64,000 nucleotides of DNA from CAVYHJ01 sp963768165 [NCBI: uncultured bacterium] (GTDB taxonomy: Bacteria; UBP4; UBA4092), in the NCBI GenBank assembly GCA_963768165.1, contig CAVYHJ010000006.1, forward strand, positions 62,001 to 126,000. The letters are read 5' to 3'. Below are positions 1 through 64,000 of the stretch, piece after piece. Under the pieces are notes generated by a model that had not been told where the DNA came from, did no database searches, and worked only from the letters and a program-made list of their open reading frames with translations. Each line of letters opens with the position of its first letter. Position 1 is the stretch's first letter. The position numbers were made by a program, and so were the translations under genes.

Positions 1-37
1 AAAGAAAATAAAGTAAACTGGAAAGGATAATTTTCTC

Positions 38-1375
38 TTGGAACACACCATGGAGAACCTTTCTGAGCTAACCCCACTTGCCGACCGGATGAGACCCAGG
101 TCACTGGATGAAGTGGTTGGACAAGAACATTTGGTCGGGCACGGAAAAGTCTTACAACGCGCTGTCGAACAAGACACTCTTCAATCGTTTATTCTCTGGG
201 GTCCCCCCGGAACCGGGAAAACCACCATTGCCAAATTGGTCGCTTCAAACATTAATGCACAGTTTATCAATCTATCCGCGGTTACTTCCGGCATTAAAGA
301 AGTTAAAGAAGTCATGAAATCCGCGGAACAACAACAATCCATGTTTCACCGAAAAACCATTTTATTCATTGATGAAATTCACCGTTTCAATAAATCCCAA
401 CAGGATGCCTTTTTACCTTACGTTGAAAAAGGTATTATTATTTTTATTGGCGCTACCACAGAAAATCCGTCTTTTGAGGTAAATTCGGCACTCTTATCGA
501 GATGCCAGGTATATGTATTGAATCCTCTTACAGAAGAACAACTTGCCATATTAATTGGCAGGGCATTGCAAGATTCGGAACGCGGGTTGGGATATATGAA
601 AATCACCTTATTGCCGGATGCGCAAAGATATGTTACTTCCATGTCGAACGGGGATGCCCGTGTCACAATGAATACTTTGGAATTATCAGCAATACTCGCA
701 GAACCTGACAAGGATCAGGTGAGAATTATCACTAAAGAAATTGTTCAACAGGCTTTGCAAAAACGGGCAACTCTCTATGACAAATCCGGTGAAGAGCACT
801 ATAATTTGATTTCAGCATTACATAAAAGTATTCGAGGAAGTGACCCGGACGGAGCTGTTTATTGGCTGGCACGAATGCTGGAATCGGGGGAGGACCCGTT
901 ATATATCGCCAGACGCGTGGTTCGAGCGGCTGTAGAAGATATTGGGAATGCGGCACCCAATGCCCTGTCTGTTGCTTTAGCCGCCAAAGAAGCTATTGAT
1001 TTTTTAGGTATGCCGGAAGGGAACCTGGCATTAGCACAAGCTGTTATCTATTTGGCATGTGCACCCAAATCCAATGCGATTTACGCAGCCTATACAGAGG
1101 CAGCGAAAGATGTACAGGAAAAAGAAAATATGCCGGTTCCACTACATTTACGGAACGCACCGACAACTTTAATGAAAAAGCTTAATTACGGAAAAGATTA
1201 TAAATATGCTCATAATTATCCGGATCATTATATTGAACAAGAATATTTACCGGAGAATCTAGCCGGCCGAATTTATTACCAACCGGATGGCCAGGGATAT
1301 GAAGCAGAAATTCTAAAAAGGATGAATCAATGGCGGAAAAAAGCTCCTCTCAACTCGTTGCAGAACAAACAGTAA
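38..1375 (+). CDS. rarA: RarA/MgsA-type AAA+ recombination factor
   Basis: This AAA+ ATPase acts at stalled replication forks and is related to clamp-loader subunits. Walker A GPPGTGKT lies at residues 55-62, Walker B ILFIDE at about 108-113 followed by the family-typical HRFNKSQQDAFLP, sensor 1 GATTEN at about 138-143 and an SR arginine finger at 154-155. The 445-residue length is normal for RarA. An in-frame stop at 14-16 confines the start to this window: TTG at 38 has AAGGA about 10 bases upstream, and ATG at 50 is the alternative, giving 441 residues. The last 46 bases overlap the next gene, so the two are probably translationally coupled. Confidence 0.93.
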   Translation: MEHTMENLSELTPLADRMRPRSLDEVVGQEHLVGHGKVLQRAVEQDTLQSFILWGPPGTGKTTIAKLVASNINAQFINLSAVTSGIKEVKEVMKSAEQQQSMFHRKTILFIDEIHRFNKSQQDAFLPYVEKGIIIFIGATTENPSFEVNSALLSRCQVYVLNPLTEEQLAILIGRALQDSERGLGYMKITLLPDAQRYVTSMSNGDARVTMNTLELSAILAEPDKDQVRIITKEIVQQALQKRATLYDKSGEEHYNLISALHKSIRGSDPDGAVYWLARMLESGEDPLYIARRVVRAAVEDIGNAAPNALSVALAAKEAIDFLGMPEGNLALAQAVIYLACAPKSNAIYAAYTEAAKDVQEKENMPVPLHLRNAPTTLMKKLNYGKDYKYAHNYPDHYIEQEYLPENLAGRIYYQPDGQGYEAEILKRMNQWRKKAPLNSLQNKQ

Positions 1376-2319
1376 ATAATTCCACACCCGTGATATTAAA
1401 CCGTATTCTTGATAATGTCGAACAAGTTATTATTGGGAAACGGGAGGTGGTTGAGCTATGCCTGGTTTGTTTCCTAGCCCAAGGTCATCTCTTGATTGAA
1501 GACGTACCCGGCATTGGAAAAACCATGTTGGCACGCAGTATAGCAGCATCTTTGGGATTGTCCTATAAACGAATACAATTTACCCCGGATCTTCTTCCAT
1601 CGGATATTACCGGGGTTTCTATTTATAACCAAAAGTCAGGTGATTTTCAATTTGTTCAAGGACCCGTTTTTACTCATGTACTTCTTGCGGATGAAATTAA
1701 TCGAACTCCTCCTAGAACACAATCCAGTCTTTTGGAATGTATGGAAGAACAACAAGTTACTGTAGACGGTAAAACGCTGCCTTTGTCCAGTCCATTTTTT
1801 GTCATGGCAACCATCAATAGTATTGAATATCATGGTACATATCCCTTACCGGAGGCCCAGTTAGACAGATTTTTATTACATATTCAAATTGGCTATCCTT
1901 CTCCCCAGGATGAAATCAGAATTCTTGAACGACAAGAAAAAGAACACCCCATCCGCCACTTGCAACCAGTCACTTCATTGGATGAAGTTCTGGTACTTCA
2001 AGAACAAACAAAAAACATTTTTGTTCACCCCAGTGTAGTGCACTATATAGTCCAACTTGTCGAAGAGACCCGTCATCATCCTCAAATCCACCTTGGAGCA
2101 AGCCCTAGAGGTACTTTGGCATTACGAAGGTCCGCTCAAGCATTGGCCTTATTAAAAGGCCGAGAGTTTGTCTTACCTGATGATGTAAAACTACTTTATC
2201 CATTTGTTTTATCTCACCGAATATTATTACAGTCGGGAGCACGAATACATTACAAACCTTTGGATATCCTCCATGAAATCCTTAACAAAACTCCAGTTCC
2301 TGTTTTACCGTCAAAATAA
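1330..2319 (+). CDS. MoxR-family AAA+ ATPase
   Basis: This is a MoxR-type AAA+ chaperone-like ATPase, a family usually encoded next to DUF58 proteins and thought to remodel or activate metalloenzymes or cell-envelope complexes. Walker A (PGIGKT) lies at residues 60-65 and Walker B (VLLADEINR) at about 117-125, followed by the characteristic RTPPRTQSSLLE. The start ATG at 1330 has AAAAGGA about 8 bases upstream, inside the end of rarA. It is followed 9 bases later by a DUF58 gene and then a transglutaminase-like membrane protein, the standard MoxR/DUF58/transglutaminase arrangement. The actual client is unknown. Confidence 0.92.
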   Translation: MAEKSSSQLVAEQTVNNSTPVILNRILDNVEQVIIGKREVVELCLVCFLAQGHLLIEDVPGIGKTMLARSIAASLGLSYKRIQFTPDLLPSDITGVSIYNQKSGDFQFVQGPVFTHVLLADEINRTPPRTQSSLLECMEEQQVTVDGKTLPLSSPFFVMATINSIEYHGTYPLPEAQLDRFLLHIQIGYPSPQDEIRILERQEKEHPIRHLQPVTSLDEVLVLQEQTKNIFVHPSVVHYIVQLVEETRHHPQIHLGASPRGTLALRRSAQALALLKGREFVLPDDVKLLYPFVLSHRILLQSGARIHYKPLDILHEILNKTPVPVLPSK

Positions 2320-2328
2320 AAGCAAACT

Positions 2329-3552
2329 ATGGGTCGTGTCCGGGTAATATTCTTAATCTTTATTGCAGCGGGATTATATTTTGCCGCATTCAATGTGGAT
2401 GCTCCTCTACTCTATGTACTGACATCACTTGTGCTTTCTTTTCTTGTGGTGGCCTGGTTTGCATCTCAACGGAGTTTACGCAAAATTGCTTGCAAACGAA
2501 TATTCCCTAAATATCAAGTTTTCGAAAATCAACTGGTAAATCTAACATATGAGCTAAAGAGTAATTCCAATTTATCGCATTATGCCATTTCTCTTATTGA
2601 TTCTATCCAACACCAATCCAATGTGAAATACCAGAATAATTTTAACGGATGGATCGCCCAGTTACCTAAAAAGAAGATTCAAAATTTAACCTTTTCCTAT
2701 CGTTTTCCTCAACGGGGACGTTATATTTTCGGCCCTCTGACCATTCGTTCTAATTATCCTTTTGACCTGTTTTATAAGAGGCGCAAATTACAAAATCAAG
2801 AATCACTTCGCGTATTCCCTGAGATCATTCCTTTAACAGATATACCGCCATTACGCGGGTATTTTGAGTTTCTATCTATGGAATCCCGCTTATTCATCGG
2901 ACAAGGTGATGAATTTTATGGTATCCGGGAATACCGATTTGGCGACCCTTTACGGCATATCCATTGGAAAGGAACCGCACGGCACAGAGAATTAATGGTT
3001 CGTGAAGTACAAAGAATTGCAGAACCTATAATGGCTCTTTGCATGGACAGTAACCAATATACCCAGGCAGGGACAGGAAAAGATTCTACTTTTGAATACA
3101 GTGTAAAAATCTGCGCTTCCCTTGCTTTTTATGCGGAAAATCACCGTTATCCTCTTGAGTTCAGGACTCAATCCAGTCCTATTTTTAATTCTTTTTTGGA
3201 AACAATGGATTATCTCTCAGAATGTCAGGCAAACTCGGAAATTCCTCTTCAGAATATTCTTTGGGAAATGGTAAATGAGCAACGTCCTTTCACAACACTA
3301 TTTGTTTTTTTTTCCGGAACACAAGAAGAAATACTTCAACCTTTAAAATTAGCGTATGAGAAACACATCAACATTGTAATTATTTGGCTACAAAAGGAAT
3401 CTTTTTCCCTCAAAGTATCCAGCCCCGTAGATTCCAATTTTACTAAATCTTTGTATGAACTTATCCCTTACATTTACGAGATTCATAAGGGGGATTCTAT
3501 CGCTACTGTACTACAATCAACCACATTTGAAACCTTGAACATTGGACTTTAG
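2329..3552 (+). CDS. DUF58 domain protein, membrane anchored
   Basis: The N-terminus (about residues 3-47) forms one hairpin of two membrane segments. The DUF58 signature follows near residues 194-220: [19 protein letters not shown] and a basic stretch ending in MVREVQ. The rest fits a von Willebrand A-like fold. DUF58 proteins co-occur with MoxR ATPases and are presumed to be their partners at the membrane. There is no clear ribosome binding site, and translation may depend on the upstream gene. The 3' end overlaps the next coding region by 11 bases if that gene uses its TTG start. Confidence 0.88.
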
Positions 3553-5860
3553 ACTATTTATGCCGGTTAATCGAGAATTACTTTTACGAATGATTGTACA
3601 CATAGGAACTTTTCTATTAGTCTACTCTATCTGTCTTAGTATCGCGGCCTACGAACATCCATCTTTATTTTTTGTATTACTTTTCATTTTCCCCATTGAA
3701 TTTGGATTATCCTGGATATTAAAAAACAAAAAGCTCACATGGCGTCGTCCCTTGGCAACATTCCTTTCGGTCTTGGGTATTCCTTTGGTTATCTTTGTAA
3801 GTCCCACTTTAACCAATAACTATAGATTCTTATTTGGCAATTACTTGATATGGCTATTCCTTGTAATAGTGCCCTGTATCGAAAAGAAAAAAGATTATTT
3901 GTGGATTTTACTAATGTGCGTCATGCTTTCTTCCTTGATAACCACCGTCCGTTTATCCAGTAGTTTTCCAATATTATTTAGCATCCTAACCGTAGGAACG
4001 GTTTCAATTCTTCTACTGCTTACTCTGTTGGGTCCGGAAAAAGAAGAAATAACATCCCCTCAAATTTATTCTCATTCTTTCTATATTTCCTGGAATCGAT
4101 ATCTATTAACTGTTACTTTATTTACTTTCATCATAATTTCCGGCTCTATCGCCTTTACCATTTTTCTACCACGATACAGTACCTTTGGTTCACCGAATGA
4201 AACCCTGCGAACGCGTCCGCCACGCATCCGCAAATTACCTCCCCCCGTTAATCCTGAGGGACAAGCCGGTAATGACCGTGGACCGGCAGAAGATACTTCT
4301 CTTCCCGGAGATATCAATAATTCTTTCCTCCTGTGGTTTCAACGGCTAATTTCTGATATTGAAGGAATTAACCCAACACTTCAATACCGGGATACTGTGG
4401 CTGGTTTCTCAGATCGGTTGGATCTAAGATCGAAAGGAACGAATTGGCAAAACACTTCTATCGCCATGGTCGTTCGCAGCAGATTTGCATCCTATTCCCG
4501 CACTATCGTATATGATTTTTATAACGGAATCACATGGACTCGCTCCAGAACAAATTTCATCCAAAAAAAAGATCCTATAGGTGTTTTTACACTTAATCCA
4601 AAAGAATTTCCATTCAACTATCGTCCTACATACGCCGGGAGTAAAGTTATCTATAATATTCGTACAGATCTCAGTGGAGTTATTCCCTCTCCTTATTATC
4701 CGGGTACGATTTATTTCCCGGACCAAATACTTTTTATTGACCAGGCGGAAATTTTACAAAGTCCATTCCTTTTAACGGCCGGAACAGTATATACCATTCA
4801 ACCCAATATTCCCGATTACAATTTAAAATTCTTAAAAACGATTATTTCTTCTTCAACCGATAACCAATACTTGCAATTACCGAAAATGCCGAACCGGATT
4901 TCGGAACTGGCACATAAGATAACTGACTCTTATCCGACTCAATTGTCGAAAATATCTGCTCTGGAACGTTTTGTAAATAAAAATCATTATGTATTGGATT
5001 ATCCTGCGTTACCCCATGACAGGGATTTTGTAGATTACTTCCTTTTCGAAAGTAAGAAAGGCAATTGTCAGCATTTCGCCAGTGCTTTAGCCGTTTTATG
5101 CCGCTCTATCGGCATACCCTCCCGCTTGGTATCCGGATTTGCACCGGGAATTTATAATCCCTTAACCGATTATAGTGAAGTACGCTTCAGCGATGCCCAT
5201 GCATGGGTTGAAATATATTTTCAAGGTCATGGATGGCTTCCATTCGATCCCACTCCGGGGTCCGCCTCTTTTTCTCAGCAGTTAAATAAAGCGGATTTCT
5301 TTAATAATTTTTTAGTTTATCTTCAGGCACGTTGGCTGGGTTCTTCCTCACCACTTATTTCTCGATTCTTCAAAAATGCCGGTGAATTTCTTTCAACACT
5401 CTGGGACATTATAAAAATCATTGTATATAACGTAGGAATATTTTTACAAGATTTGCCTTTTCCGATTCTCGTTTTAGTTATCGCCGGTATTTGTTTATTG
5501 GCTTACATTATCGTTCGCCAAATCAAAAAGGTTAAACAGACAAGGTATCTGAAAGAATATGTTCTTCATGGGCTTGAGAATATCTCTTATCCTGATTCGG
5601 CCTGGTCCATTTTCCGTCTCTATAGCGATTTTTGCCGATTTTTTGACCAAAAAGGAATTTCCGTTTCTCCGCAAATGACTCCCTATGAATATCTTGACCG
5701 GTTGCGACCGCATCTAGGAATGCTGTATCCTATCCCTGTGGAAATTACCGAATTGTTTTGTTCCACACGGTATGGGTTTCAAATACCCAACGAACTGGTG
5801 ATTCAAAAGCTGGAAACGCAATTCGCTATCTTTAAAAAAGAATTCAATAAAATTAAGTAA
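3542..5860 (+). CDS. Multi-pass membrane protein with periplasmic transglutaminase-like domain (TgpA type)
   Basis: About six hydrophobic segments in the first 210 residues are followed by a large soluble region with a transglutaminase/cysteine-protease fold. The catalytic triad is visible as Cys in GNCQHF (about residue 508), His in DAHAW (about 552) and Asp in FDPTPG (about 568). A further membrane segment lies near residues 640-660, followed by a cytoplasmic tail with a DUF4129-like feel. The reading frame opens with TTG at 3542; ATG at 3560 is equally possible and neither has a strong ribosome binding site. It completes a MoxR/DUF58/TgpA operon whose substrate is unknown. Confidence 0.9.
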
Positions 5861-5881
5861 ATAAAACGGAAGACACTTTAT

Positions 5882-6475
5882 ATGTCTGATTGGAAAATTC
5901 TTCTTGCCACCTTCATTCCTCTATTCATTGCCGTTGATCCCATCGGTTTACTTCCAATCTATGTCAATTTAACTCTGGACTTAACCAAAGAACAAAAACA
6001 TAAAATTCTCTGGCAATCTCTAGTAACAGCCACTGTTGTAGCGCTTCTTTTTACTTTTGTCGGAAAAGTGATATTTAATTTTCTAGGTATTACAATCAGT
6101 GATTTCCAAATTGCCGGTGGACTCATTCTATTGGTTCTGGCCATTATGGATTTATTGGTTGCACAGAAAATTGGTTTTACTTACTCCACAACTTCGGGTA
6201 TTGTTCCTATTGGTGTGCCCTTGATAGTCGGACCGGCAGTGCTCACCACGGTCATAATGCAAATTGATGCTCACGGAATCATTCCAACCATTGTATCTCT
6301 TTTAATCAATTTGGTCATTGTGGGCATTATTTTTATTCAATCCCATTTCGTCTTGCACCTCCTCGGAGAAGGAGGCGCCAAAGCCGTTTCCAAGGTTGTC
6401 AGCCTGTTACTCGCTGCCATTGCCGTTATGATGATTCGAGTCGGAATTTTAAATCTTCTTACATCCGCTCGTTAA
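5882..6475 (+). CDS. MarC family integral membrane protein
   Basis: The 197-residue protein has about six membrane segments and the MarC family N-terminal pattern (PLFIAVDPIGLLPIYVNLT). Family length is 200-210, so it is full size. It starts 22 bases after the transglutaminase-like gene and is probably the last gene of the same transcript. MarC proteins have no settled function; the old link to multiple antibiotic resistance is not supported in later work. The last 27 bases overlap the end of the convergent deacetylase gene. Confidence 0.87.
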   Translation: MSDWKILLATFIPLFIAVDPIGLLPIYVNLTLDLTKEQKHKILWQSLVTATVVALLFTFVGKVIFNFLGITISDFQIAGGLILLVLAIMDLLVAQKIGFTYSTTSGIVPIGVPLIVGPAVLTTVIMQIDAHGIIPTIVSLLINLVIVGIIFIQSHFVLHLLGEGGAKAVSKVVSLLLAAIAVMMIRVGILNLLTSAR

Positions 6476-7393
6476 TTGTTTCCCTTGAGACTTTAAACTT
6501 GAAATTGCCGCCAAACATGTATTTGCATGAATCTCCACTGTATCTAGTGTGTCTTCTGCATACCCACCGGCAAATACGATAACTAACGGAAGATTTCTTT
6601 CCACGCAAGACTGAATGACCCAAAGGTCCCGTTGAATCAAACCTTCCTTGGTAAGCTTTAATGCCCCCAATTGATCCTTTTCAAACGGGTCGGCACCGGC
6701 AACATAGACGACAAAATCCGCGCCGAATTTGTCAATCTCCTTCGGAACTACTTTTTTCAATTCTTTTAGATAATCATCATCACCAGCAAAATCTTTGAGA
6801 CCAATATCCAGATTACTTTTTTCTTTTTTAGGATAATTGTTTTCCTGATGAATCGAAAAAGTAAATACCGTCGGGTCGTCTTTGAAAATATTCGCCGTAC
6901 CATTTCCCTGATGCAAATCACAATCTACCACGAATGCTTTCTTGATTTTTTTTTCTTTTTGCAGCACTCGAATTCCTACGGCAATATCATTGATATAACA
7001 AAACCCTTCCGCATGATCGGTATACGCATGATGAAATCCACCGCCAATGTGAATTCCAATCCCATGTTCCAATGCCAATCGCCCCGCCAGAATCGTTCCT
7101 CCTGCCGCTAAAATGTATGAATTCACAACCTCGGCATTTAAAGGCAACTCGGATCGCTGCGTCCGGTATGTCCATAGTCGATTTTGTATATCATCCAAAA
7201 ATTCTGATGTATGCACTAACAAGAGTTGATTTCGGGTTGCCGGTTTGGAATGAATAAGTTCGTTGGATCGGATATGTTTTTGCTTAATCAAGACATCCTT
7301 CACCATGCGATACTTTTCCGTAGGAAAAACATGGGCACCGATGTCTACCTCATATTTATCCGAATAAACAAAACCAGGTCGTCTATTTTTCAT
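6449..7393 (-). CDS. Histone deacetylase family (AcuC/HdaH-like) amidohydrolase
   Basis: This is a zinc-dependent deacetylase of the arginase/deacetylase fold. Bacterial members act on acetylated polyamines, acetyl-CoA synthetase or other small or protein substrates. Visible residues are the tandem catalytic histidines in GGGFHHA (about 121-122), the metal ligands Asp and His in DCDLHQGNG (about 159 and 161), and a second metal Asp in AGADPFEKDQLG (about 235). The start is set at ATG 7393 because GGGAG lies 9 bases upstream; ATG 7411 in frame has weaker support. It follows dcd by about 65 bases on the same strand. The substrate cannot be inferred. Confidence 0.9.
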   Translation of the reverse strand: MKNRRPGFVYSDKYEVDIGAHVFPTEKYRMVKDVLIKQKHIRSNELIHSKPATRNQLLLVHTSEFLDDIQNRLWTYRTQRSELPLNAEVVNSYILAAGGTILAGRLALEHGIGIHIGGGFHHAYTDHAEGFCYINDIAVGIRVLQKEKKIKKAFVVDCDLHQGNGTANIFKDDPTVFTFSIHQENNYPKKEKSNLDIGLKDFAGDDDYLKELKKVVPKEIDKFGADFVVYVAGADPFEKDQLGALKLTKEGLIQRDLWVIQSCVERNLPLVIVFAGGYAEDTLDTVEIHANTCLAAISSLKSQGKQLTSGCKKI

Positions 7394-7459
7394 GATTACA
7401 GACTCCCTCATTTGAATATCAACCCCCAGACAAGAAACCTATTCGAAAAAATATTCGTA

Positions 7460-8014
7460 TTATAACTTGGGTAAAGTGACACCCTGTTGCGCCTGATATT
7501 TTCCTTTTTTATCAGCGTAAGAAATTTCACAAGGTTCATCCGATTCGAAAAATAAGACCTGTGCCAATCCTTCATTTGCGTAAATTTTTGCAGGTAATGG
7601 GGTCGTATTGGAAATTTCGAGCGTCACATATCCTTCCCACTCGGGCTCAAAGGGAGTCACGTTGACGATAATTCCACATCGCGCATATGTTGACTTTCCC
7701 AAGCATACTGTAATCACGTTTCTGGGAATTTTGAAATATTCAATACTCCGGCTCAAGGCAAATGAATTCGGTGGAATTATACATATGTCCCCTTTGTAAT
7801 CCACAAAAGATTTTGGATCAAATTGTTTTGGGTCAACAATCGTCGAATTGATATTGGTGAATATTTTAAACTCATCGGCAACCCTCAAATCATAGCCATA
7901 AGAGGACAGCCCGAACGATACCACGCCTTTCCGCACCTGCCGATCGGCAAACGGGGATATCATTCCATGTTCCAACGCCATTCGCTTTATCCATTTATCC
8001 GATTTTACACTCAT
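7460..8014 (-). CDS. dcd: dCTP deaminase
   Basis: The enzyme deaminates dCTP to dUTP, feeding dTMP synthesis; some homologues are bifunctional and go on to dUMP. Family blocks visible are [13 protein letters not shown] near residue 37, [11 protein letters not shown] in the nucleotide-binding loop, [17 protein letters not shown] with the catalytic glutamate, and GLAQVLFF. The start ATG at 8014 has GGAGAG 4-5 bases upstream; a GTG four codons earlier overlaps this site and is less likely. At about 185 residues it is close to the usual length. I cannot tell mono- from bifunctional by eye. Confidence 0.95.
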
Positions 8015-8053
8015 TATTCTCTCCACATTTTAAATTCATTATTTTATTTTTCA

Positions 8054-8083
8054 AGTATACCAATATTCTCCTCTATTTGTCAT
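8054..8083 (-). promoter_or_regulatory. Predicted sigma-70-type promoter for dcd
   Basis: On the minus strand ATGACA (8078-8083) and TATACT (8054-8059) are separated by 18 bases, each matching consensus at five of six positions. The predicted start of transcription is about 35 bases upstream of the dcd ATG. Confidence 0.5.
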
Positions 8084-8215
8084 TCCCATTTTATAATAAT
8101 CTCTTAATAAGACCGCCCTATGGACAACTTTGTAATGAACAAGATCAGTCTCGTTCATTTCAGCCACACACAAAAAATGGACGCTTTTAACATTTTTAAG
8201 TATACTTTATCTACT

Positions 8216-9214
8216 ATGCTGAAAAAAATTGGGTGTTTGTTTTTGGTTGGGTTATGGTTAACGGGATGTTCCCCGAAAGGATCATCGTCCACGGAATCCC
8301 CAATTTCCGTTACCGTGCAGTTAAAAGGCGGAATTGAGGCCGAATCGGCGGGATATTATATTGCCTTAAACAAAGGGTTTTATCTGGATGAGGGAGTAGA
8401 TGTGAAATTAATCCCCGGGGATTTGTTAACTCGACAAGAGGATCCTGTTTTGTCCGGGACAGTGACTTTTGGAGTTATGTGGTTACCCAGATTGTTGGTT
8501 TTACGGGATCAAGGGAAATCCTTGGTTCATTTGGCACAAATATTTCAGAAGAGCGGGACTCGGTTGGTCGCCAAAAGAACCAATGGTATCAATTATCCGA
8601 TAGATTTGTTACATCACCGAGCGTCCATTTGGCCGGAAGGAAATGGATATGAATTTGGAGTATTTCTTGGTGAAAATGGAGTTGGGTCACAATTTGTGCA
8701 GATTTCTGAAGATAAAGAACCATTAAAAGCATTTATGGAAAATCGGACAGATATTGCTTCTCTTCTTTCTTATAAGGATTATCAGGATTTAATGAAACAG
8801 AAATTGCCCAATTTATTGGTCTTTGATGGAACCACGGAATCCTGGGGATTACCGCAAGATTGTATATTCGCAACCGAGCAAACCGCTGCCAATAAAAAAG
8901 ATTTATGCGAACGTTTTCTCCGCGCTTCCATCAAGGGTTGGGAATATGTGTTAACCAATCCAAAGGAAAGCGCTCAGATATTAAAAGATTTTGACAAAAC
9001 CAATAAATTAGACGTGGACTATGAAATGAATGGAATTCGCGAAATTGGGAAATTAATCTGCCAGGAAAATAATCCAACACAGAAAATAGGTTATCTTTCT
9101 ACCGAAGAATTCAATCGGGTGAATCAATTATTGGTAAAATATCAAATCTTAAAAAATCCGGTCAAGGATAATGTGCTGGATAGTGATATTTGGAAAGATA
9201 TTTATAAGCCGTAA
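8216..9214 (+). CDS. NMT1/THI5-like ABC transporter substrate-binding lipoprotein
   Basis: This is a periplasmic binding lipoprotein of the NMT1/SsuA/ThiY type. Starting at ATG 8216 gives a textbook lipoprotein signal: MLKK, a hydrophobic core and the lipobox LTGC with the acylated cysteine at residue 18. The reading frame extends upstream to 8120, but those 32 codons would bury the signal peptide. The block GGIEAESAGYYIALNKGFYLDEGVDV is family typical. No permease or ATPase gene lies nearby, so the ligand (pyrimidine precursor, sulfonate or nitrile-type) is open. A TATACT at 8201-8206 lies only 10 bases before the ATG and there is no ribosome binding site, so a leaderless message is possible. 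Confidence 0.8.
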   Translation: MLKKIGCLFLVGLWLTGCSPKGSSSTESPISVTVQLKGGIEAESAGYYIALNKGFYLDEGVDVKLIPGDLLTRQEDPVLSGTVTFGVMWLPRLLVLRDQGKSLVHLAQIFQKSGTRLVAKRTNGINYPIDLLHHRASIWPEGNGYEFGVFLGENGVGSQFVQISEDKEPLKAFMENRTDIASLLSYKDYQDLMKQKLPNLLVFDGTTESWGLPQDCIFATEQTAANKKDLCERFLRASIKGWEYVLTNPKESAQILKDFDKTNKLDVDYEMNGIREIGKLICQENNPTQKIGYLSTEEFNRVNQLLVKYQILKNPVKDNVLDSDIWKDIYKP

Positions 9215-9226
9215 CACATAAGCAAA

Positions 9227-11302
9227 TCAAGGGTGTTTTTTATTTGATTTCGTTGAAAACATAATCAGTAAAAGAGCTGACAGAAATGTCAAAACCCATC
9301 CCATTTTTTCAGCCATAGTAGATTCATAGCGAATTGAAATTGAGTAATTAGCACCTTCTGGTAACTGCAATCGCATTAAGCCCATTTCGTCAGATTTTAA
9401 AGGAATTCGTTTATGACCCATATAGGCTTTCCAGCGGGGATAATAACCCATTTTGATTAACAATAACGAGTCCTTTCGAGACTTCCTCACTTGTATATTA
9501 ATTTGGTCATCACTGAATTTTACGATGCCTGCTTCAACAGAATTATTATCCGAGAGTAACCAGGAAGAAGAATAGTTTTTCAGATGATAAAGATGAAATA
9601 CACCTATTTGTCGAACAGGGATGAATTTATCCGAATGGTTGAGAAAATCATTGACCTTGGATTCCTCATCATTAGCGATAATCGTTGTTGCATTAAACCG
9701 CCGGCAAAAGTTCCAGAATGTGTCGGAGGACATTTTCTCCCAAGGAATGCCAAACAGAGATTCGTTTTGCAGAAAATCCGCTTCTTCTCTAACAATGTTC
9801 GGAGGTTTTACGCCAAAATAAAGAAAACTTGCCGTTGAGTAAAAAGGCTCATTCACAGCACCTAGAATAGGACGGCCTGTATAATCCGGAGTTAAAGCTA
9901 CGGCATGCGTCACAAAACGACTCGGAAGATTGGGATATCCTATTCGAGCGGAAGTAAAAAGTATTCTTCCATCCGAATCGGATTTCAAATAATTCCATAA
10001 TTCATCCAATTGAAGAATTCTCCGGGTTTGGCTTAGAGAGGCGAATTGGCTAAATCCGGTATAATGAAAACAATAACTCATAATTTCGATACTAAAATAT
10101 CCCACTCCGAACAAGACTAGGAATAATCCAGTTGCCATTAATTTATTCATCTCCCGTAATTTCCAATTTTTGACATTTTCAAGAAATTTCTCAATTAAAA
10201 AACCAATGCCAATCCCACTTGTGAGGATGATAGAAAAGTGGAAATCATCCTGCAAGCGCCAAGGGTCAATCATATAATTTCGTAAAAGACCGTTTAACAC
10301 CAATCGGATAAGCAACAAAAACACCAGCATAAATACTGGTGTTAAAAGTAATCCGGCTAGAACGGCTTTACGTTTTTCTGTATGATTTCCATAAAGCAGG
10401 GACAGGGCACTGGAACAATAAAGAACCAAAAATAGTTTTTTTGACCAACCTTCTGAAAGCGCATAAAGTAAATCCTTGAATTTATTGCTACCCGACCAAA
10501 CCTGCATTTGTGAAACAAAACCGGAATGAAGAAATAATGGTACCCACCAAAATGAAACCAGACCTATTCCTAGAAGAAGAACGAAAAATAATTTTCTCAT
10601 TACTTTATTAGAAACATTTATCCCTATTCGACTCCAAGTATAGAGTTGAGCTGCAACGCCAAAAAATGGTAAAAAGCTGTGATACGGATGGAATAAGATA
10701 ACCAAGGCGACTGAGAGTGCCAGTAAAATCCACGGCCATCTTTGAGTATGACGTTCAAGACAGTAAAAAAAGAACATCATAATAAGGAAAAATAATCCGA
10801 GAGCAAATCGTGAATTAATCAATCCGACAATAATCCCAAACAATATTCCGCTGTCTGTTTCTGCATAAGTTAACAAAAATAGACTTGAAATGAGTCCTCC
10901 CCACCAGGGAAACTCTATTTTACGAAGCAAGAAATATCCTGTAATTGCAGGCAGAAATAAAGTGGTTAGTAAAATAATTTGATATATTGTTCCCGGGGTA
11001 AGCGTTGCGAAAGTGAGATAATAAAGAATCGCCCCAAGAAAGGCAAATCCCGGAGGATAAAATTGTAATTCCGGTATTCCACCAAACCAATTGGGATTCC
11101 AATCAATAAAACGGTGGTGCACCGGAATGGATTTTGTCAAAACGTAATTTAACGTTGCGAAATGAAATCCATGATCGTCATAAACAAAGGGGTCTGTGGA
11201 GAAGAGAAATCCCAAAGCAGAATAGCCGACAGCAAAGAGAAGACCAACAGCCAAGACATCCGGTATCCACCGGTACGCGCTGGTTGACGGGCGATTATTC
11301 AT
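9227..11302 (-). CDS. Large multi-pass membrane protein, PTPS_related (GT-C-like) family
   Basis: The 691-residue protein has about a dozen hydrophobic segments, a soluble C-terminal part and a last membrane segment near the end. The N-terminal block after the first helix (DDHGFHFATLNYVL, then a tryptophan/proline-rich stretch with FYPPGFAFLGAILYYL) matches the membrane family labelled 6-pyruvoyl-tetrahydropterin synthase related, which resembles GT-C glycosyltransferases with the acidic loop after helix 1. Similar architecture occurs in the gene at 46364-48058. A role in envelope glycan transfer is inference. It sits directly after the pfk terminator, with AAGG 7 bases before the ATG. Confidence 0.7.
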   Translation of the reverse strand: MNNRPSTSAYRWIPDVLAVGLLFAVGYSALGFLFSTDPFVYDDHGFHFATLNYVLTKSIPVHHRFIDWNPNWFGGIPELQFYPPGFAFLGAILYYLTFATLTPGTIYQIILLTTLFLPAITGYFLLRKIEFPWWGGLISSLFLLTYAETDSGILFGIIVGLINSRFALGLFFLIMMFFFYCLERHTQRWPWILLALSVALVILFHPYHSFLPFFGVAAQLYTWSRIGINVSNKVMRKLFFVLLLGIGLVSFWWVPLFLHSGFVSQMQVWSGSNKFKDLLYALSEGWSKKLFLVLYCSSALSLLYGNHTEKRKAVLAGLLLTPVFMLVFLLLIRLVLNGLLRNYMIDPWRLQDDFHFSIILTSGIGIGFLIEKFLENVKNWKLREMNKLMATGLFLVLFGVGYFSIEIMSYCFHYTGFSQFASLSQTRRILQLDELWNYLKSDSDGRILFTSARIGYPNLPSRFVTHAVALTPDYTGRPILGAVNEPFYSTASFLYFGVKPPNIVREEADFLQNESLFGIPWEKMSSDTFWNFCRRFNATTIIANDEESKVNDFLNHSDKFIPVRQIGVFHLYHLKNYSSSWLLSDNNSVEAGIVKFSDDQINIQVRKSRKDSLLLIKMGYYPRWKAYMGHKRIPLKSDEMGLMRLQLPEGANYSISIRYESTMAEKMGWVLTFLSALLLIMFSTKSNKKHP

Positions 11303-11331
11303 GTATACGCCTTGATTCTATCCTCATAAAA

Positions 11332-11368
11332 AAACTTCTTATCACCATCGTACTGTGATAAGAAGTTT
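11332..11368 (-). terminator. Rho-independent terminator of the gap-tpiA-pfk operon
   Basis: A perfect 14-bp stem (AAACTTCTTATCAC paired with GTGATAAGAAGTTT) with a 9-base loop is followed on the minus strand by a run of seven T. It lies 30 bases after the pfk stop and just before the downstream membrane-protein gene. Confidence 0.9.
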
Positions 11369-11397
11369 ACTAAATCCCAAATGTTCTTGCAAATGTA

Positions 11398-12441
11398 TTA
11401 TTTAAAAAGCGCTCGCGCCAATTTCATCCAATCGTCATTGACCAGTTTTAATTCCCCGGTGGCTTTGGATAAATCCACGCTTTTCACTTCCGTTCCAACC
11501 AAACAAGCCATCTTGCCAAATTCTTTGTTATGCAGCATTTCCACAGCTTTAACACCAACCCGTGTGCCTAATATCCTATCAAAAACGGTAGGAGACCCGC
11601 CGCGTTGGATATGACCAATAACGGAAGCACGTGTATCCACGCCTGTAGCCTCTTTAATGATTTTAGCGACACTTTCACCAATGCGTTTTTCCTTGAGAAT
11701 CTTATGCCCAAAAGAATCCACCTGGTCGCCTTCACTCCCCGTAACGGGCAGTTCTACACCTTCAGACACCGCAACGAGTGCATAGCGCTTCCCCCGTTTG
11801 AGAACATCTTTCAAGTGTTGCGTCATCGCATCCAATTCTGCTTTGATGTCTTTATTATGTTCCGGTAAAAGAATCCAATCTGCACCACCTGCTAATCCGG
11901 TATAAAGCGCAACCCATCCGGCATACCGTCCCATAACTTCCAAAACCATAATCCGGCGATGGGACTTTGCCGTATCCCTCAACCTGTCCAGCGCATCCAC
12001 AGCCACTGTGACGGAGGTATCAAAACCAAAAGTAAAATCGGTTGCGGACAAATCGTTATCCATGGTTTTCGGAACTCCGACCGTTTGAATTTTATGTTTT
12101 TCATATAATTTTCTCGCGACACCCAGAGTGTCATCTCCACCGATTGCTACCAACCCATCTAAACCAATTTTTTTAATATTTTCCAATACTTTGGGAACAT
12201 CTTCCGCTTCTTTCTTAAAGGGATTCGTCCGAGAAGTTCCCAAAATTGTTCCACCTTGATTAAGAATTTCTTCCACATCTTCCAATCGTAAAGGTCGCGT
12301 GATATTTTTTACCAACCCCGCCCATCCATCTTCAATTCCGACGACCGTATCTCCATAATCCAAAGCCCGTAAAACCACTCCACGTATAGCTGGATTTAAC
12401 CCGGGACAATCTCCACCACCGGTTAATACACCGATTTTCAT
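11398..12441 (-). CDS. pfp: 6-phosphofructokinase, PPi-type active-site residues
   Basis: The enzyme phosphorylates fructose 6-phosphate at C1. The 347-residue sequence belongs to the group III / mixed-substrate PFK family. It carries GGDD at 101-104 and PKTMDND at 124-130. In this superfamily, Asp in place of Gly at the last GGD(G/D) position and Lys rather than Gly before T(I/M)DND mark pyrophosphate rather than ATP use, so pyrophosphate is the likely donor and the step may be reversible. MGRYAGW (170-176) binds the sugar phosphate. AGGAGG precedes the ATG by 7 bases. It is third in an operon after gap and tpiA and ends in a strong terminator. Confidence 0.93.
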   Translation of the reverse strand: MKIGVLTGGGDCPGLNPAIRGVVLRALDYGDTVVGIEDGWAGLVKNITRPLRLEDVEEILNQGGTILGTSRTNPFKKEAEDVPKVLENIKKIGLDGLVAIGGDDTLGVARKLYEKHKIQTVGVPKTMDNDLSATDFTFGFDTSVTVAVDALDRLRDTAKSHRRIMVLEVMGRYAGWVALYTGLAGGADWILLPEHNKDIKAELDAMTQHLKDVLKRGKRYALVAVSEGVELPVTGSEGDQVDSFGHKILKEKRIGESVAKIIKEATGVDTRASVIGHIQRGGSPTVFDRILGTRVGVKAVEMLHNKEFGKMACLVGTEVKSVDLSKATGELKLVNDDWMKLARALFK

Positions 12442-12486
12442 ACACTTTCCTCCTATAAAGAAATGAAATAAATAATAAAAATATAA

Positions 12487-13251
12487 TTAATTTTTTGAAG
12501 CGGCTTGAACAATGGCAGTAAATGAATCTATTTTCAGGCTGGCGCCGCCGATGAGTCCCCCGTCAATATCTTTAACTTTCATTAAAACATCGGCGTTCTT
12601 TTCACTGACATTTCCGCCATATTGAATACGGACATTTTCAGCGACATTCGCACCAAACTGTTTCGTTAACAATTGTCGAATAAATTTATGTACTTCATCT
12701 GCTTGTTCGGGAGTCGCCGGAGTTTTCCCTACTCCGATAGCCCACACCGGTTCATACGCAATAATTGTGGTAAGTATTTCTTCTGAACTCAGACCCGTCA
12801 GTCCGTTCAGAACATGATCCTCTACAACCTTTTGAGTAAATCCGGCCTGACGTTCTTCCCATGTTTCACCAACACACATAATTGGGAGGAGACCATGTTT
12901 ATGGGCTGCTTTTACTTTTTTATTCACCGTTTCATTGGTTTCACCAAATAATGCGCGGCGTTCCGAATGTCCAATAATGACATATTTACAGCCTGTATCT
13001 AAAAGCATAGCAGGTGAGATTTCTCCGGTATAAGCCCCGGAGACTTCCCAATACATATCTTGTGCACCCAAAGCAATTTTACTTCCTTTAATGACTTCCG
13101 CAACCGTCACTAATGCCGTAAATGGCGGGCAGAAAACTATATCGCATTGGGTTATTTCACCCACAGATTTAACCAGAGCGGAAGCAAGTTCTTTTGCTTC
13201 CGCAGGTGTTTTATTCATTTTCCAGTTTCCAGCAATAATTTTTTTTCTCAT
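12487..13251 (-). CDS. tpiA: Triosephosphate isomerase
   Basis: The enzyme interconverts dihydroxyacetone phosphate and glyceraldehyde 3-phosphate in the cytoplasm. The 254-residue length is normal. Catalytic residues visible are Lys11 in AGNWKMN, His95 in IGHSERR and Glu167 in AYEPVWAIGVGK, which also starts flexible loop 6. The phosphate-binding GGAS lies near the C-terminus. GAGGAT lies about 10 bases upstream of the start. It is the middle gene of gap-tpiA-pfk, with 17 bases after gap and 45 bases before pfk. Confidence 0.98.
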   Translation of the reverse strand: MRKKIIAGNWKMNKTPAEAKELASALVKSVGEITQCDIVFCPPFTALVTVAEVIKGSKIALGAQDMYWEVSGAYTGEISPAMLLDTGCKYVIIGHSERRALFGETNETVNKKVKAAHKHGLLPIMCVGETWEERQAGFTQKVVEDHVLNGLTGLSSEEILTTIIAYEPVWAIGVGKTPATPEQADEVHKFIRQLLTKQFGANVAENVRIQYGGNVSEKNADVLMKVKDIDGGLIGGASLKIDSFTAIVQAASKN

Positions 13252-13268
13252 GTTATAGTATCCTCAGA

Positions 13269-14336
<1,068 letters not shown>

Positions 14337-14356
14337 CTAGCAAATCCTTATATATA

Positions 14357-14385
14357 ATATTACAATAAAGTGATTTTATCGTCAA
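14357..14385 (-). promoter_or_regulatory. Predicted promoter of the gap-tpiA-pfk operon
   Basis: TTGACG (14380-14385) and TAATAT (14357-14362) on the minus strand are separated by 17 bases. The expected transcription start near 14350 leaves a leader of about 75 bases that contains the hairpin at 14301-14321. Confidence 0.6.
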
Positions 14386-14421
14386 CAAACCATTATTACT
14401 GAATGGATGGAAAAAACTCTT

Positions 14422-15324
14422 TTAGTCTATTAAATTCAAATGCGTTGCAGGTTTATAATTCTGGCCGGTTGTTTCCGTGCTGGGTGGAGTTGGTGAACTT
14501 GGCGGAGGGGTACCGGGAATCGGCACATTTCCCAATAACTTAGCGATTTCCACATCCAGATTTTCTCTCGCATTGGTATCCACAAGAATCCCGTTTTTAT
14601 TTACCATCCACATGGTGGGAATCACGCTAATGTCATATATTTTTCCGAAATAATTATCTTTGGATTTTTCTTCATAATATTGCGGCCAAGGGATTGCATT
14701 GTCCTTAACCGCTTTTAAAAAATCACTCATTATCGTGTCAAAACTAATCCCGACAATTTCAAACCCTTTTTCATGGTATTCTTCATATAACTGTTTTAAC
14801 ACGGGAATGTCTTTCATACTGTTATCCGATAAGGTTGCCCAATAATCAATCAATACGACTTTCCCTTTCATATGGGTCAAATCTACAGACCTTCCGTCCA
14901 TGGAATTAAAATGAAGATAGAAGGGTTTACCCAACAAGGTAAGATAGTACAACTTATCCGCTGCTTGCCTTGCCCAATCGTCATTTCCAATTTTTTCGAT
15001 TTTCTGATATAACTTTCTCGCTCTTTCCACATCATAATTTTGAACTGTTTCAGCGATAGCCTCATATAGTTCCGGTTTTTTCATTTCTTCGGGATAGGAT
15101 TGATAATACTCCTGTGCTATTTGTTCCATTTGGTCAAAAATCATCCCATTATTTCCGTCATCCCGGAGTTGGCTTTTGAGTATTTTAAATTTTTGTCCAT
15201 AAGATGCCGCGACCTCCTTCTTCACGGAATCGTCACTAAAAGCAAACGTAAACGAGGCCAGTCCCATGACCAAATGAACAGTAATAATAAGAAGAAGAAA
15301 CCTAAAACCATATCGTAAGTACAT
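14422..15324 (-). CDS. Exported TlpA/AhpC-TSA-fold protein lacking the redox cysteines
   Basis: A signal peptide (about residues 1-29) is followed by a helical region (30-135) and a thioredoxin-fold domain (about 136-268). The fold is recognisable from GKVVLIDYWAT, the FEIVGISFD strand and the cis-proline ISVIPT. The usual WCxPC is here LSDNS (165-169), so both cysteines are replaced by serine (Ser166, Ser169) and the protein cannot do disulfide exchange by the standard mechanism. The C-terminus is rich in proline, serine and threonine, suggesting a flexible tail. It lies downstream of the prepilin cluster on the same strand, 163 bases away. Function is unknown; a structural or binding role is inference. 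Confidence 0.82.
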   Translation of the reverse strand: MYLRYGFRFLLLIITVHLVMGLASFTFAFSDDSVKKEVAASYGQKFKILKSQLRDDGNNGMIFDQMEQIAQEYYQSYPEEMKKPELYEAIAETVQNYDVERARKLYQKIEKIGNDDWARQAADKLYYLTLLGKPFYLHFNSMDGRSVDLTHMKGKVVLIDYWATLSDNSMKDIPVLKQLYEEYHEKGFEIVGISFDTIMSDFLKAVKDNAIPWPQYYEEKSKDNYFGKIYDISVIPTMWMVNKNGILVDTNARENLDVEIAKLLGNVPIPGTPPPSSPTPPSTETTGQNYKPATHLNLID

Positions 15325-15487
15325 ATTTGTCTTCTCTTGAGTTGATGAAGAAAATAATTGATTCCAGAGATTAATACGTGCCTAAATATCTTGCTCTTGA
15401 AAAGGACGAATGGCAAAAGTGTACAAAGGGAAACTCTAAAAGATAATCCAAAAAAACATATTCTAACAACGTCTCGTTTTCGAACAA

Positions 15488-16762
15488 TTACAAGAAATAG
15501 GCGTTTTTCCAATAAACCTTGTTATATTCACTATCTACCGCAAAAAACCACGGTGGAGACATGTACATAAATCGATTATCATAGTTAAAATCCCTGACTT
15601 GGAACCCATCACTCCCACTTACAAATGAACCATTCCCCCATGTAGCATAAGATCCATTAAGAGTCAGGGTGCCCATGGGTACATTGAGTGCAGGCCCTGC
15701 TTCAAAAAGACCAATACCTGAATCCATCGCATATATAGCCGCGTCAACGGTTAAATTCGCAGGAGCTGTGGAAGCAATTTGTACAATTTGATTCGTTATC
15801 AATCCAAGAATATCCGGACTGGTCAAAGCGGTATTGGAATATACAAGATTGTTAACGAGAGTAATAGTACTATTAGAAACCACACTTACATCTCCATGCA
15901 ATGTCCCGGATATAAAGACTTGGGGACGCAATCCGATTAATGTACCCGTTGTAGTAGTAGATAATGAATAATAAATGGTCGTGGTCCTACTAGAAGTAGG
16001 GCCGACCAGTGTAATGATCGCCGTATTCATGTTAAAAGTAACTGTCGCCGCCGTGTAATTAGTCGTTCCCCCGCCGTATTTACCATCATAAAATCCTGAG
16101 GAACTCGCAATACTCAAAATGGAGTTTATACTGTAGGTTGAAATAGCTGATAGGGCAGGCGCACCATATTGTACTCCACCTAAAAATGAGGGAGTTCCTC
16201 CAGAATTCACCAGCAAACCCACAACCTTTACCGGACCATCAAATATAGGGTTACCATTCGTGAGTATATTGCTCCCTATATACACAGGACCCGTAGCCTC
16301 ATACCCTGTTCCAAAAGTAGCGGACATTTCATCCCGAAACACCAAATAATCATTAAAAAAGGCAGTTCTGGTTACTCCAAGAATAGATGCCTGGGAATAG
16401 GTATTAGTGGGAGTCCCAATAGAAACAATCTGCCAGGCATGAATAATATTAGTCGTTTGAATCAGATTTACCGTCACTTTATAGCTGCCAATGGTCTGTC
16501 CGGCATAGGATAAATATTGAATTGGAGGCGATGTGCTCGCACCGAAACCTGCATCCGACGCCCGAAGAACTTCATTCCCATAATTAATTCCCGCGTCCGC
16601 CAGATAAAACGCCTGAATACGATACGTTTGATTTTGGCTAATATGTAGTTCAATTAACCCGACGGCAAAAAAAGGCGCCGCAATCGCAACCAGTGCGAAT
16701 ATGACAATCATAGTGAACGCCAGAACATTCCCTTTATCGTTTGCTAAAAATTTAGCTTTCAT
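15488..16762 (-). CDS. PilX-like pilus assembly / minor pilin-associated protein
   Basis: The N-terminus has a short basic segment, then a hydrophobic helix and the block QAFYLADAGINYGNEVLR, which is typical of PilX-N / DUF4900 proteins encoded with minor pilins. The remainder is Thr/Ser/Gly-rich with beta-repeat character, consistent with an extracellular domain. The start at ATG 16762 is supported by a strong GGAGG 5 bases upstream; the frame runs 16 codons further back and would overlap the previous gene. It is the last gene of a cluster whose upstream members are prepilins, and 163 bases precede the TlpA-like gene. Confidence 0.75.
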   Translation of the reverse strand: MKAKFLANDKGNVLAFTMIVIFALVAIAAPFFAVGLIELHISQNQTYRIQAFYLADAGINYGNEVLRASDAGFGASTSPPIQYLSYAGQTIGSYKVTVNLIQTTNIIHAWQIVSIGTPTNTYSQASILGVTRTAFFNDYLVFRDEMSATFGTGYEATGPVYIGSNILTNGNPIFDGPVKVVGLLVNSGGTPSFLGGVQYGAPALSAISTYSINSILSIASSSGFYDGKYGGGTTNYTAATVTFNMNTAIITLVGPTSSRTTTIYYSLSTTTTGTLIGLRPQVFISGTLHGDVSVVSNSTITLVNNLVYSNTALTSPDILGLITNQIVQIASTAPANLTVDAAIYAMDSGIGLFEAGPALNVPMGTLTLNGSYATWGNGSFVSGSDGFQVRDFNYDNRFMYMSPPWFFAVDSEYNKVYWKNAYFL

Positions 16763-16781
16763 AATTTCCTCCTTTGATAAT

Positions 16782-17420
16782 TTATTGATGAGAATTTCGT
16801 ATTCCAACATCGGTAATTAGAGCATAATTTTCCACATGGATTTGATGACCGGAAGAAACTTGGGTCACTGTAGAAAGAACCGTGGTTTGGGCATAAACAG
16901 AAACTGTAAAATAGTACGGATTATAGGGATTTGATGATGCGTCAAAGCCTGCCGTAGAATTAATTAGAGTATGCGAGACATAAAAAGTTTGAATATTGCC
17001 TGCCACCTCAAAAGACGAAGACCCACCTGTTGCCCAACTGACGGTTCGTATAAGAATTCCACTTGAAAGAGAATAGGTAACAGTATTTAAAGCCCACGGA
17101 TTATTTGCCAGCATATAGGTATCATACTCGCCTGTTGATATAGTAAAGACTAAATTATTCGTACTGGAGGCAGTCGCGTAATCGGGGGTAAGCACAGAGG
17201 AACCGGTAGCATAATAATTAATCGCCCCGTGGAGTTCCATATTTAACCAATCCGAGGCAATGCGGGCATCCTGTTGAGATTCCACCAACCCTTCGGAAAT
17301 CGACCAGGATTGAACGGTTTGATAAAATACGGAAAATAAAACGGTCAACAAAAGAGCGAATATAAACAAACTAATCATCAATTCCATTACGGTAAAACCA
17401 TTGTATTTATATGTATTCAT
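16782..17420 (-). CDS. Prepilin-type protein, PilW/GspJ-like
   Basis: The prepilin peptidase motif is NG^FTVMEL near residue 8, with Glu at mature position 5, followed by a hydrophobic helix ending near residue 30. A 212-residue length and the SQQDARIASDWLNMEL segment after the helix fit PilW/GspJ-type minor pilins. Such proteins cap or prime type IV pili or type II pseudopili. It lies 14 bases after the PilV-like gene. The pilMNOPQ operon at 51-56 kb favours a type IV pilus over a type II secretion system. Confidence 0.82.
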   Translation of the reverse strand: MNTYKYNGFTVMELMISLFIFALLLTVLFSVFYQTVQSWSISEGLVESQQDARIASDWLNMELHGAINYYATGSSVLTPDYATASSTNNLVFTISTGEYDTYMLANNPWALNTVTYSLSSGILIRTVSWATGGSSSFEVAGNIQTFYVSHTLINSTAGFDASSNPYNPYYFTVSVYAQTTVLSTVTQVSSGHQIHVENYALITDVGIRNSHQ

Positions 17421-17434
17421 AATATTATTCTTTT

Positions 17435-17893
17435 TTAGTTATAAGCTCTTGCCGAAATCAAGGTTACACTGGTTGTATAACCGCTCTTGGCACTTAGCCA
17501 ATAGACATTCACAACATACTGTTTGAAATACGCATTATAAGGTGCCGGGGATGCCTGTACCGACCAATTGTATGTATACGTTGTCGAATCTCCGTTATAG
17601 GTAACTTGACGCCGCACCGTACTTGCATCATTGTAAATATTTTCAACGTTTGGAAAATTGCTATACGCCAACATTTGTTCCATATACCCTTTGGCAACCA
17701 TAACCGCCGCGGAGTTGTTATTGGAGACTCTATCCATTCTCATACCCGCGCTTAATAAACTAATCAAAGCGATAACGGATAAGACAATCAAAACCAATGC
17801 AATCAGTACTTCCATAAGTGTAAACCCTGGATGGCGGCAAGAGTTATCACGATGCCAACGGGGTTTACCACGATGATGGTGATGTATCTTCAA
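17435..17893 (-). CDS. Prepilin-type protein, PilV/GspI-like, with histidine-rich leader
   Basis: The 152-residue protein carries a prepilin motif G^FTLMEVLIAL with Glu at mature position 5 and a standard hydrophobic helix. The leader before the cleavage site is about 23 residues, longer than usual, with four consecutive histidines followed by Arg/Lys/Trp-rich sequence. The mature part is short, as in PilV/GspI. The start overlaps the preceding FimT/GspH-like gene by 29 bases, so a later start inside the leader cannot be excluded, but no other Met precedes the motif. Confidence 0.8.
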   Translation of the reverse strand: MKIHHHHRGKPRWHRDNSCRHPGFTLMEVLIALVLIVLSVIALISLLSAGMRMDRVSNNNSAAVMVAKGYMEQMLAYSNFPNVENIYNDASTVRRQVTYNGDSTTYTYNWSVQASPAPYNAYFKQYVVNVYWLSAKSGYTTSVTLISARAYN

Positions 17894-18470
17894 AGATTTT
17901 CACCTTTCCTGTGGAATATTTTATCGCTACCACCCAAAAATGGGTAGAGGTATTGCTAAAATCAGAATTTTGGTTAATTCGGATAAGCCCATCGTTCAAA
18001 GGAGTATCACTGCCATTCGGTGTAAACGTGATCAAATTATTGGCAAATCCAGTCGACAAAATAGAACAGGTGTTACTCATCGTGACTGATTTTACGAGCG
18101 TGGTACTGGTGGAAACCGTGGTGGAGATAATATAATAGATTGCATAACTATTCTGCACACTATCAATACTCGAATTATTGGGCGTTCCAGTGGCCGTATT
18201 TAATTGCATGTAATAATTATTCACGTTGGTGATTGCCAATTGTTCCGCATAGCGAATGTCTCCAGCCAGTTGATCCGCGGCTCCATTTGCGTTATACACA
18301 TTGTACATATGCATCATGCCGGGAACGGAAAATGCGATAAACAATATCGCAATAATCATGACAACCATGATTTCCATCATAGTAAATCCCCTGGAGAAAT
18401 CCCGCACTGAGTGTACAGAAGAAAATACATTCCGAAAAGCACTTTTTATGGATTTCACCTTACTTGTCAT
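17865..18470 (-). CDS. Prepilin-type protein, FimT/GspH-like
   Basis: A 28-residue basic leader ends in RG^FTMMEIMVVM, a prepilin peptidase site with Glu at mature position 5. After the hydrophobic helix comes GAADQLAGDIRYAEQLAITN, the segment typical of GspH/FimT proteins. At 201 residues it is a normal minor pilin. It is the first gene of the four-gene pilin cluster and has a predicted promoter about 35 bases upstream. The 3' end overlaps the PilV-like gene. Confidence 0.84.
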   Translation of the reverse strand: MTSKVKSIKSAFRNVFSSVHSVRDFSRGFTMMEIMVVMIIAILFIAFSVPGMMHMYNVYNANGAADQLAGDIRYAEQLAITNVNNYYMQLNTATGTPNNSSIDSVQNSYAIYYIISTTVSTSTTLVKSVTMSNTCSILSTGFANNLITFTPNGSDTPLNDGLIRINQNSDFSNTSTHFWVVAIKYSTGKVKIFEDTSPSSW

Positions 18471-18510
18471 TTCTTTCTCTCACTCTACCAAAAAGTTTAC
18501 GATACTAAAG

Positions 18511-18539
18511 AGTTTATGCCAAAAAATCTATTCTGTCAA
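18511..18539 (-). promoter_or_regulatory. Predicted promoter of the prepilin cluster
   Basis: On the minus strand a perfect TTGACA (18534-18539) and TAAACT (18511-18516) are separated by 17 bases; the leader would be about 34 bases. The rest of the 359-base gap (18540-18829) is AT-rich and I see no gene, hairpin or repeat in it. Confidence 0.5.
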
Positions 18540-18829
18540 TAGCTAGAAACACCTCAACTATAAGAGATATTATAGCATGTTTTGTGCCTCATTTGTAAAA
18601 TTATAAATAATTGATAAATAAAGAGTTGAAAATATATTTTGTATCATAAAATTAATAATTTTACAGTATTAACCATTTTCGTGTAACTTTAGGGTAACAT
18701 AAATACTTTCTCATGTTAAAATAGGCTTCCAAAAATAGAGGTTAATTAAAACCAACATAAATGTAGCAACAAACAACAAAAATGTCGGCTACTCATCTTA
18801 AGTATTAACAAATGAACTGTATTACATGA

Positions 18830-20134
18830 TCACTTAGTCAATTCTTTAAGGATGAGTCGGGCAGTGCGCTGACCTTGATGAATAGAGTCATTAATGGAAC
18901 GTTCGGGATAGGAATGCATCATTCCAGCAGTATAGAGACCTTCCACAGGTGTGGCGATTGGCAATATTTTCGAGAGGTAACCTTTGGTGTAAACGGGAGA
19001 AGTGAAAAGTCCACGACTCAATCTCCACCATAGTAAATTATCGGGAGAAACTTTAAAAATATTTTGCAGGGCTTGAAAATAGATATGGAATATCTCTTCA
19101 TCGGATTTTTGCCAGATGGGAGCCATGATATCCTGAATGTAGCTCGCGAGGTAAAAGATATGGTGATTGCCATAATTACGGTTATAGAAGTTGGTATGTT
19201 CCAGCAAGACGGCGAACGGTAAATCAGGGTTGGCGATATTCAACCAATAGACATCTGAAACTTTGCAATCCAAGCCAATGAGAATACAAATGGTGTGTTG
19301 AAATTGGATTTGGTTTAGTTGATTAATGTAAGCCGGGGGAAGTCCATTGTCCGCCAATTTTGAAAGAAGCTGCGGGCTGGCAGTGTTGATGACAGACTTG
19401 GCAGAAATATCTTCATTTTCGGCTTGTACTCCTTTGACAATTCCTTTTTCAATCAAAATTTTATTTACTCCGATATCCAACTTAATCTCCCCATGCTTGT
19501 GAGTAATCCGATCGCATAATGTATCTATTAAACTCGAAAAACCCCCTTCCAGATAACCCAATTTCTCACCGGTTGTAATAGAGCGGGAAGAACGGATGCG
19601 GATGCGTTCCATCATCCAGGCGGCAGAAATATTCTCTATATCTTCTCCGAATTTTCCATGAAGCAAAGGTTCAAAGAAATTGTGAAAGACCCTTTTGCCC
19701 GCGTGCTGAATGAGCCACTCTTTAGCGGATTGGTTATCGAATTGTATGATATCCTTTGCGAATCGCACATACTGAACAGTCATCGCAAGACGAACTTTAT
19801 CAATAACATTGAGGGCAGGAAATTTGAGAATATCCACTGGTGTGTCCAATTTATATACAGTCTTATCAAGTAAATAACCGACAGAGGATGGAAGCCAGAT
19901 GAGTTTATTACCAAGGTTTAATTCATAGATTAAATCCTGAAGGATGTTATCTCCGCCCAAAATATGATGATAAAATTTTTCGATTTTAAATGAATGGATG
20001 GAATAACTTGCGAGAAGCCCACCGGGTTCAGCACCTTTTTCAAGCACTAAAACTTTTTTGCCATGTTGCGTAAGGTGATAGGCGGCGGCTAAACCCGTGA
20101 CACCGGCGCCGATGATGATAGTATCGTAATTCAT
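18830..20134 (-). CDS. NAD(P)/FAD-dependent oxidoreductase (amine-oxidase-like)
   Basis: The N-terminal Rossmann motif GAGVTGLAAAYHL followed by VLVLEKGAEPGG identifies an FAD enzyme of the flavin amine oxidase / protoporphyrinogen-oxidase-like group. A C-terminal GLYTAGMMHSYPERSINDSIHQG matches the second FAD contact. At 434 residues it is family size. Relatives act in carotenoid, sugar-nucleotide or lipid chemistry and the substrate here is unknown. It follows the rhomboid gene by 6 bases and is likely co-transcribed with it. Confidence 0.8.
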   Translation of the reverse strand: MNYDTIIIGAGVTGLAAAYHLTQHGKKVLVLEKGAEPGGLLASYSIHSFKIEKFYHHILGGDNILQDLIYELNLGNKLIWLPSSVGYLLDKTVYKLDTPVDILKFPALNVIDKVRLAMTVQYVRFAKDIIQFDNQSAKEWLIQHAGKRVFHNFFEPLLHGKFGEDIENISAAWMMERIRIRSSRSITTGEKLGYLEGGFSSLIDTLCDRITHKHGEIKLDIGVNKILIEKGIVKGVQAENEDISAKSVINTASPQLLSKLADNGLPPAYINQLNQIQFQHTICILIGLDCKVSDVYWLNIANPDLPFAVLLEHTNFYNRNYGNHHIFYLASYIQDIMAPIWQKSDEEIFHIYFQALQNIFKVSPDNLLWWRLSRGLFTSPVYTKGYLSKILPIATPVEGLYTAGMMHSYPERSINDSIHQGQRTARLILKELTK

Positions 20135-20140
20135 AAGGCA

Positions 20141-20821
20141 TCATTCATAACTAGGTTGTCTTGAGTTTGAAAATCTTTTCCGTTTGGGGATAATTTTCAC
20201 CAAAACCATTCCCGTTAAAAACCCGCCGACATGAGCGAACCAGGCAACCCCACCGCCAGTATGCAAAGTATCAGAAGTTCCGCCGATAAATTGATAGACA
20301 AACCAAATTCCCAGAAAGAAAAAAGCGGGAATACGAATGACTTGAAAAAAGAAAAAGATGGGAATCAAAGTTACTATGCGAGCGCTCGGAAAAAGAAGAA
20401 TGTACGCACCTAAAATCCCGGAGATAGCACCAGATGCGCCAATCGTTGGAATTGTAGAATGTGTATTCATCACAATATACACAATTGAAGCCCCAATTCC
20501 TGATAGGAAATAGAACAGGAGAAAACGGAAATGTCCCAAAGCATTTTCGACGCTTTTTCCGAATATCCAGAGGAACCACATATTCCCCAATAAATGTAAA
20601 ATCCCCGCGTGGAGGAACATGGAAGCGAGAATCGTTGAATAATGCAGGGTATCGGGTTCTCGAATCAAGAGAGCGGGACGCAAACCAAAAATTTTTGTTA
20701 AATCAATATGTTGCGAAACCAAACTGATTTGATAAATAAATACCAATACATTCGCGAGAATCAATCCGATAGTAAAAATAGGAAATGTATCGGATGAATT
20801 CTCGTCTTTGAGCGGGATCAT
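20141..20821 (-). CDS. Rhomboid family intramembrane serine protease
   Basis: This multi-pass membrane protein of 226 residues carries the catalytic serine in GASGAISG and the catalytic histidine in AHVGGFLTG, the rhomboid dyad. LHLLGNMWFLWIFG is the conserved helix 2 segment. Rhomboids cleave within or next to transmembrane helices; the substrate here is unknown. The C-terminal tail is short and basic. The gene lies between a histidine kinase and an FAD enzyme on the same strand. Confidence 0.93.
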   Translation of the reverse strand: MIPLKDENSSDTFPIFTIGLILANVLVFIYQISLVSQHIDLTKIFGLRPALLIREPDTLHYSTILASMFLHAGILHLLGNMWFLWIFGKSVENALGHFRFLLFYFLSGIGASIVYIVMNTHSTIPTIGASGAISGILGAYILLFPSARIVTLIPIFFFFQVIRIPAFFFLGIWFVYQFIGGTSDTLHTGGGVAWFAHVGGFLTGMVLVKIIPKRKRFSNSRQPSYE

Positions 20822-20882
20822 GGTTATAAATTATAGACGATATTCCCATTCTTACGAAATAGGATTTTTAACATGCGCAGTT

Positions 20883-21896
20883 TCAGCCTTCCGGGGTATG
20901 ATTCGGAAGGCTGAAATAGAAAGTGGCACCCGCGTTGATTTTTCCCTCCGCCCAGACTTCGCCTTTATGTCTTTGGATAATCCGATCTACGATGGAGAGA
21001 CCCACCCCATTTCCCTCAAACTCTTCTTCCTTATGTAACCGTTGAAAGATACCGAATATTTTATCTTGTTGTTTGTGGTCAAAACCCACCCCATTATCCC
21101 GTACGAAGTAAATGTTCTTATCCTTTTCTTTCCGTCCACTAATTTCAATGCAAGCATTATCAACCGTGCGGCTATATTTGATTGCATTGGACAACAAATT
21201 TACAAAAACCTGACTTAGCAGGACCTGGTCTCCATAGACTGGCGGAAGGGAATCAATATGAAAGTCTATCCTGCGTCCGATTGTAAGAGGTTGAAGTTCC
21301 TCCAATACATCCTTTACTAATTGTGTCATTTCAATATAAGTCAATTTGATTTCTTGATTTCCAGAACGGGAATAATTCAAAAGACTGTTCATTAAACATT
21401 CCATTTTCGCCGCCGACTTGTAAATAATCTCCAATTTTTTCACCACATCCGACTCCATTTGATCCGAATAATGTTTCAATAATGCATTGCTGAATCCACC
21501 AATTAACTGGAGGGGATTTCGTAAATCATGGGAGAGTGAATAATTAAAAGCTTCCAGTTCCTTGTTAACAACAACCAATTCCGTGATCTTTTTATTCAAT
21601 TCTTGATTTAAAACTCTAACTTCTTCTTCTGCCTGTTTACGGTTATAAATTTCCAGGCGAAGTTCCTGCCAACGCCGAAAAGAGAAGATTGCAAAAGCGA
21701 ACGAAAGAAAAATGAATACTGTGAATATTTCGTCAAACCGTCTTACTCCATACAGATGCTCCCACTCGGCTAGTTGATGAAAAAGACGAAAGTGAAAGGA
21801 AATAAGAAAAATAATAATGGCAATGACGGATATGGTAACTAGGTCTTTAAAAGATTTGTATTTCGGAGAAAGTTGGGGGGAAGCGGGCTGTTTCAT
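20883..21896 (-). CDS. Orphan membrane sensor histidine kinase
   Basis: Two membrane segments (about 19-36 and 57-74) enclose a very short periplasmic loop. A coiled coil (about 80-115) leads into the HisKA domain, with the phospho-acceptor in NYSLSHDLRNPLQ (His123), and a HATPase domain with N, G1 (DNGVGFD) and G2 (GNGVGLSIV) boxes. Overall it resembles phytochrome-type or two-TM sensor kinases without a PAS domain. There is no response regulator gene next to it, so its partner lies elsewhere. With so small a periplasmic loop it may sense membrane state; this is inference. Confidence 0.9.
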   Translation of the reverse strand: MKQPASPQLSPKYKSFKDLVTISVIAIIIFLISFHFRLFHQLAEWEHLYGVRRFDEIFTVFIFLSFAFAIFSFRRWQELRLEIYNRKQAEEEVRVLNQELNKKITELVVVNKELEAFNYSLSHDLRNPLQLIGGFSNALLKHYSDQMESDVVKKLEIIYKSAAKMECLMNSLLNYSRSGNQEIKLTYIEMTQLVKDVLEELQPLTIGRRIDFHIDSLPPVYGDQVLLSQVFVNLLSNAIKYSRTVDNACIEISGRKEKDKNIYFVRDNGVGFDHKQQDKIFGIFQRLHKEEEFEGNGVGLSIVDRIIQRHKGEVWAEGKINAGATFYFSLPNHTPEG

Positions 21897-22018
21897 GATA
21901 TAATAACAACTTTCCTGGATAAAAACATATTATAATACCAACCTGTAAACTATATACTACAATTTATTTTTTGGAGTTGACAGGAAAGGGATTAATCTAG
22001 AAAGGGATTCTTTGAAAG

Positions 22019-22046
22019 AAGGGGATCGAAGGTTACCGATCCCCTT
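22019..22046 (-). terminator. Hairpin at the end of the leuACD operon
   Basis: A perfect 10-bp stem (AAGGGGATCG paired with CGATCCCCTT) with an 8-base loop begins 8 bases after the leuD stop. The T tract on the minus strand is interrupted, so termination efficiency is uncertain. Confidence 0.65.
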
Positions 22047-22053
22047 GATTATT

Positions 22054-22566
22054 TTACGCGGCTTTCCCCGCTAATTTCTTTTTGGCGTAATTCATGAGAC
22101 CGCCGGATTCCATGAGGGCACGCATGAAGGGAGGGAACGGCGCGGCTTGATAGGATTTTCCGGTAGATTTATTGGTAATTTTTCCTGCTTCCAGATTAAT
22201 CTCCAACTCGTCCCCTGTGTTCAAGTCTTCCACGGCTTCGGGACATTCGAGAATCGGCATTCCCATGTTGATACAATTGCGATAAAAGATGCGCGCAAAG
22301 GTTTTGGCGATTACGCATCCAACATTCGCATGTTTTAATGAAATAGGCGCGTGTTCACGAGAGGAACCGCAACCAAAGTTCTTTCCGGCAACAATAATAT
22401 CTCCCGCTTTCATGTTCTTGACGAAATCCTTGTCTAAATCTTCCATGCAATGCGCCGCCAAAACTTTGGGATCATGCGTATTCATGTATCGCGCGGGGAT
22501 GATGACATCAGTATTGATGTCGTCACCGTATTTCCATACTTTTCCTGATATTTTTAATATTTCCAT
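22054..22566 (-). CDS. leuD: 3-isopropylmalate dehydratase small subunit
   Basis: Together with LeuC it isomerises 2-isopropylmalate to 3-isopropylmalate in leucine synthesis. The 170-residue form is the short archaeal/bacterial type. The blocks [16 protein letters not shown], the YLRL-region equivalent and [11 protein letters not shown] (about residues 65-75) are diagnostic. AGAAAGGT lies upstream of the start. A 28-base perfect palindrome sits in the 70-base gap between leuC and this gene. leuB is not in the window. Confidence 0.96.
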
Positions 22567-22582
22567 AATTTTACCTTTCTAA

Positions 22583-22610
22583 GAAAAGCTTTTACCAATT
22601 GGTAAAAGCT
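22583..22610. repeat. 28-bp perfect palindrome between leuC and leuD
   Basis: The two 14-base arms AAAGCTTTTACCAA and TTGGTAAAAGCTTT are exact inverse complements with no loop. In RNA this forms a strong stem between the leuC stop and the leuD ribosome binding site. Confidence 0.9.
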
Positions 22611-22636
22611 TTAACTCTAATAGATTCAATTGTATA

Positions 22637-23923
22637 TTAAACTGTCACTTCCACTTTACTCCCCATAATTTCTTCGGGATGGGTAATACGCCCGGTAATT
22701 GCCGTAGCCGCTGCTACCGCCGGGCTTGCCAAATACCCTTCAGAATCCGGGTGTCCAATCCGACCTACAAAATTCCGGTTGGTGGTGGTCAAGGCTCTTT
22801 CTTTAGAAGCCAGAACACCCATGTGCCCGCCCAAACAGGGACCGCAGGTCGCAGGACTGATGATGCAACCAGCAGCATCCAAAGTTTCAATAAGACCTTC
22901 TTTCAACGCCTGTGTCCAAATATTCTGCGTTGCCGGGAAGATGATGCATTTGATATTGGAATTGACTTTTCTGCCTTTTAATATTCCGGCGGCAATCCGC
23001 AAATCTTCAATGCGCCCATTAGTACATGAGCCTATGACCACTTGATCCACGGTGATATGCGTTGACTCACTTACCTTGTGCAAATTGTCCGGTGACCAAG
23101 GCCAAGCCACGACCGGTTCCATCTTTGTAGCATCATAGTCACGCACCGAATGATATTTTGCATCGGCATCGCTGTAATAACACTTGAATTTCCGCTTCGC
23201 GCGGTTCTGCAAATATTCCAGTGTTACATCATCCGGCGAAATAATTCCTGATTTACCACCTGCCTCAATCGCCATGTTGGTAATCGTCATGCGCGCTTCC
23301 ATCGAGAGTCCGTGAATAGTATCTCCATCAAATTCCATGGCACGATACAATGCGCCATCAACAGTGATATCACCAATGACTTGCAAAATAATGTCTTTGG
23401 AACTTACCCATTTCGGCAATTTCCCATGAAACACAAATTTCATAGTCTCAGGGACTTTCAACCACGTCTCGCCAGTCGCCATGCAATACGCCAAATCGGT
23501 TGATCCGACACCCGTCGAAAACGCGCCCAACGCCCCATAAGTACAGGTATGCGAATCCGCGCCAATCACAATATCACCCGGTAATACCAGACCCAATTCC
23601 GGCAAGAGCGCGTGTTCAATTCCGCCCTGCCCGACTTCAAAATAATATTTGATTTTCATTTCCTTGGCGTATTCTTTGACTTCTTTCGCCTGTTGAGCGG
23701 AAGCAATATCTTTTGCCGGAACAAAATGACTGGGGACAAGCGCTATACGTTCCAAATCGAATACCTTGGTGATTCCATTTTCCTTTAAGCGTTTAATGGC
23801 AATGGGGGCTGTGACATCATTGCCCATCACAAAATCAACCTTACACTCCACCAGTTCCCCGGCGCGTGTTTCTTTCTTACCGGCATGTGCTGCCAGTATT
23901 TTTTCTGTTATCGTCATTCCCAT
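22637..23923 (-). CDS. leuC: 3-isopropylmalate dehydratase large subunit
   Basis: This is the aconitase-fold Fe-S subunit. GADSHTCTYGALGAFSTGVGSTDLA and cluster cysteines in SCTNGR and CGPCLGGH (three Cys in all: one in SCTNG, two in CGPC) are visible. The 428-residue length is the shorter HacA-like form that pairs with a short LeuD, consistent with its partner. AGGAGA stands 6-7 bases before the ATG at 23923. It lies 73 bases after leuA, a gap that contains a 10-bp hairpin. Confidence 0.96.
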   Translation of the reverse strand: MGMTITEKILAAHAGKKETRAGELVECKVDFVMGNDVTAPIAIKRLKENGITKVFDLERIALVPSHFVPAKDIASAQQAKEVKEYAKEMKIKYYFEVGQGGIEHALLPELGLVLPGDIVIGADSHTCTYGALGAFSTGVGSTDLAYCMATGETWLKVPETMKFVFHGKLPKWVSSKDIILQVIGDITVDGALYRAMEFDGDTIHGLSMEARMTITNMAIEAGGKSGIISPDDVTLEYLQNRAKRKFKCYYSDADAKYHSVRDYDATKMEPVVAWPWSPDNLHKVSESTHITVDQVVIGSCTNGRIEDLRIAAGILKGRKVNSNIKCIIFPATQNIWTQALKEGLIETLDAAGCIISPATCGPCLGGHMGVLASKERALTTTNRNFVGRIGHPDSEGYLASPAVAAATAITGRITHPEEIMGSKVEVTV

Positions 23924-23943
23924 AAAAATTCTCCTTAAATTCT

Positions 23944-23976
23944 GCGTCGGGAATGAGTTCTTTTCTTTCCCGACGC
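23944..23976 (-). repeat. Intercistronic hairpin between leuA and leuC
   Basis: A perfect 10-bp stem (GCGTCGGGAA with TTCCCGACGC) with a 13-base loop lies in the leuA-leuC gap and ends 20 bases before leuC. There is no T tract, so it is more likely an mRNA-stability or translation element than a terminator. Confidence 0.6.
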
Positions 23977-23996
23977 TTTGACTCTAAAACTTTTCT

Positions 23997-25550
23997 TCAA
24001 ATCTGTTTGCCAACCTTTTCCTTGGTCTTCACATTCTTCTTCTCGAAAAACAACAACCGGTTAATGGCGTTGATATAGGCTTTTGCCGAGGCGACCACGA
24101 CATCGGTACTGGAACCTCGTCCGGTTACTGTAGTACCATTTTGCTGTAAGGTCACAATTACCTCGCCCTGAGCATCCGTGCCTTGGGTTACCGCTTGTAT
24201 ACTATAGTTTACCAGTTTTGCCTTGCTTTTGGTAATTTTTTTGATAACTTTATACGCGGCATCCACAGGTCCATCACCTTCGGCTGTGCCTTTAATCCGT
24301 TTACCGTTTTTGGTAATCTGCAAAGTCGCGGAGGGCGTTTCCCGGGTGTCACTGACGGCACGCACGGATTCCAATATATAGGTTTCCGGAATCTGCATGC
24401 GCTCATCTTCCACAATCGCCACCAAATCTTCGTCATAAATGACTTTCTTTTTGTCGGCCAACTTTTTGAACCGCTCGAAACCTTTATTGACCTGATCTTC
24501 CGACAAATCAGTAAAACCCAAATGCGCCAGGCGTTCTTTGAAGGCGTGCCGACCGGAATGTTTCCCCATAACCATATTGGTACCCTTCCAACCGACATCG
24601 CCCAAATTCATAATCTCATAAGTCTTTCTTTCTTTCAGGACACCGTCCTGATGAATCCCGGCTTCATGCGCAAACGCATTCGAACCGACAATCGCTTTAT
24701 TCGGCTGTACCGAAATACCCGTCATGGTGCTCACCATTCTGCTCGTCCTATAAATCTGCTCGGCATTAATACCCGTCTCAAAATTATAATAATCTTTACG
24801 GCATTTCAAATTCATCACGATCTCTTCCAATGATGCGTTCCCTGCCCGCTCGCCAATTCCATTAATGGTACATTCCGCCTGCCGCGCCCCGTTCATAATC
24901 CCCGCCAACGAGTTGGCAACCGCCAATCCCAAGTCGTCATGGCAATGCACACTAATGATGGCTTTCTTGATATTCGGCACGCGTTCTGTGATGTATTTGA
25001 TACGCGCCCCATATTCAAACGGGTTACTGTATCCAACCGTATCGGGAATATTCACGGTCGTAGCCCCCGCCTCTATCGCCGCTTCCACGACATCGCACAT
25101 ATAATCCAAGTCTGTCCGTGAGGCGTCTTCCGGTGAAAACTCGATATTGTCCGTATAGTTCTTGGCACGTTTGACCGCACGCACCGCCATATCCATCACT
25201 TGTTCCTTGCTCATGCGTAACTTCTTTTCCATGTGTATCTGACTGGTCGCGATAAACGTATGGATACGCCGGTTCTTGGCGGGTTTAATCGCTTCCCCTG
25301 CCCTATCCACATCAATATCTTTAGTCCGTGCCAGTCCGCAAATCGTCGGTCCCTTTACCTTTTCGGCAATAAGTTTCACGGCTTCAAAATCGCCCGGTGA
25401 AGTAATTGGAAAACCCGCCTCAATGATATCCACTCCCAGCCGGGCGAGTTGTAACGCAATCTCTATCTTTTCTTTAGTATTCAACGAGGCACCCGGCGAT
25501 TGCTCTCCGTCGCGCAGCGTTGTGTCGAAAATGTAAACCCGCTCGTTCAT
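23997..25550 (-). CDS. leuA: 2-isopropylmalate synthase
   Basis: The enzyme condenses acetyl-CoA and 2-oxoisovalerate, the first committed step of leucine synthesis. The HMGL-like barrel starts [15 protein letters not shown] (residues 10-24), metal-binding HCHDD is near residue 200, and the C-terminal LeuA allosteric domain (about 385-500) that binds leucine for feedback inhibition is present. The 517-residue length is standard. AAGGAGG lies 8 bases upstream of the ATG. Transcription comes through a T-box leader, giving tRNA-level control in addition to feedback inhibition. Confidence 0.97.
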
Positions 25551-25576
25551 GGCGGCTTCCTCCTTTTAAAGATTAG

Positions 25577-25643
25577 GATTTAGGATATAGGTGTTAGGAG
25601 TTAGGTTTTTTACCTTAATCCTAAATCATGTCTCCTAACTCCT
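25577..25643. repeat. Interleaved inverted repeats between the T-box terminator and leuA
   Basis: Two perfect 10-base inverted repeats alternate: GATTTAGGAT (25577-25586) pairs with 25618-25627, and AGGAGTTAGG (25596-25605) pairs with 25634-25643. The A-B-A'-B' order means the helices would form a pseudoknot or be mutually exclusive. Confidence 0.7.
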
Positions 25644-25659
25644 TTCTGTTTTGGCCAAT

Positions 25660-25696
25660 AAAAAAACCCTGAAGGACGTTATTGAGTCCTTCAGGG
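25660..25696 (-). terminator. Conditional terminator of the leu T-box
   Basis: An 11-bp perfect stem (CCCTGAAGGAC with GTCCTTCAGGG), an 8-base loop and a run of seven T on the minus strand. It follows the T-box sequence and is the off-state structure of the riboswitch. Confidence 0.93.
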
Positions 25697-25925
25697 CTGA
25701 AATAGTCTTTTCTGTAAACTACCCCAGGGTACCACCCTGCTTTTTCATCTGTATTCCAGATGAACTTCATTACGTCATTTCACGGTGACTTCCGGCATAC
25801 ACTACTTATATTTCGCGTATGCAACTCCAAGGTGAGTTCAGTCATTCAGGCTGCCGGCTCTCAGCCTTTACCGGCTCTCTGTGTAACCTTGCTTGACCTA
25901 CTAATCCTCTTCTTCGTTTTTCTAC
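25660..25925 (-). ncRNA. T-box leader (riboswitch), leucine specific
   Basis: On the minus strand the leader of leuA contains the T-box sequence AGGGTGGTACCCTGGGG (25722-25738), which pairs with the acceptor end of uncharged tRNA. The candidate specifier is CTC (25834-25836) in the context GAACTCACCTTGGAG, a leucine codon that agrees with the downstream genes. A stem-loop with arms GCATAC/GTATGC lies between. A strong terminator follows at 25660-25696. Uncharged tRNA-Leu would stabilise the antiterminator and let transcription reach leuACD. Confidence 0.93.
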
Positions 25926-25931
25926 TGTTTT

Positions 25932-25961
25932 ATTATACGATATTCTTCATTTATTTGTCAA
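25932..25961 (-). promoter_or_regulatory. Promoter of the leuACD operon
   Basis: TTGACA (25956-25961) and TATAAT (25932-25937) on the minus strand both match consensus fully and are 18 bases apart. The expected transcription start is near 25925, at the beginning of the T-box leader. Confidence 0.85.
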
Positions 25962-26271
25962 ATGGTCATAGCCATAATCACTGTATTCTCTCTGCTATCT
26001 CAAGTATAAAAATCCTTCAACCGTATTCCCTTCGGAGGATATAGGGAGGATCAGCGAAGGAGAAGCGAAGGAAGGATGAACAATATCGCTATCCCTCATC
26101 TTGCCTTATGGATAATTGATTCTAATTGAGTTGTATATTCCTACTCAATCCCCCCTAAAATCCCCAAAATCATCCCCTTTTTTCTTTTAACCCGAAACTC
26201 CAAACTCGAAACCTGTCTTTTTTATTATACTCCTCTTTCCCTTCTTGTCAATACAATTTATTGGCAGGTCA

Positions 26272-26349
26272 TGCCCCAATTTGTCATTCTGACCCTCGAA
26301 CGCTTTAATCGAGGGGAAGAATCTCTGTGTTCTACCTAAAACAAAGCCA
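26272..26349. repeat. TTGTCATTCT-type intergenic repeat, copy 1
   Basis: The unit runs from GCCCCAATTTGTCATTCTGA through GAAGAATCTCTGTG to TTCTACCTAAAACAAAG. It contains a 7-bp hairpin (CCCTCGA with TCGAGGG). Two related copies lie at 26529-26638 and 26661-26735. The stretch from 25962 to 26271 before it has no gene that I can support. Confidence 0.75.
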
Positions 26350-26360
26350 TCATGCAACTC

Positions 26361-26521
26361 CTATAGATAAACCAATTAAAATCGGGGGGTAATCAGAATC
26401 CCATTAACCCCTAGTTTTCAACTAGGGGAAGACAACCCATGAAATACACCACAAACTGTTTTAACAGTTTATAACTCTCTGGCTAAGAAACACACCTATA
26501 TTCTAATTGGTTTGTCTATAG
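26361..26521. mobile_element. 161-bp element with 22-bp terminal inverted repeats (MITE-like)
   Basis: The ends 26361-26382 and 26500-26521 are inverted copies of one another at 20 of 22 positions, beginning CTATAGA(T/C)AAACCAATTA. Inside are two perfect short hairpins, CCCCTAG/CTAGGGG and AAACTGTT/AACAGTTT. There is no coding potential. It separates copies 1 and 2 of the TTGTCATTCT repeat. Mobility is inferred from the structure only; I could not identify a clear target duplication. Confidence 0.6.
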
Positions 26522-26528
26522 ACATGTC

Positions 26529-26638
26529 CTGTCCCCATTTGTCATTCTAAGCCAGCGTATGGATACATCCCGATTCTCTTTATCGGGAGTGCTCTTTACG
26601 AAGTGAAGAATCCCTTTGTTCTACCTGAAACAAAGCCA
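26529..26638. repeat. TTGTCATTCT-type intergenic repeat, copy 2
   Basis: The copy has the same borders as copies 1 and 3 (CCCCATTTGTCATTCT at the left, TTCTACCTGAAACAAAG at the right) and a different internal 7-bp hairpin (TCCCGAT with ATCGGGA). Confidence 0.75.
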
Positions 26639-26660
26639 ACACCTAACATCTTGACAGTTC

Positions 26661-26735
26661 GTGCCCCCATTTGTCATTCTGAGCGTAGTGCTCTTTACGG
26701 AGTGAAGAATCCCTGTGTTCTACCTCAAACAAAAC
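26661..26735. repeat. TTGTCATTCT-type intergenic repeat, copy 3
   Basis: Shortest copy: CCCCCATTTGTCATTCTGAG, then GAAGAATCCCTGTGTTCTAC and CTCAAACAAA, without the internal hairpin seen in the other two. Confidence 0.75.
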
Positions 26736-26766
26736 AGAATACGACTTACCGCCTGGACTCTTACTG

Positions 26767-26795
26767 TTGTCAGATATAGCCGTAAAAGTTATAAT
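26767..26795 (+). promoter_or_regulatory. Predicted promoter for the small gene at 26856
   Basis: TTGTCA (26767-26772) and a perfect TATAAT (26790-26795) are separated by 17 bases. Transcription would start near 26802, about 50 bases before the small gene. Confidence 0.6.
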
Positions 26796-26855
26796 AAATC
26801 ATGAAAGTAAAATAGGTTCTTATTTGAGTGGGACGTGAACAAAGCCAGATGCATT

Positions 26856-27065
26856 ATGAAGAAAATATCTAAAGAGAAAGATATGTGCGAAGAATACAAT
26901 TTCACTAAAGGCGTCCGCGGGAAATATGCCAAAAGATATGCACACGGAACGAATGTTGTGGTCATTGAACCGGACGTGGCTAAATATTTTCCAGACCATG
27001 ACGCTGTAAATCAGGCATTGCGGTCATTGACTGAAATCATCAAACAGCAAAACAAACCTGCCTAG
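26856..27065 (+). CDS. Small conserved hypothetical protein
   Basis: The 69-residue protein reads MKKISKEKDM, then YNFTKGVRGKYAKRYAHG, then a short segment VVVIEPDVAKYFPDHDAVNQALR. I recognise this as a widespread small protein with a conserved (D/N)FSKGVRGKYAKRY-like core, often proposed to be antitoxin-like, but no toxin-like gene is adjacent here. A GTG at 26835 would add seven residues; no start has a good ribosome binding site. A consensus promoter lies upstream. The TPR gene follows after 67 bases. Function is unknown. Confidence 0.65.
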   Translation: MKKISKEKDMCEEYNFTKGVRGKYAKRYAHGTNVVVIEPDVAKYFPDHDAVNQALRSLTEIIKQQNKPA

Positions 27066-27132
27066 CATAGAACATCGCACCTGCCCCATTCCCTCCTCGT
27101 TAGAAATTTATTCATTATAAACTTTGAACATT

Positions 27133-28743
27133 ATGTCCGAAAACAAAATCACAGAATACCAAAAAGCCTTGGAACTCAACCCTAATGATATTGAGGCATT
27201 GTATGGTTTGGGAGAAGAATACAGTTATTTGGATAAGAATGAAGAAGCTATTAGCTTATTTGAAAAAGTAATCACTCTCAATCCTGCTTATTCTCATGCA
27301 TGGAATGAGTTGGGAGTTTTATATACCAATCTCAAGCAAACAGAAAAAGGAATAGAATGCTACCAAAAAGCCTTGGAAATTCAACCTTTTTATGCTGACC
27401 CGCTATATAATCTCGGGATTGAATTCTATCGTCTCGATCAAAACGATAAAGCATTAGATTATTTCTTAAAAGCTCTTGCAATAGAACCGGAGGACATGGA
27501 TACTTGGGTTCGTCTTGGATTTATTCATGGAGACGAAAATCGATGTGAAAAAGCGTTGGAATGTTTTCAAAAAGCGTTTTATTTTTCTACGGATGATGAG
27601 GATAAAGGATTGCTTTGGTATTACATGGGAAGGGAATTTAGTAATTTAAATAATTCTCAAAAAGCAATCGATTGCTTTAGAAAAGCGATAATGATAAATC
27701 CAAATGATGGTGATTATTTCTTCGGGCTAGGAAATGAATTCAGTATCTTAAGACAATCGGATAAAGCCATTGAATATTATCAAAAAGCAATTAGCATAAA
27801 TTCAACGGAAGCAATGTATTACTTGGGGTTGGGTCATGAATATACAAAATTAAAACAATCTGAAAACGCCATTGAGTATTTTTTGAAAGCAATCGAACAT
27901 AATCCCAAAGATCCATATTCTTTCTATAGACTGGGTGATGAATATAATGCACTGGAACAATTTGAAAAAGCAATTGAATCTTATCAGACTGCTCTTAAAT
28001 TTACTCCTAATGATATTTCGGTATTAGAAAGATTGGGTAATTCGTACGAGAAAACAAAGCAATTTGATAATGCCATTGAATGTTATCAAAAAGTAGTTGA
28101 AATTGAACCAAATAATGTAAAAGGATGGTATTCCCTAACTCTAGTCTATAAACATCTTGATAAAATGGGAAAGGCTTTTGAAATCTATCAAACAGCTTCA
28201 ACTATTACCTCTGAAGAACCATATGACTATTTTTGGCTTGGCTATGCAAGTTATAGCTTGGATTTACTTGATCGTGCTGAAGAATATTATTTCAAGGCGT
28301 TGAAAGCTTATCCTAATGACGCTCAAATATATCAATATATCGGAATACTTTATGACGATCTTGGTAAGCCACAGGACGCTTTGAAGTATTCTCTAAAGTC
28401 TGTTGAATTGGAACCTGATAATGTCGGAGTGTGGGGGGATATTGGATTCACATATTACGAAATGGGAAATTATGAGAAATCCATTGAATCAAGTAAAAAA
28501 GCTCTCTCTTTAAATCCTAATAAATTCTGGATTCAATGTAATCTCGCTTTAGCACTTCTTCATGCAAATAAACTGGACGAAGCACAACGGGAATATGATA
28601 AAGCTATTACAATGGCAAAGACCCGTAAGGAATTGGAAGAAGACGCCATTGAAGACCTAAAAGAAGCCTTGCAAAAGAATCCCGACTTAAAAGGCGCTCA
28701 AGGAATTCTCCAAAAACTGGAAAAGGTAAAAGAAAATCTTTGA
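27133..28743 (+). CDS. Tetratricopeptide repeat protein
   Basis: Nearly the whole 536 residues consists of about fourteen 34-residue TPR units with the W-LG-Y-A-P pattern (for example YYLGLGHEYTKLKQSENAIEYF). No signal peptide or membrane segment is apparent, so it is probably a cytoplasmic scaffold. The start at ATG 27133 is preferred to TTG 27124; neither has a clear ribosome binding site. The stop overlaps the -35 box of the smc promoter. Partners are unknown; a second, larger TPR protein is at 43440. Confidence 0.9.
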   Translation: MSENKITEYQKALELNPNDIEALYGLGEEYSYLDKNEEAISLFEKVITLNPAYSHAWNELGVLYTNLKQTEKGIECYQKALEIQPFYADPLYNLGIEFYRLDQNDKALDYFLKALAIEPEDMDTWVRLGFIHGDENRCEKALECFQKAFYFSTDDEDKGLLWYYMGREFSNLNNSQKAIDCFRKAIMINPNDGDYFFGLGNEFSILRQSDKAIEYYQKAISINSTEAMYYLGLGHEYTKLKQSENAIEYFLKAIEHNPKDPYSFYRLGDEYNALEQFEKAIESYQTALKFTPNDISVLERLGNSYEKTKQFDNAIECYQKVVEIEPNNVKGWYSLTLVYKHLDKMGKAFEIYQTASTITSEEPYDYFWLGYASYSLDLLDRAEEYYFKALKAYPNDAQIYQYIGILYDDLGKPQDALKYSLKSVELEPDNVGVWGDIGFTYYEMGNYEKSIESSKKALSLNPNKFWIQCNLALALLHANKLDEAQREYDKAITMAKTRKELEEDAIEDLKEALQKNPDLKGAQGILQKLEKVKENL

Positions 28744-28768
28744 CAAATCCTCTCGTAAACTCTATACT
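28740..28768 (+). promoter_or_regulatory. Predicted promoter of the smc-ftsY operon
   Basis: TTGACA (28740-28745), overlapping the stop codon of the TPR gene, and TATACT (28763-28768) are 17 bases apart. The start would be near 28775, about 30 bases before smc. Confidence 0.7.
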
Positions 28769-28806
28769 TTTTACCATCCTCTAAACGAACGGAATAGTAT
28801 TATTTT

Positions 28807-31800
28807 ATGTATTTAAAGCGAATTGAGATTTCAGGGTTCAAATCCTTTGTAGACGATACCGCTTTGGAATTTTCCAAAGGGATATCTGCCATCATAGGTC
28901 CTAACGGGTGCGGGAAATCTAATGTCCTCGATGCCATGCGCTGGGTTTTGGGAGAACAAAACCCTCGCTTATTACGCGCGGAGAAAATGGCGGACATCAT
29001 CTGGAACGGGAGCAGTACCCGTAAAGCGACCAGTTTTGCGGAAGCCTCTCTCATATTCTCCGAAGCGGAAAATATTGTCTCTATGAATTTTCACGAAGTA
29101 ACCATTACCCGGCGATTATACCGTTCCGGCGAATCGGAATATCTCGTCAATAAAACCCCTTGCCGCTTAAAAGATATTGAAACCTTGTTTATGGATACCG
29201 GTATCGGTTCTCACGCCTATTCCATTATGGAACAGGGAAAAATTGACCAGTTGCTCGCCATGAAACCGGAACAGCGTCGGTTTCTTTTCGAGGAAGCCGC
29301 CGGGATTACAAAATATCAGACCCGTAAAGAAGAAGCGATTCGAAAATTACAACGCACGGAAGAAAACCTTTTGCGCTTGAATGACATCATCACCGAAACC
29401 AAACGTCATGTCAGTTCTATTGAAAGACAAGCCAAACAGGCACAACGCTACAAGGAATATGAAGAAGAATTGCGGAAACTCGAAGTATCCTTGAGCAAGA
29501 AAGAATATGACCGCCTATCCATTACCTGGCAGGAAATGAGTAAAAAACTTACCGGGCTGAAAGATAAATTGGAACTTATGACCGCCACCATCACCAAATC
29601 GGAAGCGGAGTTTGAGTCCTTAAAAACCCGCCTCACAGAAATAGACACCCAACTAGCCAATCTGCAACAACAAAAATTTGATACCGACAGCCAAATAGAA
29701 AAAAGCGAATCCCAAGTGCAGATCGCCCGTGCACAAGTCACCAATGCCGATGAGATATTAAAATCATTACAGACGGAGATACTGGCATTGGAAGAAAAAT
29801 CCTCTGAACTTAAAACTCAGAAAGACCAATTAACCAAACAAAAGGACGAACTGAACGAGAAAATTGAAAAGCAGAAATTAACCATCGCAGAACAACAAGC
29901 AGAACTTGCCAACATTATATCTACTTTGCATACCACTGAAAATTCCATTAATGACGCGCTAAAAGCGATTGTGGATGGAAATGAAAAATCCGCCCAGTTG
30001 CAAGGAGAGATGGGCGCGATTGGCGCAAATTTAGAAGGATTACTTAATCGCCGAAAAGAAGTCGGCAAGAATATCAGCGATAAAGAGCAGTCAGCGGAAG
30101 AATTAAAAGCCAGAGTAGATTCTGCTATTCAAAAAGTCAAAGAGTTGGAAAAATCCATTGCTCAAACACAGACGAAGATTAAGGAAGCGAATAAAAAATT
30201 AGAGGACACCGCGCAAGGGAAAAACACTCAGCTAAATGAATTGGAAAAAATCAAACAGGACTTAACTACAAAACAAACCCGAAGGGCTTCCCTGCTCGCT
30301 TTGAAAGAAAGCTACGAAGGATATCAGTCAGGGACTAAGGCAGTCCTCCAAGGAAAGAAATCCAAAATAGCGGAATGTTCAGGAGTCGTAACCACTGTCG
30401 CAGAACTAATTCGTACTGATTCTAAATATGAACTTGCCGTTGAAATAGCTTTGGGAAATGCGCTGAATTATCTGGTTACAAAAACCGTCGGTGAAGCGAA
30501 ATCGGTTTTGGGTTATCTGGAGAAATTAAAATCGGGAATGGCAACCATTTTGCCTTTGGAAAATATTCACGAGAAATCACAAAAAGCTATCCCCATCGGA
30601 GAAGGCGTTATTGGAAGAGCGAGTGAATTGGTTAAATATGACTCCAAATATAAACCCGTTATTCAAGTCCTACTGGGTCATGTTTTGATTGTAAAAGATT
30701 TGGATAACGCGTTGAAACTATTATCCGATGAAACATCGGATTGGTTGATGGTGACTCTCGCCGGAGAACGGGTTAACGGGTACGGCGCCATCAGTGGCGG
30801 CGCGGTGAAAACTCCCGGTTTATTGGCGCAAGACCGGGAAATCGAAGAACTTGGAAAACAAATCGGAGAACTTGAAACAGAACTGAAGTCTACTCTCTCG
30901 AAAATCGGGACATTCGATTCTCAATTAACCATTCTCGAGCAAGAGAGAGCGCAACTACAGCAACAATCGCATAGTTTTGAAATCGCCAAAGCGGAAGCAC
31001 AAAGGGATGCCGAGACATATTCTACCCAGCAAAAACATGTCGCCAGTGAAATTGATATGCTCAGTACCGTCCGAGAAAATAATTTGACTGAGGAAGAACA
31101 ACAAAAAGCACGCCAACGCCAGTTACAGGATGATATTAAATCGCTGGAAAAAGAATTGACGGAAGCTCAAAAGAAAATTGAAAAATGGCGTAAAGCGATA
31201 TCCGACCTGGGACAAAAACGGGAAACCCAGGGACATTCCATTACGCAAATGCAGGTGGATTTGGCCACTCTGGAAAATCAAACCAAAAACACCGATGAAC
31301 AAATTTCGCAAATTGGATTGGACTTGGAAACACAACAAGCCGCGTTGGCGCAAAAGGTGGAACAAAAGAAAACAGCGGAAACCAGGAAAAAAGATGCAGA
31401 AAAATTGATTCTTGAAACTCAGGAAAAGTTAAAAAGTCTTTTGGAACAAAAAGATTCCGTAGCTCAAAAGCTATCCTCCTTGCAGGAAGAGAAAGTCGGC
31501 TTGGATGAAAAGGTATCAATTCTGGACAAACAATTATCCGAATCCCGTAGGGATCACTCTCAAGTGCAAAATGAAGTCCATGAATTGGAAATGCAAACTA
31601 ATCAACATAAATGGCAGATAGACTCGTTACATCAACGTATTCTCGAAACGTATCATATTGACGTAAAAGAACCGGTGGATGTAGGTGAAGTGGATTTAAC
31701 TGATGAAACGGCAGTGGGTGCTCGTGTTCAAGAACTAAAACAAAAAATAGATCGCTTGGGACCTGTCAACGTCGGCGCCTTGCAGGAATATGAAGAAGAA

Positions 31801-32445
31801 CAAAAACGTTATGACTTTTTGAAAGAACAGGAAGATGACGAAAAAACAGCCATCACTTCTTTACGGAATACCATCACCCATATCAATTCCACGACCAAGC
31901 AATTATTTATAGATACCTTCACGGCAGCCCAAGCCAATTTCCATGAAGTATTCCGCCGCTTGTTCCGCGGAGGGAATGCGAAACTGGTCATGTTGGATTC
32001 AGAAAATCCTTTGGAGTCGGGGATAGATGTCGTCGTGCAGCCTCCGGGAAAAAATCTACAAAGTATCACGTTACTGTCCGGCGGTGAAAAGGCCATGTCC
32101 GCCATCGCTCTGCTTTTCTCCATTTATTTATTGAAACCCGCTCCGGTTTGTGTGCTTGATGAAATAGATGCGCCACTGGATGACGTGAATATCGGTAGAT
32201 TTACCGACCTGGTTCATGAATTGGTTGATCGTTCTCAATTCGTTGTCATCACCCATAACAAGCGCACAATGGAAGCGGCGGATAATCTCTATGGCATAAC
32301 GATGGAAGAACCGGGTGTCTCCAAAGTGGTCGCTGTCAAATTAACGGGAGAAGCGTTGTACGATAAAGAAACTCTGGCGGATATGGAATTTAATAAACGC
32401 GTTCTCCCCCAGTCTGCAGATTCGACTCCGCCTGCTACCAACTAA
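28807..32445 (+). CDS. smc: Chromosome segregation protein SMC
   Basis: This is the condensin ATPase that compacts and segregates the chromosome with ScpA/ScpB. The Walker A GPNGCGKS lies at 31-38. Two long coiled coils (about 165-500 and 680-1030) flank a hinge (about 510-670) with conserved GYGAISGG. The ABC signature LSGGEKAMSA lies near 1090 and Walker B VCVLDEIDAPLDD near 1115. At 1212 residues it is full length. ftsY follows 36 bases later, a common pairing. scpA and scpB are not in the window. Confidence 0.98.
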   Translation: MYLKRIEISGFKSFVDDTALEFSKGISAIIGPNGCGKSNVLDAMRWVLGEQNPRLLRAEKMADIIWNGSSTRKATSFAEASLIFSEAENIVSMNFHEVTITRRLYRSGESEYLVNKTPCRLKDIETLFMDTGIGSHAYSIMEQGKIDQLLAMKPEQRRFLFEEAAGITKYQTRKEEAIRKLQRTEENLLRLNDIITETKRHVSSIERQAKQAQRYKEYEEELRKLEVSLSKKEYDRLSITWQEMSKKLTGLKDKLELMTATITKSEAEFESLKTRLTEIDTQLANLQQQKFDTDSQIEKSESQVQIARAQVTNADEILKSLQTEILALEEKSSELKTQKDQLTKQKDELNEKIEKQKLTIAEQQAELANIISTLHTTENSINDALKAIVDGNEKSAQLQGEMGAIGANLEGLLNRRKEVGKNISDKEQSAEELKARVDSAIQKVKELEKSIAQTQTKIKEANKKLEDTAQGKNTQLNELEKIKQDLTTKQTRRASLLALKESYEGYQSGTKAVLQGKKSKIAECSGVVTTVAELIRTDSKYELAVEIALGNALNYLVTKTVGEAKSVLGYLEKLKSGMATILPLENIHEKSQKAIPIGEGVIGRASELVKYDSKYKPVIQVLLGHVLIVKDLDNALKLLSDETSDWLMVTLAGERVNGYGAISGGAVKTPGLLAQDREIEELGKQIGELETELKSTLSKIGTFDSQLTILEQERAQLQQQSHSFEIAKAEAQRDAETYSTQQKHVASEIDMLSTVRENNLTEEEQQKARQRQLQDDIKSLEKELTEAQKKIEKWRKAISDLGQKRETQGHSITQMQVDLATLENQTKNTDEQISQIGLDLETQQAALAQKVEQKKTAETRKKDAEKLILETQEKLKSLLEQKDSVAQKLSSLQEEKVGLDEKVSILDKQLSESRRDHSQVQNEVHELEMQTNQHKWQIDSLHQRILETYHIDVKEPVDVGEVDLTDETAVGARVQELKQKIDRLGPVNVGALQEYEEEQKRYDFLKEQEDDEKTAITSLRNTITHINSTTKQLFIDTFTAAQANFHEVFRRLFRGGNAKLVMLDSENPLESGIDVVVQPPGKNLQSITLLSGGEKAMSAIALLFSIYLLKPAPVCVLDEIDAPLDDVNIGRFTDLVHELVDRSQFVVITHNKRTMEAADNLYGITMEEPGVSKVVAVKLTGEALYDKETLADMEFNKRVLPQSADSTPPATN

Positions 32446-32481
32446 GACTTATTTTCCCACAAAATTTAGAAAGGAATTTCA

Positions 32482-33435
32482 ATGGGACTTTTTGGTTCAA
32501 AATCTGATTCAGAAAAAACCGGCTGGCTAGGAAAACTCAAACAAGGACTGACCGCGACTCGTAATGTCCTCTCCAAGCGAGTCAATGATTTATTTTTTGG
32601 TGGCGGAAAATTGGACGAGGAAATGCTCGCACAGTTGGAAGAAATTCTGATTACCAGCGATGTTGGCGTGAATACGACTCTCCGAATTGTTGATGACCTT
32701 CGGAAATTGTTGAAAAGCGGAAGTATTAAAACTCCTCAAGAATTGCAAGACGCTTTAAAAAAGGAATTAACAAAAATCATAGGTAATGAAACCCCTACTC
32801 TGGCAATCAAGAATAGCGATTCACTCAGTATCCTTATGGTCGTTGGTGTGAACGGGACAGGAAAGACTACAGCAATAGGTAAAATCGCCAACTGGCTCCA
32901 ACAAAACGGAAAAAAAGTAATCATCGCCGCGGGAGATACCTTTCGTGCCGCCGCCATTGACCAATTGGAAATTTGGGTGGAACGCGCCAAATGCCAAATC
33001 ATTAAACATAATCCCGGTGCCGACCCGGCAGCGGTTGTGTTCGATGCACTGGCCGCTGCCAAAGCCCGCGTATCCAATGTGCTAATTATTGATACCGCAG
33101 GACGGTTGCATACCAAAACCAATCTGATGGAAGAATTGAAAAAAATCGGTCGGGTGATTCAACGGGAAGCTCCGGATATTCCGCAAGAAACTTTATTGGT
33201 ATTGGATGCCACCACCGGACAAAATGCTCTCCAACAAGCCAAATTGTTTGCTAATGCTGTGAAATTAACTGGTATTATTCTCACCAAACTCGACGGTACT
33301 GCCAAAGGTGGAATCGTCATCACTATCGCGGATGAATTAAAAATTCCCGTCAAATTAATAGGTGTGGGGGAAGGCATTGACGATCTTAGAGAATTTAATC
33401 CCCAGGAATTTGTAGAAGCGTTATTTGAAAACTAA
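32482..33435 (+). CDS. ftsY: Signal recognition particle receptor FtsY
   Basis: This GTPase docks ribosome-SRP complexes at the membrane. The NG domain shows the P-loop GVNGTGKTT (about 121-129), GDTFRAAAIDQLE, DTAGR (about 203) and TKLDGTAKGG (about 267). The acidic A domain found in many FtsY is nearly absent, as in other 300-residue forms. GAAAGGAATTTC precedes the ATG. It shares a transcript with smc. Confidence 0.97.
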   Translation: MGLFGSKSDSEKTGWLGKLKQGLTATRNVLSKRVNDLFFGGGKLDEEMLAQLEEILITSDVGVNTTLRIVDDLRKLLKSGSIKTPQELQDALKKELTKIIGNETPTLAIKNSDSLSILMVVGVNGTGKTTAIGKIANWLQQNGKKVIIAAGDTFRAAAIDQLEIWVERAKCQIIKHNPGADPAAVVFDALAAAKARVSNVLIIDTAGRLHTKTNLMEELKKIGRVIQREAPDIPQETLLVLDATTGQNALQQAKLFANAVKLTGIILTKLDGTAKGGIVITIADELKIPVKLIGVGEGIDDLREFNPQEFVEALFEN

Positions 33436-33450
33436 AGGGAGAAATAAATC

Positions 33451-34452
33451 ATGAAAACAGGTGTCAGTTATTTTGGAAACCGGATGTTGAATCATTTTCT
33501 GGAAGATTTGAAAGATATCAAGGCGCATAATTGCAATTTTATTATACATACCTTTAGCGAAAACGATTATTATTTTTACAAAGATACCATGAAAGATTTC
33601 GTCAAAGCTTCTCACGATCTCGGTTTGGAAGTGTATTTGGACCCGTGGGGAGTGGGGGGAGTTTTTGGCGGGGAGGCGGATTGGAGATGGCTTCCGAATA
33701 ATCTGGATGCTTCACAAATCCGTAATGACGGCATGATTCTCGGACTCGCCTGCCCCAACAATGAGAAATTTCGTGAATTCCTGCGGGACTGGACAAAAGT
33801 CTCTGTAGACATTGGCGCGGATGTTCTCTTTTGGGATGAGCCCCATTTTTATATCCCCGATTGGTCGGGGCATCCCAAAGAAATGTGGGGCTGTTGTTGC
33901 GATGTCTGCAAAGAATTATTTCGGGAACGGTTTGGCCATGACATGCCCAAAGAAAAAAATGAAGAAGTGAAAATCTTTCAGGAAGCCCGTCTTTTTGATT
34001 TTCTCCAAGATATGTGCGACACGGTAAAATCCCTGAATCCCAATGTGAAAAATTGTATCTGTCTACTGCCTCATGAAGAGTTGGTGCCGGGCTGGACTAA
34101 ATTTGTTTCTATGCCTTCGCTCGATATTTTTGGGACCGATCCCTACTGGGTGGTGGCAAAGGAACCTGTAACGGATTATGTAAATTTTTTCTGTGAGTTG
34201 GTTGCCAAATTGGCTCAGGATTTTAAAAAAGAAGGCCAGATATGGATTCAAGCGTTTCGAATTCCCAAAGGGGAAGAACAGGATGTCGCGACAGCAATTG
34301 ACGTTACCTACAACGCAGGAATTCGCAATATTACCGTCTGGGCATATCGCGCTTGTGGTTTTATGTCTCATCTCCAATGCGGTGATTCCGCCAAGGTTTG
34401 GAAAATTATCGGTGATAAATACGGTGAAAAATTGAAACTATCCTCAAAATGA
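33451..34452 (+). CDS. Hypothetical TIM-barrel, glycoside-hydrolase-like protein
   Basis: I do not recognise the family with certainty. The 333-residue sequence reads like a (beta/alpha)8 barrel without a signal peptide. It has WDEPHF near residue 129, a position where glycosidase catalytic acids occur, a cysteine cluster WGCCCDVC near residue 147 like that seen in uncharacterised GH-like proteins, and a late ITVWAYRACG strand. It begins 15 bases after ftsY with GGGAG upstream, and the following pfkB gene overlaps its stop by 4 bases (ATGA), so the two are translationally coupled. A sugar-related activity is inference from the fold and the kinase partner. Confidence 0.6.
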   Translation: MKTGVSYFGNRMLNHFLEDLKDIKAHNCNFIIHTFSENDYYFYKDTMKDFVKASHDLGLEVYLDPWGVGGVFGGEADWRWLPNNLDASQIRNDGMILGLACPNNEKFREFLRDWTKVSVDIGADVLFWDEPHFYIPDWSGHPKEMWGCCCDVCKELFRERFGHDMPKEKNEEVKIFQEARLFDFLQDMCDTVKSLNPNVKNCICLLPHEELVPGWTKFVSMPSLDIFGTDPYWVVAKEPVTDYVNFFCELVAKLAQDFKKEGQIWIQAFRIPKGEEQDVATAIDVTYNAGIRNITVWAYRACGFMSHLQCGDSAKVWKIIGDKYGEKLKLSSK

Positions 34453-35366
34453 AAATTACCATTATCGGCGAAATATTTTATGATGAGATTCACCCCTTCC
34501 GAGGGAAAAAACAAATCGGATTTGGCGGGATACTTTACAATCTCATCGCTCTTGCCAATCTAGCTGATTCATCCACAACCCTAAATCCCATTTCTTTTCT
34601 CTGGACAAAACATTTTTCCAAAGTTAACAAAACCTGCGACCCCTACCCGAATATTCATCTTTCCGGATTAATTCCCAGTAAAATTGGCACAGAGACTGCC
34701 TGTTTGACCTATTCTTCCTGGGACAAACGAACAGAAGAAATTATTTTGTATCATCCGTCAATTCCCTACTCCCGTATCAAAAACTTTCTTGAGGTTGATG
34801 CCATCCTGGTCAATTTCACAGCCCTACGTGATGTTTCATTATCCACACTTAAAAAAATTCGTCGGTCAAGCAATGCTCTTATGATGATTGACTTGCATAG
34901 TTTTCCCTCCAAAATTAGTTCAAAGGGAATACGGTACTCTCATCCTGTTTCAAACTGGCAGGAATGGTTATCCTGCGCCGATATCGTTCAGGGGAATGAA
35001 ATGGAAACTTCGGCATTGCTTGGAGTCCAAATCTATCACGATTCAGATTTAAAAAAATTTCATCAAAAGATTTTGGCAACAGGAGTCAAAATCGTGATTA
35101 CAACATTGGGAGAAAAAGGAGTTCTTGTTTCATGGACTCAAGGACATAGAATCAATTCCCGGAAAATCCCTGCCTGTCCTGTCAAAAAAATCGTGGACAC
35201 AACGGGGAGCGGTGACGTTTTTACCAGTGCGTTCTTATGGCGCTATTTGAACACCCATGATCCTATTCAAAGCGCGAAATATGCCAATCAAATAGCAGCA
35301 TTTAACTGCCAACTAAAAGGCTTGGACGGATTAAAACGCTTACGTTCCCTCCGATTCTCAAAATAA
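34449..35366 (+). CDS. PfkB-family carbohydrate kinase
   Basis: The ribokinase-fold protein of 305 residues carries the C-terminal PfkB signature VDTTGSGDVFTSAF with the catalytic base Asp near residue 256, and QGNEMETSALLG in the middle. The N-terminal GG motif appears as GFGGILYNL near residue 26. The sugar or nucleoside substrate is unknown. The start overlaps the upstream GH-like gene by ATGA, which suggests a coupled two-step use of a sugar. It ends the smc-ftsY transcription unit. Confidence 0.87.
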   Translation: MKITIIGEIFYDEIHPFRGKKQIGFGGILYNLIALANLADSSTTLNPISFLWTKHFSKVNKTCDPYPNIHLSGLIPSKIGTETACLTYSSWDKRTEEIILYHPSIPYSRIKNFLEVDAILVNFTALRDVSLSTLKKIRRSSNALMMIDLHSFPSKISSKGIRYSHPVSNWQEWLSCADIVQGNEMETSALLGVQIYHDSDLKKFHQKILATGVKIVITTLGEKGVLVSWTQGHRINSRKIPACPVKKIVDTTGSGDVFTSAFLWRYLNTHDPIQSAKYANQIAAFNCQLKGLDGLKRLRSLRFSK

Positions 35367-35431
35367 TCGTCCAATTCCCTTAAAACCAATTGTCCACACA
35401 ATAATTCTTTTAAATGAAGTTCTGTATCAGG

Positions 35432-35458
35432 AGCGGAATTGAAATTTTCAATTCCGCT
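35432..35458. repeat. 27-bp palindrome after the pfkB gene
   Basis: Arms of 13 bases (AGCGGAATTGAAA and TTTCAATTCCGCT) are exact inverse complements around one T. No T tract follows, so it is not a standard terminator. A second hairpin with GTGCC/GGCAC and GAGC/GCTC pairs lies at 35480-35513. Confidence 0.75.
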
Positions 35459-35551
35459 TGTAAACCGCTTAAAGGATGGGAGCGTTTAGCCGTTGTGCCA
35501 TTTTGGCACGCTCACCATTTCATGGAAATGATGAAATAATTATTAACAAAT

Positions 35552-35691
35552 GAGATCTCTGAAAAAGTGGATTAAAAAACTTATGGTAAAATTCATAAAT
35601 TTTTATCTCTTGTAGAATCAATGGGTTAGAAAACTTTATACGTTTGCAGAAAGTTAATTTCTATAAAATTTGGTACTTTTTCAGAGGTCTC
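35552..35691. mobile_element. MITE-like element, copy 1 (divergent)
   Basis: The 140-bp element has terminal inverted repeats GAGATCTCTGAAAAAGT and the complement of GAGACCTCTGAAAAAGT (16 of 17 match). AAAT flanks both sides (35548-35551 and 35692-35695) as a 4-bp target duplication. The interior is only distantly similar to the copies at 37193 and 56693, in inverted orientation. No coding capacity. Confidence 0.75.
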
Positions 35692-35695
35692 AAAT

Positions 35696-37188
35696 GTTAA
35701 TCCCAAAATAGTCATTAGGAATCAAGTTTTAAGGATGAAAGGCCAGCTCATAAGGTCTGCCGAGGACCAAAGACCCGAGAACCAAGTTCGTCTTTTCATG
35801 GAAAGGGACAATTTAAGGATCCTTGAATTTCCCTTCTGAATCAAATAGCCACCTACCGCAAAAACCTTATAGCGAATGGTTTTTAAAAAGGGCTTGGATG
35901 TCCCTCCGAGAAGGGCTTGCCGAAAAAGACTCATCAGATTATACGCCAGCATCACGAAATTTAAGGTAGCCTCGGTGGCCCAAAAGTGATGGGTATTAAA
36001 CCGGTCTGCCCCAAAGTCATACTTTACTTCTTTGATACGGTTTTCGGCATCGGCCCGATTGCGATACAGGTCATACACCATCTTGGGAGACAAGTCTACA
36101 TTGGTCACAAAACAACTGTAGCGATACTTCTGGTAGAGGGTTTCGTCCGAAAACAAACGTAATTGTTTTCCCACCGCCTTGGGACGCTTTTCGATTTCCT
36201 GCCGAACCATAATCAGACGTCGGGGAGCCTTCCAGGAATCGGCTTGATAGAAGGTCTCGGCAATCTCCAATCCCTCGTCCAGTTTTAACCATCCCTTCTG
36301 CCGGAGGACCACCGCTTGAAGAGGAGGATAAAACTTGGCCGCCAGGATATAGGACGTCGGACGATGGGTTTCCAGATACTCCATGATTCTATCGCTGTAG
36401 AATCCACTATCCGCTCGAATCAACCCTACACTTTTCCCCTGAAGCTTGTTTAGGGTATCTTCCAAAAAACCTAAAAAATTATTGGTCGTGTGGCTGTCTC
36501 CGGACCGCAGCCAAAAATTAGCCACCATCCGACAATCGGGAATAAATGCCATCAACGGATGATGCGATTTTCTCCCCCGTTTCTTAGGATTATAGCCCTT
36601 CTTGCTCCCTTGCTGTTCCCCATAACGAGTCAGGACCGTGGAATCAAAATCCAAGGTATAGTTGTCAAAATGTATATTCCGAAAAAACCATTGATATAAA
36701 TGCGTGAAAACCCGTTGATTGGTGGCTTGCGTAAATTTATTGAAATAGCGTGCAAAGGCTTTATTCCCCGCCATCCGTTTCCAATCGAAGATCTCCTTGA
36801 CCACTTCATCCTGTCGCGTCACTTCCAAATGCTCAAAACAATTCGCCCCACACCATACCCCGACCCAAAAGTTCTGGATCAATTGACTGGGACGGTACCC
36901 TCGATTAGATCCTTGTTGGGGGAGTGGCGCTTCTTTCAGGGTCTCCTCCATCTGGATTTGCTCCAGCATCTTCCTCAGGATACTCATCCCACCCCAGGGG
37001 GTTATTTCTTTGTCTGTATATTCTATTTTTAGATTCTTCATAATGTCCTTTATTCTTACACACCTTGACCCGTTTTTTAACCCCCCTTTGCCCAGGTCTA
37101 TAGCACTCTATCTATTTAGGTTACCTATCTGTTTCTCTAATGACCGCCATTAGAAACTATTGCCCCTATTGACGAATTTGGGTTTAAC
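35696..37188. mobile_element. IS1380-family insertion sequence
   Basis: The element is about 1.49 kb with one transposase gene on the minus strand. Ends GTTAATCCCAAAATAGTCA and GTTAAACCCAAATTCGTCA (read inward) match at about 20 of 25 positions. It is flanked by AAAT at 35692-35695 and 37189-37192, a 4-bp duplication as expected for this family. It sits exactly between two MITE-like elements. Boundaries are inferred from the inverted repeats. Confidence 0.8.
35722..37041 (-). CDS. IS1380-family transposase
   Basis: The DDE transposase of 439 residues looks intact. Visible are DFDSTVLTRYGEQQGSKKGY with the first catalytic Asp, RADSGFYSDR with the second, and NRADAENRIKEVKYDFGADR with the Glu. 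AAGGA lies about 5 bases upstream of the ATG. The frame is not interrupted, so the element could be active. There is no passenger gene. Confidence 0.93.
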   Translation of the reverse strand: MKNLKIEYTDKEITPWGGMSILRKMLEQIQMEETLKEAPLPQQGSNRGYRPSQLIQNFWVGVWCGANCFEHLEVTRQDEVVKEIFDWKRMAGNKAFARYFNKFTQATNQRVFTHLYQWFFRNIHFDNYTLDFDSTVLTRYGEQQGSKKGYNPKKRGRKSHHPLMAFIPDCRMVANFWLRSGDSHTTNNFLGFLEDTLNKLQGKSVGLIRADSGFYSDRIMEYLETHRPTSYILAAKFYPPLQAVVLRQKGWLKLDEGLEIAETFYQADSWKAPRRLIMVRQEIEKRPKAVGKQLRLFSDETLYQKYRYSCFVTNVDLSPKMVYDLYRNRADAENRIKEVKYDFGADRFNTHHFWATEATLNFVMLAYNLMSLFRQALLGGTSKPFLKTIRYKVFAVGGYLIQKGNSRILKLSLSMKRRTWFSGLWSSADLMSWPFILKT

Positions 37189-37192
37189 AAAT

Positions 37193-37342
37193 GAGACCTC
37201 TGAAAAAGTATAATTTATGCGGAAAATAATAATTGTGCGAACGTACAATTATTCTAGACACTTGATTTCATTGGAGATAAACTTTCTGCAGTTGCAGAAA
37301 GTTTTTTAAAAAGATAGAGAAAGTCACTTTTTCAGTGATCTC
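37193..37342. mobile_element. MITE-like element, copy 2
   Basis: The 150-bp element begins GAGACCTCTGAAAAAGT and ends with the complement of GAGATCACTGAAAAAGT. It is flanked by AAAT (37189-37192 and 37343-37346). It differs from the copy at 56693-56842 at only five positions (about 97% identity). Two internal hairpins, AATAATTGT/ACAATTATT and AAACTTTCTGCA/TGCAGAAAGTTT, are conserved. Confidence 0.88.
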
Positions 37343-37382
37343 AAATGTTGAAGATTTATCTCTAATAAAATCAAGGGTCTAA

Positions 37383-37406
37383 ATTTTTCGGTATTTGCCG
37401 AAAAAT
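37383..37406 (-). terminator. Possible terminator after the era operon
   Basis: A 9-bp stem ATTTTTCGG/CCGAAAAAT with a 6-base loop starts 9 bases after the small membrane-protein gene. Its AT-rich lower half could serve either strand. Confidence 0.4.
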
Positions 37407-37414
37407 AAATTAAG

Positions 37415-37603
37415 TTAGCTATTCCCCGTGAAAAAATGTGGAACTCCATAGAGTAATAAGCCGAGAGTCATGATGATAATTCCGATAAGTAGGAGAAAAG
37501 CGCGGAATGTACCATTTTTGATACGGTCGTCAATAGCCCCGGAAAATCCGTAGCTTGCTAGAATAACTCCCAAGACTGTCATCACGATATAAATATACTT
37601 CAC
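37415..37603 (-). CDS. Small membrane protein, two helices
   Basis: The 62-residue protein has two hydrophobic segments (about 4-22 and 35-54) joined by a basic loop. It starts with GTG overlapping the era stop (GTGA), so translation is coupled. I do not recognise a family; its position at the end of the phoH-era operon is the only clue. Confidence 0.7.
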   Translation of the reverse strand: MKYIYIVMTVLGVILASYGFSGAIDDRIKNGTFRAFLLLIGIIIMTLGLLLYGVPHFFTGNS

Positions 37604-38496
37604 TCTATTTCTCCTTCAAAACCGAATTCTTTAAGCGCTGATGGGTTCTTGCGCCAGTTTTTCTTTACTTTAATCCAAAGGTCTAAGTATACTTGTTTTT
37701 GGAGTAATTTTTCAATCTCTGGTCTGGTTTCTTGTCCCAATTTCTTGAGCATCTGCCCCTGATCCCCGATTAGAATTCCTTTTTGAGATTCTTTTTCAAC
37801 ATAGACTATTGCTTTGACATAGCCCCTATTATTGGGTCTTTCCTGCACTTCTTCCGTAATCACAGCAACGCTGTAGGGGATTTCCTCATGCAATAAAGAA
37901 TATACTTTTTCACGTATCAATTCAGCAATGAGAAATCTTTCTGAGCGGTCGGTCAATGTATCATCAGGAAAATATTTCGGCCCTTCCGGCAGATAGGTTA
38001 CGATTTTATCAATCAAATCATCGCACCCCGTTCCTTGCAATGCTGAAATCGCAATAAGGTCTTTAAATACTTTTAAATCATGGTATTCTTTTAACTTTGC
38101 CGATATATCTTGAGAATACCGGTCAATTTTGTTCAAGACTAAAATAGTGGGTTGTGTGATTCTTTTTAAATATTCCAAAGCAATTTGATCTTCTTCATTT
38201 AATATTTGAGAAGGTTCCATCAAAAACAAAATAATATCTACCTCATTGATAGTTTCGTCAATTTCCCGCATCATGAAATGATGCAGTTGGTCTTGCGGTT
38301 GGTGGATACCTGGCGTGTCAATGAATATTATTTGATAATTGTCTTTGGTAACGACACCCAAAATCCGGGTACGGGTGGTTTGTGGTTTGTGGGAAGTAAC
38401 CGCAATTTTTTCTCCAACTAGGCGGTTTAAAAGCGTGGATTTGCCGACATTGGGCTTCCCAACAATTCCCACGTATCCTGATTTGAACGCATTCAT
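37600..38496 (-). CDS. era: GTPase Era
   Basis: Era binds 16S rRNA and GTP and assists 30S subunit maturation. P-loop GKPNVGKST (13-21), DTPGIH, NKID and a C-terminal KH domain with GDQGQMLKKLG are visible. The reading frame extends upstream for 64 codons but these are antisense-like sequence over the DUF502 gene; ATG 38496 gives the normal 298 residues and overlaps the DUF502 stop (ATGA). It is the fifth gene of phoH-pgpH-ybeY-DUF502-era. Confidence 0.97.
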   Translation of the reverse strand: MNAFKSGYVGIVGKPNVGKSTLLNRLVGEKIAVTSHKPQTTRTRILGVVTKDNYQIIFIDTPGIHQPQDQLHHFMMREIDETINEVDIILFLMEPSQILNEEDQIALEYLKRITQPTILVLNKIDRYSQDISAKLKEYHDLKVFKDLIAISALQGTGCDDLIDKIVTYLPEGPKYFPDDTLTDRSERFLIAELIREKVYSLLHEEIPYSVAVITEEVQERPNNRGYVKAIVYVEKESQKGILIGDQGQMLKKLGQETRPEIEKLLQKQVYLDLWIKVKKNWRKNPSALKEFGFEGEIE

Positions 38497-39140
38497 GAAG
38501 GGATAACGGAACCGGGTTTCGCAAACGCTATCAAGGATCCTGAATCTAATTGCGCAGGTTGGCCAGGGATTGCGGCACCTGCAGAGAGAACCAGTTTGAT
38601 GGCTTCTTCCACCGACATTTTCAGCGGGATGGCTTCCCGGCGCGGCACAGCAACAATAAAACCGGCAGTGGGAGTCGGTGCGGTACAAATAAAAACCATA
38701 ACGGTTGGTTCGCCGGCAATTTTGTCAATTTCTCCTCCGGTAGCCGAAGTAACAAATCCCACAGTCCAGATTCCCTTGGAAGGGTATTGGATCGCAACCA
38801 CTTCTTGAAATATTTTTTTATCACGGGTCAATATGGTTTGACTGACCTGGCGGGTAACGCTATAAATTTTATTGACTAAAGGTATTTTTGCCACGACTTC
38901 TTCCGACATGGTAATCAATTTTCGTCCAAAATAATTATGTGCGATAAAACCGACAAACAGAGTAATGGAAATCAGCAACAATAATCCCAATCCCGGAATT
39001 ACCCGTCCGTCAATCTTCACCCAATCTCGTAACAGGCCATCAACAAAATTAAAACCTGTCCAGACTACATATCCTGTGATGGCAAGTGGAACCAGAACAA
39101 CCAGACCGGTGATAAAATAATATTGTAATTGCTTTATCAT
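38493..39140 (-). CDS. DUF502 family membrane protein
   Basis: The 215-residue protein has two N-terminal membrane segments (about 8-33 and 48-70) and a soluble domain with GFVTSATGG and VPRREAIPLKMSVEEAIKLVLSAG, the DUF502 pattern. Function of the family is unknown. It lies 6 bases after ybeY and overlaps era by 4 bases, in the position that some lineages use for a diacylglycerol kinase gene. Confidence 0.85.
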   Translation of the reverse strand: MIKQLQYYFITGLVVLVPLAITGYVVWTGFNFVDGLLRDWVKIDGRVIPGLGLLLLISITLFVGFIAHNYFGRKLITMSEEVVAKIPLVNKIYSVTRQVSQTILTRDKKIFQEVVAIQYPSKGIWTVGFVTSATGGEIDKIAGEPTVMVFICTAPTPTAGFIVAVPRREAIPLKMSVEEAIKLVLSAGAAIPGQPAQLDSGSLIAFAKPGSVIPS

Positions 39141-39146
39141 CGAAAA

Positions 39147-39620
39147 TCAATCTTTTTCCGGATGCGCCTCTATATTCAACTTCGCCAGGATTTGTTTTTC
39201 TTTTTGACGCATGACTTTTCGTTTTGAAGGCGACCGGTCATCATGACCCAAAAGATGTAAAATACCGTGAACCAACAAATACTGTAATTCCGTCAATAAA
39301 TCATGACCCTCATCCTGGGCCTGACGCATGGCAGTTTCGACGGAAATGACAATATCGCCGAGAGCTTTTTCATCTTCCTGTGAAAAAGCCATCACATCCG
39401 TAGGTCGGTTCTTTGATAAATACTTTTGATTTAATTTTTGAATTTGTAGATCCGTGGTCAATAAAACATCCAGTTCCTTGTTGGCTTGTTTTTCAAATTG
39501 CAAAACCCTACCCGCCGTAGTTCTCAATATGGGACGGGTGCGCAGCGGTAAAATCAATCCTTCCACAGCGCGAACTTCGATTTTTAGATCACCAAAATAA
39601 AATTTGATTTTAGTACCCAT
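39147..39620 (-). CDS. ybeY: rRNA maturation endoribonuclease YbeY
   Basis: This metalloprotein takes part in 16S rRNA 3'-end maturation and ribosome quality control. The zinc motif [11 protein letters not shown] (H-x3-H-x5-H) is near the C-terminus, and [27 protein letters not shown] is family typical. ATG 39620 is chosen because GAGG lies 5-6 bases upstream and gives the usual 157-residue length; the frame continues 14 codons upstream into pgpH. It overlaps the end of pgpH by 11 bases. Confidence 0.95.
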
Positions 39621-41910
39621 TGTTTCCTCTTTGTTCCGCCTCTTCCAATTCCGGATATTCAATTCTTCGATGATACTTACTTAGTAATGTCCGAACGAGG
39701 CTTTCAGTAATTAGATGTAAATCACGCAAGGTGATATCACATTCGTCAAGTTGTTCATCAGTAAATTTATCATTTGTGACTTTCCGAACCATCGTTTGAA
39801 TGGCACCGGCGGTCGGGTTCGGAATGGATGCAACCGCCGCTTCCACACTATCCGCCAGCATAACAATCGCGGCTTCTGCGGTCTGCGGTTTGGGACCGGG
39901 ATACCGAAAATCTATTTCATTGATTTCTTCTGAATCTTCATTTTCTCCTTTCATTTCAATAGCCTTGTAATAAAAATAACCGATCAATGTTGTACCGTGA
40001 TGTTGCGCGATAATATCAATGACTGGAAGCGGTAAATGATACTCATGTGCCATTTCCAATCCATATTTGACGTGATTTTTAATAATCAGACAACTCATGT
40101 GAGGTGTTAGTTTATCATGCCGTTTCCGGTCATCGTCTGTCTGATGGTTCTCCGTAAAATATTCGGGTGTTACGATTTTACCAATATCCTGATAATATCC
40201 GCCGATCCGACATAATAATGCGTTTGCTCCAACCGCCAGTGCCGCCGATTCCGCAAACTGACCGACATTTAAACTATGCTGATACGTACCCGGTGCTTCC
40301 TGTTCCAACTTAGCGAGTCCCGGTCCATGCGGATCAGAATACTCTAATAGTTTAACATCAGTCGTCAAATTAAACATCCATTCGAACAAAGGTAGAATCA
40401 CCAGGGTAATTCCATAACAAAGTAATCCATTACTTGCACCCGCTAAAATATCCCGCCCTAATCCATACCATTTTCCTGTAAAGGTGGAAAAAAGCGGATG
40501 GTCATAGAGAAAAAGCGCACCAATTCCCAATACATTCACCATACTCACCCGTAATCCGGATTTTACTAAATCGGTGCGACGGACGATATGGGCGACGGAA
40601 AATGATGCAACCGTACCTGCCGCTAAAAAAATCAATACTAGTTTCACGTCCAGCCCCAACATGACGCCAAACAACACGGCAATTTCTGCCGTCATCAATA
40701 GTGTAAACCGAATTTCGAATAATATGCCCGCCAGCATCGCGAAACTGGCAAAAGGAATCAAATATTCCGAACCACCCAACCAAAGTGTTAATTTGGTCAA
40801 ACCAACCACAATCACTGTGAGAGTGCATACAGGAGCTAGATTATTGAAATCTTCGGTATATTTGGGATAATATCTCCGTAAATAAAGTCCGGTAAAGTAT
40901 CCAAACAATAACAAGACGACAGCCCGGCCAAAGACAATGCTTAACCCGTATTTCAAGCGATTATGGGTTAGTTCATCCAAAACCTGTTTAGGTTCCGCTG
41001 TAATTGTCTGAATAGCAGGAACAATAATATCTCCTCTATGGATAGTTCTTCGCACCGGACGAACTTGATTCCGATACCGTACTTTTTCATCATTGGTTCT
41101 TTGTGCATCCATGACAAGATTTGGTTGAAGCAAATGATCAAATATTTCTTTTACCAGCACTCGGACAGGAGCATCTTCTTTTTGGGGTAGATATTTGGAA
41201 GATATTTTTTCAATTTGGGTTTTAAATTGAGTGGCAGAAACAATATTTCCATGTTGAGATATAAATTGTTTCCATAAGACCATTTGTTGTGTTTCAGCCG
41301 ACCACACTTCCAAACTCATATTTTCGGTCGTCATAGCATACGATTCATCCGTCAAAATCAAGGTGGTGTCCAGTGCTCTGCCGATGGATTGAACTGTTTC
41401 TCGTAATTGGCGATATTGTGGATATCGCAGTAATGTCTCTGCGGATTTGGGTGAAATCGGAAATCCGATTTTTTCATCCAACATTTTAATTTTATCGGAT
41501 TGTAAAAGACTCTCATTGGATGCGATGGAACGGGCTGTAGAAAATACCGATTCAATTTCTGACAACATTTTCGTGTCTGTTTGCTGATTGAATTGGAATA
41601 CAATCGGTGCTGCATTTTCTGCTGCTTTTCGCAACCTATCCGTTTCATCCCGCCTTTCAACGGAAAAAGAAAATGGAGCTATAATATCCCGTGGTGGTGA
41701 TTCACCGATGTTCCATTGATACCCTTGTAATAAAATATCCGGTGTGAACAGTATCAATAAAATTAAAAACGTGAGAGTGAGTACCAGATAAATTTTTAAT
41801 TTATCATTCTCGAGGGTTTGTTTCTCCGTTCCCGCACCATTTCTTTGACGGGGAATGAATCCTCGCAATAAAGAACCCGTGGGACGCAATCGTTTTTTCC
41901 ATTCAGTCAT
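39610..41910 (-). CDS. pgpH: PgpH-type 7TM-HD phosphodiesterase, altered HD motif
   Basis: The family hydrolyses cyclic di-AMP. The 766 residues comprise a cytoplasmic start, one membrane segment, a 7TMR-HDED extracellular domain (about 60-310), about seven membrane segments (about 320-520) and an HD domain. In the HD domain [18 protein letters not shown] and IIAQHHGT are conserved, but the core motif normally read as YYHDIGK is YYQDIGK, with Gln574 encoded by CAG where a metal-ligand His is expected. Activity is therefore uncertain. Gene order phoH-pgpH-ybeY is conserved in many bacteria. Confidence 0.9.
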
Positions 41911-41987
41911 AGTATTAGGAAATAAAATGTTTTGTATGTTAGTAAGTAAAGCAATCCTGCGAAAAAATTGTCAAACCGCCTAACAAT

Positions 41988-43013
41988 CTATCGAATATTA
42001 TGGTTAAGTTTGGCGTAGGCTTTAATAATTTCCTGGACGAGTTCGTGCCGAACCACGTCTTCCCCTGAAAAGTAGACAAATTCAATTCCCGGAATATGTT
42101 TCAAAATCTCTTCGGCCTGGATCAGTCCCGACTCTTTCCCGGCAGGTAGATCAATCTGGGTCGTATCTCCGGTGATTACAGTTTTTGAATCGAATCCCAA
42201 CCGGGTCAAAAACATTTTCATCTGTTCCGGAGTGGTATTTTGCGCTTCATCCAATATGATAAAAGAATCGTTCAAAGTCCTTCCGCGCATAAATGCCAAC
42301 GGTGCAACTTCAATAATTCCCCGTTCAAGATGTTCTTGCACTCGATTATGATCCATCATGTCATAAAGCGCATCATATAACGGACGGAGATATGGATTCA
42401 CTTTTTCTTCAACATCACCAGGCAGAAATCCTAATTTTTCCCCGGCTTCCACCGCTGGCCGGACTAGAATAATTCTCCCGACCTTTTCCGAAACCAGTGC
42501 TTCCACAGCCATCGCCATTGCCAAATAGGTTTTTCCCGTTCCTGCAGGGCCAACGCCAAATACAATATCATGCCGTCGAATCGCCTCGATATATTTTTTT
42601 TGACCAAGGGTTCGTGGTTGAACTTTACCCCGTTTGGAAGGTACCCGAATCACATCGCTCGTCAACTGTTCCGAAATACTCAATCCGGATTTTGATTCGT
42701 TTCCAGAAACCATATCGGGTGCGAGTGGTTCGGTTAGCATTTGCTGTCGTACCGTTCGTATAACATATTTTACATCCTGCAAACTTAATTCATGGCGGGA
42801 ACGTGCCAAAGCAGTCAATTCATCCAAGGCGCGATAAGCACGTGTCGGATGTACCCCGTTTTTCGCAATGCGGATTTCACTTCCACGAGTCACCAAACGG
42901 ACTCCAAACTCGGCTTCGATTAGCTTTAAATGTTCTGACTGTCTTCCACATACTCGAATATAGGTTTCTTCGGGTAGTGTAAAATACATTTCTTCCGTGT
43001 TTGCAATAGCCAA
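41988..43013 (-). CDS. PhoH-like ATPase
   Basis: The protein combines an N-terminal KH-like region (about 1-75) and a PhoH ATPase domain with P-loop GPAGTGKT (155-162) and Walker B SFIILDEAQN. It belongs to the YbeZ group, encoded next to ybeY and linked to rRNA handling. The start is TTG at 43013 or ATG at 42989, giving 341 or 333 residues; GAAGAA lies 7 bases before the TTG. It is the first gene of the operon ending in era. Confidence 0.93.
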   Translation of the reverse strand: MAIANTEEMYFTLPEETYIRVCGRQSEHLKLIEAEFGVRLVTRGSEIRIAKNGVHPTRAYRALDELTALARSRHELSLQDVKYVIRTVRQQMLTEPLAPDMVSGNESKSGLSISEQLTSDVIRVPSKRGKVQPRTLGQKKYIEAIRRHDIVFGVGPAGTGKTYLAMAMAVEALVSEKVGRIILVRPAVEAGEKLGFLPGDVEEKVNPYLRPLYDALYDMMDHNRVQEHLERGIIEVAPLAFMRGRTLNDSFIILDEAQNTTPEQMKMFLTRLGFDSKTVITGDTTQIDLPAGKESGLIQAEEILKHIPGIEFVYFSGEDVVRHELVQEIIKAYAKLNHNIR

Positions 43014-43067
43014 ATTAATTCTTCAAATCCTTCTATAACAAGAAAAACCCTTTTAAATAGCTTCTTT

Positions 43068-43076
43068 ATTATACCA
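43068..43076 (-). promoter_or_regulatory. Extended -10 element for the phoH operon
   Basis: On the minus strand TGGTATAAT (TATAAT at 43068-43073, TG one base upstream) forms an extended -10; no good -35 is present. The remaining gene-free stretch up to 43377 is AT-rich without a recognisable repeat. Confidence 0.45.
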
Positions 43077-43377
43077 CACCCAATGATGGTACATAATAGG
43101 ATGCATCTATGAGAACTTGATATCCCTACAATGACATGCTAATGTTAATTATATCAATATTATATCTTTTTTAGAGAGAGAATAAAAGAGTTTTATGTTT
43201 GTGATTTAATCGGACTGATTTTGGATTTTTATATTTCAAAAAACCGATCGAAAGGCGATTTTGCACTATATGGATTCTTAGTGATAATGGAGATTCGACT
43301 TCTAAACCCAACTCTGCCTAAAAACACTATGATTTCTTCAATTCCTTCTCTAAAACCGATCAAGAGTAGCGATGCAG

Positions 43378-43405
43378 TTGACAAAAATATATGATACACT
43401 ATAAG
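43378..43405 (+). promoter_or_regulatory. Predicted promoter for the zinc-finger TPR gene
   Basis: TTGACA (43378-43383) and TATAAG (43400-43405) are 16 bases apart; the leader would be about 28 bases. Confidence 0.6.
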
Positions 43406-43439
43406 CTATGCCAATATCATAATAGAAAAGTATCCAACA

Positions 43440-46367
43440 ATGATAATAACCAGAGAACAAGAAGATCAAGTTAATAAACTATTAAAAGCAGAAGATATAT
43501 TAAAAGAGATTAGTTATCGTACGGACACGATACATCTTCAAGGGGAGATTATTCGGTGTTTTTGTCCCATCCATAAGGAAAGTATATTTCGTAGTTTATC
43601 AGTCAATATCGTTCAAAATACGTATAAGTGTGGATATACCATGTGTGATGGTTTTCATGGGGATACGCTTTTAGATTTATATGCCAGAGCCAAAGGAATT
43701 ACCCGCGAAGAGTCAACTCTATATTGGGCAAAACGATTAAATATTGACGTAGTGGTTCTTGCAGAAAAGACAGAAGAAGATATTCCTGGAATTTCTGCCA
43801 CCATGCGCGAAACTCCCGTCCCTAAATTGGAAGTCACTATAGCTCAGCGATTAGTGGAATTAGACAATAAACCGGATGACCGGGAATTACGCCGGCAACT
43901 GGCTGAGCTTTACATCAAAGCAGGTGATATTCCTAATGCCGTGGACCATTATATGTCACTGGCATTACACTGCACATCCGCTAATGATAACCAAGAAGCA
44001 ATTCCTTATCTGGAAAAGGTATTAGAACTCGACCCGACGGATAATCGTGCCAAGAAATCATTGGCTCAAGCCTATCTGCAAACAGGAAAACGCGACCGAG
44101 CAATCCAACTTTGGTCTAGTGCCGCCAAAAGTTCTGCCAATACCAAAGATTTTCAAAGTTCCATTGAACTCTATAGCGAATTGGTTCATCACGATCCGTT
44201 AAATCCGGAATGGCGATCTGAATTATCCAACCTATTAATCAAAATGGAACGGATTCCAGATGCTGTTAGAGAACTTAAATTATTAGCTGACTTTCATGTC
44301 CAACGCGGCCAAATTCAAGAAGCATTTACTACGTATCAAAAAATCATTACCTTAACTCCACAGGATTTAGACGCGAAAAAGCGCGCGATCGCCACCGCAC
44401 AACGGCTAAATCAACCAGAACAAGTTGTGCAATATGAATTAGATATCGTCGAATTTTTATTGGCATCGGGAAATGTTAACGGTGCGGTAGAGTCGCTTCA
44501 TCAAGCCTTGGGAGAAACCCCCGGTAATATTCTCCTGCGAAAAAAGCTGGCAGAAGTATTATTGCAATCAGGAGCTACAGAGGAGGCCATTCATCAATTG
44601 GGGGCGTTAGCACAATTATATATTGACTCGAATGATGTTTCCTCAGCAGCTTCCACATATCAGCAGTTAGCAGGACTTCAACCGCAAAATATGAATTTAC
44701 TCGAAAAAATGGTCGGTTTATATGAAAAATTGGGTTATCAAAAGGAAAGTATTGAAGTATACAGTCGCATTGCCTCTTTGCATCTGGCACAACGAGCGAT
44801 AGAACCGGCTATTGCTGTATTAAAACGCTGCTTGGAGATTGACCCCGGAAATACGCGGATGCAGAATGCACTTGCTAGTGCCTATATTCGTGAAAAGTCC
44901 CAGACCAAAGCAACCGATGTGCTTATTGCTCTCGCCAAACGGTATCAAATGGACGGAGATATGGACAGGGCAAGGCGAAGTTATGAACGTATTCTAGAAT
45001 TTAATCCCACTGCGTTACCGGCGCATGAAGGTTTGATTGAAATTTATCGTGCACAAATTAACCCGGATATGATGGTACATCATTTATGTGAAATTGCGGA
45101 AATTTATCGCCAACGAGATGAGTTTACGCCTGCCTTATTACGTGTCCGTCAAGCATTGAGTTTACACACTTCAAAAACCGAACCTTTGGCTTTACAAGCA
45201 AAAATTTATACACAAATCGAATCCATTCCACGAGCGGTCGTCTGCTATTACAAATTAAGTACTGTATTGGCATCTCAACAGAAATTGGCTGAAGCCACAG
45301 AAGCTGCCCAACAAGCCCTAGCGATTAACGGGAATGTGGCCAAAGTCCGGGAACTTCTAGCTACCCTCTATATCCAAATGGGACTTAAAGGAGATGCGCT
45401 TAGTGAATTACGTAACTTGGGCACATATTATGAAAAGAATAAGGAAATTGTGAAATCTATTAAAGTTTTGGAGAAAGCAAAACAGATGGATCCTTCCAAT
45501 CTTGGTGTACTGGAATCTCTTGCCCGATTGTATGAACAAGAAAATAAAGCAGATAAAGCCAAATCCATATATTTTGCGTTGGGGAAAACTTTTTCTGAAA
45601 AAGGACTACTCGATGACGCCATTGAAAGTTATCAGCGTGTCTTAAGCCTTGATCCCGTTCATCAAGAAGCTATTGCCAATCTAGCCAATACCTATCTGGA
45701 AGTTGGTGCCACACAGGAAGCAATCGAACAATTTCGAGAGCTGATTACCCTTCATCAAAATCAACGATTATTCGGAGAAGCGATTGAAATTTGTAAAGAG
45801 ATATTACAATTAAATTCGCGTAATGCAGATATTCATCAGATATTGGTGGACACCTATTTGGAAATTGGAGAGCAAAAAGAAGCTTTAACCCATTTACTTA
45901 TTCTGGCAGATATATATTGTGAAAAACAGGATTATGAAAAGGCGATAGAGACCTATAAAAAAGTATTGTCACTTTCTCCCAATACTCTTAGTGCTTACGC
46001 ACCTCTTGCAGAAATCTATTCCCGACAAGGTAAAACTGAAGAATCCGTCAATCTTTATGAAAAGTATTTAAAACTATGCCAAACAAGAGGATTGATCGAA
46101 GAGGTTATTGAGACATATCGCAAACTTATTGAAATCAATCCAAAAGAATTCTCATTGCATGAGAAGCTGGCTGAATATCAAATGAAAAATGGACAAACGC
46201 TGGAATGTCTCATGGAATACGATGCCATTGCCGGATTTTACCTGGAACAGAAGAAATATAATAAGGTTATTGAAACGTATAAAAAAATGAAGGAAGTGGA
46301 TCCGGGGAACAAAGAAATTGAACGAGCCCTCGCGCAGATCGAACAATTAGCCAAGGAAAAGATTTAA
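43440..46367 (+). CDS. TPR protein with N-terminal primase-type (CHC2) zinc finger
   Basis: Residues 10-90 resemble the DnaG CHC2 zinc-binding domain: ILKEISYRTD, then C40/C42-P-I-H45, then C64-x4-C69, then GDTLLDLYARAKGI as in the GGDVIDFVM.. part of primase. From about 120 to 970 there are roughly twenty TPR units grouped in pairs. There is no primase catalytic domain and no signal peptide. At 975 residues it is a large cytoplasmic scaffold that may bind nucleic acid through the finger; that role is inference. No strong ribosome binding site precedes the ATG. It converges with the next gene, overlapping by 4 bases. Confidence 0.85.
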   Translation: MIITREQEDQVNKLLKAEDILKEISYRTDTIHLQGEIIRCFCPIHKESIFRSLSVNIVQNTYKCGYTMCDGFHGDTLLDLYARAKGITREESTLYWAKRLNIDVVVLAEKTEEDIPGISATMRETPVPKLEVTIAQRLVELDNKPDDRELRRQLAELYIKAGDIPNAVDHYMSLALHCTSANDNQEAIPYLEKVLELDPTDNRAKKSLAQAYLQTGKRDRAIQLWSSAAKSSANTKDFQSSIELYSELVHHDPLNPEWRSELSNLLIKMERIPDAVRELKLLADFHVQRGQIQEAFTTYQKIITLTPQDLDAKKRAIATAQRLNQPEQVVQYELDIVEFLLASGNVNGAVESLHQALGETPGNILLRKKLAEVLLQSGATEEAIHQLGALAQLYIDSNDVSSAASTYQQLAGLQPQNMNLLEKMVGLYEKLGYQKESIEVYSRIASLHLAQRAIEPAIAVLKRCLEIDPGNTRMQNALASAYIREKSQTKATDVLIALAKRYQMDGDMDRARRSYERILEFNPTALPAHEGLIEIYRAQINPDMMVHHLCEIAEIYRQRDEFTPALLRVRQALSLHTSKTEPLALQAKIYTQIESIPRAVVCYYKLSTVLASQQKLAEATEAAQQALAINGNVAKVRELLATLYIQMGLKGDALSELRNLGTYYEKNKEIVKSIKVLEKAKQMDPSNLGVLESLARLYEQENKADKAKSIYFALGKTFSEKGLLDDAIESYQRVLSLDPVHQEAIANLANTYLEVGATQEAIEQFRELITLHQNQRLFGEAIEICKEILQLNSRNADIHQILVDTYLEIGEQKEALTHLLILADIYCEKQDYEKAIETYKKVLSLSPNTLSAYAPLAEIYSRQGKTEESVNLYEKYLKLCQTRGLIEEVIETYRKLIEINPKEFSLHEKLAEYQMKNGQTLECLMEYDAIAGFYLEQKKYNKVIETYKKMKEVDPGNKEIERALAQIEQLAKEKI

Positions 46368-48058
46368 TCTTTCATCTTTTTTCCATTCCAATAAATAACG
46401 CTTAAAATTCCAAAAAGAAGAATGCTCAATATGCTTCCGGTATTCGACAAACAACGAATAGGTGTATCTTTCAAAAGCAATTCAATCCGATGAGTTCCTT
46501 TAGAAACAGAACTCGAAATCAATCCATTTCGAGTCACTTGTATCGGTACGGGATGATTATCTATCGCTAATACCCAACCTGGAAAATAAAATAGTGAAAA
46601 TATTATTTTTTCTTCTTGAGATAACTCAATATCATAGACTTGATTTATACTACTATACTGAACTGGAGAATATTCTATAGGTGTTCCATCTTCCGTTTGT
46701 ATAAAATATTTTGCCGGATATTGAGGCATATCTTTAACCCCTATCGGCAAATATTCATTACTCATCGTCGTTCCAAAGGTTTTTGAGACAAGTTCTGTTT
46801 GCCAAATTTCCCTCCGTTGAGTTAATTCTTTTGGAAAAGGGATCTGACGTTTGTGCAAATACGGAATGGTTACTATAATTACTAACAAGCAAATGGTAAT
46901 CGTTATTAAATTTACAACAAAAGTATTTTTGATTAATTTGTCTATCCCGTACATACTATATCCTGATAAAAAAGCCATAGGAATTTCTATGAGAGATAAG
47001 AATCGCCACGGAAACAAGGTATAATGAACTAAAGGCAATACATCCCAAACAATTCGGCTTATCGGAAGCATTAAAAATATAAACATAATTAGGGATATCC
47101 ACGAAAAGACTATGTGGCTTCGTTTATTCAGATCTACTTTGGATTGACTAAACCAAACCAATATAGAAAAAATTGTTAAAATCAGTGGAATTATTCCTAG
47201 TTGAAACGACATCGAATTATTGCCTCCTTGTCCACTGCCCCCATATCCCCATGCCAAACTGATGAGTTGATACGGAGAGACAAAGTGTTGTTGATAGGGC
47301 GCGGCAGATAAAAGAGAATCGATTTGAATATATTTTTTTTCCACAAATGCAGGAATCCAGAAATACATACTTAATCCAAGGCCCAGTATTAATGCAAGTG
47401 AAGAATATATCAGTGAAGTGGCTTTTCGGTGAAGTGAAAATAGAAACAATATATACATTCCGAGAAACCCACTAAAGAGAAGTGACATAATATTGTGACT
47501 CAGCATGACACAGGCATAGAAAAATGCACTGCTCAAAAGCCAGAAAATGTTGTTTTTCTTTTCGTTGGATAACCGATAAAAAGCCCAAAAGACCCACGGA
47601 AAAAAAGACGATGCCAATAATTCAGATATATCACCACGAACATAAGCATTCACCAAATGATAAGGAAAATAAATATAAATAGAACCTGCCACCAAACCCG
47701 ACTTTTCATCTAAAATGTCTTTTATCCAATTAAAGACTCCAAACCCGCCAAAAATCAAACCAAAAGCAAAAATTGCATGAATCGAAAGAACATAGTTATT
47801 TGTTAAAAGAAAAACCATTTCGGCAAGATAATATGCAAGAGGAGCATAAAAGTTAAAAAAAGGATACCCATATCCCAATGCAAAAATGTCCGTCCAACGT
47901 GGTGGGATTTGTCCCTCAAATAGACAACGATTTAGAGCGACCAAGCGGTGAATCGGAAAGTATTGATCATGTGTCAGAATATATCCACCGCCTGTGAGAG
48001 GATATATTACTGGCAAGCTAATTAAGCCTAAAATTAAGAACCACGTTCGATGCCGCAC
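46364..48058 (-). CDS. Multi-pass membrane protein, PTPS_related (GT-C-like) family
   Basis: About eleven hydrophobic segments fill the 564 residues. After the first helix comes THDQYFPIHRL, a WTDIFALGYGYPFFNFYAPL block and a further helix, the hallmark of this family and close in layout to the gene at 9227-11302. The C-terminal periplasmic part (about 420-535) is followed by a last helix. A role as a lipid-linked sugar transferase is possible but not shown. It lies 20 bases after the amino-acid-binding lipoprotein gene. Confidence 0.72.
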   Translation of the reverse strand: MRHRTWFLILGLISLPVIYPLTGGGYILTHDQYFPIHRLVALNRCLFEGQIPPRWTDIFALGYGYPFFNFYAPLAYYLAEMVFLLTNNYVLSIHAIFAFGLIFGGFGVFNWIKDILDEKSGLVAGSIYIYFPYHLVNAYVRGDISELLASSFFPWVFWAFYRLSNEKKNNIFWLLSSAFFYACVMLSHNIMSLLFSGFLGMYILFLFSLHRKATSLIYSSLALILGLGLSMYFWIPAFVEKKYIQIDSLLSAAPYQQHFVSPYQLISLAWGYGGSGQGGNNSMSFQLGIIPLILTIFSILVWFSQSKVDLNKRSHIVFSWISLIMFIFLMLPISRIVWDVLPLVHYTLFPWRFLSLIEIPMAFLSGYSMYGIDKLIKNTFVVNLITITICLLVIIVTIPYLHKRQIPFPKELTQRREIWQTELVSKTFGTTMSNEYLPIGVKDMPQYPAKYFIQTEDGTPIEYSPVQYSSINQVYDIELSQEEKIIFSLFYFPGWVLAIDNHPVPIQVTRNGLISSSVSKGTHRIELLLKDTPIRCLSNTGSILSILLFGILSVIYWNGKKMKD

Positions 48059-48078
48059 ATTTTCCCTTAAAAAGGGTC

Positions 48079-49212
48079 TTACTGGTATAACTTGAATTCC
48101 CCATTATTCACAACATAAAGATACATGTTTTTATTAGTTGAATCTCCATGTTCATCGAAATTGGTCACGCCGACCACCCCGTGAAAATCTTTCGTAGCTT
48201 TAAATTCTTTAATAATCGCCTGTCGATCATTGCTATTAGCGCGCTTTATAGCTTCCAGAAGACAATTCGCTGCATCATACGCAAAGGGTGCATAAGGTCC
48301 CACACCAACATTAAATTTTGCTTTAAATTTAGTTACAAAATCTTTCAATTGAGGATTTTCTTCCCAAGGCGGTGCTAAAAACGTCAAATAAGTACCCTCC
48401 GAAGCGGATCCCGCGATACTGATAAATTGTTTATCAAAAAGGCCGTCTCCCCCCATTAAACTGGCTTTAATCCCCAAATCTCGTGCTTGCTTAGCAATTA
48501 ATCCACCTTCCGGGTACATCCCTCCATAATAAATCAAATCCGGATTTAATCCTTTTACTTTGGTTAATATGGCATTGAAATCTTTGTCTCCCTTTGTTAT
48601 ACCTTCAAATAACAAGCTGGTTGCACCGTTTTTTACAGCCATATCGTTGAATTGCTCGGCCAATCCTTGTCCATATTGGGTTTTATCATGCAAAATAACA
48701 AATCGCTTTTTGTTCAGTTTTTTAATAGCCATTTCCGCTCCATAGGGACCCTGTACTGCGTCTGTCGTACAAAATCGAAATATTTCAGAAAACCCCTGTA
48801 AGGTTAATTCAGGATTTGTGGAACATGGAGTTACTTCCAATACCTTGGCATTGTGATAGACCTTGGACGCAGGAATAGAACAACCACTGTTCAAATGACC
48901 GATCACACCGACTAAATACGGGTCTACGACAAACTCATTCGCAATTGCAACAGCTTCTTCTTCCTTGGCTTTATCGTCTAATGCCTTTAAATCAATTTTC
49001 TTACCGAGTACTCCTCCTTTTTCGTTCCATTCATCCACAGCCATTTGCGAACCATGATACATATCTTGCCCGATACTTGCTTGGTCCCCCGTCAAAGGCC
49101 CTGCTAATCCAATACGAATTACAGATTCCTGTTTCTTTCCACTACATCCAATAACAAATATTCCCAACACAATAAAAACTGATACTTTCAATAATTGTAA
49201 TGCCCTGTACAT
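48079..49212 (-). CDS. Leu/Ile/Val-type ABC transporter substrate-binding lipoprotein
   Basis: The LivJ-like periplasmic binding protein of 377 residues has a lipoprotein signal with lipobox VIGC (Cys23). IGLAGPLTGDQASIGQDMYHGSQMAVDEWN and HLNSGCSIPASKVY are typical of Peripla_BP_6 proteins that bind branched-chain amino acids or related ligands. No LivH/M/G/F genes are nearby, so it is an orphan binding protein or serves a transporter elsewhere. A promoter-like sequence is upstream. The membrane-protein gene follows at 20 bases. Confidence 0.9.
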   Translation of the reverse strand: MYRALQLLKVSVFIVLGIFVIGCSGKKQESVIRIGLAGPLTGDQASIGQDMYHGSQMAVDEWNEKGGVLGKKIDLKALDDKAKEEEAVAIANEFVVDPYLVGVIGHLNSGCSIPASKVYHNAKVLEVTPCSTNPELTLQGFSEIFRFCTTDAVQGPYGAEMAIKKLNKKRFVILHDKTQYGQGLAEQFNDMAVKNGATSLLFEGITKGDKDFNAILTKVKGLNPDLIYYGGMYPEGGLIAKQARDLGIKASLMGGDGLFDKQFISIAGSASEGTYLTFLAPPWEENPQLKDFVTKFKAKFNVGVGPYAPFAYDAANCLLEAIKRANSNDRQAIIKEFKATKDFHGVVGVTNFDEHGDSTNKNMYLYVVNNGEFKLYQ

Positions 49213-49251
49213 AACTGACCCCCTGAAATAATTATTTTGTTAATGACATGA

Positions 49252-49279
49252 AGTTTAACAAAAGCCTATGATTTGTCAA
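49252..49279 (-). promoter_or_regulatory. Predicted promoter for the amino-acid-binding lipoprotein
   Basis: On the minus strand TTGACA (49274-49279) and TAAACT (49252-49257) are 16 bases apart, the same hexamers as in the predicted prepilin promoter. Confidence 0.45.
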
Positions 49280-49319
49280 GAGAATATGTCCAAATTAAAT
49301 ATGATACACTAATTGTATA

Positions 49320-50513
49320 ATGGAAATACCTGTTTTACAATTAAAAAAAGGATGTGATACACGGGTTAGATCAGGACATCCTTGGATTTTCAATAATGAA
49401 CTTGAATCATTGCCCAAACTCAATCCAGGAACTATTATTAACCTTCATGATTACAACCATCATTTTATCGGACGAGGATATTATAACCTGCATTCATTAA
49501 TTAGTATTCGAATATTAACCCGAGATTTAAAAGAAAATATTGATGGAGATTTCTTTAAAAAGCGAATCTTGCAAGCTTATCAATATCGGCGTACCATTTA
49601 TCCTCATGATGATTCATATCGGCTCATTTATTCCGAAGGAGATTATTTGCCGGGTTTGATTGTTGATAAATATTCGACACATCTTGTTATTCAAATATTG
49701 ACCGCGGGAATCGAGAAAGGGAAAGAAACTATTTGTCATATATTACAAGACCTTTTTCAACCCGTGTGTCTTTATGAGAGAAGTGATTCCGGGTTTCGAG
49801 AATTGGAAAATTTGGAACCTGTTTCACAAGTACTTCTTGGAAAACCGGATAAAAATCTGATTATTCATCAAGACTCCCTTCGGTTCTATATAGATATTCA
49901 GGAAGGTCAAAAAACGGGGTTTTTCTTTGACCATCGAGATAATCGAAACTATTTAAAAAATAGGGTGAATGGGAAAACTGTACTAGACTTGTTTTGTGGT
50001 AGTGGATCATGGAGTTTATATGCCGCGCATTTTGGAGCGAAAAAAGTTATTGGTGTGGATAGTTCCAAATCGGCAATAGAATTGGCAAAAAGAAATTGTT
50101 CATTGAATTCCTTAGAGCAATCCCCATCTCATGGGGGTATGACCTTTATGCAGGAGGATGCGTTTGAATGTGCCGCACGCTTGTTGAAGGAAAATCAATC
50201 TTTTGACGTGGTTATTTGCGATCCGCCAGCATTTGCCAAGTCAAAACGACACCTTCCCACAGCCATAAAAGGATATCAAAAGATAAATCGAATGGCCGTC
50301 CAATTGGTAAAACAAGGGGGAATATTAATGACTTCCTCATGTTCCTATCACATAACCAGAGAAATATTCCGGAATATTTTTTACGAGTGCGCGAAAAAAA
50401 CACATCGTGAAATAAAGATATTACGATACGGAAGTCAGGCGCTGGATCACCCCATTTTGTTAACCGTCCCAGAAACAGAATATTTAAAATGTTTGGCGCT
50501 ACAAGTTGATTAA
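49320..50513 (+). CDS. rlmI: RlmI-like 23S rRNA (cytosine-C5)-methyltransferase
   Basis: A PUA domain at the N-terminus (SGHPWIFNNELESL) and a Rossmann methyltransferase domain with SAM-binding LDLFCGSGSWSLYAA (about 222-236), VICDPPAFAKSK (about 298-309) and the catalytic-type cysteine in TSSCSYH identify the RlmI/RlmK group, which methylates C1962 of 23S rRNA in E. coli. At 397 residues it is full length. No ribosome binding site precedes the ATG, and TATGAT/TATAAT sequences lie within 20 bases of it, so a very short or absent leader is possible. It converges with rsfS, 2 bases apart. Confidence 0.88.
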   Translation: MEIPVLQLKKGCDTRVRSGHPWIFNNELESLPKLNPGTIINLHDYNHHFIGRGYYNLHSLISIRILTRDLKENIDGDFFKKRILQAYQYRRTIYPHDDSYRLIYSEGDYLPGLIVDKYSTHLVIQILTAGIEKGKETICHILQDLFQPVCLYERSDSGFRELENLEPVSQVLLGKPDKNLIIHQDSLRFYIDIQEGQKTGFFFDHRDNRNYLKNRVNGKTVLDLFCGSGSWSLYAAHFGAKKVIGVDSSKSAIELAKRNCSLNSLEQSPSHGGMTFMQEDAFECAARLLKENQSFDVVICDPPAFAKSKRHLPTAIKGYQKINRMAVQLVKQGGILMTSSCSYHITREIFRNIFYECAKKTHREIKILRYGSQALDHPILLTVPETEYLKCLALQVD

Positions 50514-50515
50514 CT

Positions 50516-50887
50516 TTATTTTTTTGTAGCAGCTACAGGAAATTCACCCGAAACGATTTCCGCATCACCCCATAACCTCTCTAACTCATAATAATGACGC
50601 GTCTCATCCTCAAATACATGTACGACCACATTTCCATAATCAACCAATATCCAGTGTCCATTTTCATAGCCTTCGTAATGTAGGTATTTTTCTTTAATCT
50701 TTTTCAATTCCATTATGATATAATCTGATAATGCTCGCGTATGGGTATCAGAATCACCAGAACAAATGACAAAATAGTCTGCCATATCTGTCACATTTCG
50801 AACATCCAAGACCAAAATATCACGGGCTTTCTTATTATCCGCTATTTTCGCAGCTTTTAAGGCTAGTCTTTTAGAAGATATGGGAAT
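50516..50887 (-). CDS. rsfS: Ribosomal silencing factor RsfS, non-standard start
   Basis: RsfS binds uL14 and prevents 50S/30S joining. VLDVRNVTDMADYFVICSGDS and GNVVVHVF are conserved. The first ATG/GTG/TTG in frame (TTG 50815) would remove the conserved N-terminal helix, yet the sequence upstream in frame reads SSKRLALKAAKIADNKKARD, a clear match to that helix. Upstream of it are only ATA (50881) and ATT (50887), with GGAAGGGGG 6 bases before ATT. Either a non-AUG start is used or one base is missing from the run of five G at 50894-50898, which would join an ATG at 50904. Coordinates use the ATT. Confidence 0.85.
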   Translation of the reverse strand: MPISSKRLALKAAKIADNKKARDILVLDVRNVTDMADYFVICSGDSDTHTRALSDYIIMELKKIKEKYLHYEGYENGHWILVDYGNVVVHVFEDETRHYYELERLWGDAEIVSGEFPVAATKK

Positions 50888-50920
50888 AGTCAGCCCCCTT
50901 CCATAGGGTCTACAAACAGA

Positions 50921-50952
50921 AAGGCAATCTCGAACATTTTCAAGATTGCCTT
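50921..50952 (-). terminator. Terminator after pilQ
   Basis: A perfect 10-bp stem (AAGGCAATCT with AGATTGCCTT) with a 12-base loop followed by TCTGTTTG lies 51 bases after the pilQ stop and just before the rsfS region. The T tract is weak. Confidence 0.6.
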
Positions 50953-51002
50953 AAATACCAAAACTTTCCATTTTGCTCTTATACTGTGACCTGTATCCTT
51001 TT

Positions 51003-52865
51003 TTAGAAGAAATCTACCCGGTCATACATCATTTTTTCTTCTGTGGTTAAACCATTATCTTCCGGTATAATCGTTGGGGTCACAAAAATCACAAACTCAT
51101 TTTTGGTGGTTTGTGTAACTTTTGTTTTAAACAATGCACCCAAAACTGGAATATCACCCAATCCAGGAATTGTTTTTTCTGTAGAAGTCACATCTTTTTC
51201 CCGTAATCCACCAATGACCAAAGTTTGTCCATCTTTTAACATCACCGTTACATCCGCTGATCGAGTATTAATAATGGGAATAGCGGTCAACGGTGCACCT
51301 GAGACTTCCTGCACCTCAACATCACCCTTATGAATTGTTTGAGTAGGGACTACATGCATGATAATTCTACCATCGGAAGTAATTTGTGGAGTAACAGTTA
51401 ACGTAATCCCGGACTTCTTATCAAATGATGCAGTTCCTGTCAATGTATTGGTTTGTTGATCCAATTGGAATTGAATATAGGGCAATTCCTGGGTCAAATT
51501 AAAAGAGGCAACGGTATTATTCAATGTTAGTAATTTCGGATCGGCTAAAAGTTCCGCCTTATCTGTTTCCAAGGATGCTTGTATTGCACCTAAAACAGAC
51601 TTGGTACCCGAACCAATACTAAATAGAAATTGACCAGACCCGGAATTGGTTATACTACCACTTGCACTGTTTCCAAAAAGCCCCACGGCTGATGATGCAG
51701 AAAATAGAGTACCCGGTAGAGGAGAATATCCTGCCATCGCAATAGCTGCCCCGCCTAGGGACCCCACTCCAAGCGTATCCCATCCAATTCCTAAATCTTT
51801 ATCCGTGTCTACTTCCATACTCACCAACCGAACTTCAATCATTACCTGTTTAATCGGTTGATCCAATTTACGAATAAGTTGTTCGACTTGCGTCATCACA
51901 TCTCCGGGCGCAGTAACAATAATTGTTCCAGACCCTGCTATTAATTTGGTTCCAGATGCCACAGTAGGAGGCTGATAAATCTGTATATTATCAACTTTTA
52001 ATAATTTTGTAATTGCCGCTTGAATATCTGCCGCACTGGCATAGTCAACGGCAAACACTTTTGTCACAGGACCGGGAGGCGGTGGTGGAGGAGCAGGTTT
52101 TGACCCGGGTTTTTCAATGACTTTAACTGAACCATCGGACATTTTTATATAAGTAAACCCATTCACCTCTAAGATATTCTTTAAAACTTCCCCTACGGGT
52201 TCATTTTGGACTTCAATTGTTACTTTTCCCGTAACTTCAGGCCCTGCATAAATATTTAATTCAGATTTTGCCGCTAACATCCGAATAACATCTGTTAAAT
52301 CCGCCTGGGAAAATGCCACACTTACAGGTCTTTCAATCGGTGGTACAGGAGGAGGCGGGGGTGGAGGAGGCGCAACAACTTGTTGAACTTCAACTGGTTT
52401 ACTTTCTTTTTGTTCTGCGACACTACTCACTGCCTTACCCAGTACGGCATTGTCTATAGAAATTATAATGTTTTTCCCTTCCATGACAACCGAAGTCGCT
52501 TTTTTAGCTATTGCCGGTGTTACCCCCGATGCCAACGATAAAACTACCCGTACCTTATTGGCAGGAGTAGTTTGAAATTGAGAAACTGCAACTTTTGTGA
52601 CAGCACCCTCTTTGACAGTTTCCGTCATACGTTCTTTTACAGTGGCATCATCTATATCAACATAAATCACCTTTTTGGCGGCAATAGGCCTACTAAAACC
52701 GACCTTCTCCCCAGAAACGGGAAGAGTAATGATCGTTTTTCCGTTCACCATACCCACTTTGGGATGGGACACAGTGATCGCACTCACGCCAACGGCTAGA
52801 ACAGCAACTAATATAATTGTTATTAATAAAACTTTTCTTATGTTTCTCGTAACCTTGATTTCCAT
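51003..52865 (-). CDS. pilQ: Type IV pilus secretin PilQ
   Basis: This is the outer-membrane channel for pilus extrusion. Numbered from ATG 52865, a signal sequence is followed by an AMIN domain (about 30-145), a linker with eight consecutive prolines, a secretin N domain (about 185-255), a second proline run, a NolW-type domain (about 270-335) and the secretin core (about 340-605) ending NEFVIFVTPTII. ATG 52865 has GGGGAGG 11 bases upstream; ATG 52898 would add 11 residues without a site. At about 620 residues it is shorter than proteobacterial PilQ, mostly through a single AMIN domain. Confidence 0.94.
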   Translation of the reverse strand: MEIKVTRNIRKVLLITIILVAVLAVGVSAITVSHPKVGMVNGKTIITLPVSGEKVGFSRPIAAKKVIYVDIDDATVKERMTETVKEGAVTKVAVSQFQTTPANKVRVVLSLASGVTPAIAKKATSVVMEGKNIIISIDNAVLGKAVSSVAEQKESKPVEVQQVVAPPPPPPPPVPPIERPVSVAFSQADLTDVIRMLAAKSELNIYAGPEVTGKVTIEVQNEPVGEVLKNILEVNGFTYIKMSDGSVKVIEKPGSKPAPPPPPPGPVTKVFAVDYASAADIQAAITKLLKVDNIQIYQPPTVASGTKLIAGSGTIIVTAPGDVMTQVEQLIRKLDQPIKQVMIEVRLVSMEVDTDKDLGIGWDTLGVGSLGGAAIAMAGYSPLPGTLFSASSAVGLFGNSASGSITNSGSGQFLFSIGSGTKSVLGAIQASLETDKAELLADPKLLTLNNTVASFNLTQELPYIQFQLDQQTNTLTGTASFDKKSGITLTVTPQITSDGRIIMHVVPTQTIHKGDVEVQEVSGAPLTAIPIINTRSADVTVMLKDGQTLVIGGLREKDVTSTEKTIPGLGDIPVLGALFKTKVTQTTKNEFVIFVTPTIIPEDNGLTTEEKMMYDRVDFF

Positions 52866-52907
52866 TGGATAAAATACCTCCCCATTATTTTTTTTCATAG
52901 ACTGATT

Positions 52908-53408
52908 TTAACTACCGGATATCCTGACCGGATAGGTTTTCCCTTCATATACAAGAATGATATCTTGTTTATTTATTTTTGACACTTTTGCTGTTTTGGG
53001 TAATTGTTCAATTTTGACATCATCGCCTATTTTGACAATTTGAATACCGATCAGTGCAAGTGATTCCTCCGGTTTCGTCTCGCTATAAACTATTCCGGTC
53101 AATTGACCATTTAACCTCTCCTCCACATTGATTTTTACTTCCTTTGGAGCTTCATTCTTAGGACTGGAAGTCGGGGCTTCAATGAATTCTTTATGAAACC
53201 AAGGGATATCCATCGGATCAGGTTTACCTTTGCTGTCGTAGTAAAATTGTGGTCGTTCGTCGCTACCATCGGCAACTGGTACATTTGTCGTTGATTGACT
53301 GCTGGTATTTTTGGCTTTAATATCTTTTTGAGTCTGCGCCATGCCCGGTATTACGATCAATACCAGACCTCCTGTCATTAAGCCAATACTCAATATTCGT
53401 TTTATCAT
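52908..53408 (-). CDS. pilP: Pilus assembly protein PilP
   Basis: After a signal-like N-terminus (MIKRILSIGLM...GMAQ) comes a disordered linker and a C-terminal beta domain (about 90-166) with LTGIVYSETKPEESLALI and DIILVYEGKTYPVRI that matches the PilP homology region contacting PilQ. ATG 53408 is used; the frame extends 18 codons into pilO. No lipobox cysteine is seen, unlike proteobacterial PilP, so it may stay anchored by the uncleaved helix or be soluble. It sits between pilO and pilQ. Confidence 0.82.
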   Translation of the reverse strand: MIKRILSIGLMTGGLVLIVIPGMAQTQKDIKAKNTSSQSTTNVPVADGSDERPQFYYDSKGKPDPMDIPWFHKEFIEAPTSSPKNEAPKEVKINVEERLNGQLTGIVYSETKPEESLALIGIQIVKIGDDVKIEQLPKTAKVSKINKQDIILVYEGKTYPVRISGS

Positions 53409-53412
53409 AATT

Positions 53413-53991
53413 TTATTTACCTGCGATTTGTGCTGCTTGTGATGGATTCGGATTAAACACATAGGTGGACAATTTGAATGCTACATTATGTCGCAAACCT
53501 TTTTCTTTCCCCGCACTAATATCTACACTATCAACCTTCATTAACCGCTCATAATTCTCGATTTGATTGATCATTTGCCCGATATTATGATATTTCCCGC
53601 GAAGTACTATATTAAATGGGATTTCGATATAAAACTCCGACGGTGTTAACGGCTGTGCCACGATGGAAACATATTCGATATCAGAATCGTTCGCTATCTT
53701 TTTTAAATAATCCAATAGTTTGGGAATTTCTTTGTCATTCGGTAATTGCTGTTCAAATTTGGCGATCCGTGCTTTTAATTCCGCTATTCTCGCTTGTGAT
53801 TCCGGACCTTCTACATAACTTGCCTCTTTATCCACTGTCTTCTGTAATTCAGCTTCCTGGGTAAGCAATGCATTTAATTTCTCGTTTTGTGTTTTAAACC
53901 ACGAAAAATAAAATACTACAATGATGATTATGCCAAACATGATGGCAATGATGCCCCATTGTTTATCTTCTTTTGTAAAAGTTGCAGCCAT
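53413..53991 (-). CDS. pilO: Pilus assembly protein PilO
   Basis: A single membrane helix (about 13-31) precedes a coiled coil (about 35-85) and a ferredoxin-like periplasmic domain with IPFNIVLRGKYHNIGQMINQIENYERL, the PilO signature. PilO pairs with PilN in the inner-membrane alignment complex. The 192-residue length is normal. It lies 17 bases after pilN and overlaps no gene. Confidence 0.93.
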   Translation of the reverse strand: MAATFTKEDKQWGIIAIMFGIIIIVVFYFSWFKTQNEKLNALLTQEAELQKTVDKEASYVEGPESQARIAELKARIAKFEQQLPNDKEIPKLLDYLKKIANDSDIEYVSIVAQPLTPSEFYIEIPFNIVLRGKYHNIGQMINQIENYERLMKVDSVDISAGKEKGLRHNVAFKLSTYVFNPNPSQAAQIAGK

Positions 53992-54008
53992 AATATCCTT
54001 TTAGACTC

Positions 54009-54596
54009 CTAAATAATTTCCAATTGAACGACAAAATTATCAACCAATAAACCATTTTCTTTTTCTTCCTCCGACGTAGCTTGAACAAACTCAATTTCTC
54101 TGAAATTTGGGGAACCATTGGGTTTATTGTAAAATTCTTTGGATTTTAAAGCTTCCATCAATTTAGCGACCAACCCTATACGTTCTTCCCCATCTTTCGA
54201 ATAAGTAACCCCTTCTAGTTTCAAATAGGTCTTATTATCTTTATTACTGAGGGAGATATGGGTAAACTTTACGTTATCCGGAACCAGATTTGACAATTCA
54301 TTTAATTTCTTCGACCATAAAAATCGTTCCTGCCCGGCTAATACGCTAATGGCCTTGTCTTTTCGTTCCAATTCATCAATTTGATTTTGCAAATCTTTCA
54401 TTTTCGGTTCCAATTCTGATTTTCGCTTTTCCAATTTCGCGATATCGTTCTTGACAGAACTCAACCGAGTGTTTGCAATGCTATAAAATACAAAAACAAC
54501 TCCAATCACTACAATAAGTATGCCAATAACAATGATGGGAGCTTTGGGTGGAGCTTTCGGTTTTTCGGATTGCGGTAATAGATTTATTTTAATCAT
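54009..54596 (-). CDS. pilN: Pilus assembly protein PilN
   Basis: The cytoplasmic N-terminus IKINLLPQ is the conserved segment that binds PilM. A membrane helix follows (about 21-43), then a coiled coil and a periplasmic ferredoxin-like domain. At 195 residues it is full length. It lies 7 bases after pilM, and pilO follows after 17 bases. Confidence 0.95.
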   Translation of the reverse strand: MIKINLLPQSEKPKAPPKAPIIVIGILIVVIGVVFVFYSIANTRLSSVKNDIAKLEKRKSELEPKMKDLQNQIDELERKDKAISVLAGQERFLWSKKLNELSNLVPDNVKFTHISLSNKDNKTYLKLEGVTYSKDGEERIGLVAKLMEALKSKEFYNKPNGSPNFREIEFVQATSEEEKENGLLVDNFVVQLEII

Positions 54597-54603
54597 ATTT
54601 TAT

Positions 54604-55773
54604 CTATTTATCCCCCGCTTTACGAAGTCCCAATCCGATGCCAACGGCCAAGGTTGGAGCTTGATCTTTAACATCAAATCCCGCCTTGGATACCATGGAT
54701 GTGTCAATCTTTTTCAATGGATCTGCGATTTCCACCGGTAAACCTAGGCGGTCAGACATATATTTATCAAGATTCTGTAATTTTGCACCCCCACCGGTCA
54801 AAAGAACCCGGGTGACAGGTTTACCATTAGGTTGATTTTCAAAAAATTGCAGCGATCGCCGGACTTCTGTTATTAAGTTTTGAATCGGTTGACGAATAAT
54901 TCCTGCCAATTTTGTTTTCTTATCTTCATCATCTATTTTTTCACCAGTAATTTTCTCAACGGTGCCTTTGATGGCTTCCGCCACCCCGGAGACTTCACCA
55001 CCACCGCTAGATCCCGGTTCTTTTGTAAAAACAATACCTTCACTTATTTTCGTTTTTTCTGCATCCTGAAAAGATATATTTAATTTTGAAGCAATCGCCG
55101 AAGTAATACTATTTCCCCCTAATGAAATATCACGGGCAAACCGGGAGATATTTTTAATAAAAATATTAATATTGGTGATAGAGGCGCCGATACTCACAAG
55201 TGCAACCACTTCATCCGGTCGGAAATCATAGTTCGCTTCCAAACAATTTAACAAAGCAAAAGAATCAACATCTATCACCACCGGACTCAATCCCACTGAT
55301 TTTAATATCTCTACTCTCCGGCTGACCAAATCTTTTCGCACGGCTACGAGTAATAAATCCACCCGTTTCCCGCCATCTACAGTGGGAGTATCCAAGCGTT
55401 GATAATCCAGATTGACATCCGCTAAATGAAATGGAATATATTCTTCCGCTTGAAGACGTACGGCATAATCCAACTCTTCATCGTTCATATCGGGGAATTG
55501 AAGGTAACGGACAATGACGGATTCGCCGGCGATAGAACAACAGACATCTTTGATACTCGTTCCCGAATTTACTACGGCAGTTTTGATTGCTTCTGCCACA
55601 GCAGCATCGCTGGCTTCTGTCTTATCGCCTTTTCCCTCAGTCAATCGAATTGGAACAATGGCAATTTTTTCCAATGCCAATCCTTTTGTAGTCGTTTTCA
55701 TCTGCACTACTTTCACAGAATTACTTCCGACATCAACCCCTATTACCGGTCCTATTTTTCCAAAAAGACCCAC
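54604..55773 (-). CDS. pilM: Pilus assembly ATPase-like protein PilM
   Basis: The actin/FtsA-fold cytoplasmic protein of 389 residues shows VIGVDVGSNSVKVVQ (phosphate 1), a central VSIGASITNINIF and RVLLTGGGAKLQNLDKY near the C-terminus. It recruits PilN and links the cytoplasmic motor to the pilus base. The start is GTG with GGGGAGGAAGG 7-8 bases upstream. It is the first gene of pilMNOPQ, behind a promoter and near DnaA-box sequences. Confidence 0.95.
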   Translation of the reverse strand: MGLFGKIGPVIGVDVGSNSVKVVQMKTTTKGLALEKIAIVPIRLTEGKGDKTEASDAAVAEAIKTAVVNSGTSIKDVCCSIAGESVIVRYLQFPDMNDEELDYAVRLQAEEYIPFHLADVNLDYQRLDTPTVDGGKRVDLLLVAVRKDLVSRRVEILKSVGLSPVVIDVDSFALLNCLEANYDFRPDEVVALVSIGASITNINIFIKNISRFARDISLGGNSITSAIASKLNISFQDAEKTKISEGIVFTKEPGSSGGGEVSGVAEAIKGTVEKITGEKIDDEDKKTKLAGIIRQPIQNLITEVRRSLQFFENQPNGKPVTRVLLTGGGAKLQNLDKYMSDRLGLPVEIADPLKKIDTSMVSKAGFDVKDQAPTLAVGIGLGLRKAGDK

Positions 55774-55833
55774 TTTACTTGCCTTCCTCCCCTTCGTTCG
55801 CCAGTCTTATGTATCTCAATTTCAATGTAAACT

Positions 55834-55861
55834 AGTATACATATAAAAATAACGTTGTCAA
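55834..55861 (-). promoter_or_regulatory. Predicted promoter of pilMNOPQ
   Basis: TTGACA (55856-55861) and TATACT (55834-55839) on the minus strand are 16 bases apart. The leader would be about 55 bases. Confidence 0.6.
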
Positions 55862-55878
55862 GTCTTTTTTTTAATACC

Positions 55879-55927
55879 TGTGGATAACATAACTTATTTT
55901 CAATAATTTGTCCACCGCTTATCCACA
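55879..55927. promoter_or_regulatory. Inverted pair of DnaA boxes upstream of pilM and dedA
   Basis: TGTGGATAA (55879-55887) and TTATCCACA (55919-55927) are perfect matches to the bacterial DnaA box in opposite orientation, 31 bases apart. A third near-match TTGTCCACC is at 55908-55916. The intervening sequence is AT-rich. The boxes lie just upstream of the pilM -35 box. Confidence 0.65.
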
Positions 55928-55995
55928 GGATTAACTAAAATACTTTACACTTTGGGGATTAGCCCTTAAACTTACTAGACACTGGAGAAAATAGA

Positions 55996-56589
55996 ATGAA
56001 CTTTGAAATGATTGATAATCTATGGCCTTATGTCCAACATTATGCCTATTATGCGATCTTCTTAGGAGTCATGTTGGAAAATATCGGAATTCCTATACCC
56101 GGAGAAACCATCTTAATAATCGGCGGGGCATTAGCCGGTTTGGGAAAATTAAAATTTCCTTACGTTATTCTCCTGACAATTATCGGAGCTGTTATCGGAG
56201 ACAACATCGGATATTGGATTGGAATAAAGGGGGGACGACAAATTCTTGAAAAGTTTGGTACATATTTTTTCGTCCGGGAAAAGCAATTAAAAAAAGTGGA
56301 TGAGTTTTTCGCCAAATTTGGCGACATTACGGTTTTCTTTGCCCGGTTCATTTCCGGAGTTCGGGTATTCGGAGCTATTTTCGCCGGCGCCGCACGGATG
56401 CCATGGAAGCGGTTTTTAATCTTTAATATGTCTGGTGCTATCGCTTGGGCATTGACCTTCGGTTCTTTGGGTTACCTTTGTGCCCGTTCTATTCATTCCG
56501 TTGGGACTTACATTTTTAGAATAGAAATAACTATTATTGCCGTTTTAATTCTCATTATTCTCATTTTTTGGCACAAAAGATCCGAGTAA
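55996..56589 (+). CDS. DedA family membrane protein
   Basis: The 197-residue protein shows the DedA/SNARE-associated pattern: ENIGIPIPGETILIIGGALAG near residue 26, GDNIGYWIGIKGGRQILEKFG, and FFARFISGVRVFGAIFAGAARM with the conserved arginine. About five membrane or re-entrant segments are predicted. Recent work ties DedA proteins to undecaprenyl phosphate or phospholipid flipping; which applies here is unknown. It is transcribed alone, divergent from pilMNOPQ, with GGAG about 10 bases before the ATG. Confidence 0.92.
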   Translation: MNFEMIDNLWPYVQHYAYYAIFLGVMLENIGIPIPGETILIIGGALAGLGKLKFPYVILLTIIGAVIGDNIGYWIGIKGGRQILEKFGTYFFVREKQLKKVDEFFAKFGDITVFFARFISGVRVFGAIFAGAARMPWKRFLIFNMSGAIAWALTFGSLGYLCARSIHSVGTYIFRIEITIIAVLILIILIFWHKRSE

Positions 56590-56692
56590 CCCATTAAACT
56601 TTCCCACTGGAAATGTTAATATAACCATCTTTATATTATCGCTGTTTCAAAGAAGCCAACTTAGAAAATGCCTTCAAATTCTTTTAACATTT

Positions 56693-56842
56693 GAGACCTC
56701 TGAAAAAGTCCAATTTATGTGGAAAATAATAATTGTGCGAACGTACAATTATTCTAAACACTTGATTTCATTGGAGATAAACTTTCTGCAATTGCAGAAA
56801 GTTTTTTAAAAAGATAGAGAAAGTCACTTTTTCAGTGATCTC
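56693..56842. mobile_element. MITE-like element, copy 3
   Basis: The 150-bp copy is identical in length to the one at 37193-37342 with five substitutions. Terminal repeats are GAGACCTCTGAAAAAGT and the complement of GAGATCACTGAAAAAGT (15 of 17). The flanks are ATTT on both sides (56689-56692 and 56843-56846), a 4-bp duplication different from the AAAT at the other copies. It occupies most of the gap between dedA and the GH16 gene. Confidence 0.9.
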
Positions 56843-56917
56843 ATTTATGATATCAATACTCCATACTTTAGATGTTAGCAAGGGTTACTAATTGGAAGAA
56901 CGAATTTCGCTTATCCT

Positions 56918-58648
56918 TTAGTTTTGTATATCAAACAGTTCCCAATCTTTCTTCCATAACTTATCCATTTGTTTCCAATCATGTACATCCATGGTGCTCG
57001 GAGATGCTTGGTATACCCGGACATAATCAACCAACATTTGTTGCGGAAAATTGGAATTATCCATCGGGTACTGGCCATAATTTGTACCCCATCCGCCAAT
57101 AGCAAGGTTTACCAGGATATAAAAAGGCTCATCAAACGGCCATTGTTGGTAACCTGTATTATTGCTGGTATAGGTTGCATAAAGTGTACTATCCACATAC
57201 CAATAGAGAACACCGGGGTACCATTCCAAAGCATAGACATGAAAGGATGTTTCCACTCCGGGGATAATCAGAGTTTTTGATTGGTTAATAGAAGCATAGT
57301 TATTTACTATTGTACCGCTATGAACCGAGCCATAGGTTGCATCAGGATTCCAACCCACATTTTCCATGATATCGATTTCCCCATTATAAGGCCAACCGGG
57401 ACCATAAGTATCATTTTCTCCCAATAACCAAAATGCCGGCCACATGCCATTCCCGGTGGGCAGTTTGGCACGCATCTCGAATCTTCCATAAGTCCAGTAG
57501 GCTATTCCATAGGTTTTTAAAAATGCCGAAGTATATTGATACCCCATATAAGAAGTATTAAGAGCTGTAATAATCAAGTTCCCGTTATCGACCCAGACAT
57601 TTTCAGGCAGGTTGGTATAATACTCCGTTTCCTGATTCCACCCCAGATATCCGAGGTTATAAGTCCATTTTGATGAATCAGGAGGTCCCGTATAATTAAA
57701 TTCGTCCGACCAGACTAGATTCCAAAATGTTGTATTGGAAATATAGAATGACTCCAATTGTGTTTGGGTGCTTGACAGGCAATCTGAAATTTGTATGGTG
57801 AAATTATAATTCCCGGTAGTGGATGGTATCCCGGAGATGATTCCCATACTGGTAAGAGAAAATCCCGGGGGGAGATTTCCCGATAGAACCGACCAATTAT
57901 ACGGGGAAATTCCGCCATTTGCCTTAAGAGATAAACTATAGGGAATATTTTTTATTCCATTGGGAATGGTCGTGGATGTAATAACCAGCGGAATTGGAGA
58001 TAGATTCGGTCCGAATGTTGCGTTATCCATTTTGAATACAAAACGACCGGTCAGATTACTCAGAACAAACTGGATTCCAATTAGATCCATGGGAGTCCCT
58101 AGAGTTGTATCGTTCCGATAAAATGTAAACTGCTGCCAGGTTGTGGATATATTTCCACCAAACCCATATAGAGGAGGACCTGAACCGGCCGTTGCGCTGT
58201 CATATCCAGGGTTTGCCCATAACCATCCCGCACCTTGTTGAGAAAATAATTGTACCCATAAATAGGGAGGTTGAGCCGTCGTAGTACTGCATGCATATAT
58301 GCTCCAAACAGTATCAGTTCCTAAAACAAATGGTGGACCTTGATAATAAATTAGGGCGGAATCATTAGTCGTGGAAGTTTTATTCACATAAACATATAAA
58401 CAATCTTCACCGGAATATCCACCAGAACCCCAACCCAGGGTAATAGTACCACTGGTAGGATTACCAAATGATCCAACCCAGCCTGTTGTGCTATTGGATT
58501 GTGAAAAATGAGTTGCATAATAACCCAAAGCGGGACATACACTTGATAATAATATCCAGATTAATAATAGAAATGCTTTTCTGTACCAGAAGTTTGGAAA
58601 CAAGATTAAGTCTTTTTTTCTTTTAAATGAAACTGCTAATTTCAACAC
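56918..58648 (-). CDS. Secreted GH16 beta-glucanase-like glycoside hydrolase
   Basis: The catalytic motif NGEIDIMENVG (about residues 421-431) with nucleophile and acid/base glutamates marks family GH16 (lichenases, laminarinases and relatives). Order: signal peptide with a basic start (about 1-42), an N-terminal beta-rich carbohydrate-binding-like region (about 43-215), a putative Ig domain with the SGNLPPGFSLTSMGIISGIP pattern (about 215-300) and the catalytic domain (about 310-555). The start is GTG at 58648 with no strong site; a later start inside the leader is possible. The substrate (beta-1,3 or mixed-linkage glucan) cannot be settled by eye. Confidence 0.88.
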   Translation of the reverse strand: MLKLAVSFKRKKDLILFPNFWYRKAFLLLIWILLSSVCPALGYYATHFSQSNSTTGWVGSFGNPTSGTITLGWGSGGYSGEDCLYVYVNKTSTTNDSALIYYQGPPFVLGTDTVWSIYACSTTTAQPPYLWVQLFSQQGAGWLWANPGYDSATAGSGPPLYGFGGNISTTWQQFTFYRNDTTLGTPMDLIGIQFVLSNLTGRFVFKMDNATFGPNLSPIPLVITSTTIPNGIKNIPYSLSLKANGGISPYNWSVLSGNLPPGFSLTSMGIISGIPSTTGNYNFTIQISDCLSSTQTQLESFYISNTTFWNLVWSDEFNYTGPPDSSKWTYNLGYLGWNQETEYYTNLPENVWVDNGNLIITALNTSYMGYQYTSAFLKTYGIAYWTYGRFEMRAKLPTGNGMWPAFWLLGENDTYGPGWPYNGEIDIMENVGWNPDATYGSVHSGTIVNNYASINQSKTLIIPGVETSFHVYALEWYPGVLYWYVDSTLYATYTSNNTGYQQWPFDEPFYILVNLAIGGWGTNYGQYPMDNSNFPQQMLVDYVRVYQASPSTMDVHDWKQMDKLWKKDWELFDIQN

Positions 58649-58742
58649 AGAATTTCGAGCCTTTTATTTCATCAGATTAAGAGGAAGTCATTAATGACTA
58701 TTAAAATTATAACCCAAAAACCGGGAGTTTACCGTATTTATT

Positions 58743-59210
58743 TTATTCTGACATTTTCTTCTCAATGTCCACGATTTGGGCACGCAGGTCTTCCAGTTTG
58801 GTTTTTACTTTGGGGTCGTTTTTTTCTAATCCCATTTTCACTTCATCCAGTCCCACGACGATAGGCGTCAACTCTTTGCGTAAATCGTCTTTGGCATCTC
58901 CTAACAGCGAATCCAAAGTTTTCTTGGCTTCTTGAATTTCTGTATCCGCCGTGCCAAAATTTTTATCCGCAACTTCAGATTTGGCATCTTCCAATCGCTC
59001 TCTTAACTCCGCCAATCGCAATCGGAGTAAAGCTTTATCCAACTTTTTCGATAATTCCGTTTTTTCTTCAGATAATAAATCCTTAGTTGCCGAAATAGCA
59101 TGAGAAGCAGATAAATCTTTCTCCAGCGGCCCCATTTTCCTTGCACCTGCTATATATCCTACAGAAAAAAATACAATGGCGATGAAAATCGCTCCAAAAA
59201 TTTTGCCCAT
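58743..59210 (-). CDS. Membrane-anchored coiled-coil protein, unknown
   Basis: One N-terminal membrane segment (about 4-22) is followed by about 130 residues of charged helix with heptad character (LSKKLDKALLRLRLAELRERL, then repeated Asp/Lys/Glu stretches). I do not recognise a family; the protein probably forms a helical bundle in the periplasm. It lies 22 bases after the geranylgeranyl-reductase-like gene and may end that transcript. Confidence 0.7.
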   Translation of the reverse strand: MGKIFGAIFIAIVFFSVGYIAGARKMGPLEKDLSASHAISATKDLLSEEKTELSKKLDKALLRLRLAELRERLEDAKSEVADKNFGTADTEIQEAKKTLDSLLGDAKDDLRKELTPIVVGLDEVKMGLEKNDPKVKTKLEDLRAQIVDIEKKMSE

Positions 59211-59232
59211 GATAATCTCCTTAACTATTTAT

Positions 59233-60432
59233 TTAGTCAGTAGATAATAATACACGAAGCCGGTTTGTGCCAAGTAGTAAACGTGATAAAAATGGCTTTC
59301 TTATCAATAATTCCGCTTTTAACTCTCTTGTAAACCTTTGATACGTCTGTGTCCCCGCCAATACCCGGCAGAAATCAGAAAATATTTTCGGAGAGGACTG
59401 AAATAATCGGAAACTTAAAGATGGAAAACTATAAATCAGATTTGCTAATTTTTCAGCAATAGCCAACTCTCTCCCTATTTCCTCATCAATTCGGCGTTGA
59501 TATAAGTTGGCAATAGGGTTATTTGATTCCCTGTTTTGCGAAATCACTTCTCCGGCAATTCTTCCGCTAAATAAAGCATAATAAATTCCCTCTCCCAATA
59601 ACGGGTCTACCAACCCTGCGGCATCACCGGCCAACAAAACCCGACCCTTAGCTACCATACAGTTTTGGGATAAATAACCCGGTACCGGATGAACCCGGAT
59701 GGGTACATGATTCCCTTTCATCTGATGGGCATATCGATTCACAAACGTTCGATACCGGTCAATAGGATTCTTTATTTTATTCACTACCCCGTATACTCCC
59801 ACCGATTGATATAACCCCTTTCCAAAAACCCATCCATATCCGGACGAAACAGAACCCAAATGAAAATAAATCTCATCATGCTCACAATCATCGTTCCGGT
59901 CATTCGGACATGACTCCGTCTCTGCGGCAACATAGAATCTCATTTTAGATTCTTCTTTGAGAATCTGCCGCCGTACTATACCCAAAGCCCCATCCGCTCC
60001 TATCAGGTACTTTGAAGTGTAAGTTTCCTCTTCTGTGATAACCGTAACTTTTTCTGAATCTTGTTCAACCAATTTGATTCTTTCATTCTGTTGAATGACG
60101 GCTCCTTGTTTTTCAGCTTGTTTTACCAGATAATGATCAAAGGTAGGACGCGCGACCATGTATATTAATGGAGTCGCACTGGTAAATTCTAAGGGAGATT
60201 GATTACGATAAGCCAATTTCACTCGGTGAGCTTCAAATTCCACGCAGGATGACCAATCCACTTCTGTTGCCCGAATCCCTTTGGCAGTAATTCCCCCTCC
60301 ACATGGTTTTATTCGTGGAAACTTTGCTTTATCCAACGCCAATACTGATAACCCGGATTTCGCTATAGTATAAGCGGCGGTCGCTCCCGCGGGACCTAAT
60401 CCAGCCACAATCACGTCGTATTGATTTTTCAT
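59233..60432 (-). CDS. Geranylgeranyl reductase family flavoprotein
   Basis: The FAD-binding GLGPAGATAAYTIAKSG at the N-terminus, KPCGGGI (about 42-48) and LLAGDAAGLVDPLLGEGIYYA (about 270-290) place it with geranylgeranyl/isoprenoid reductases. Relatives hydrogenate isoprenoid chains of menaquinone, chlorophyll or lipids. In this context, downstream of mqnA, mqnC and menG, saturation of the menaquinone side chain is the most natural guess. The 399-residue length is typical. It is separated from the thiol oxidoreductase gene by 101 bases with no obvious terminator. Confidence 0.85.
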   Translation of the reverse strand: MKNQYDVIVAGLGPAGATAAYTIAKSGLSVLALDKAKFPRIKPCGGGITAKGIRATEVDWSSCVEFEAHRVKLAYRNQSPLEFTSATPLIYMVARPTFDHYLVKQAEKQGAVIQQNERIKLVEQDSEKVTVITEEETYTSKYLIGADGALGIVRRQILKEESKMRFYVAAETESCPNDRNDDCEHDEIYFHLGSVSSGYGWVFGKGLYQSVGVYGVVNKIKNPIDRYRTFVNRYAHQMKGNHVPIRVHPVPGYLSQNCMVAKGRVLLAGDAAGLVDPLLGEGIYYALFSGRIAGEVISQNRESNNPIANLYQRRIDEEIGRELAIAEKLANLIYSFPSLSFRLFQSSPKIFSDFCRVLAGTQTYQRFTRELKAELLIRKPFLSRLLLGTNRLRVLLSTD

Positions 60433-60533
60433 CCGGGTAATCCCTGTTTATTGCAAAACAACAACCGGGTAGAACATATCATTTATGTCTCGAAGATCTT
60501 ATACGAAGGTATCTCACCGGATATCCAACGGTG

Positions 60534-61085
60534 CTAAATCATATCCTTGCTTGCTTTTTTAGTAGGTGCTAAGAGCTTTTTGATATCATCTTCAAACACT
60601 TTTTTCTCCGTAGTACCAAAATATTTCTTTACGATTTTTCCATTCTGATCAATTAAAAATGTCGTGGGATATCCGCGAATCCCCCCAAATTGATCCTGAA
60701 TTTTATCGTCCATGAGTAAAACCGGATAATTCATTTTCATGTCCTTGTAAAAGGGTTTGACTACCTTCGCTCCATCCTCATCCACGCTGATACCAATAAA
60801 GGTAAATCCCTGTTTTTTATACTTTTTTTGTAACTCGATGAAATCCGGGATTTCTTTTTTGCAAGGAACACACCACGTCGCCCAGAAATCAACAATCACC
60901 ACTTTCCCTTTATAATCCGACAATTTAACATCTTTCCCATCTAAATCTTTTAATTTAAAATTGGGTGCGGGTTTATTATCCGTTGCGGCAATCGCCGGAG
61001 AAATGCCAGCGTCAAAAATCCCACAGTAATAAATGTAACCAATTCCCATTGCCAAGGTTGCAATCTTAATGAAACGTTTCAGCAT
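60534..61085 (-). CDS. TlpA/ResA-type thiol-disulfide oxidoreductase
   Basis: An N-terminal anchor (about 6-22) exports a thioredoxin-fold domain with the redox motif WATWCVPCKKEIP (Cys72 and Cys75) and cis-proline IRGYPTTF. ResA/TlpA proteins reduce apocytochrome c cysteines or scavenge disulfides in the periplasm. At 183 residues it is normal size. An extended -10 sequence stands 50 bases upstream. In contrast to the protein at 14422-15324 its active site is intact. It follows menG by 74 bases. Confidence 0.93.
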   Translation of the reverse strand: MLKRFIKIATLAMGIGYIYYCGIFDAGISPAIAATDNKPAPNFKLKDLDGKDVKLSDYKGKVVIVDFWATWCVPCKKEIPDFIELQKKYKKQGFTFIGISVDEDGAKVVKPFYKDMKMNYPVLLMDDKIQDQFGGIRGYPTTFLIDQNGKIVKKYFGTTEKKVFEDDIKKLLAPTKKASKDMI

Positions 61086-61132
61086 AATAACTCCCTTTCA
61101 TTGATTATTAAATGTACCGAACTTCTCCTATT

Positions 61133-61141
61133 ATTATATCA
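61133..61141 (-). promoter_or_regulatory. Extended -10 element upstream of the thiol oxidoreductase gene
   Basis: TGATATAAT on the minus strand (TATAAT at 61133-61138 with TG one base upstream) without a clear -35. It could give internal transcription of the last three genes of the cluster. Confidence 0.4.
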
Positions 61142-61159
61142 CCAAGAGTCCCTTAAAGA

Positions 61160-61894
61160 TTACTTAATACCGTAAAAAATCGTGGTAATCTCCGCGGTCA
61201 TCGGAACTGCTTTAACGTTTTTCCAACCCGCACTTCTCATAAAACCCAAAACTTCATCGGGAGTAAAAAATTCTGAAATGGTTTTGGCAAGATAACTATA
61301 CGCATCGGGATCCCCCGATAACATCCGGCCCAATAAAGGAAGATAAAAATGCAAATAAGGATAATAAAGCCCTCTTACCAAAATATTCGTCGGTCGGGTT
61401 AATTCCAATGTCAGACTTTTCCCGCCGGGTTTGGTAACACGGTACTTTTCTATAAAGTACTTTTCTGGGCTTACGACATTTCTCAATCCAAACGCGCTGC
61501 TCACGACATCGAATGAATTATCCTCAAACGGCATTTGGGTAACATCCCCCAGTATAAAATTAATCTTTTTTGAACCTAACTGTTTTTGTATTTTGGCCAG
61601 TTCTTGCCGGGCAATTCCAAGCATTTGAGAGGAAAAATCCAATCCGGTTATTTCTTGCGCAAGGCTGAATTTGGCAAAATCAAATACCACTCTGCCAGTC
61701 CCCGTACACAAATCCAAGACTTTACCTCCGGGAGGAACTTCCGCTAACTTGACCAACTTCCTTCGCCATATTTCATCTATATTTAGGCTTGTGAGAGTGT
61801 TCAATAAATCATACGTTTTAGAAATTGAGTCAAACATTCTCTGCACATACTGTGACCGTTCATTGGGATTTTGGGGTATCTGGATTTCTTTCAT
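61160..61894 (-). CDS. menG: Demethylmenaquinone methyltransferase
   Basis: The class I SAM methyltransferase of the UbiE/MenG family performs the last C-methylation of menaquinone. Motif I is LDLCTGTGRVVFDFA (about 61-75), followed by GLDFSSQML and GDVTQMPFEDNSFDVVSSAFGLRNV, the family signature. At 244 residues it is standard. It follows mqnC at 48 bases, with a GGGAGAGGG palindrome in between. Confidence 0.95.
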   Translation of the reverse strand: MKEIQIPQNPNERSQYVQRMFDSISKTYDLLNTLTSLNIDEIWRRKLVKLAEVPPGGKVLDLCTGTGRVVFDFAKFSLAQEITGLDFSSQMLGIARQELAKIQKQLGSKKINFILGDVTQMPFEDNSFDVVSSAFGLRNVVSPEKYFIEKYRVTKPGGKSLTLELTRPTNILVRGLYYPYLHFYLPLLGRMLSGDPDAYSYLAKTISEFFTPDEVLGFMRSAGWKNVKAVPMTAEITTIFYGIK

Positions 61895-61908
61895 AAATGA
61901 ATAATTCT

Positions 61909-61929
61909 CCCTCTCCCACTGGGAGAGGG
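61909..61929. repeat. CCCTCTCCC/GGGAGAGGG palindrome between mqnC and menG
   Basis: A 9-bp perfect stem with a 3-base loop, followed by TAAGGGTGAGGG. This G-rich palindrome type recurs in intergenic DNA of many unrelated bacteria. Only one copy is in this window. Confidence 0.7.
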
Positions 61930-61942
61930 TAAGGGTGAGGGT

Positions 61943-63040
61943 TTAATCAAACGTCCGAATAATATTATATTCCGTGTCCCTTTGCGCCGGGATTTTACCC
62001 GCACCGCGTATCGTATTAATCAAAGTATCTACATTGGAATACGGCGTACCTGTTCCCGTCGCCGTTACGACTTCCTCCTGCATCAATGTCCCGCCCATAT
62101 CATTGCACCCAAACGCTAACGCGACCTGCGCCACTTTCATCCCCTCTGTGACATATCCCGATGTGATATGCGGAAAATTATCCAGGAAAATTCGCGCCAC
62201 CGCCACCGTCTTTAAATATTCTACCCCGCCCGCCACCGGTACATAACTCAATTCCGTCCCGTAGGGTGATAACGTCCATCCAATGAACGCCCGAAACCCT
62301 TTCGTCCGCTCTTGCAGGTCACGGATTCGGCTCATGTGTTCGACTCTCTCGGCCTGTGTTTCCAACATCCCGAATGTCATCGTTGCGGTAGATTGCATTC
62401 CGATACTATGCGCAGTTTCCATGCAATCCAACCATTGTTGCGTCGTGTCTTTTTTGGGTGAAACGATTTTACGAATTCTGTCCACCAACATTTCCGCGGC
62501 GCCGGGAATTGACCGCAAACCCGCTTGTTGCAACTGCAACAACACTTCTCGCAACGGTAACCCCGTCTTATGAACCAAATGGTAAATCTCCGCCACAGAC
62601 AACGAGTGAATATAAATCTGCGGAAATTTCTCATGTATCGAACGGAACAAATCCGTGTAAAAATCCATCCCTAATTTCGGATTTAACCCGCCCTGCAACA
62701 AAACTTCCGTTCCGCCAATCGAAATCAATTCCTCAATCATCTGGTAAATCTCTTCTTTGGACCGCAAATACGTATCGCGTTCATTTGGATGGCGGTAAAA
62801 TGCGCAGAACTTGCAATCCACGTAACACACGTTCGTATAATTCAAATTGCGGTTAATCGCAAATGTGACCACATCTTCCCTACCCTTGTACAACTGTTTC
62901 CGCCGTTCATCCGCCACCTTGCCCAAGGCCAATAAATCCGCTGAAAATAGCCGCACACCCTCTTCCGGCGTCACCCGCTCCCCGTTATACGCCTTCTGCA
63001 AAATATCATCTAGCTCACTTGTCTTAATCGCAATCGCCAT
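61943..63040 (-). CDS. mqnC: Cyclic dehypoxanthinyl futalosine synthase (radical SAM)
   Basis: MqnC cyclises dehypoxanthine futalosine in the futalosine route to menaquinone. The radical SAM cysteines are Cys72, Cys76 and Cys79 in VCYVDCKFC, preceded by NRNLNYTN and followed by FYRHPNE. LLQGGLNPKLGMDFY and FIGWTLSPYGTELS are typical of MqnC rather than MqnE or CofH. It is full length at 365 residues and lies 37 bases after mqnA. Confidence 0.95.
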   Translation of the reverse strand: MAIAIKTSELDDILQKAYNGERVTPEEGVRLFSADLLALGKVADERRKQLYKGREDVVTFAINRNLNYTNVCYVDCKFCAFYRHPNERDTYLRSKEEIYQMIEELISIGGTEVLLQGGLNPKLGMDFYTDLFRSIHEKFPQIYIHSLSVAEIYHLVHKTGLPLREVLLQLQQAGLRSIPGAAEMLVDRIRKIVSPKKDTTQQWLDCMETAHSIGMQSTATMTFGMLETQAERVEHMSRIRDLQERTKGFRAFIGWTLSPYGTELSYVPVAGGVEYLKTVAVARIFLDNFPHITSGYVTEGMKVAQVALAFGCNDMGGTLMQEEVVTATGTGTPYSNVDTLINTIRGAGKIPAQRDTEYNIIRTFD

Positions 63041-63077
63041 GATTTTATATTTTCTTCCTTAATTCAAAATCCAAAAT

Positions 63078-63923
63078 TTATAATTCATAATTACTAATCG
63101 TATTAGTTTGATGACTAAACTCTAACTTCTCGCACGGCGGACACAATCCCAATTTCGCTGCTTTCGAATAATAAAACAAAAGCGCTTCTATTCTCCGTTT
63201 ATCGAATTCATAATTTAGTGTCACAAAATAATCTCTAAAATCAATTCTCCCTGCCAATTCCTTGTACATCTCTAAATTCGCCAATTTCTCAATATTGGCA
63301 ATCCCCAACTGCAAAGAATCATACAGCCTATCGCTCAATTCCACAATTTCATTGGGATAATCCTTCACAAATTTCTTCTGTACCACAAACGTCACGAAAA
63401 TCACCGGATACCCCGAATATTCCCGCCAGAGTTGCCCTATATCGTATACCTTCAATCCAAGTGGCACGTCCATCAACAACGCGTCATCCCCAATAATCAA
63501 CGCCGCCTTATTCGATTCCAACATCTTTTCCAAATCTGGCGCCATTTCGGAATACGTCACCTCTAATTTATACTTTTCCGCCAAAATAATTTTCAGTAAT
63601 GCCTGAGAAGTTGCACTGGTATTTGTCAGTACCACGCGTTTCCCATTCAAGTCTTCGATGTTAACCTTGCTCACCAGCAACACGCTCTTGACCATCCCTT
63701 CGGAATTAAGGCATATATTTGGGATTACATTATACTGATCCTGATGCCGCGCATACTCAATCGCAGACACCGGAGTAATATCCAATTCCCCCCGTGCCAT
63801 CATCCGGTTCAATTCCACAGGAACCCCGGACACCAACTCCGCGTTCAACGCAGTCATCCCAATATCAAACCCATAATATACGGGTGCGCAATTCAAATAC
63901 GTCAATCTGCCAATCTTCGCCAT
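63078..63923 (-). CDS. mqnA: Chorismate dehydratase MqnA
   Basis: MqnA makes 3-[(1-carboxyvinyl)oxy]benzoate from chorismate, the entry to the futalosine pathway. The periplasmic-binding-like fold is recognisable from IGRLTYLNCAPVYYG and GELDITPVSAIEYARH, with VLTNTSATSQALLKI in the middle. The 281-residue length is normal. The ATG directly follows the stop of the upstream partial gene (TAAATG), so they are probably one transcript. mqnB, mqnD and mqnE are not in the window. Confidence 0.93.
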   Translation of the reverse strand: MAKIGRLTYLNCAPVYYGFDIGMTALNAELVSGVPVELNRMMARGELDITPVSAIEYARHQDQYNVIPNICLNSEGMVKSVLLVSKVNIEDLNGKRVVLTNTSATSQALLKIILAEKYKLEVTYSEMAPDLEKMLESNKAALIIGDDALLMDVPLGLKVYDIGQLWREYSGYPVIFVTFVVQKKFVKDYPNEIVELSDRLYDSLQLGIANIEKLANLEMYKELAGRIDFRDYFVTLNYEFDKRRIEALLFYYSKAAKLGLCPPCEKLEFSHQTNTISNYEL

Positions 63924-64000
63924 TTAACTTCTCTCTTCATTTTCCCAGAAACTTTTTAAGTCCCGTTTTCCATGTACAAATCCTAATATAACAATTCGTG
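63924..64000 (-). CDS. C-terminal end of an unidentified upstream gene (partial)
   Basis: On the minus strand an open frame runs from the window edge to a TAA at 63924-63926, immediately before the mqnA ATG. The 24 visible residues include ILGFVHGKRDLKSFWENEE. The tight TAAATG spacing and GAGAGAAG ribosome-site-like sequence for mqnA within it support a real gene. Too little is visible to name it. Confidence 0.6.
   Translation of the reverse strand, partial: RIVILGFVHGKRDLKSFWENEERS

What the first reader, a model, noticed from the sequence alone, without database searches (positions are those of the whole stretch)
35548..37346. IS1380 element inserted exactly between two MITEs, all with AAAT duplications
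Read left to right the order is AAAT-MITE1-AAAT-IS1380-AAAT-MITE2-AAAT. Each unit has its own terminal inverted repeats and shares 4-bp AAAT flanks, and outer bases AAC...GTT are similar as well. This implies three successive insertions into the same or abutting target, or a transposition mechanism that targets its own previous duplications. The MITE termini (GAGACCTCTGAAAAAGT) and IS termini (GTTAA-CCCAAA) differ, so they are probably moved by different transposases with similar target choice.
Basis: partly seen in the sequence, partly recalled or inferred. Interest (0 to 1): 0.7.

Follow-up and report, generated by a model that had tools for sequence, protein, structure and literature searches.

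The report
Mobile-element cluster in twin hairpin sites
Two short, gene-less mobile DNA pieces sit side by side in near-identical small inverted-repeat sites with an unrelated insertion sequence between them; this is an ordinary pile-up of known kinds of jumping DNA, and the shared flanking letters mostly reflect what the short pieces choose as targets.

Summary
The order MITE1 - IS1380 - MITE2 is real, and so are the four AAAT copies. The IS1380 element is 35702-37182. Its borders lie 6 bp inside the AAATs; its immediate flanks are TTAAT and TTTAA. All ten placed copies of relatives have an exact 5-bp A+T-rich duplication; this one has none, so it decayed or a rearrangement removed it. The MITE ends (GAGACCTCTGAAAAAGT) resemble those of some IS1182-family elements, not IS1380. 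The 'AAC...GTT' context is best read as arms of a small inverted repeat whose 4-nt centre was duplicated: ATTAAC-AAAT-GTTAAT (6/6 arms) and TTTAAC-AAAT-GTTGAA (5/6). MITE3 does not fit (3/6). Insertion at inverted-repeat centres recurs in a subset of IS1182 elements surveyed here, and hairpin targeting is published for IS1272 of that family. So: two MITEs in two adjacent, similar hairpin-like sites, plus an IS1380 in the A+T-rich arm between. The order of events is unknown. Nothing shows elements targeting their own duplications.

The parts
35542..35547 (.). left arm ATTAAC of the inverted-repeat site of MITE1
   Evidence: pairs 6/6 with GTTAAT 35696-35701
35548..35551 (.). AAAT, left 4-bp target duplication of MITE1
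35552..35691 (+). MITE1, 140 bp, no ORF of 60 aa or more inside, ends GAGATCTCTGAAAAAGT / GAGACCTCTGAAAAAGT
35692..35695 (.). AAAT, right target duplication of MITE1
35696..35701 (.). right arm GTTAAT of the MITE1 site; its last 5 bases TTAAT abut the IS1380 left end
35702..37182 (-). IS1380-family insertion sequence, 1481 bp, terminal repeats 35702-35719 and 37165-37182
35722..37041 (-). intact IS1380 transposase, 439 aa
   Evidence: NF033539 E 3.1e-79; PF13701 E 2.2e-53
37183..37188 (.). left arm TTTAAC of the MITE2 site; its first 5 bases TTTAA abut the IS1380 right end
37189..37192 (.). AAAT, left target duplication of MITE2
37193..37342 (+). MITE2, 150 bp, with two internal palindromes
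37343..37346 (.). AAAT, right target duplication of MITE2
37347..37352 (.). right arm GTTGAA of the MITE2 site (5/6 with TTTAAC)
56689..56692 (.). ATTT, left target duplication of MITE3
56693..56842 (+). MITE3, 150 bp, 145/150 identical to MITE2
56843..56846 (.). ATTT, right target duplication of MITE3

Best explanation
The stretch lies between convergent genes. It held two adjacent, near-identical A+T-rich inverted repeats with AAAT centres, roughly ATTAAC-AAAT-GTTAA(W) and TTWAAC-AAAT-GTTGAA. A transposase of the IS1182 type, acting in trans, inserted one MITE into the centre of each and duplicated the 4-nt centre. Independently, an IS1380 element inserted into the A+T-rich arm between the two sites. 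Its expected 5-bp duplication is now imperfect (TTAAT / TTTAA), through one substitution on each side or a later rearrangement. Shown: the three elements, the MITE duplications, the IS family, the resemblance of the MITE ends to ends of some IS1182 elements, and the missing IS duplication. Inferred: mobilisation by an IS1182 transposase, use of the inverted repeat as target, the ancestral site, and the independence of the IS1380 event.
For: MITE duplications AAAT, AAAT, ATTT, 3 of 3 exact. MITE-type ends (at most 4 mismatches at each end, 1.0-2.6 kb apart) occur in 12 of 110 IS1182 loci against 0 of 30 IS1380 loci; in the PF01609 set they occur in 2 of 19 loci, both of which are IS1182 places already among the 12; reversed-sequence controls 0. 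Among the closest is L216 (GAGACCACTGAAAAAG, 396.9 bits, cut-off 270, but with one in-frame stop); L219, L220 and L228 have open frames over the cut-off. Arms 6/6 at MITE1 and 5/6 at MITE2; background in A+T-rich 16-mers of the window 0.07% for 6/6 and 1.4% for 5/6 or better. Arms in the IS1182 survey: mean 4.71/12 against 3.23 shuffled (largest of 2000 shuffles 4.37); 9 of 41 sites have 8/12 or more against a shuffled mean of 0.70 and largest of 5. Published hairpin targeting by IS1272 of the IS1182 family (PMC5678879, PMC4923244; passages). IS1380 relatives have an exact 5-bp duplication in 10 of 10 placed copies, the window element does not.
Against: MITE3's site has only 3/6 arm matches. 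The two good sites share the A+T-rich DNA beside the IS1380 ends, so they are not independent. IS1182 elements with CTAG in the duplication (19 of 41) show no arm excess (mean 3.16). The IS1182 elements with close ends and placed borders (L216, L220) have 9-bp duplications, not 4, and arms of 7/12, below the 8/12 line. MITE-like elements with similar ends have duplications of 4, 5, 8 or 9 bp in different genomes. Most IS1182 loci (98 of 110) do not have MITE-type ends. I saw no IS1182-like ORF among the window's ORFs of 150 aa or more (by eye, no profile search), and its genome is not held, so the partner is not shown. IS1272 itself deletes part of the hairpin and makes no duplication.
Confidence: 0.55

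Rival explanations
1. Plain A+T-rich target choice: the MITEs prefer 4-bp A+T sites, the inverted arms are chance, and two insertions fell close together.
For: MITE3 has no good arms; the intergenic DNA is 66.5% A+T; the Planctomycetes copies have duplications such as ATTCT and ACATT without arms that I could see by eye.
Against: 6/6 and 5/6 arms at two sites, and 13 of 16 identical positions between the two sites (counted by eye).
Confidence: 0.3
2. The IS1380 joins two loci: homologous recombination between two IS1380 copies, or an IS-linked deletion, fused one MITE-IS junction to another IS-MITE junction.
For: No exact 5-bp duplication although 10 of 10 placed relatives have one; loss of duplications by such events is reported (PMC11708052, passages).
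Against: Both MITE sites are near-identical 16-mers at the same distance from the IS ends, easier to explain by one twin site; one substitution on each side also removes the duplication.
Confidence: 0.12
3. One reading: successive insertions that target duplications left by earlier ones, with IS and MITEs sharing AAAT.
For: Four AAAT copies; abutting elements also in L120 (MITE-AAAAT-MITE) and L091 (IS1182-CGAC-MITE-CGAC).
Against: The IS ends are 6 bp from AAAT and the placed IS1380 relatives make 5-bp duplications; MITE3 is alone with ATTT; abutment is rare.
Confidence: 0.03

Closest known systems
IS1182-family insertion sequences (NF033551), incl. IS1272
   Same: terminal repeat GAGACC(N)CTGAAAAAG in L216, with L219, L220, L227, L228 and L163 similar; insertion at inverted repeats in a subset (PMC5678879, PMC4923244, passages)
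   Different: the window elements are 140-150 bp and carry no transposase; a 4-nt centre is duplicated, whereas IS1272 deletes part of the hairpin and leaves no duplication
Bacterial MITEs in general (review PMC10969869, passages seen)
   Same: short, A+T-rich, terminal repeats, target duplication, intergenic, internal hairpins
   Different: the likely partner family is IS1182; the main text of the review holds no mention of IS1182
IS1380 family (NF033539)
   Same: transposase, CCC-starting terminal repeats, A+T-rich target
   Different: no exact 5-bp duplication at this copy

Membership tests
IS1380 | transposase of the family above the curated cut-off | tested here: met
   266.6 bits, cut-off 180
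IS1380 | terminal inverted repeats starting CC[C/T] | tested here: met
   15/18 counted by eye; CCCAAA at both ends, as in relatives
IS1380 | 5-bp A+T-rich target duplication | tested here: not met
   TTAAT / TTTAA; 10 of 10 placed relatives met. A feature of this insertion, not of the element; placement of six of the ten used the duplication as part of the score
MITE | under about 500 bp, no transposase, paired terminal repeats, target duplication, several copies (definition recalled) | tested here: met
   140/150/150 bp, 3 copies, 3 of 3 duplications
IS1182-mobilised elements | terminal repeats shared with an IS1182 element | tested here: met
   12 of 110 IS1182 loci, none of 30 IS1380 loci; six of the 12 are copies in one genome with 3-4 mismatches at each end, so six firm loci; none is identical to the window ends at both ends
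IS1182-mobilised elements | partner IS1182 in the same genome | not testable with these tools
   the genome is not held
IS1182-mobilised elements | insertion at the centre of an inverted repeat | tested here: inconclusive
   2 of 3 window copies; 9 of 41 IS1182 sites with 8/12 arms or more

The most novel reading that the evidence does not exclude
A branch of IS1182-type transposases inserts into the loop of very short hairpins and duplicates only the loop, the route that the IS1272 authors drew as a possibility (their pathway c). MITEs of this branch therefore mark hairpin loops, and paired MITEs mark twin hairpins such as double operators or terminators.
Probability: 0.35. Interest if true: 0.5.

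Novelty: new member of a known kind. Interest (0 to 1): 0.28.

Why it matters
It assigns a MITE family of unknown origin to a likely transposase family by its ends, and it turns an odd coincidence (shared AAAT and AAC...GTT) into a testable rule on target choice. If loop duplication is general for a branch of IS1182, it would separate that branch mechanistically from IS1272, which deletes the hairpin. It does not reveal a new kind of system.

Tried and rejected
The organism was not identified.

L009 looked like an IS4 element with the MITE end; its true ends are CACGCCTGTTGATTAACC, so the match is internal and chance. L034 looked like a 1.1-kb element; it is two separate MITEs with other DNA between. 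Twelve viral contigs with one end (L009 and L010 already found) gave one short paired element, L050 (8-bp duplication), and, by eye on long frames and without a profile search, no transposase bounded by such ends. L085 (IS5) has no second end. The viral-contig search for the transposase found no relative. Rfam at gathering scores: nothing in 35300-37700. A 4-bp TTAA duplication in the manner of piggyBac (TTAA target recalled) is possible only if both IS borders move out by 1 bp, and a 6-bp CAAATG only if both move out by 5 bp; the placed relatives use 5 bp next to CC, so I rejected both.

Bacteroidaceae copies (L006, L014, L020, L032) have about 8-9-bp duplications and are probably moved by a different relative. 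Of the 8 loci, 5 show an exact duplication (4, 4, 5, 5, 9 bp) and 3 (L002, L005, L008) show none (read by eye). Of 29 paired elements in the G003 stretches, 8 have an exact duplication of 4-5 bp, 3 of 3 bp, 18 none.

IS1380 relatives not in the count of 10: L041, L054, L055, L057, L059, L060, L066, L067, L117, L118 (no ends with an exact 5-bp duplication that I could place) and L058 (ends found, only 2 bp repeated); L042 and L056 are the same places as L104 and L116; L105, L106, L109-L111 are partial; L061-L065, L068-L071 and L073-L082 were not scanned for ends. The four G094 copies L112-L115 were placed by the terminal repeat alone, the other six with the duplication as part of the score. In the IS1182 arm survey 94 of 110 loci were scanned (L166-L181 were not), and 53 of these 94 gave no borders and were dropped.

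Papers: no paper of the library held has any of the six end sequences. The listed papers of searches (12 of 54; 1 of 1; 2 of 2; 10 of 203) include none on an IS1182-derived MITE as judged from titles and the starts of abstracts; PMC3852290 holds both words and was seen in the listing only.

Full report
What is there. Between a sugar-kinase-like gene (34449-35366, +) and frames on the other strand (a 62-aa ORF 37415-37603 and an Era-like GTPase 37600-38688, both -) the order is ATTAAC-AAAT-MITE1-AAAT-GTTAAT-IS1380-TTTAAC-AAAT-MITE2-AAAT-GTTGAA. The gene names are my reading of the translations, not a search. MITE1 is 35552-35691 and MITE2 is 37193-37342. Their 17-bp ends match 16/17 and 15/17. 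With up to 3 mismatches the window holds 7 such ends against 0.68 expected; one of the seven lies in a 975-aa frame. MITE1 and MITE2 differ over most of their interior but share a 25-nt internal stretch at 84%.

The third copy. MITE3 at 56693-56842 is 145/150 identical to MITE2 and is flanked by ATTT on both sides. It fixes the MITE borders and shows that the 4-bp repeats are target duplications, not part of the element.

The IS. The 439-aa protein is an IS1380 transposase. Its ends are CCCAAAATAGTCATTAGG and CCCAAATTCGTCAATAGG, so the element is 35702-37182. In relatives whose ends could be placed, in one Aliarcobacter plasmid (L104, L107, L108) and three genomes drawn from the Planctomycetes search (L053, L112-L115; L116; L072), the five bases next to CC(C/T) are exactly repeated in 10 of 10 copies, all A+T-rich: TTTAT, ATAAT, ATTAA, TGAAA, TTAAT, TATTA, TTGTA, TTTTA, TTAAA, TTATA. 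Four of the ten were placed without using the duplication; eleven other relatives scanned could not be placed or had no exact 5-bp repeat and are left out. In the window the two fives are TTAAT and TTTAA. So the IS shows no exact duplication, and AAAT is not its target repeat. One change on each side would restore identity, so simple decay is possible; recombination or deletion is the alternative (PMC11708052, passages read).

What moves the MITEs. A genome-wide pattern for both ends at MITE spacing found 8 loci in 6 genomes of diverse bacteria, and one Planctomycetes genome holds 96 + 91 end matches at up to 2 mismatches against 3 + 1 for the reversed pattern. In the Thermoleophilaceae genome a MITE abuts an element whose transposase is IS1182 (298.6 bits, cut-off 270). 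I then surveyed IS1182 loci from three phyla. MITE-type end pairs occur in 12 of 110 IS1182 loci, 0 of 30 IS1380 loci, and 2 of 19 PF01609 loci, both of the latter being IS1182 places already among the 12; reversed controls gave 0. One of the best, L216, reads GAGACCACTGAAAAAG, though its transposase frame has one stop. Six of the twelve are copies in one genome with 3-4 mismatches at each end, so the firm matches are six loci (L163, L216, L219, L220, L227, L228). An IS1182-type transposase is therefore the likely mover; the partner itself was not seen, because the genome is not held.

Why AAC...GTT. Around the 4-nt centre the flanks are inverted: 6 of 6 at MITE1, 5 of 6 at MITE2, 3 of 6 at MITE3; in A+T-rich 16-mers of this window 6/6 occurs at 0.07% and 5/6 or better at 1.4%. 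Across 41 IS1182 sites with placed borders (of 94 loci scanned, out of 110 held) the arms match 4.71/12 on average against 3.23 when left and right flanks are shuffled among sites (largest of 2000 shuffles 4.37); 9 sites reach 8/12 or more against 0.70 expected (largest 5). All nine are among the 22 sites without CTAG; the 19 CTAG sites show no excess. The nine are not all independent (L199-L201 come from one genome, L196-L197 from another), and some borders (L152, and L204 and L206 with 11-12-bp duplications) are uncertain. The two elements with close ends and placed borders, L216 and L220, reach 7/12. IS1272, an IS1182 member, is known to insert in hairpins, five of them shown to be terminators, with several independent insertions at some hairpins, but it deletes part of the hairpin and leaves no duplication (PMC4923244, passages; PMC5678879, abstract and passages). 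The latter paper sketches loop duplication as one possible outcome. The window MITEs fit that sketch at two of three sites.

How it came about. The most economical history is one ancestral A+T-rich stretch with two similar AAAT-centred inverted repeats (13 of 16 positions identical, by eye), one MITE in each, and an IS1380 in the arm between. The order of the three events cannot be told. Abutting elements of this kind exist elsewhere (L120, L091) but are rare: in 190 kb of the Planctomycetes genome four rows (three places) among 96 ends, against 0-2 at ten control offsets. No mechanism that seeks its own duplications is needed.

Verdict. A normal nest of mobile elements: known IS family, probable new IS1182-type MITE family, suggestive but not conclusive evidence for inverted-repeat targeting.

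Noticed in passing
window 26261-26733: Three imperfect copies of a repeat with the words TTTGTCATTCTGA and GAAGAATC. Much the same words stand inside MITEs of the Planctomycetes genome (L021, L039, L040), and a similar one in L005.
   Followed up: no
window 37228-37253 and 37279-37304; same in 56693-56842: Two internal palindromes in MITE2 and MITE3; all three MITEs fold better as single-stranded DNA than their shuffles (z -3.6 to -4.4).
   Followed up: partly
window 35432-35458: Perfect 13-bp inverted repeat with a 1-nt centre just after the kinase-like gene, not followed by a T run, in the same convergent intergenic region.
   Followed up: no
L006, L014, L020, L032 (Bacteroidaceae); L050 and L102 2530-2620 (viral contigs): MITE-like elements with nearly the same 17-bp ends but about 8-9-bp duplications: similar ends with different duplication lengths in different genomes.
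   Followed up: partly
L091 609-2463: An IS1182 element whose right end is abutted by a MITE with similar ends and CGAC duplications; the IS's left flank is CTAG and its right flank is not, so its own duplication is not seen.
   Followed up: partly
L196, L197 (Thermoleophilaceae); L158: IS1182-type elements sitting in the centre of long inverted repeats, for example CGACTGCTTTG-TGGC-CAAAGCAGTCG in L196.
   Followed up: partly
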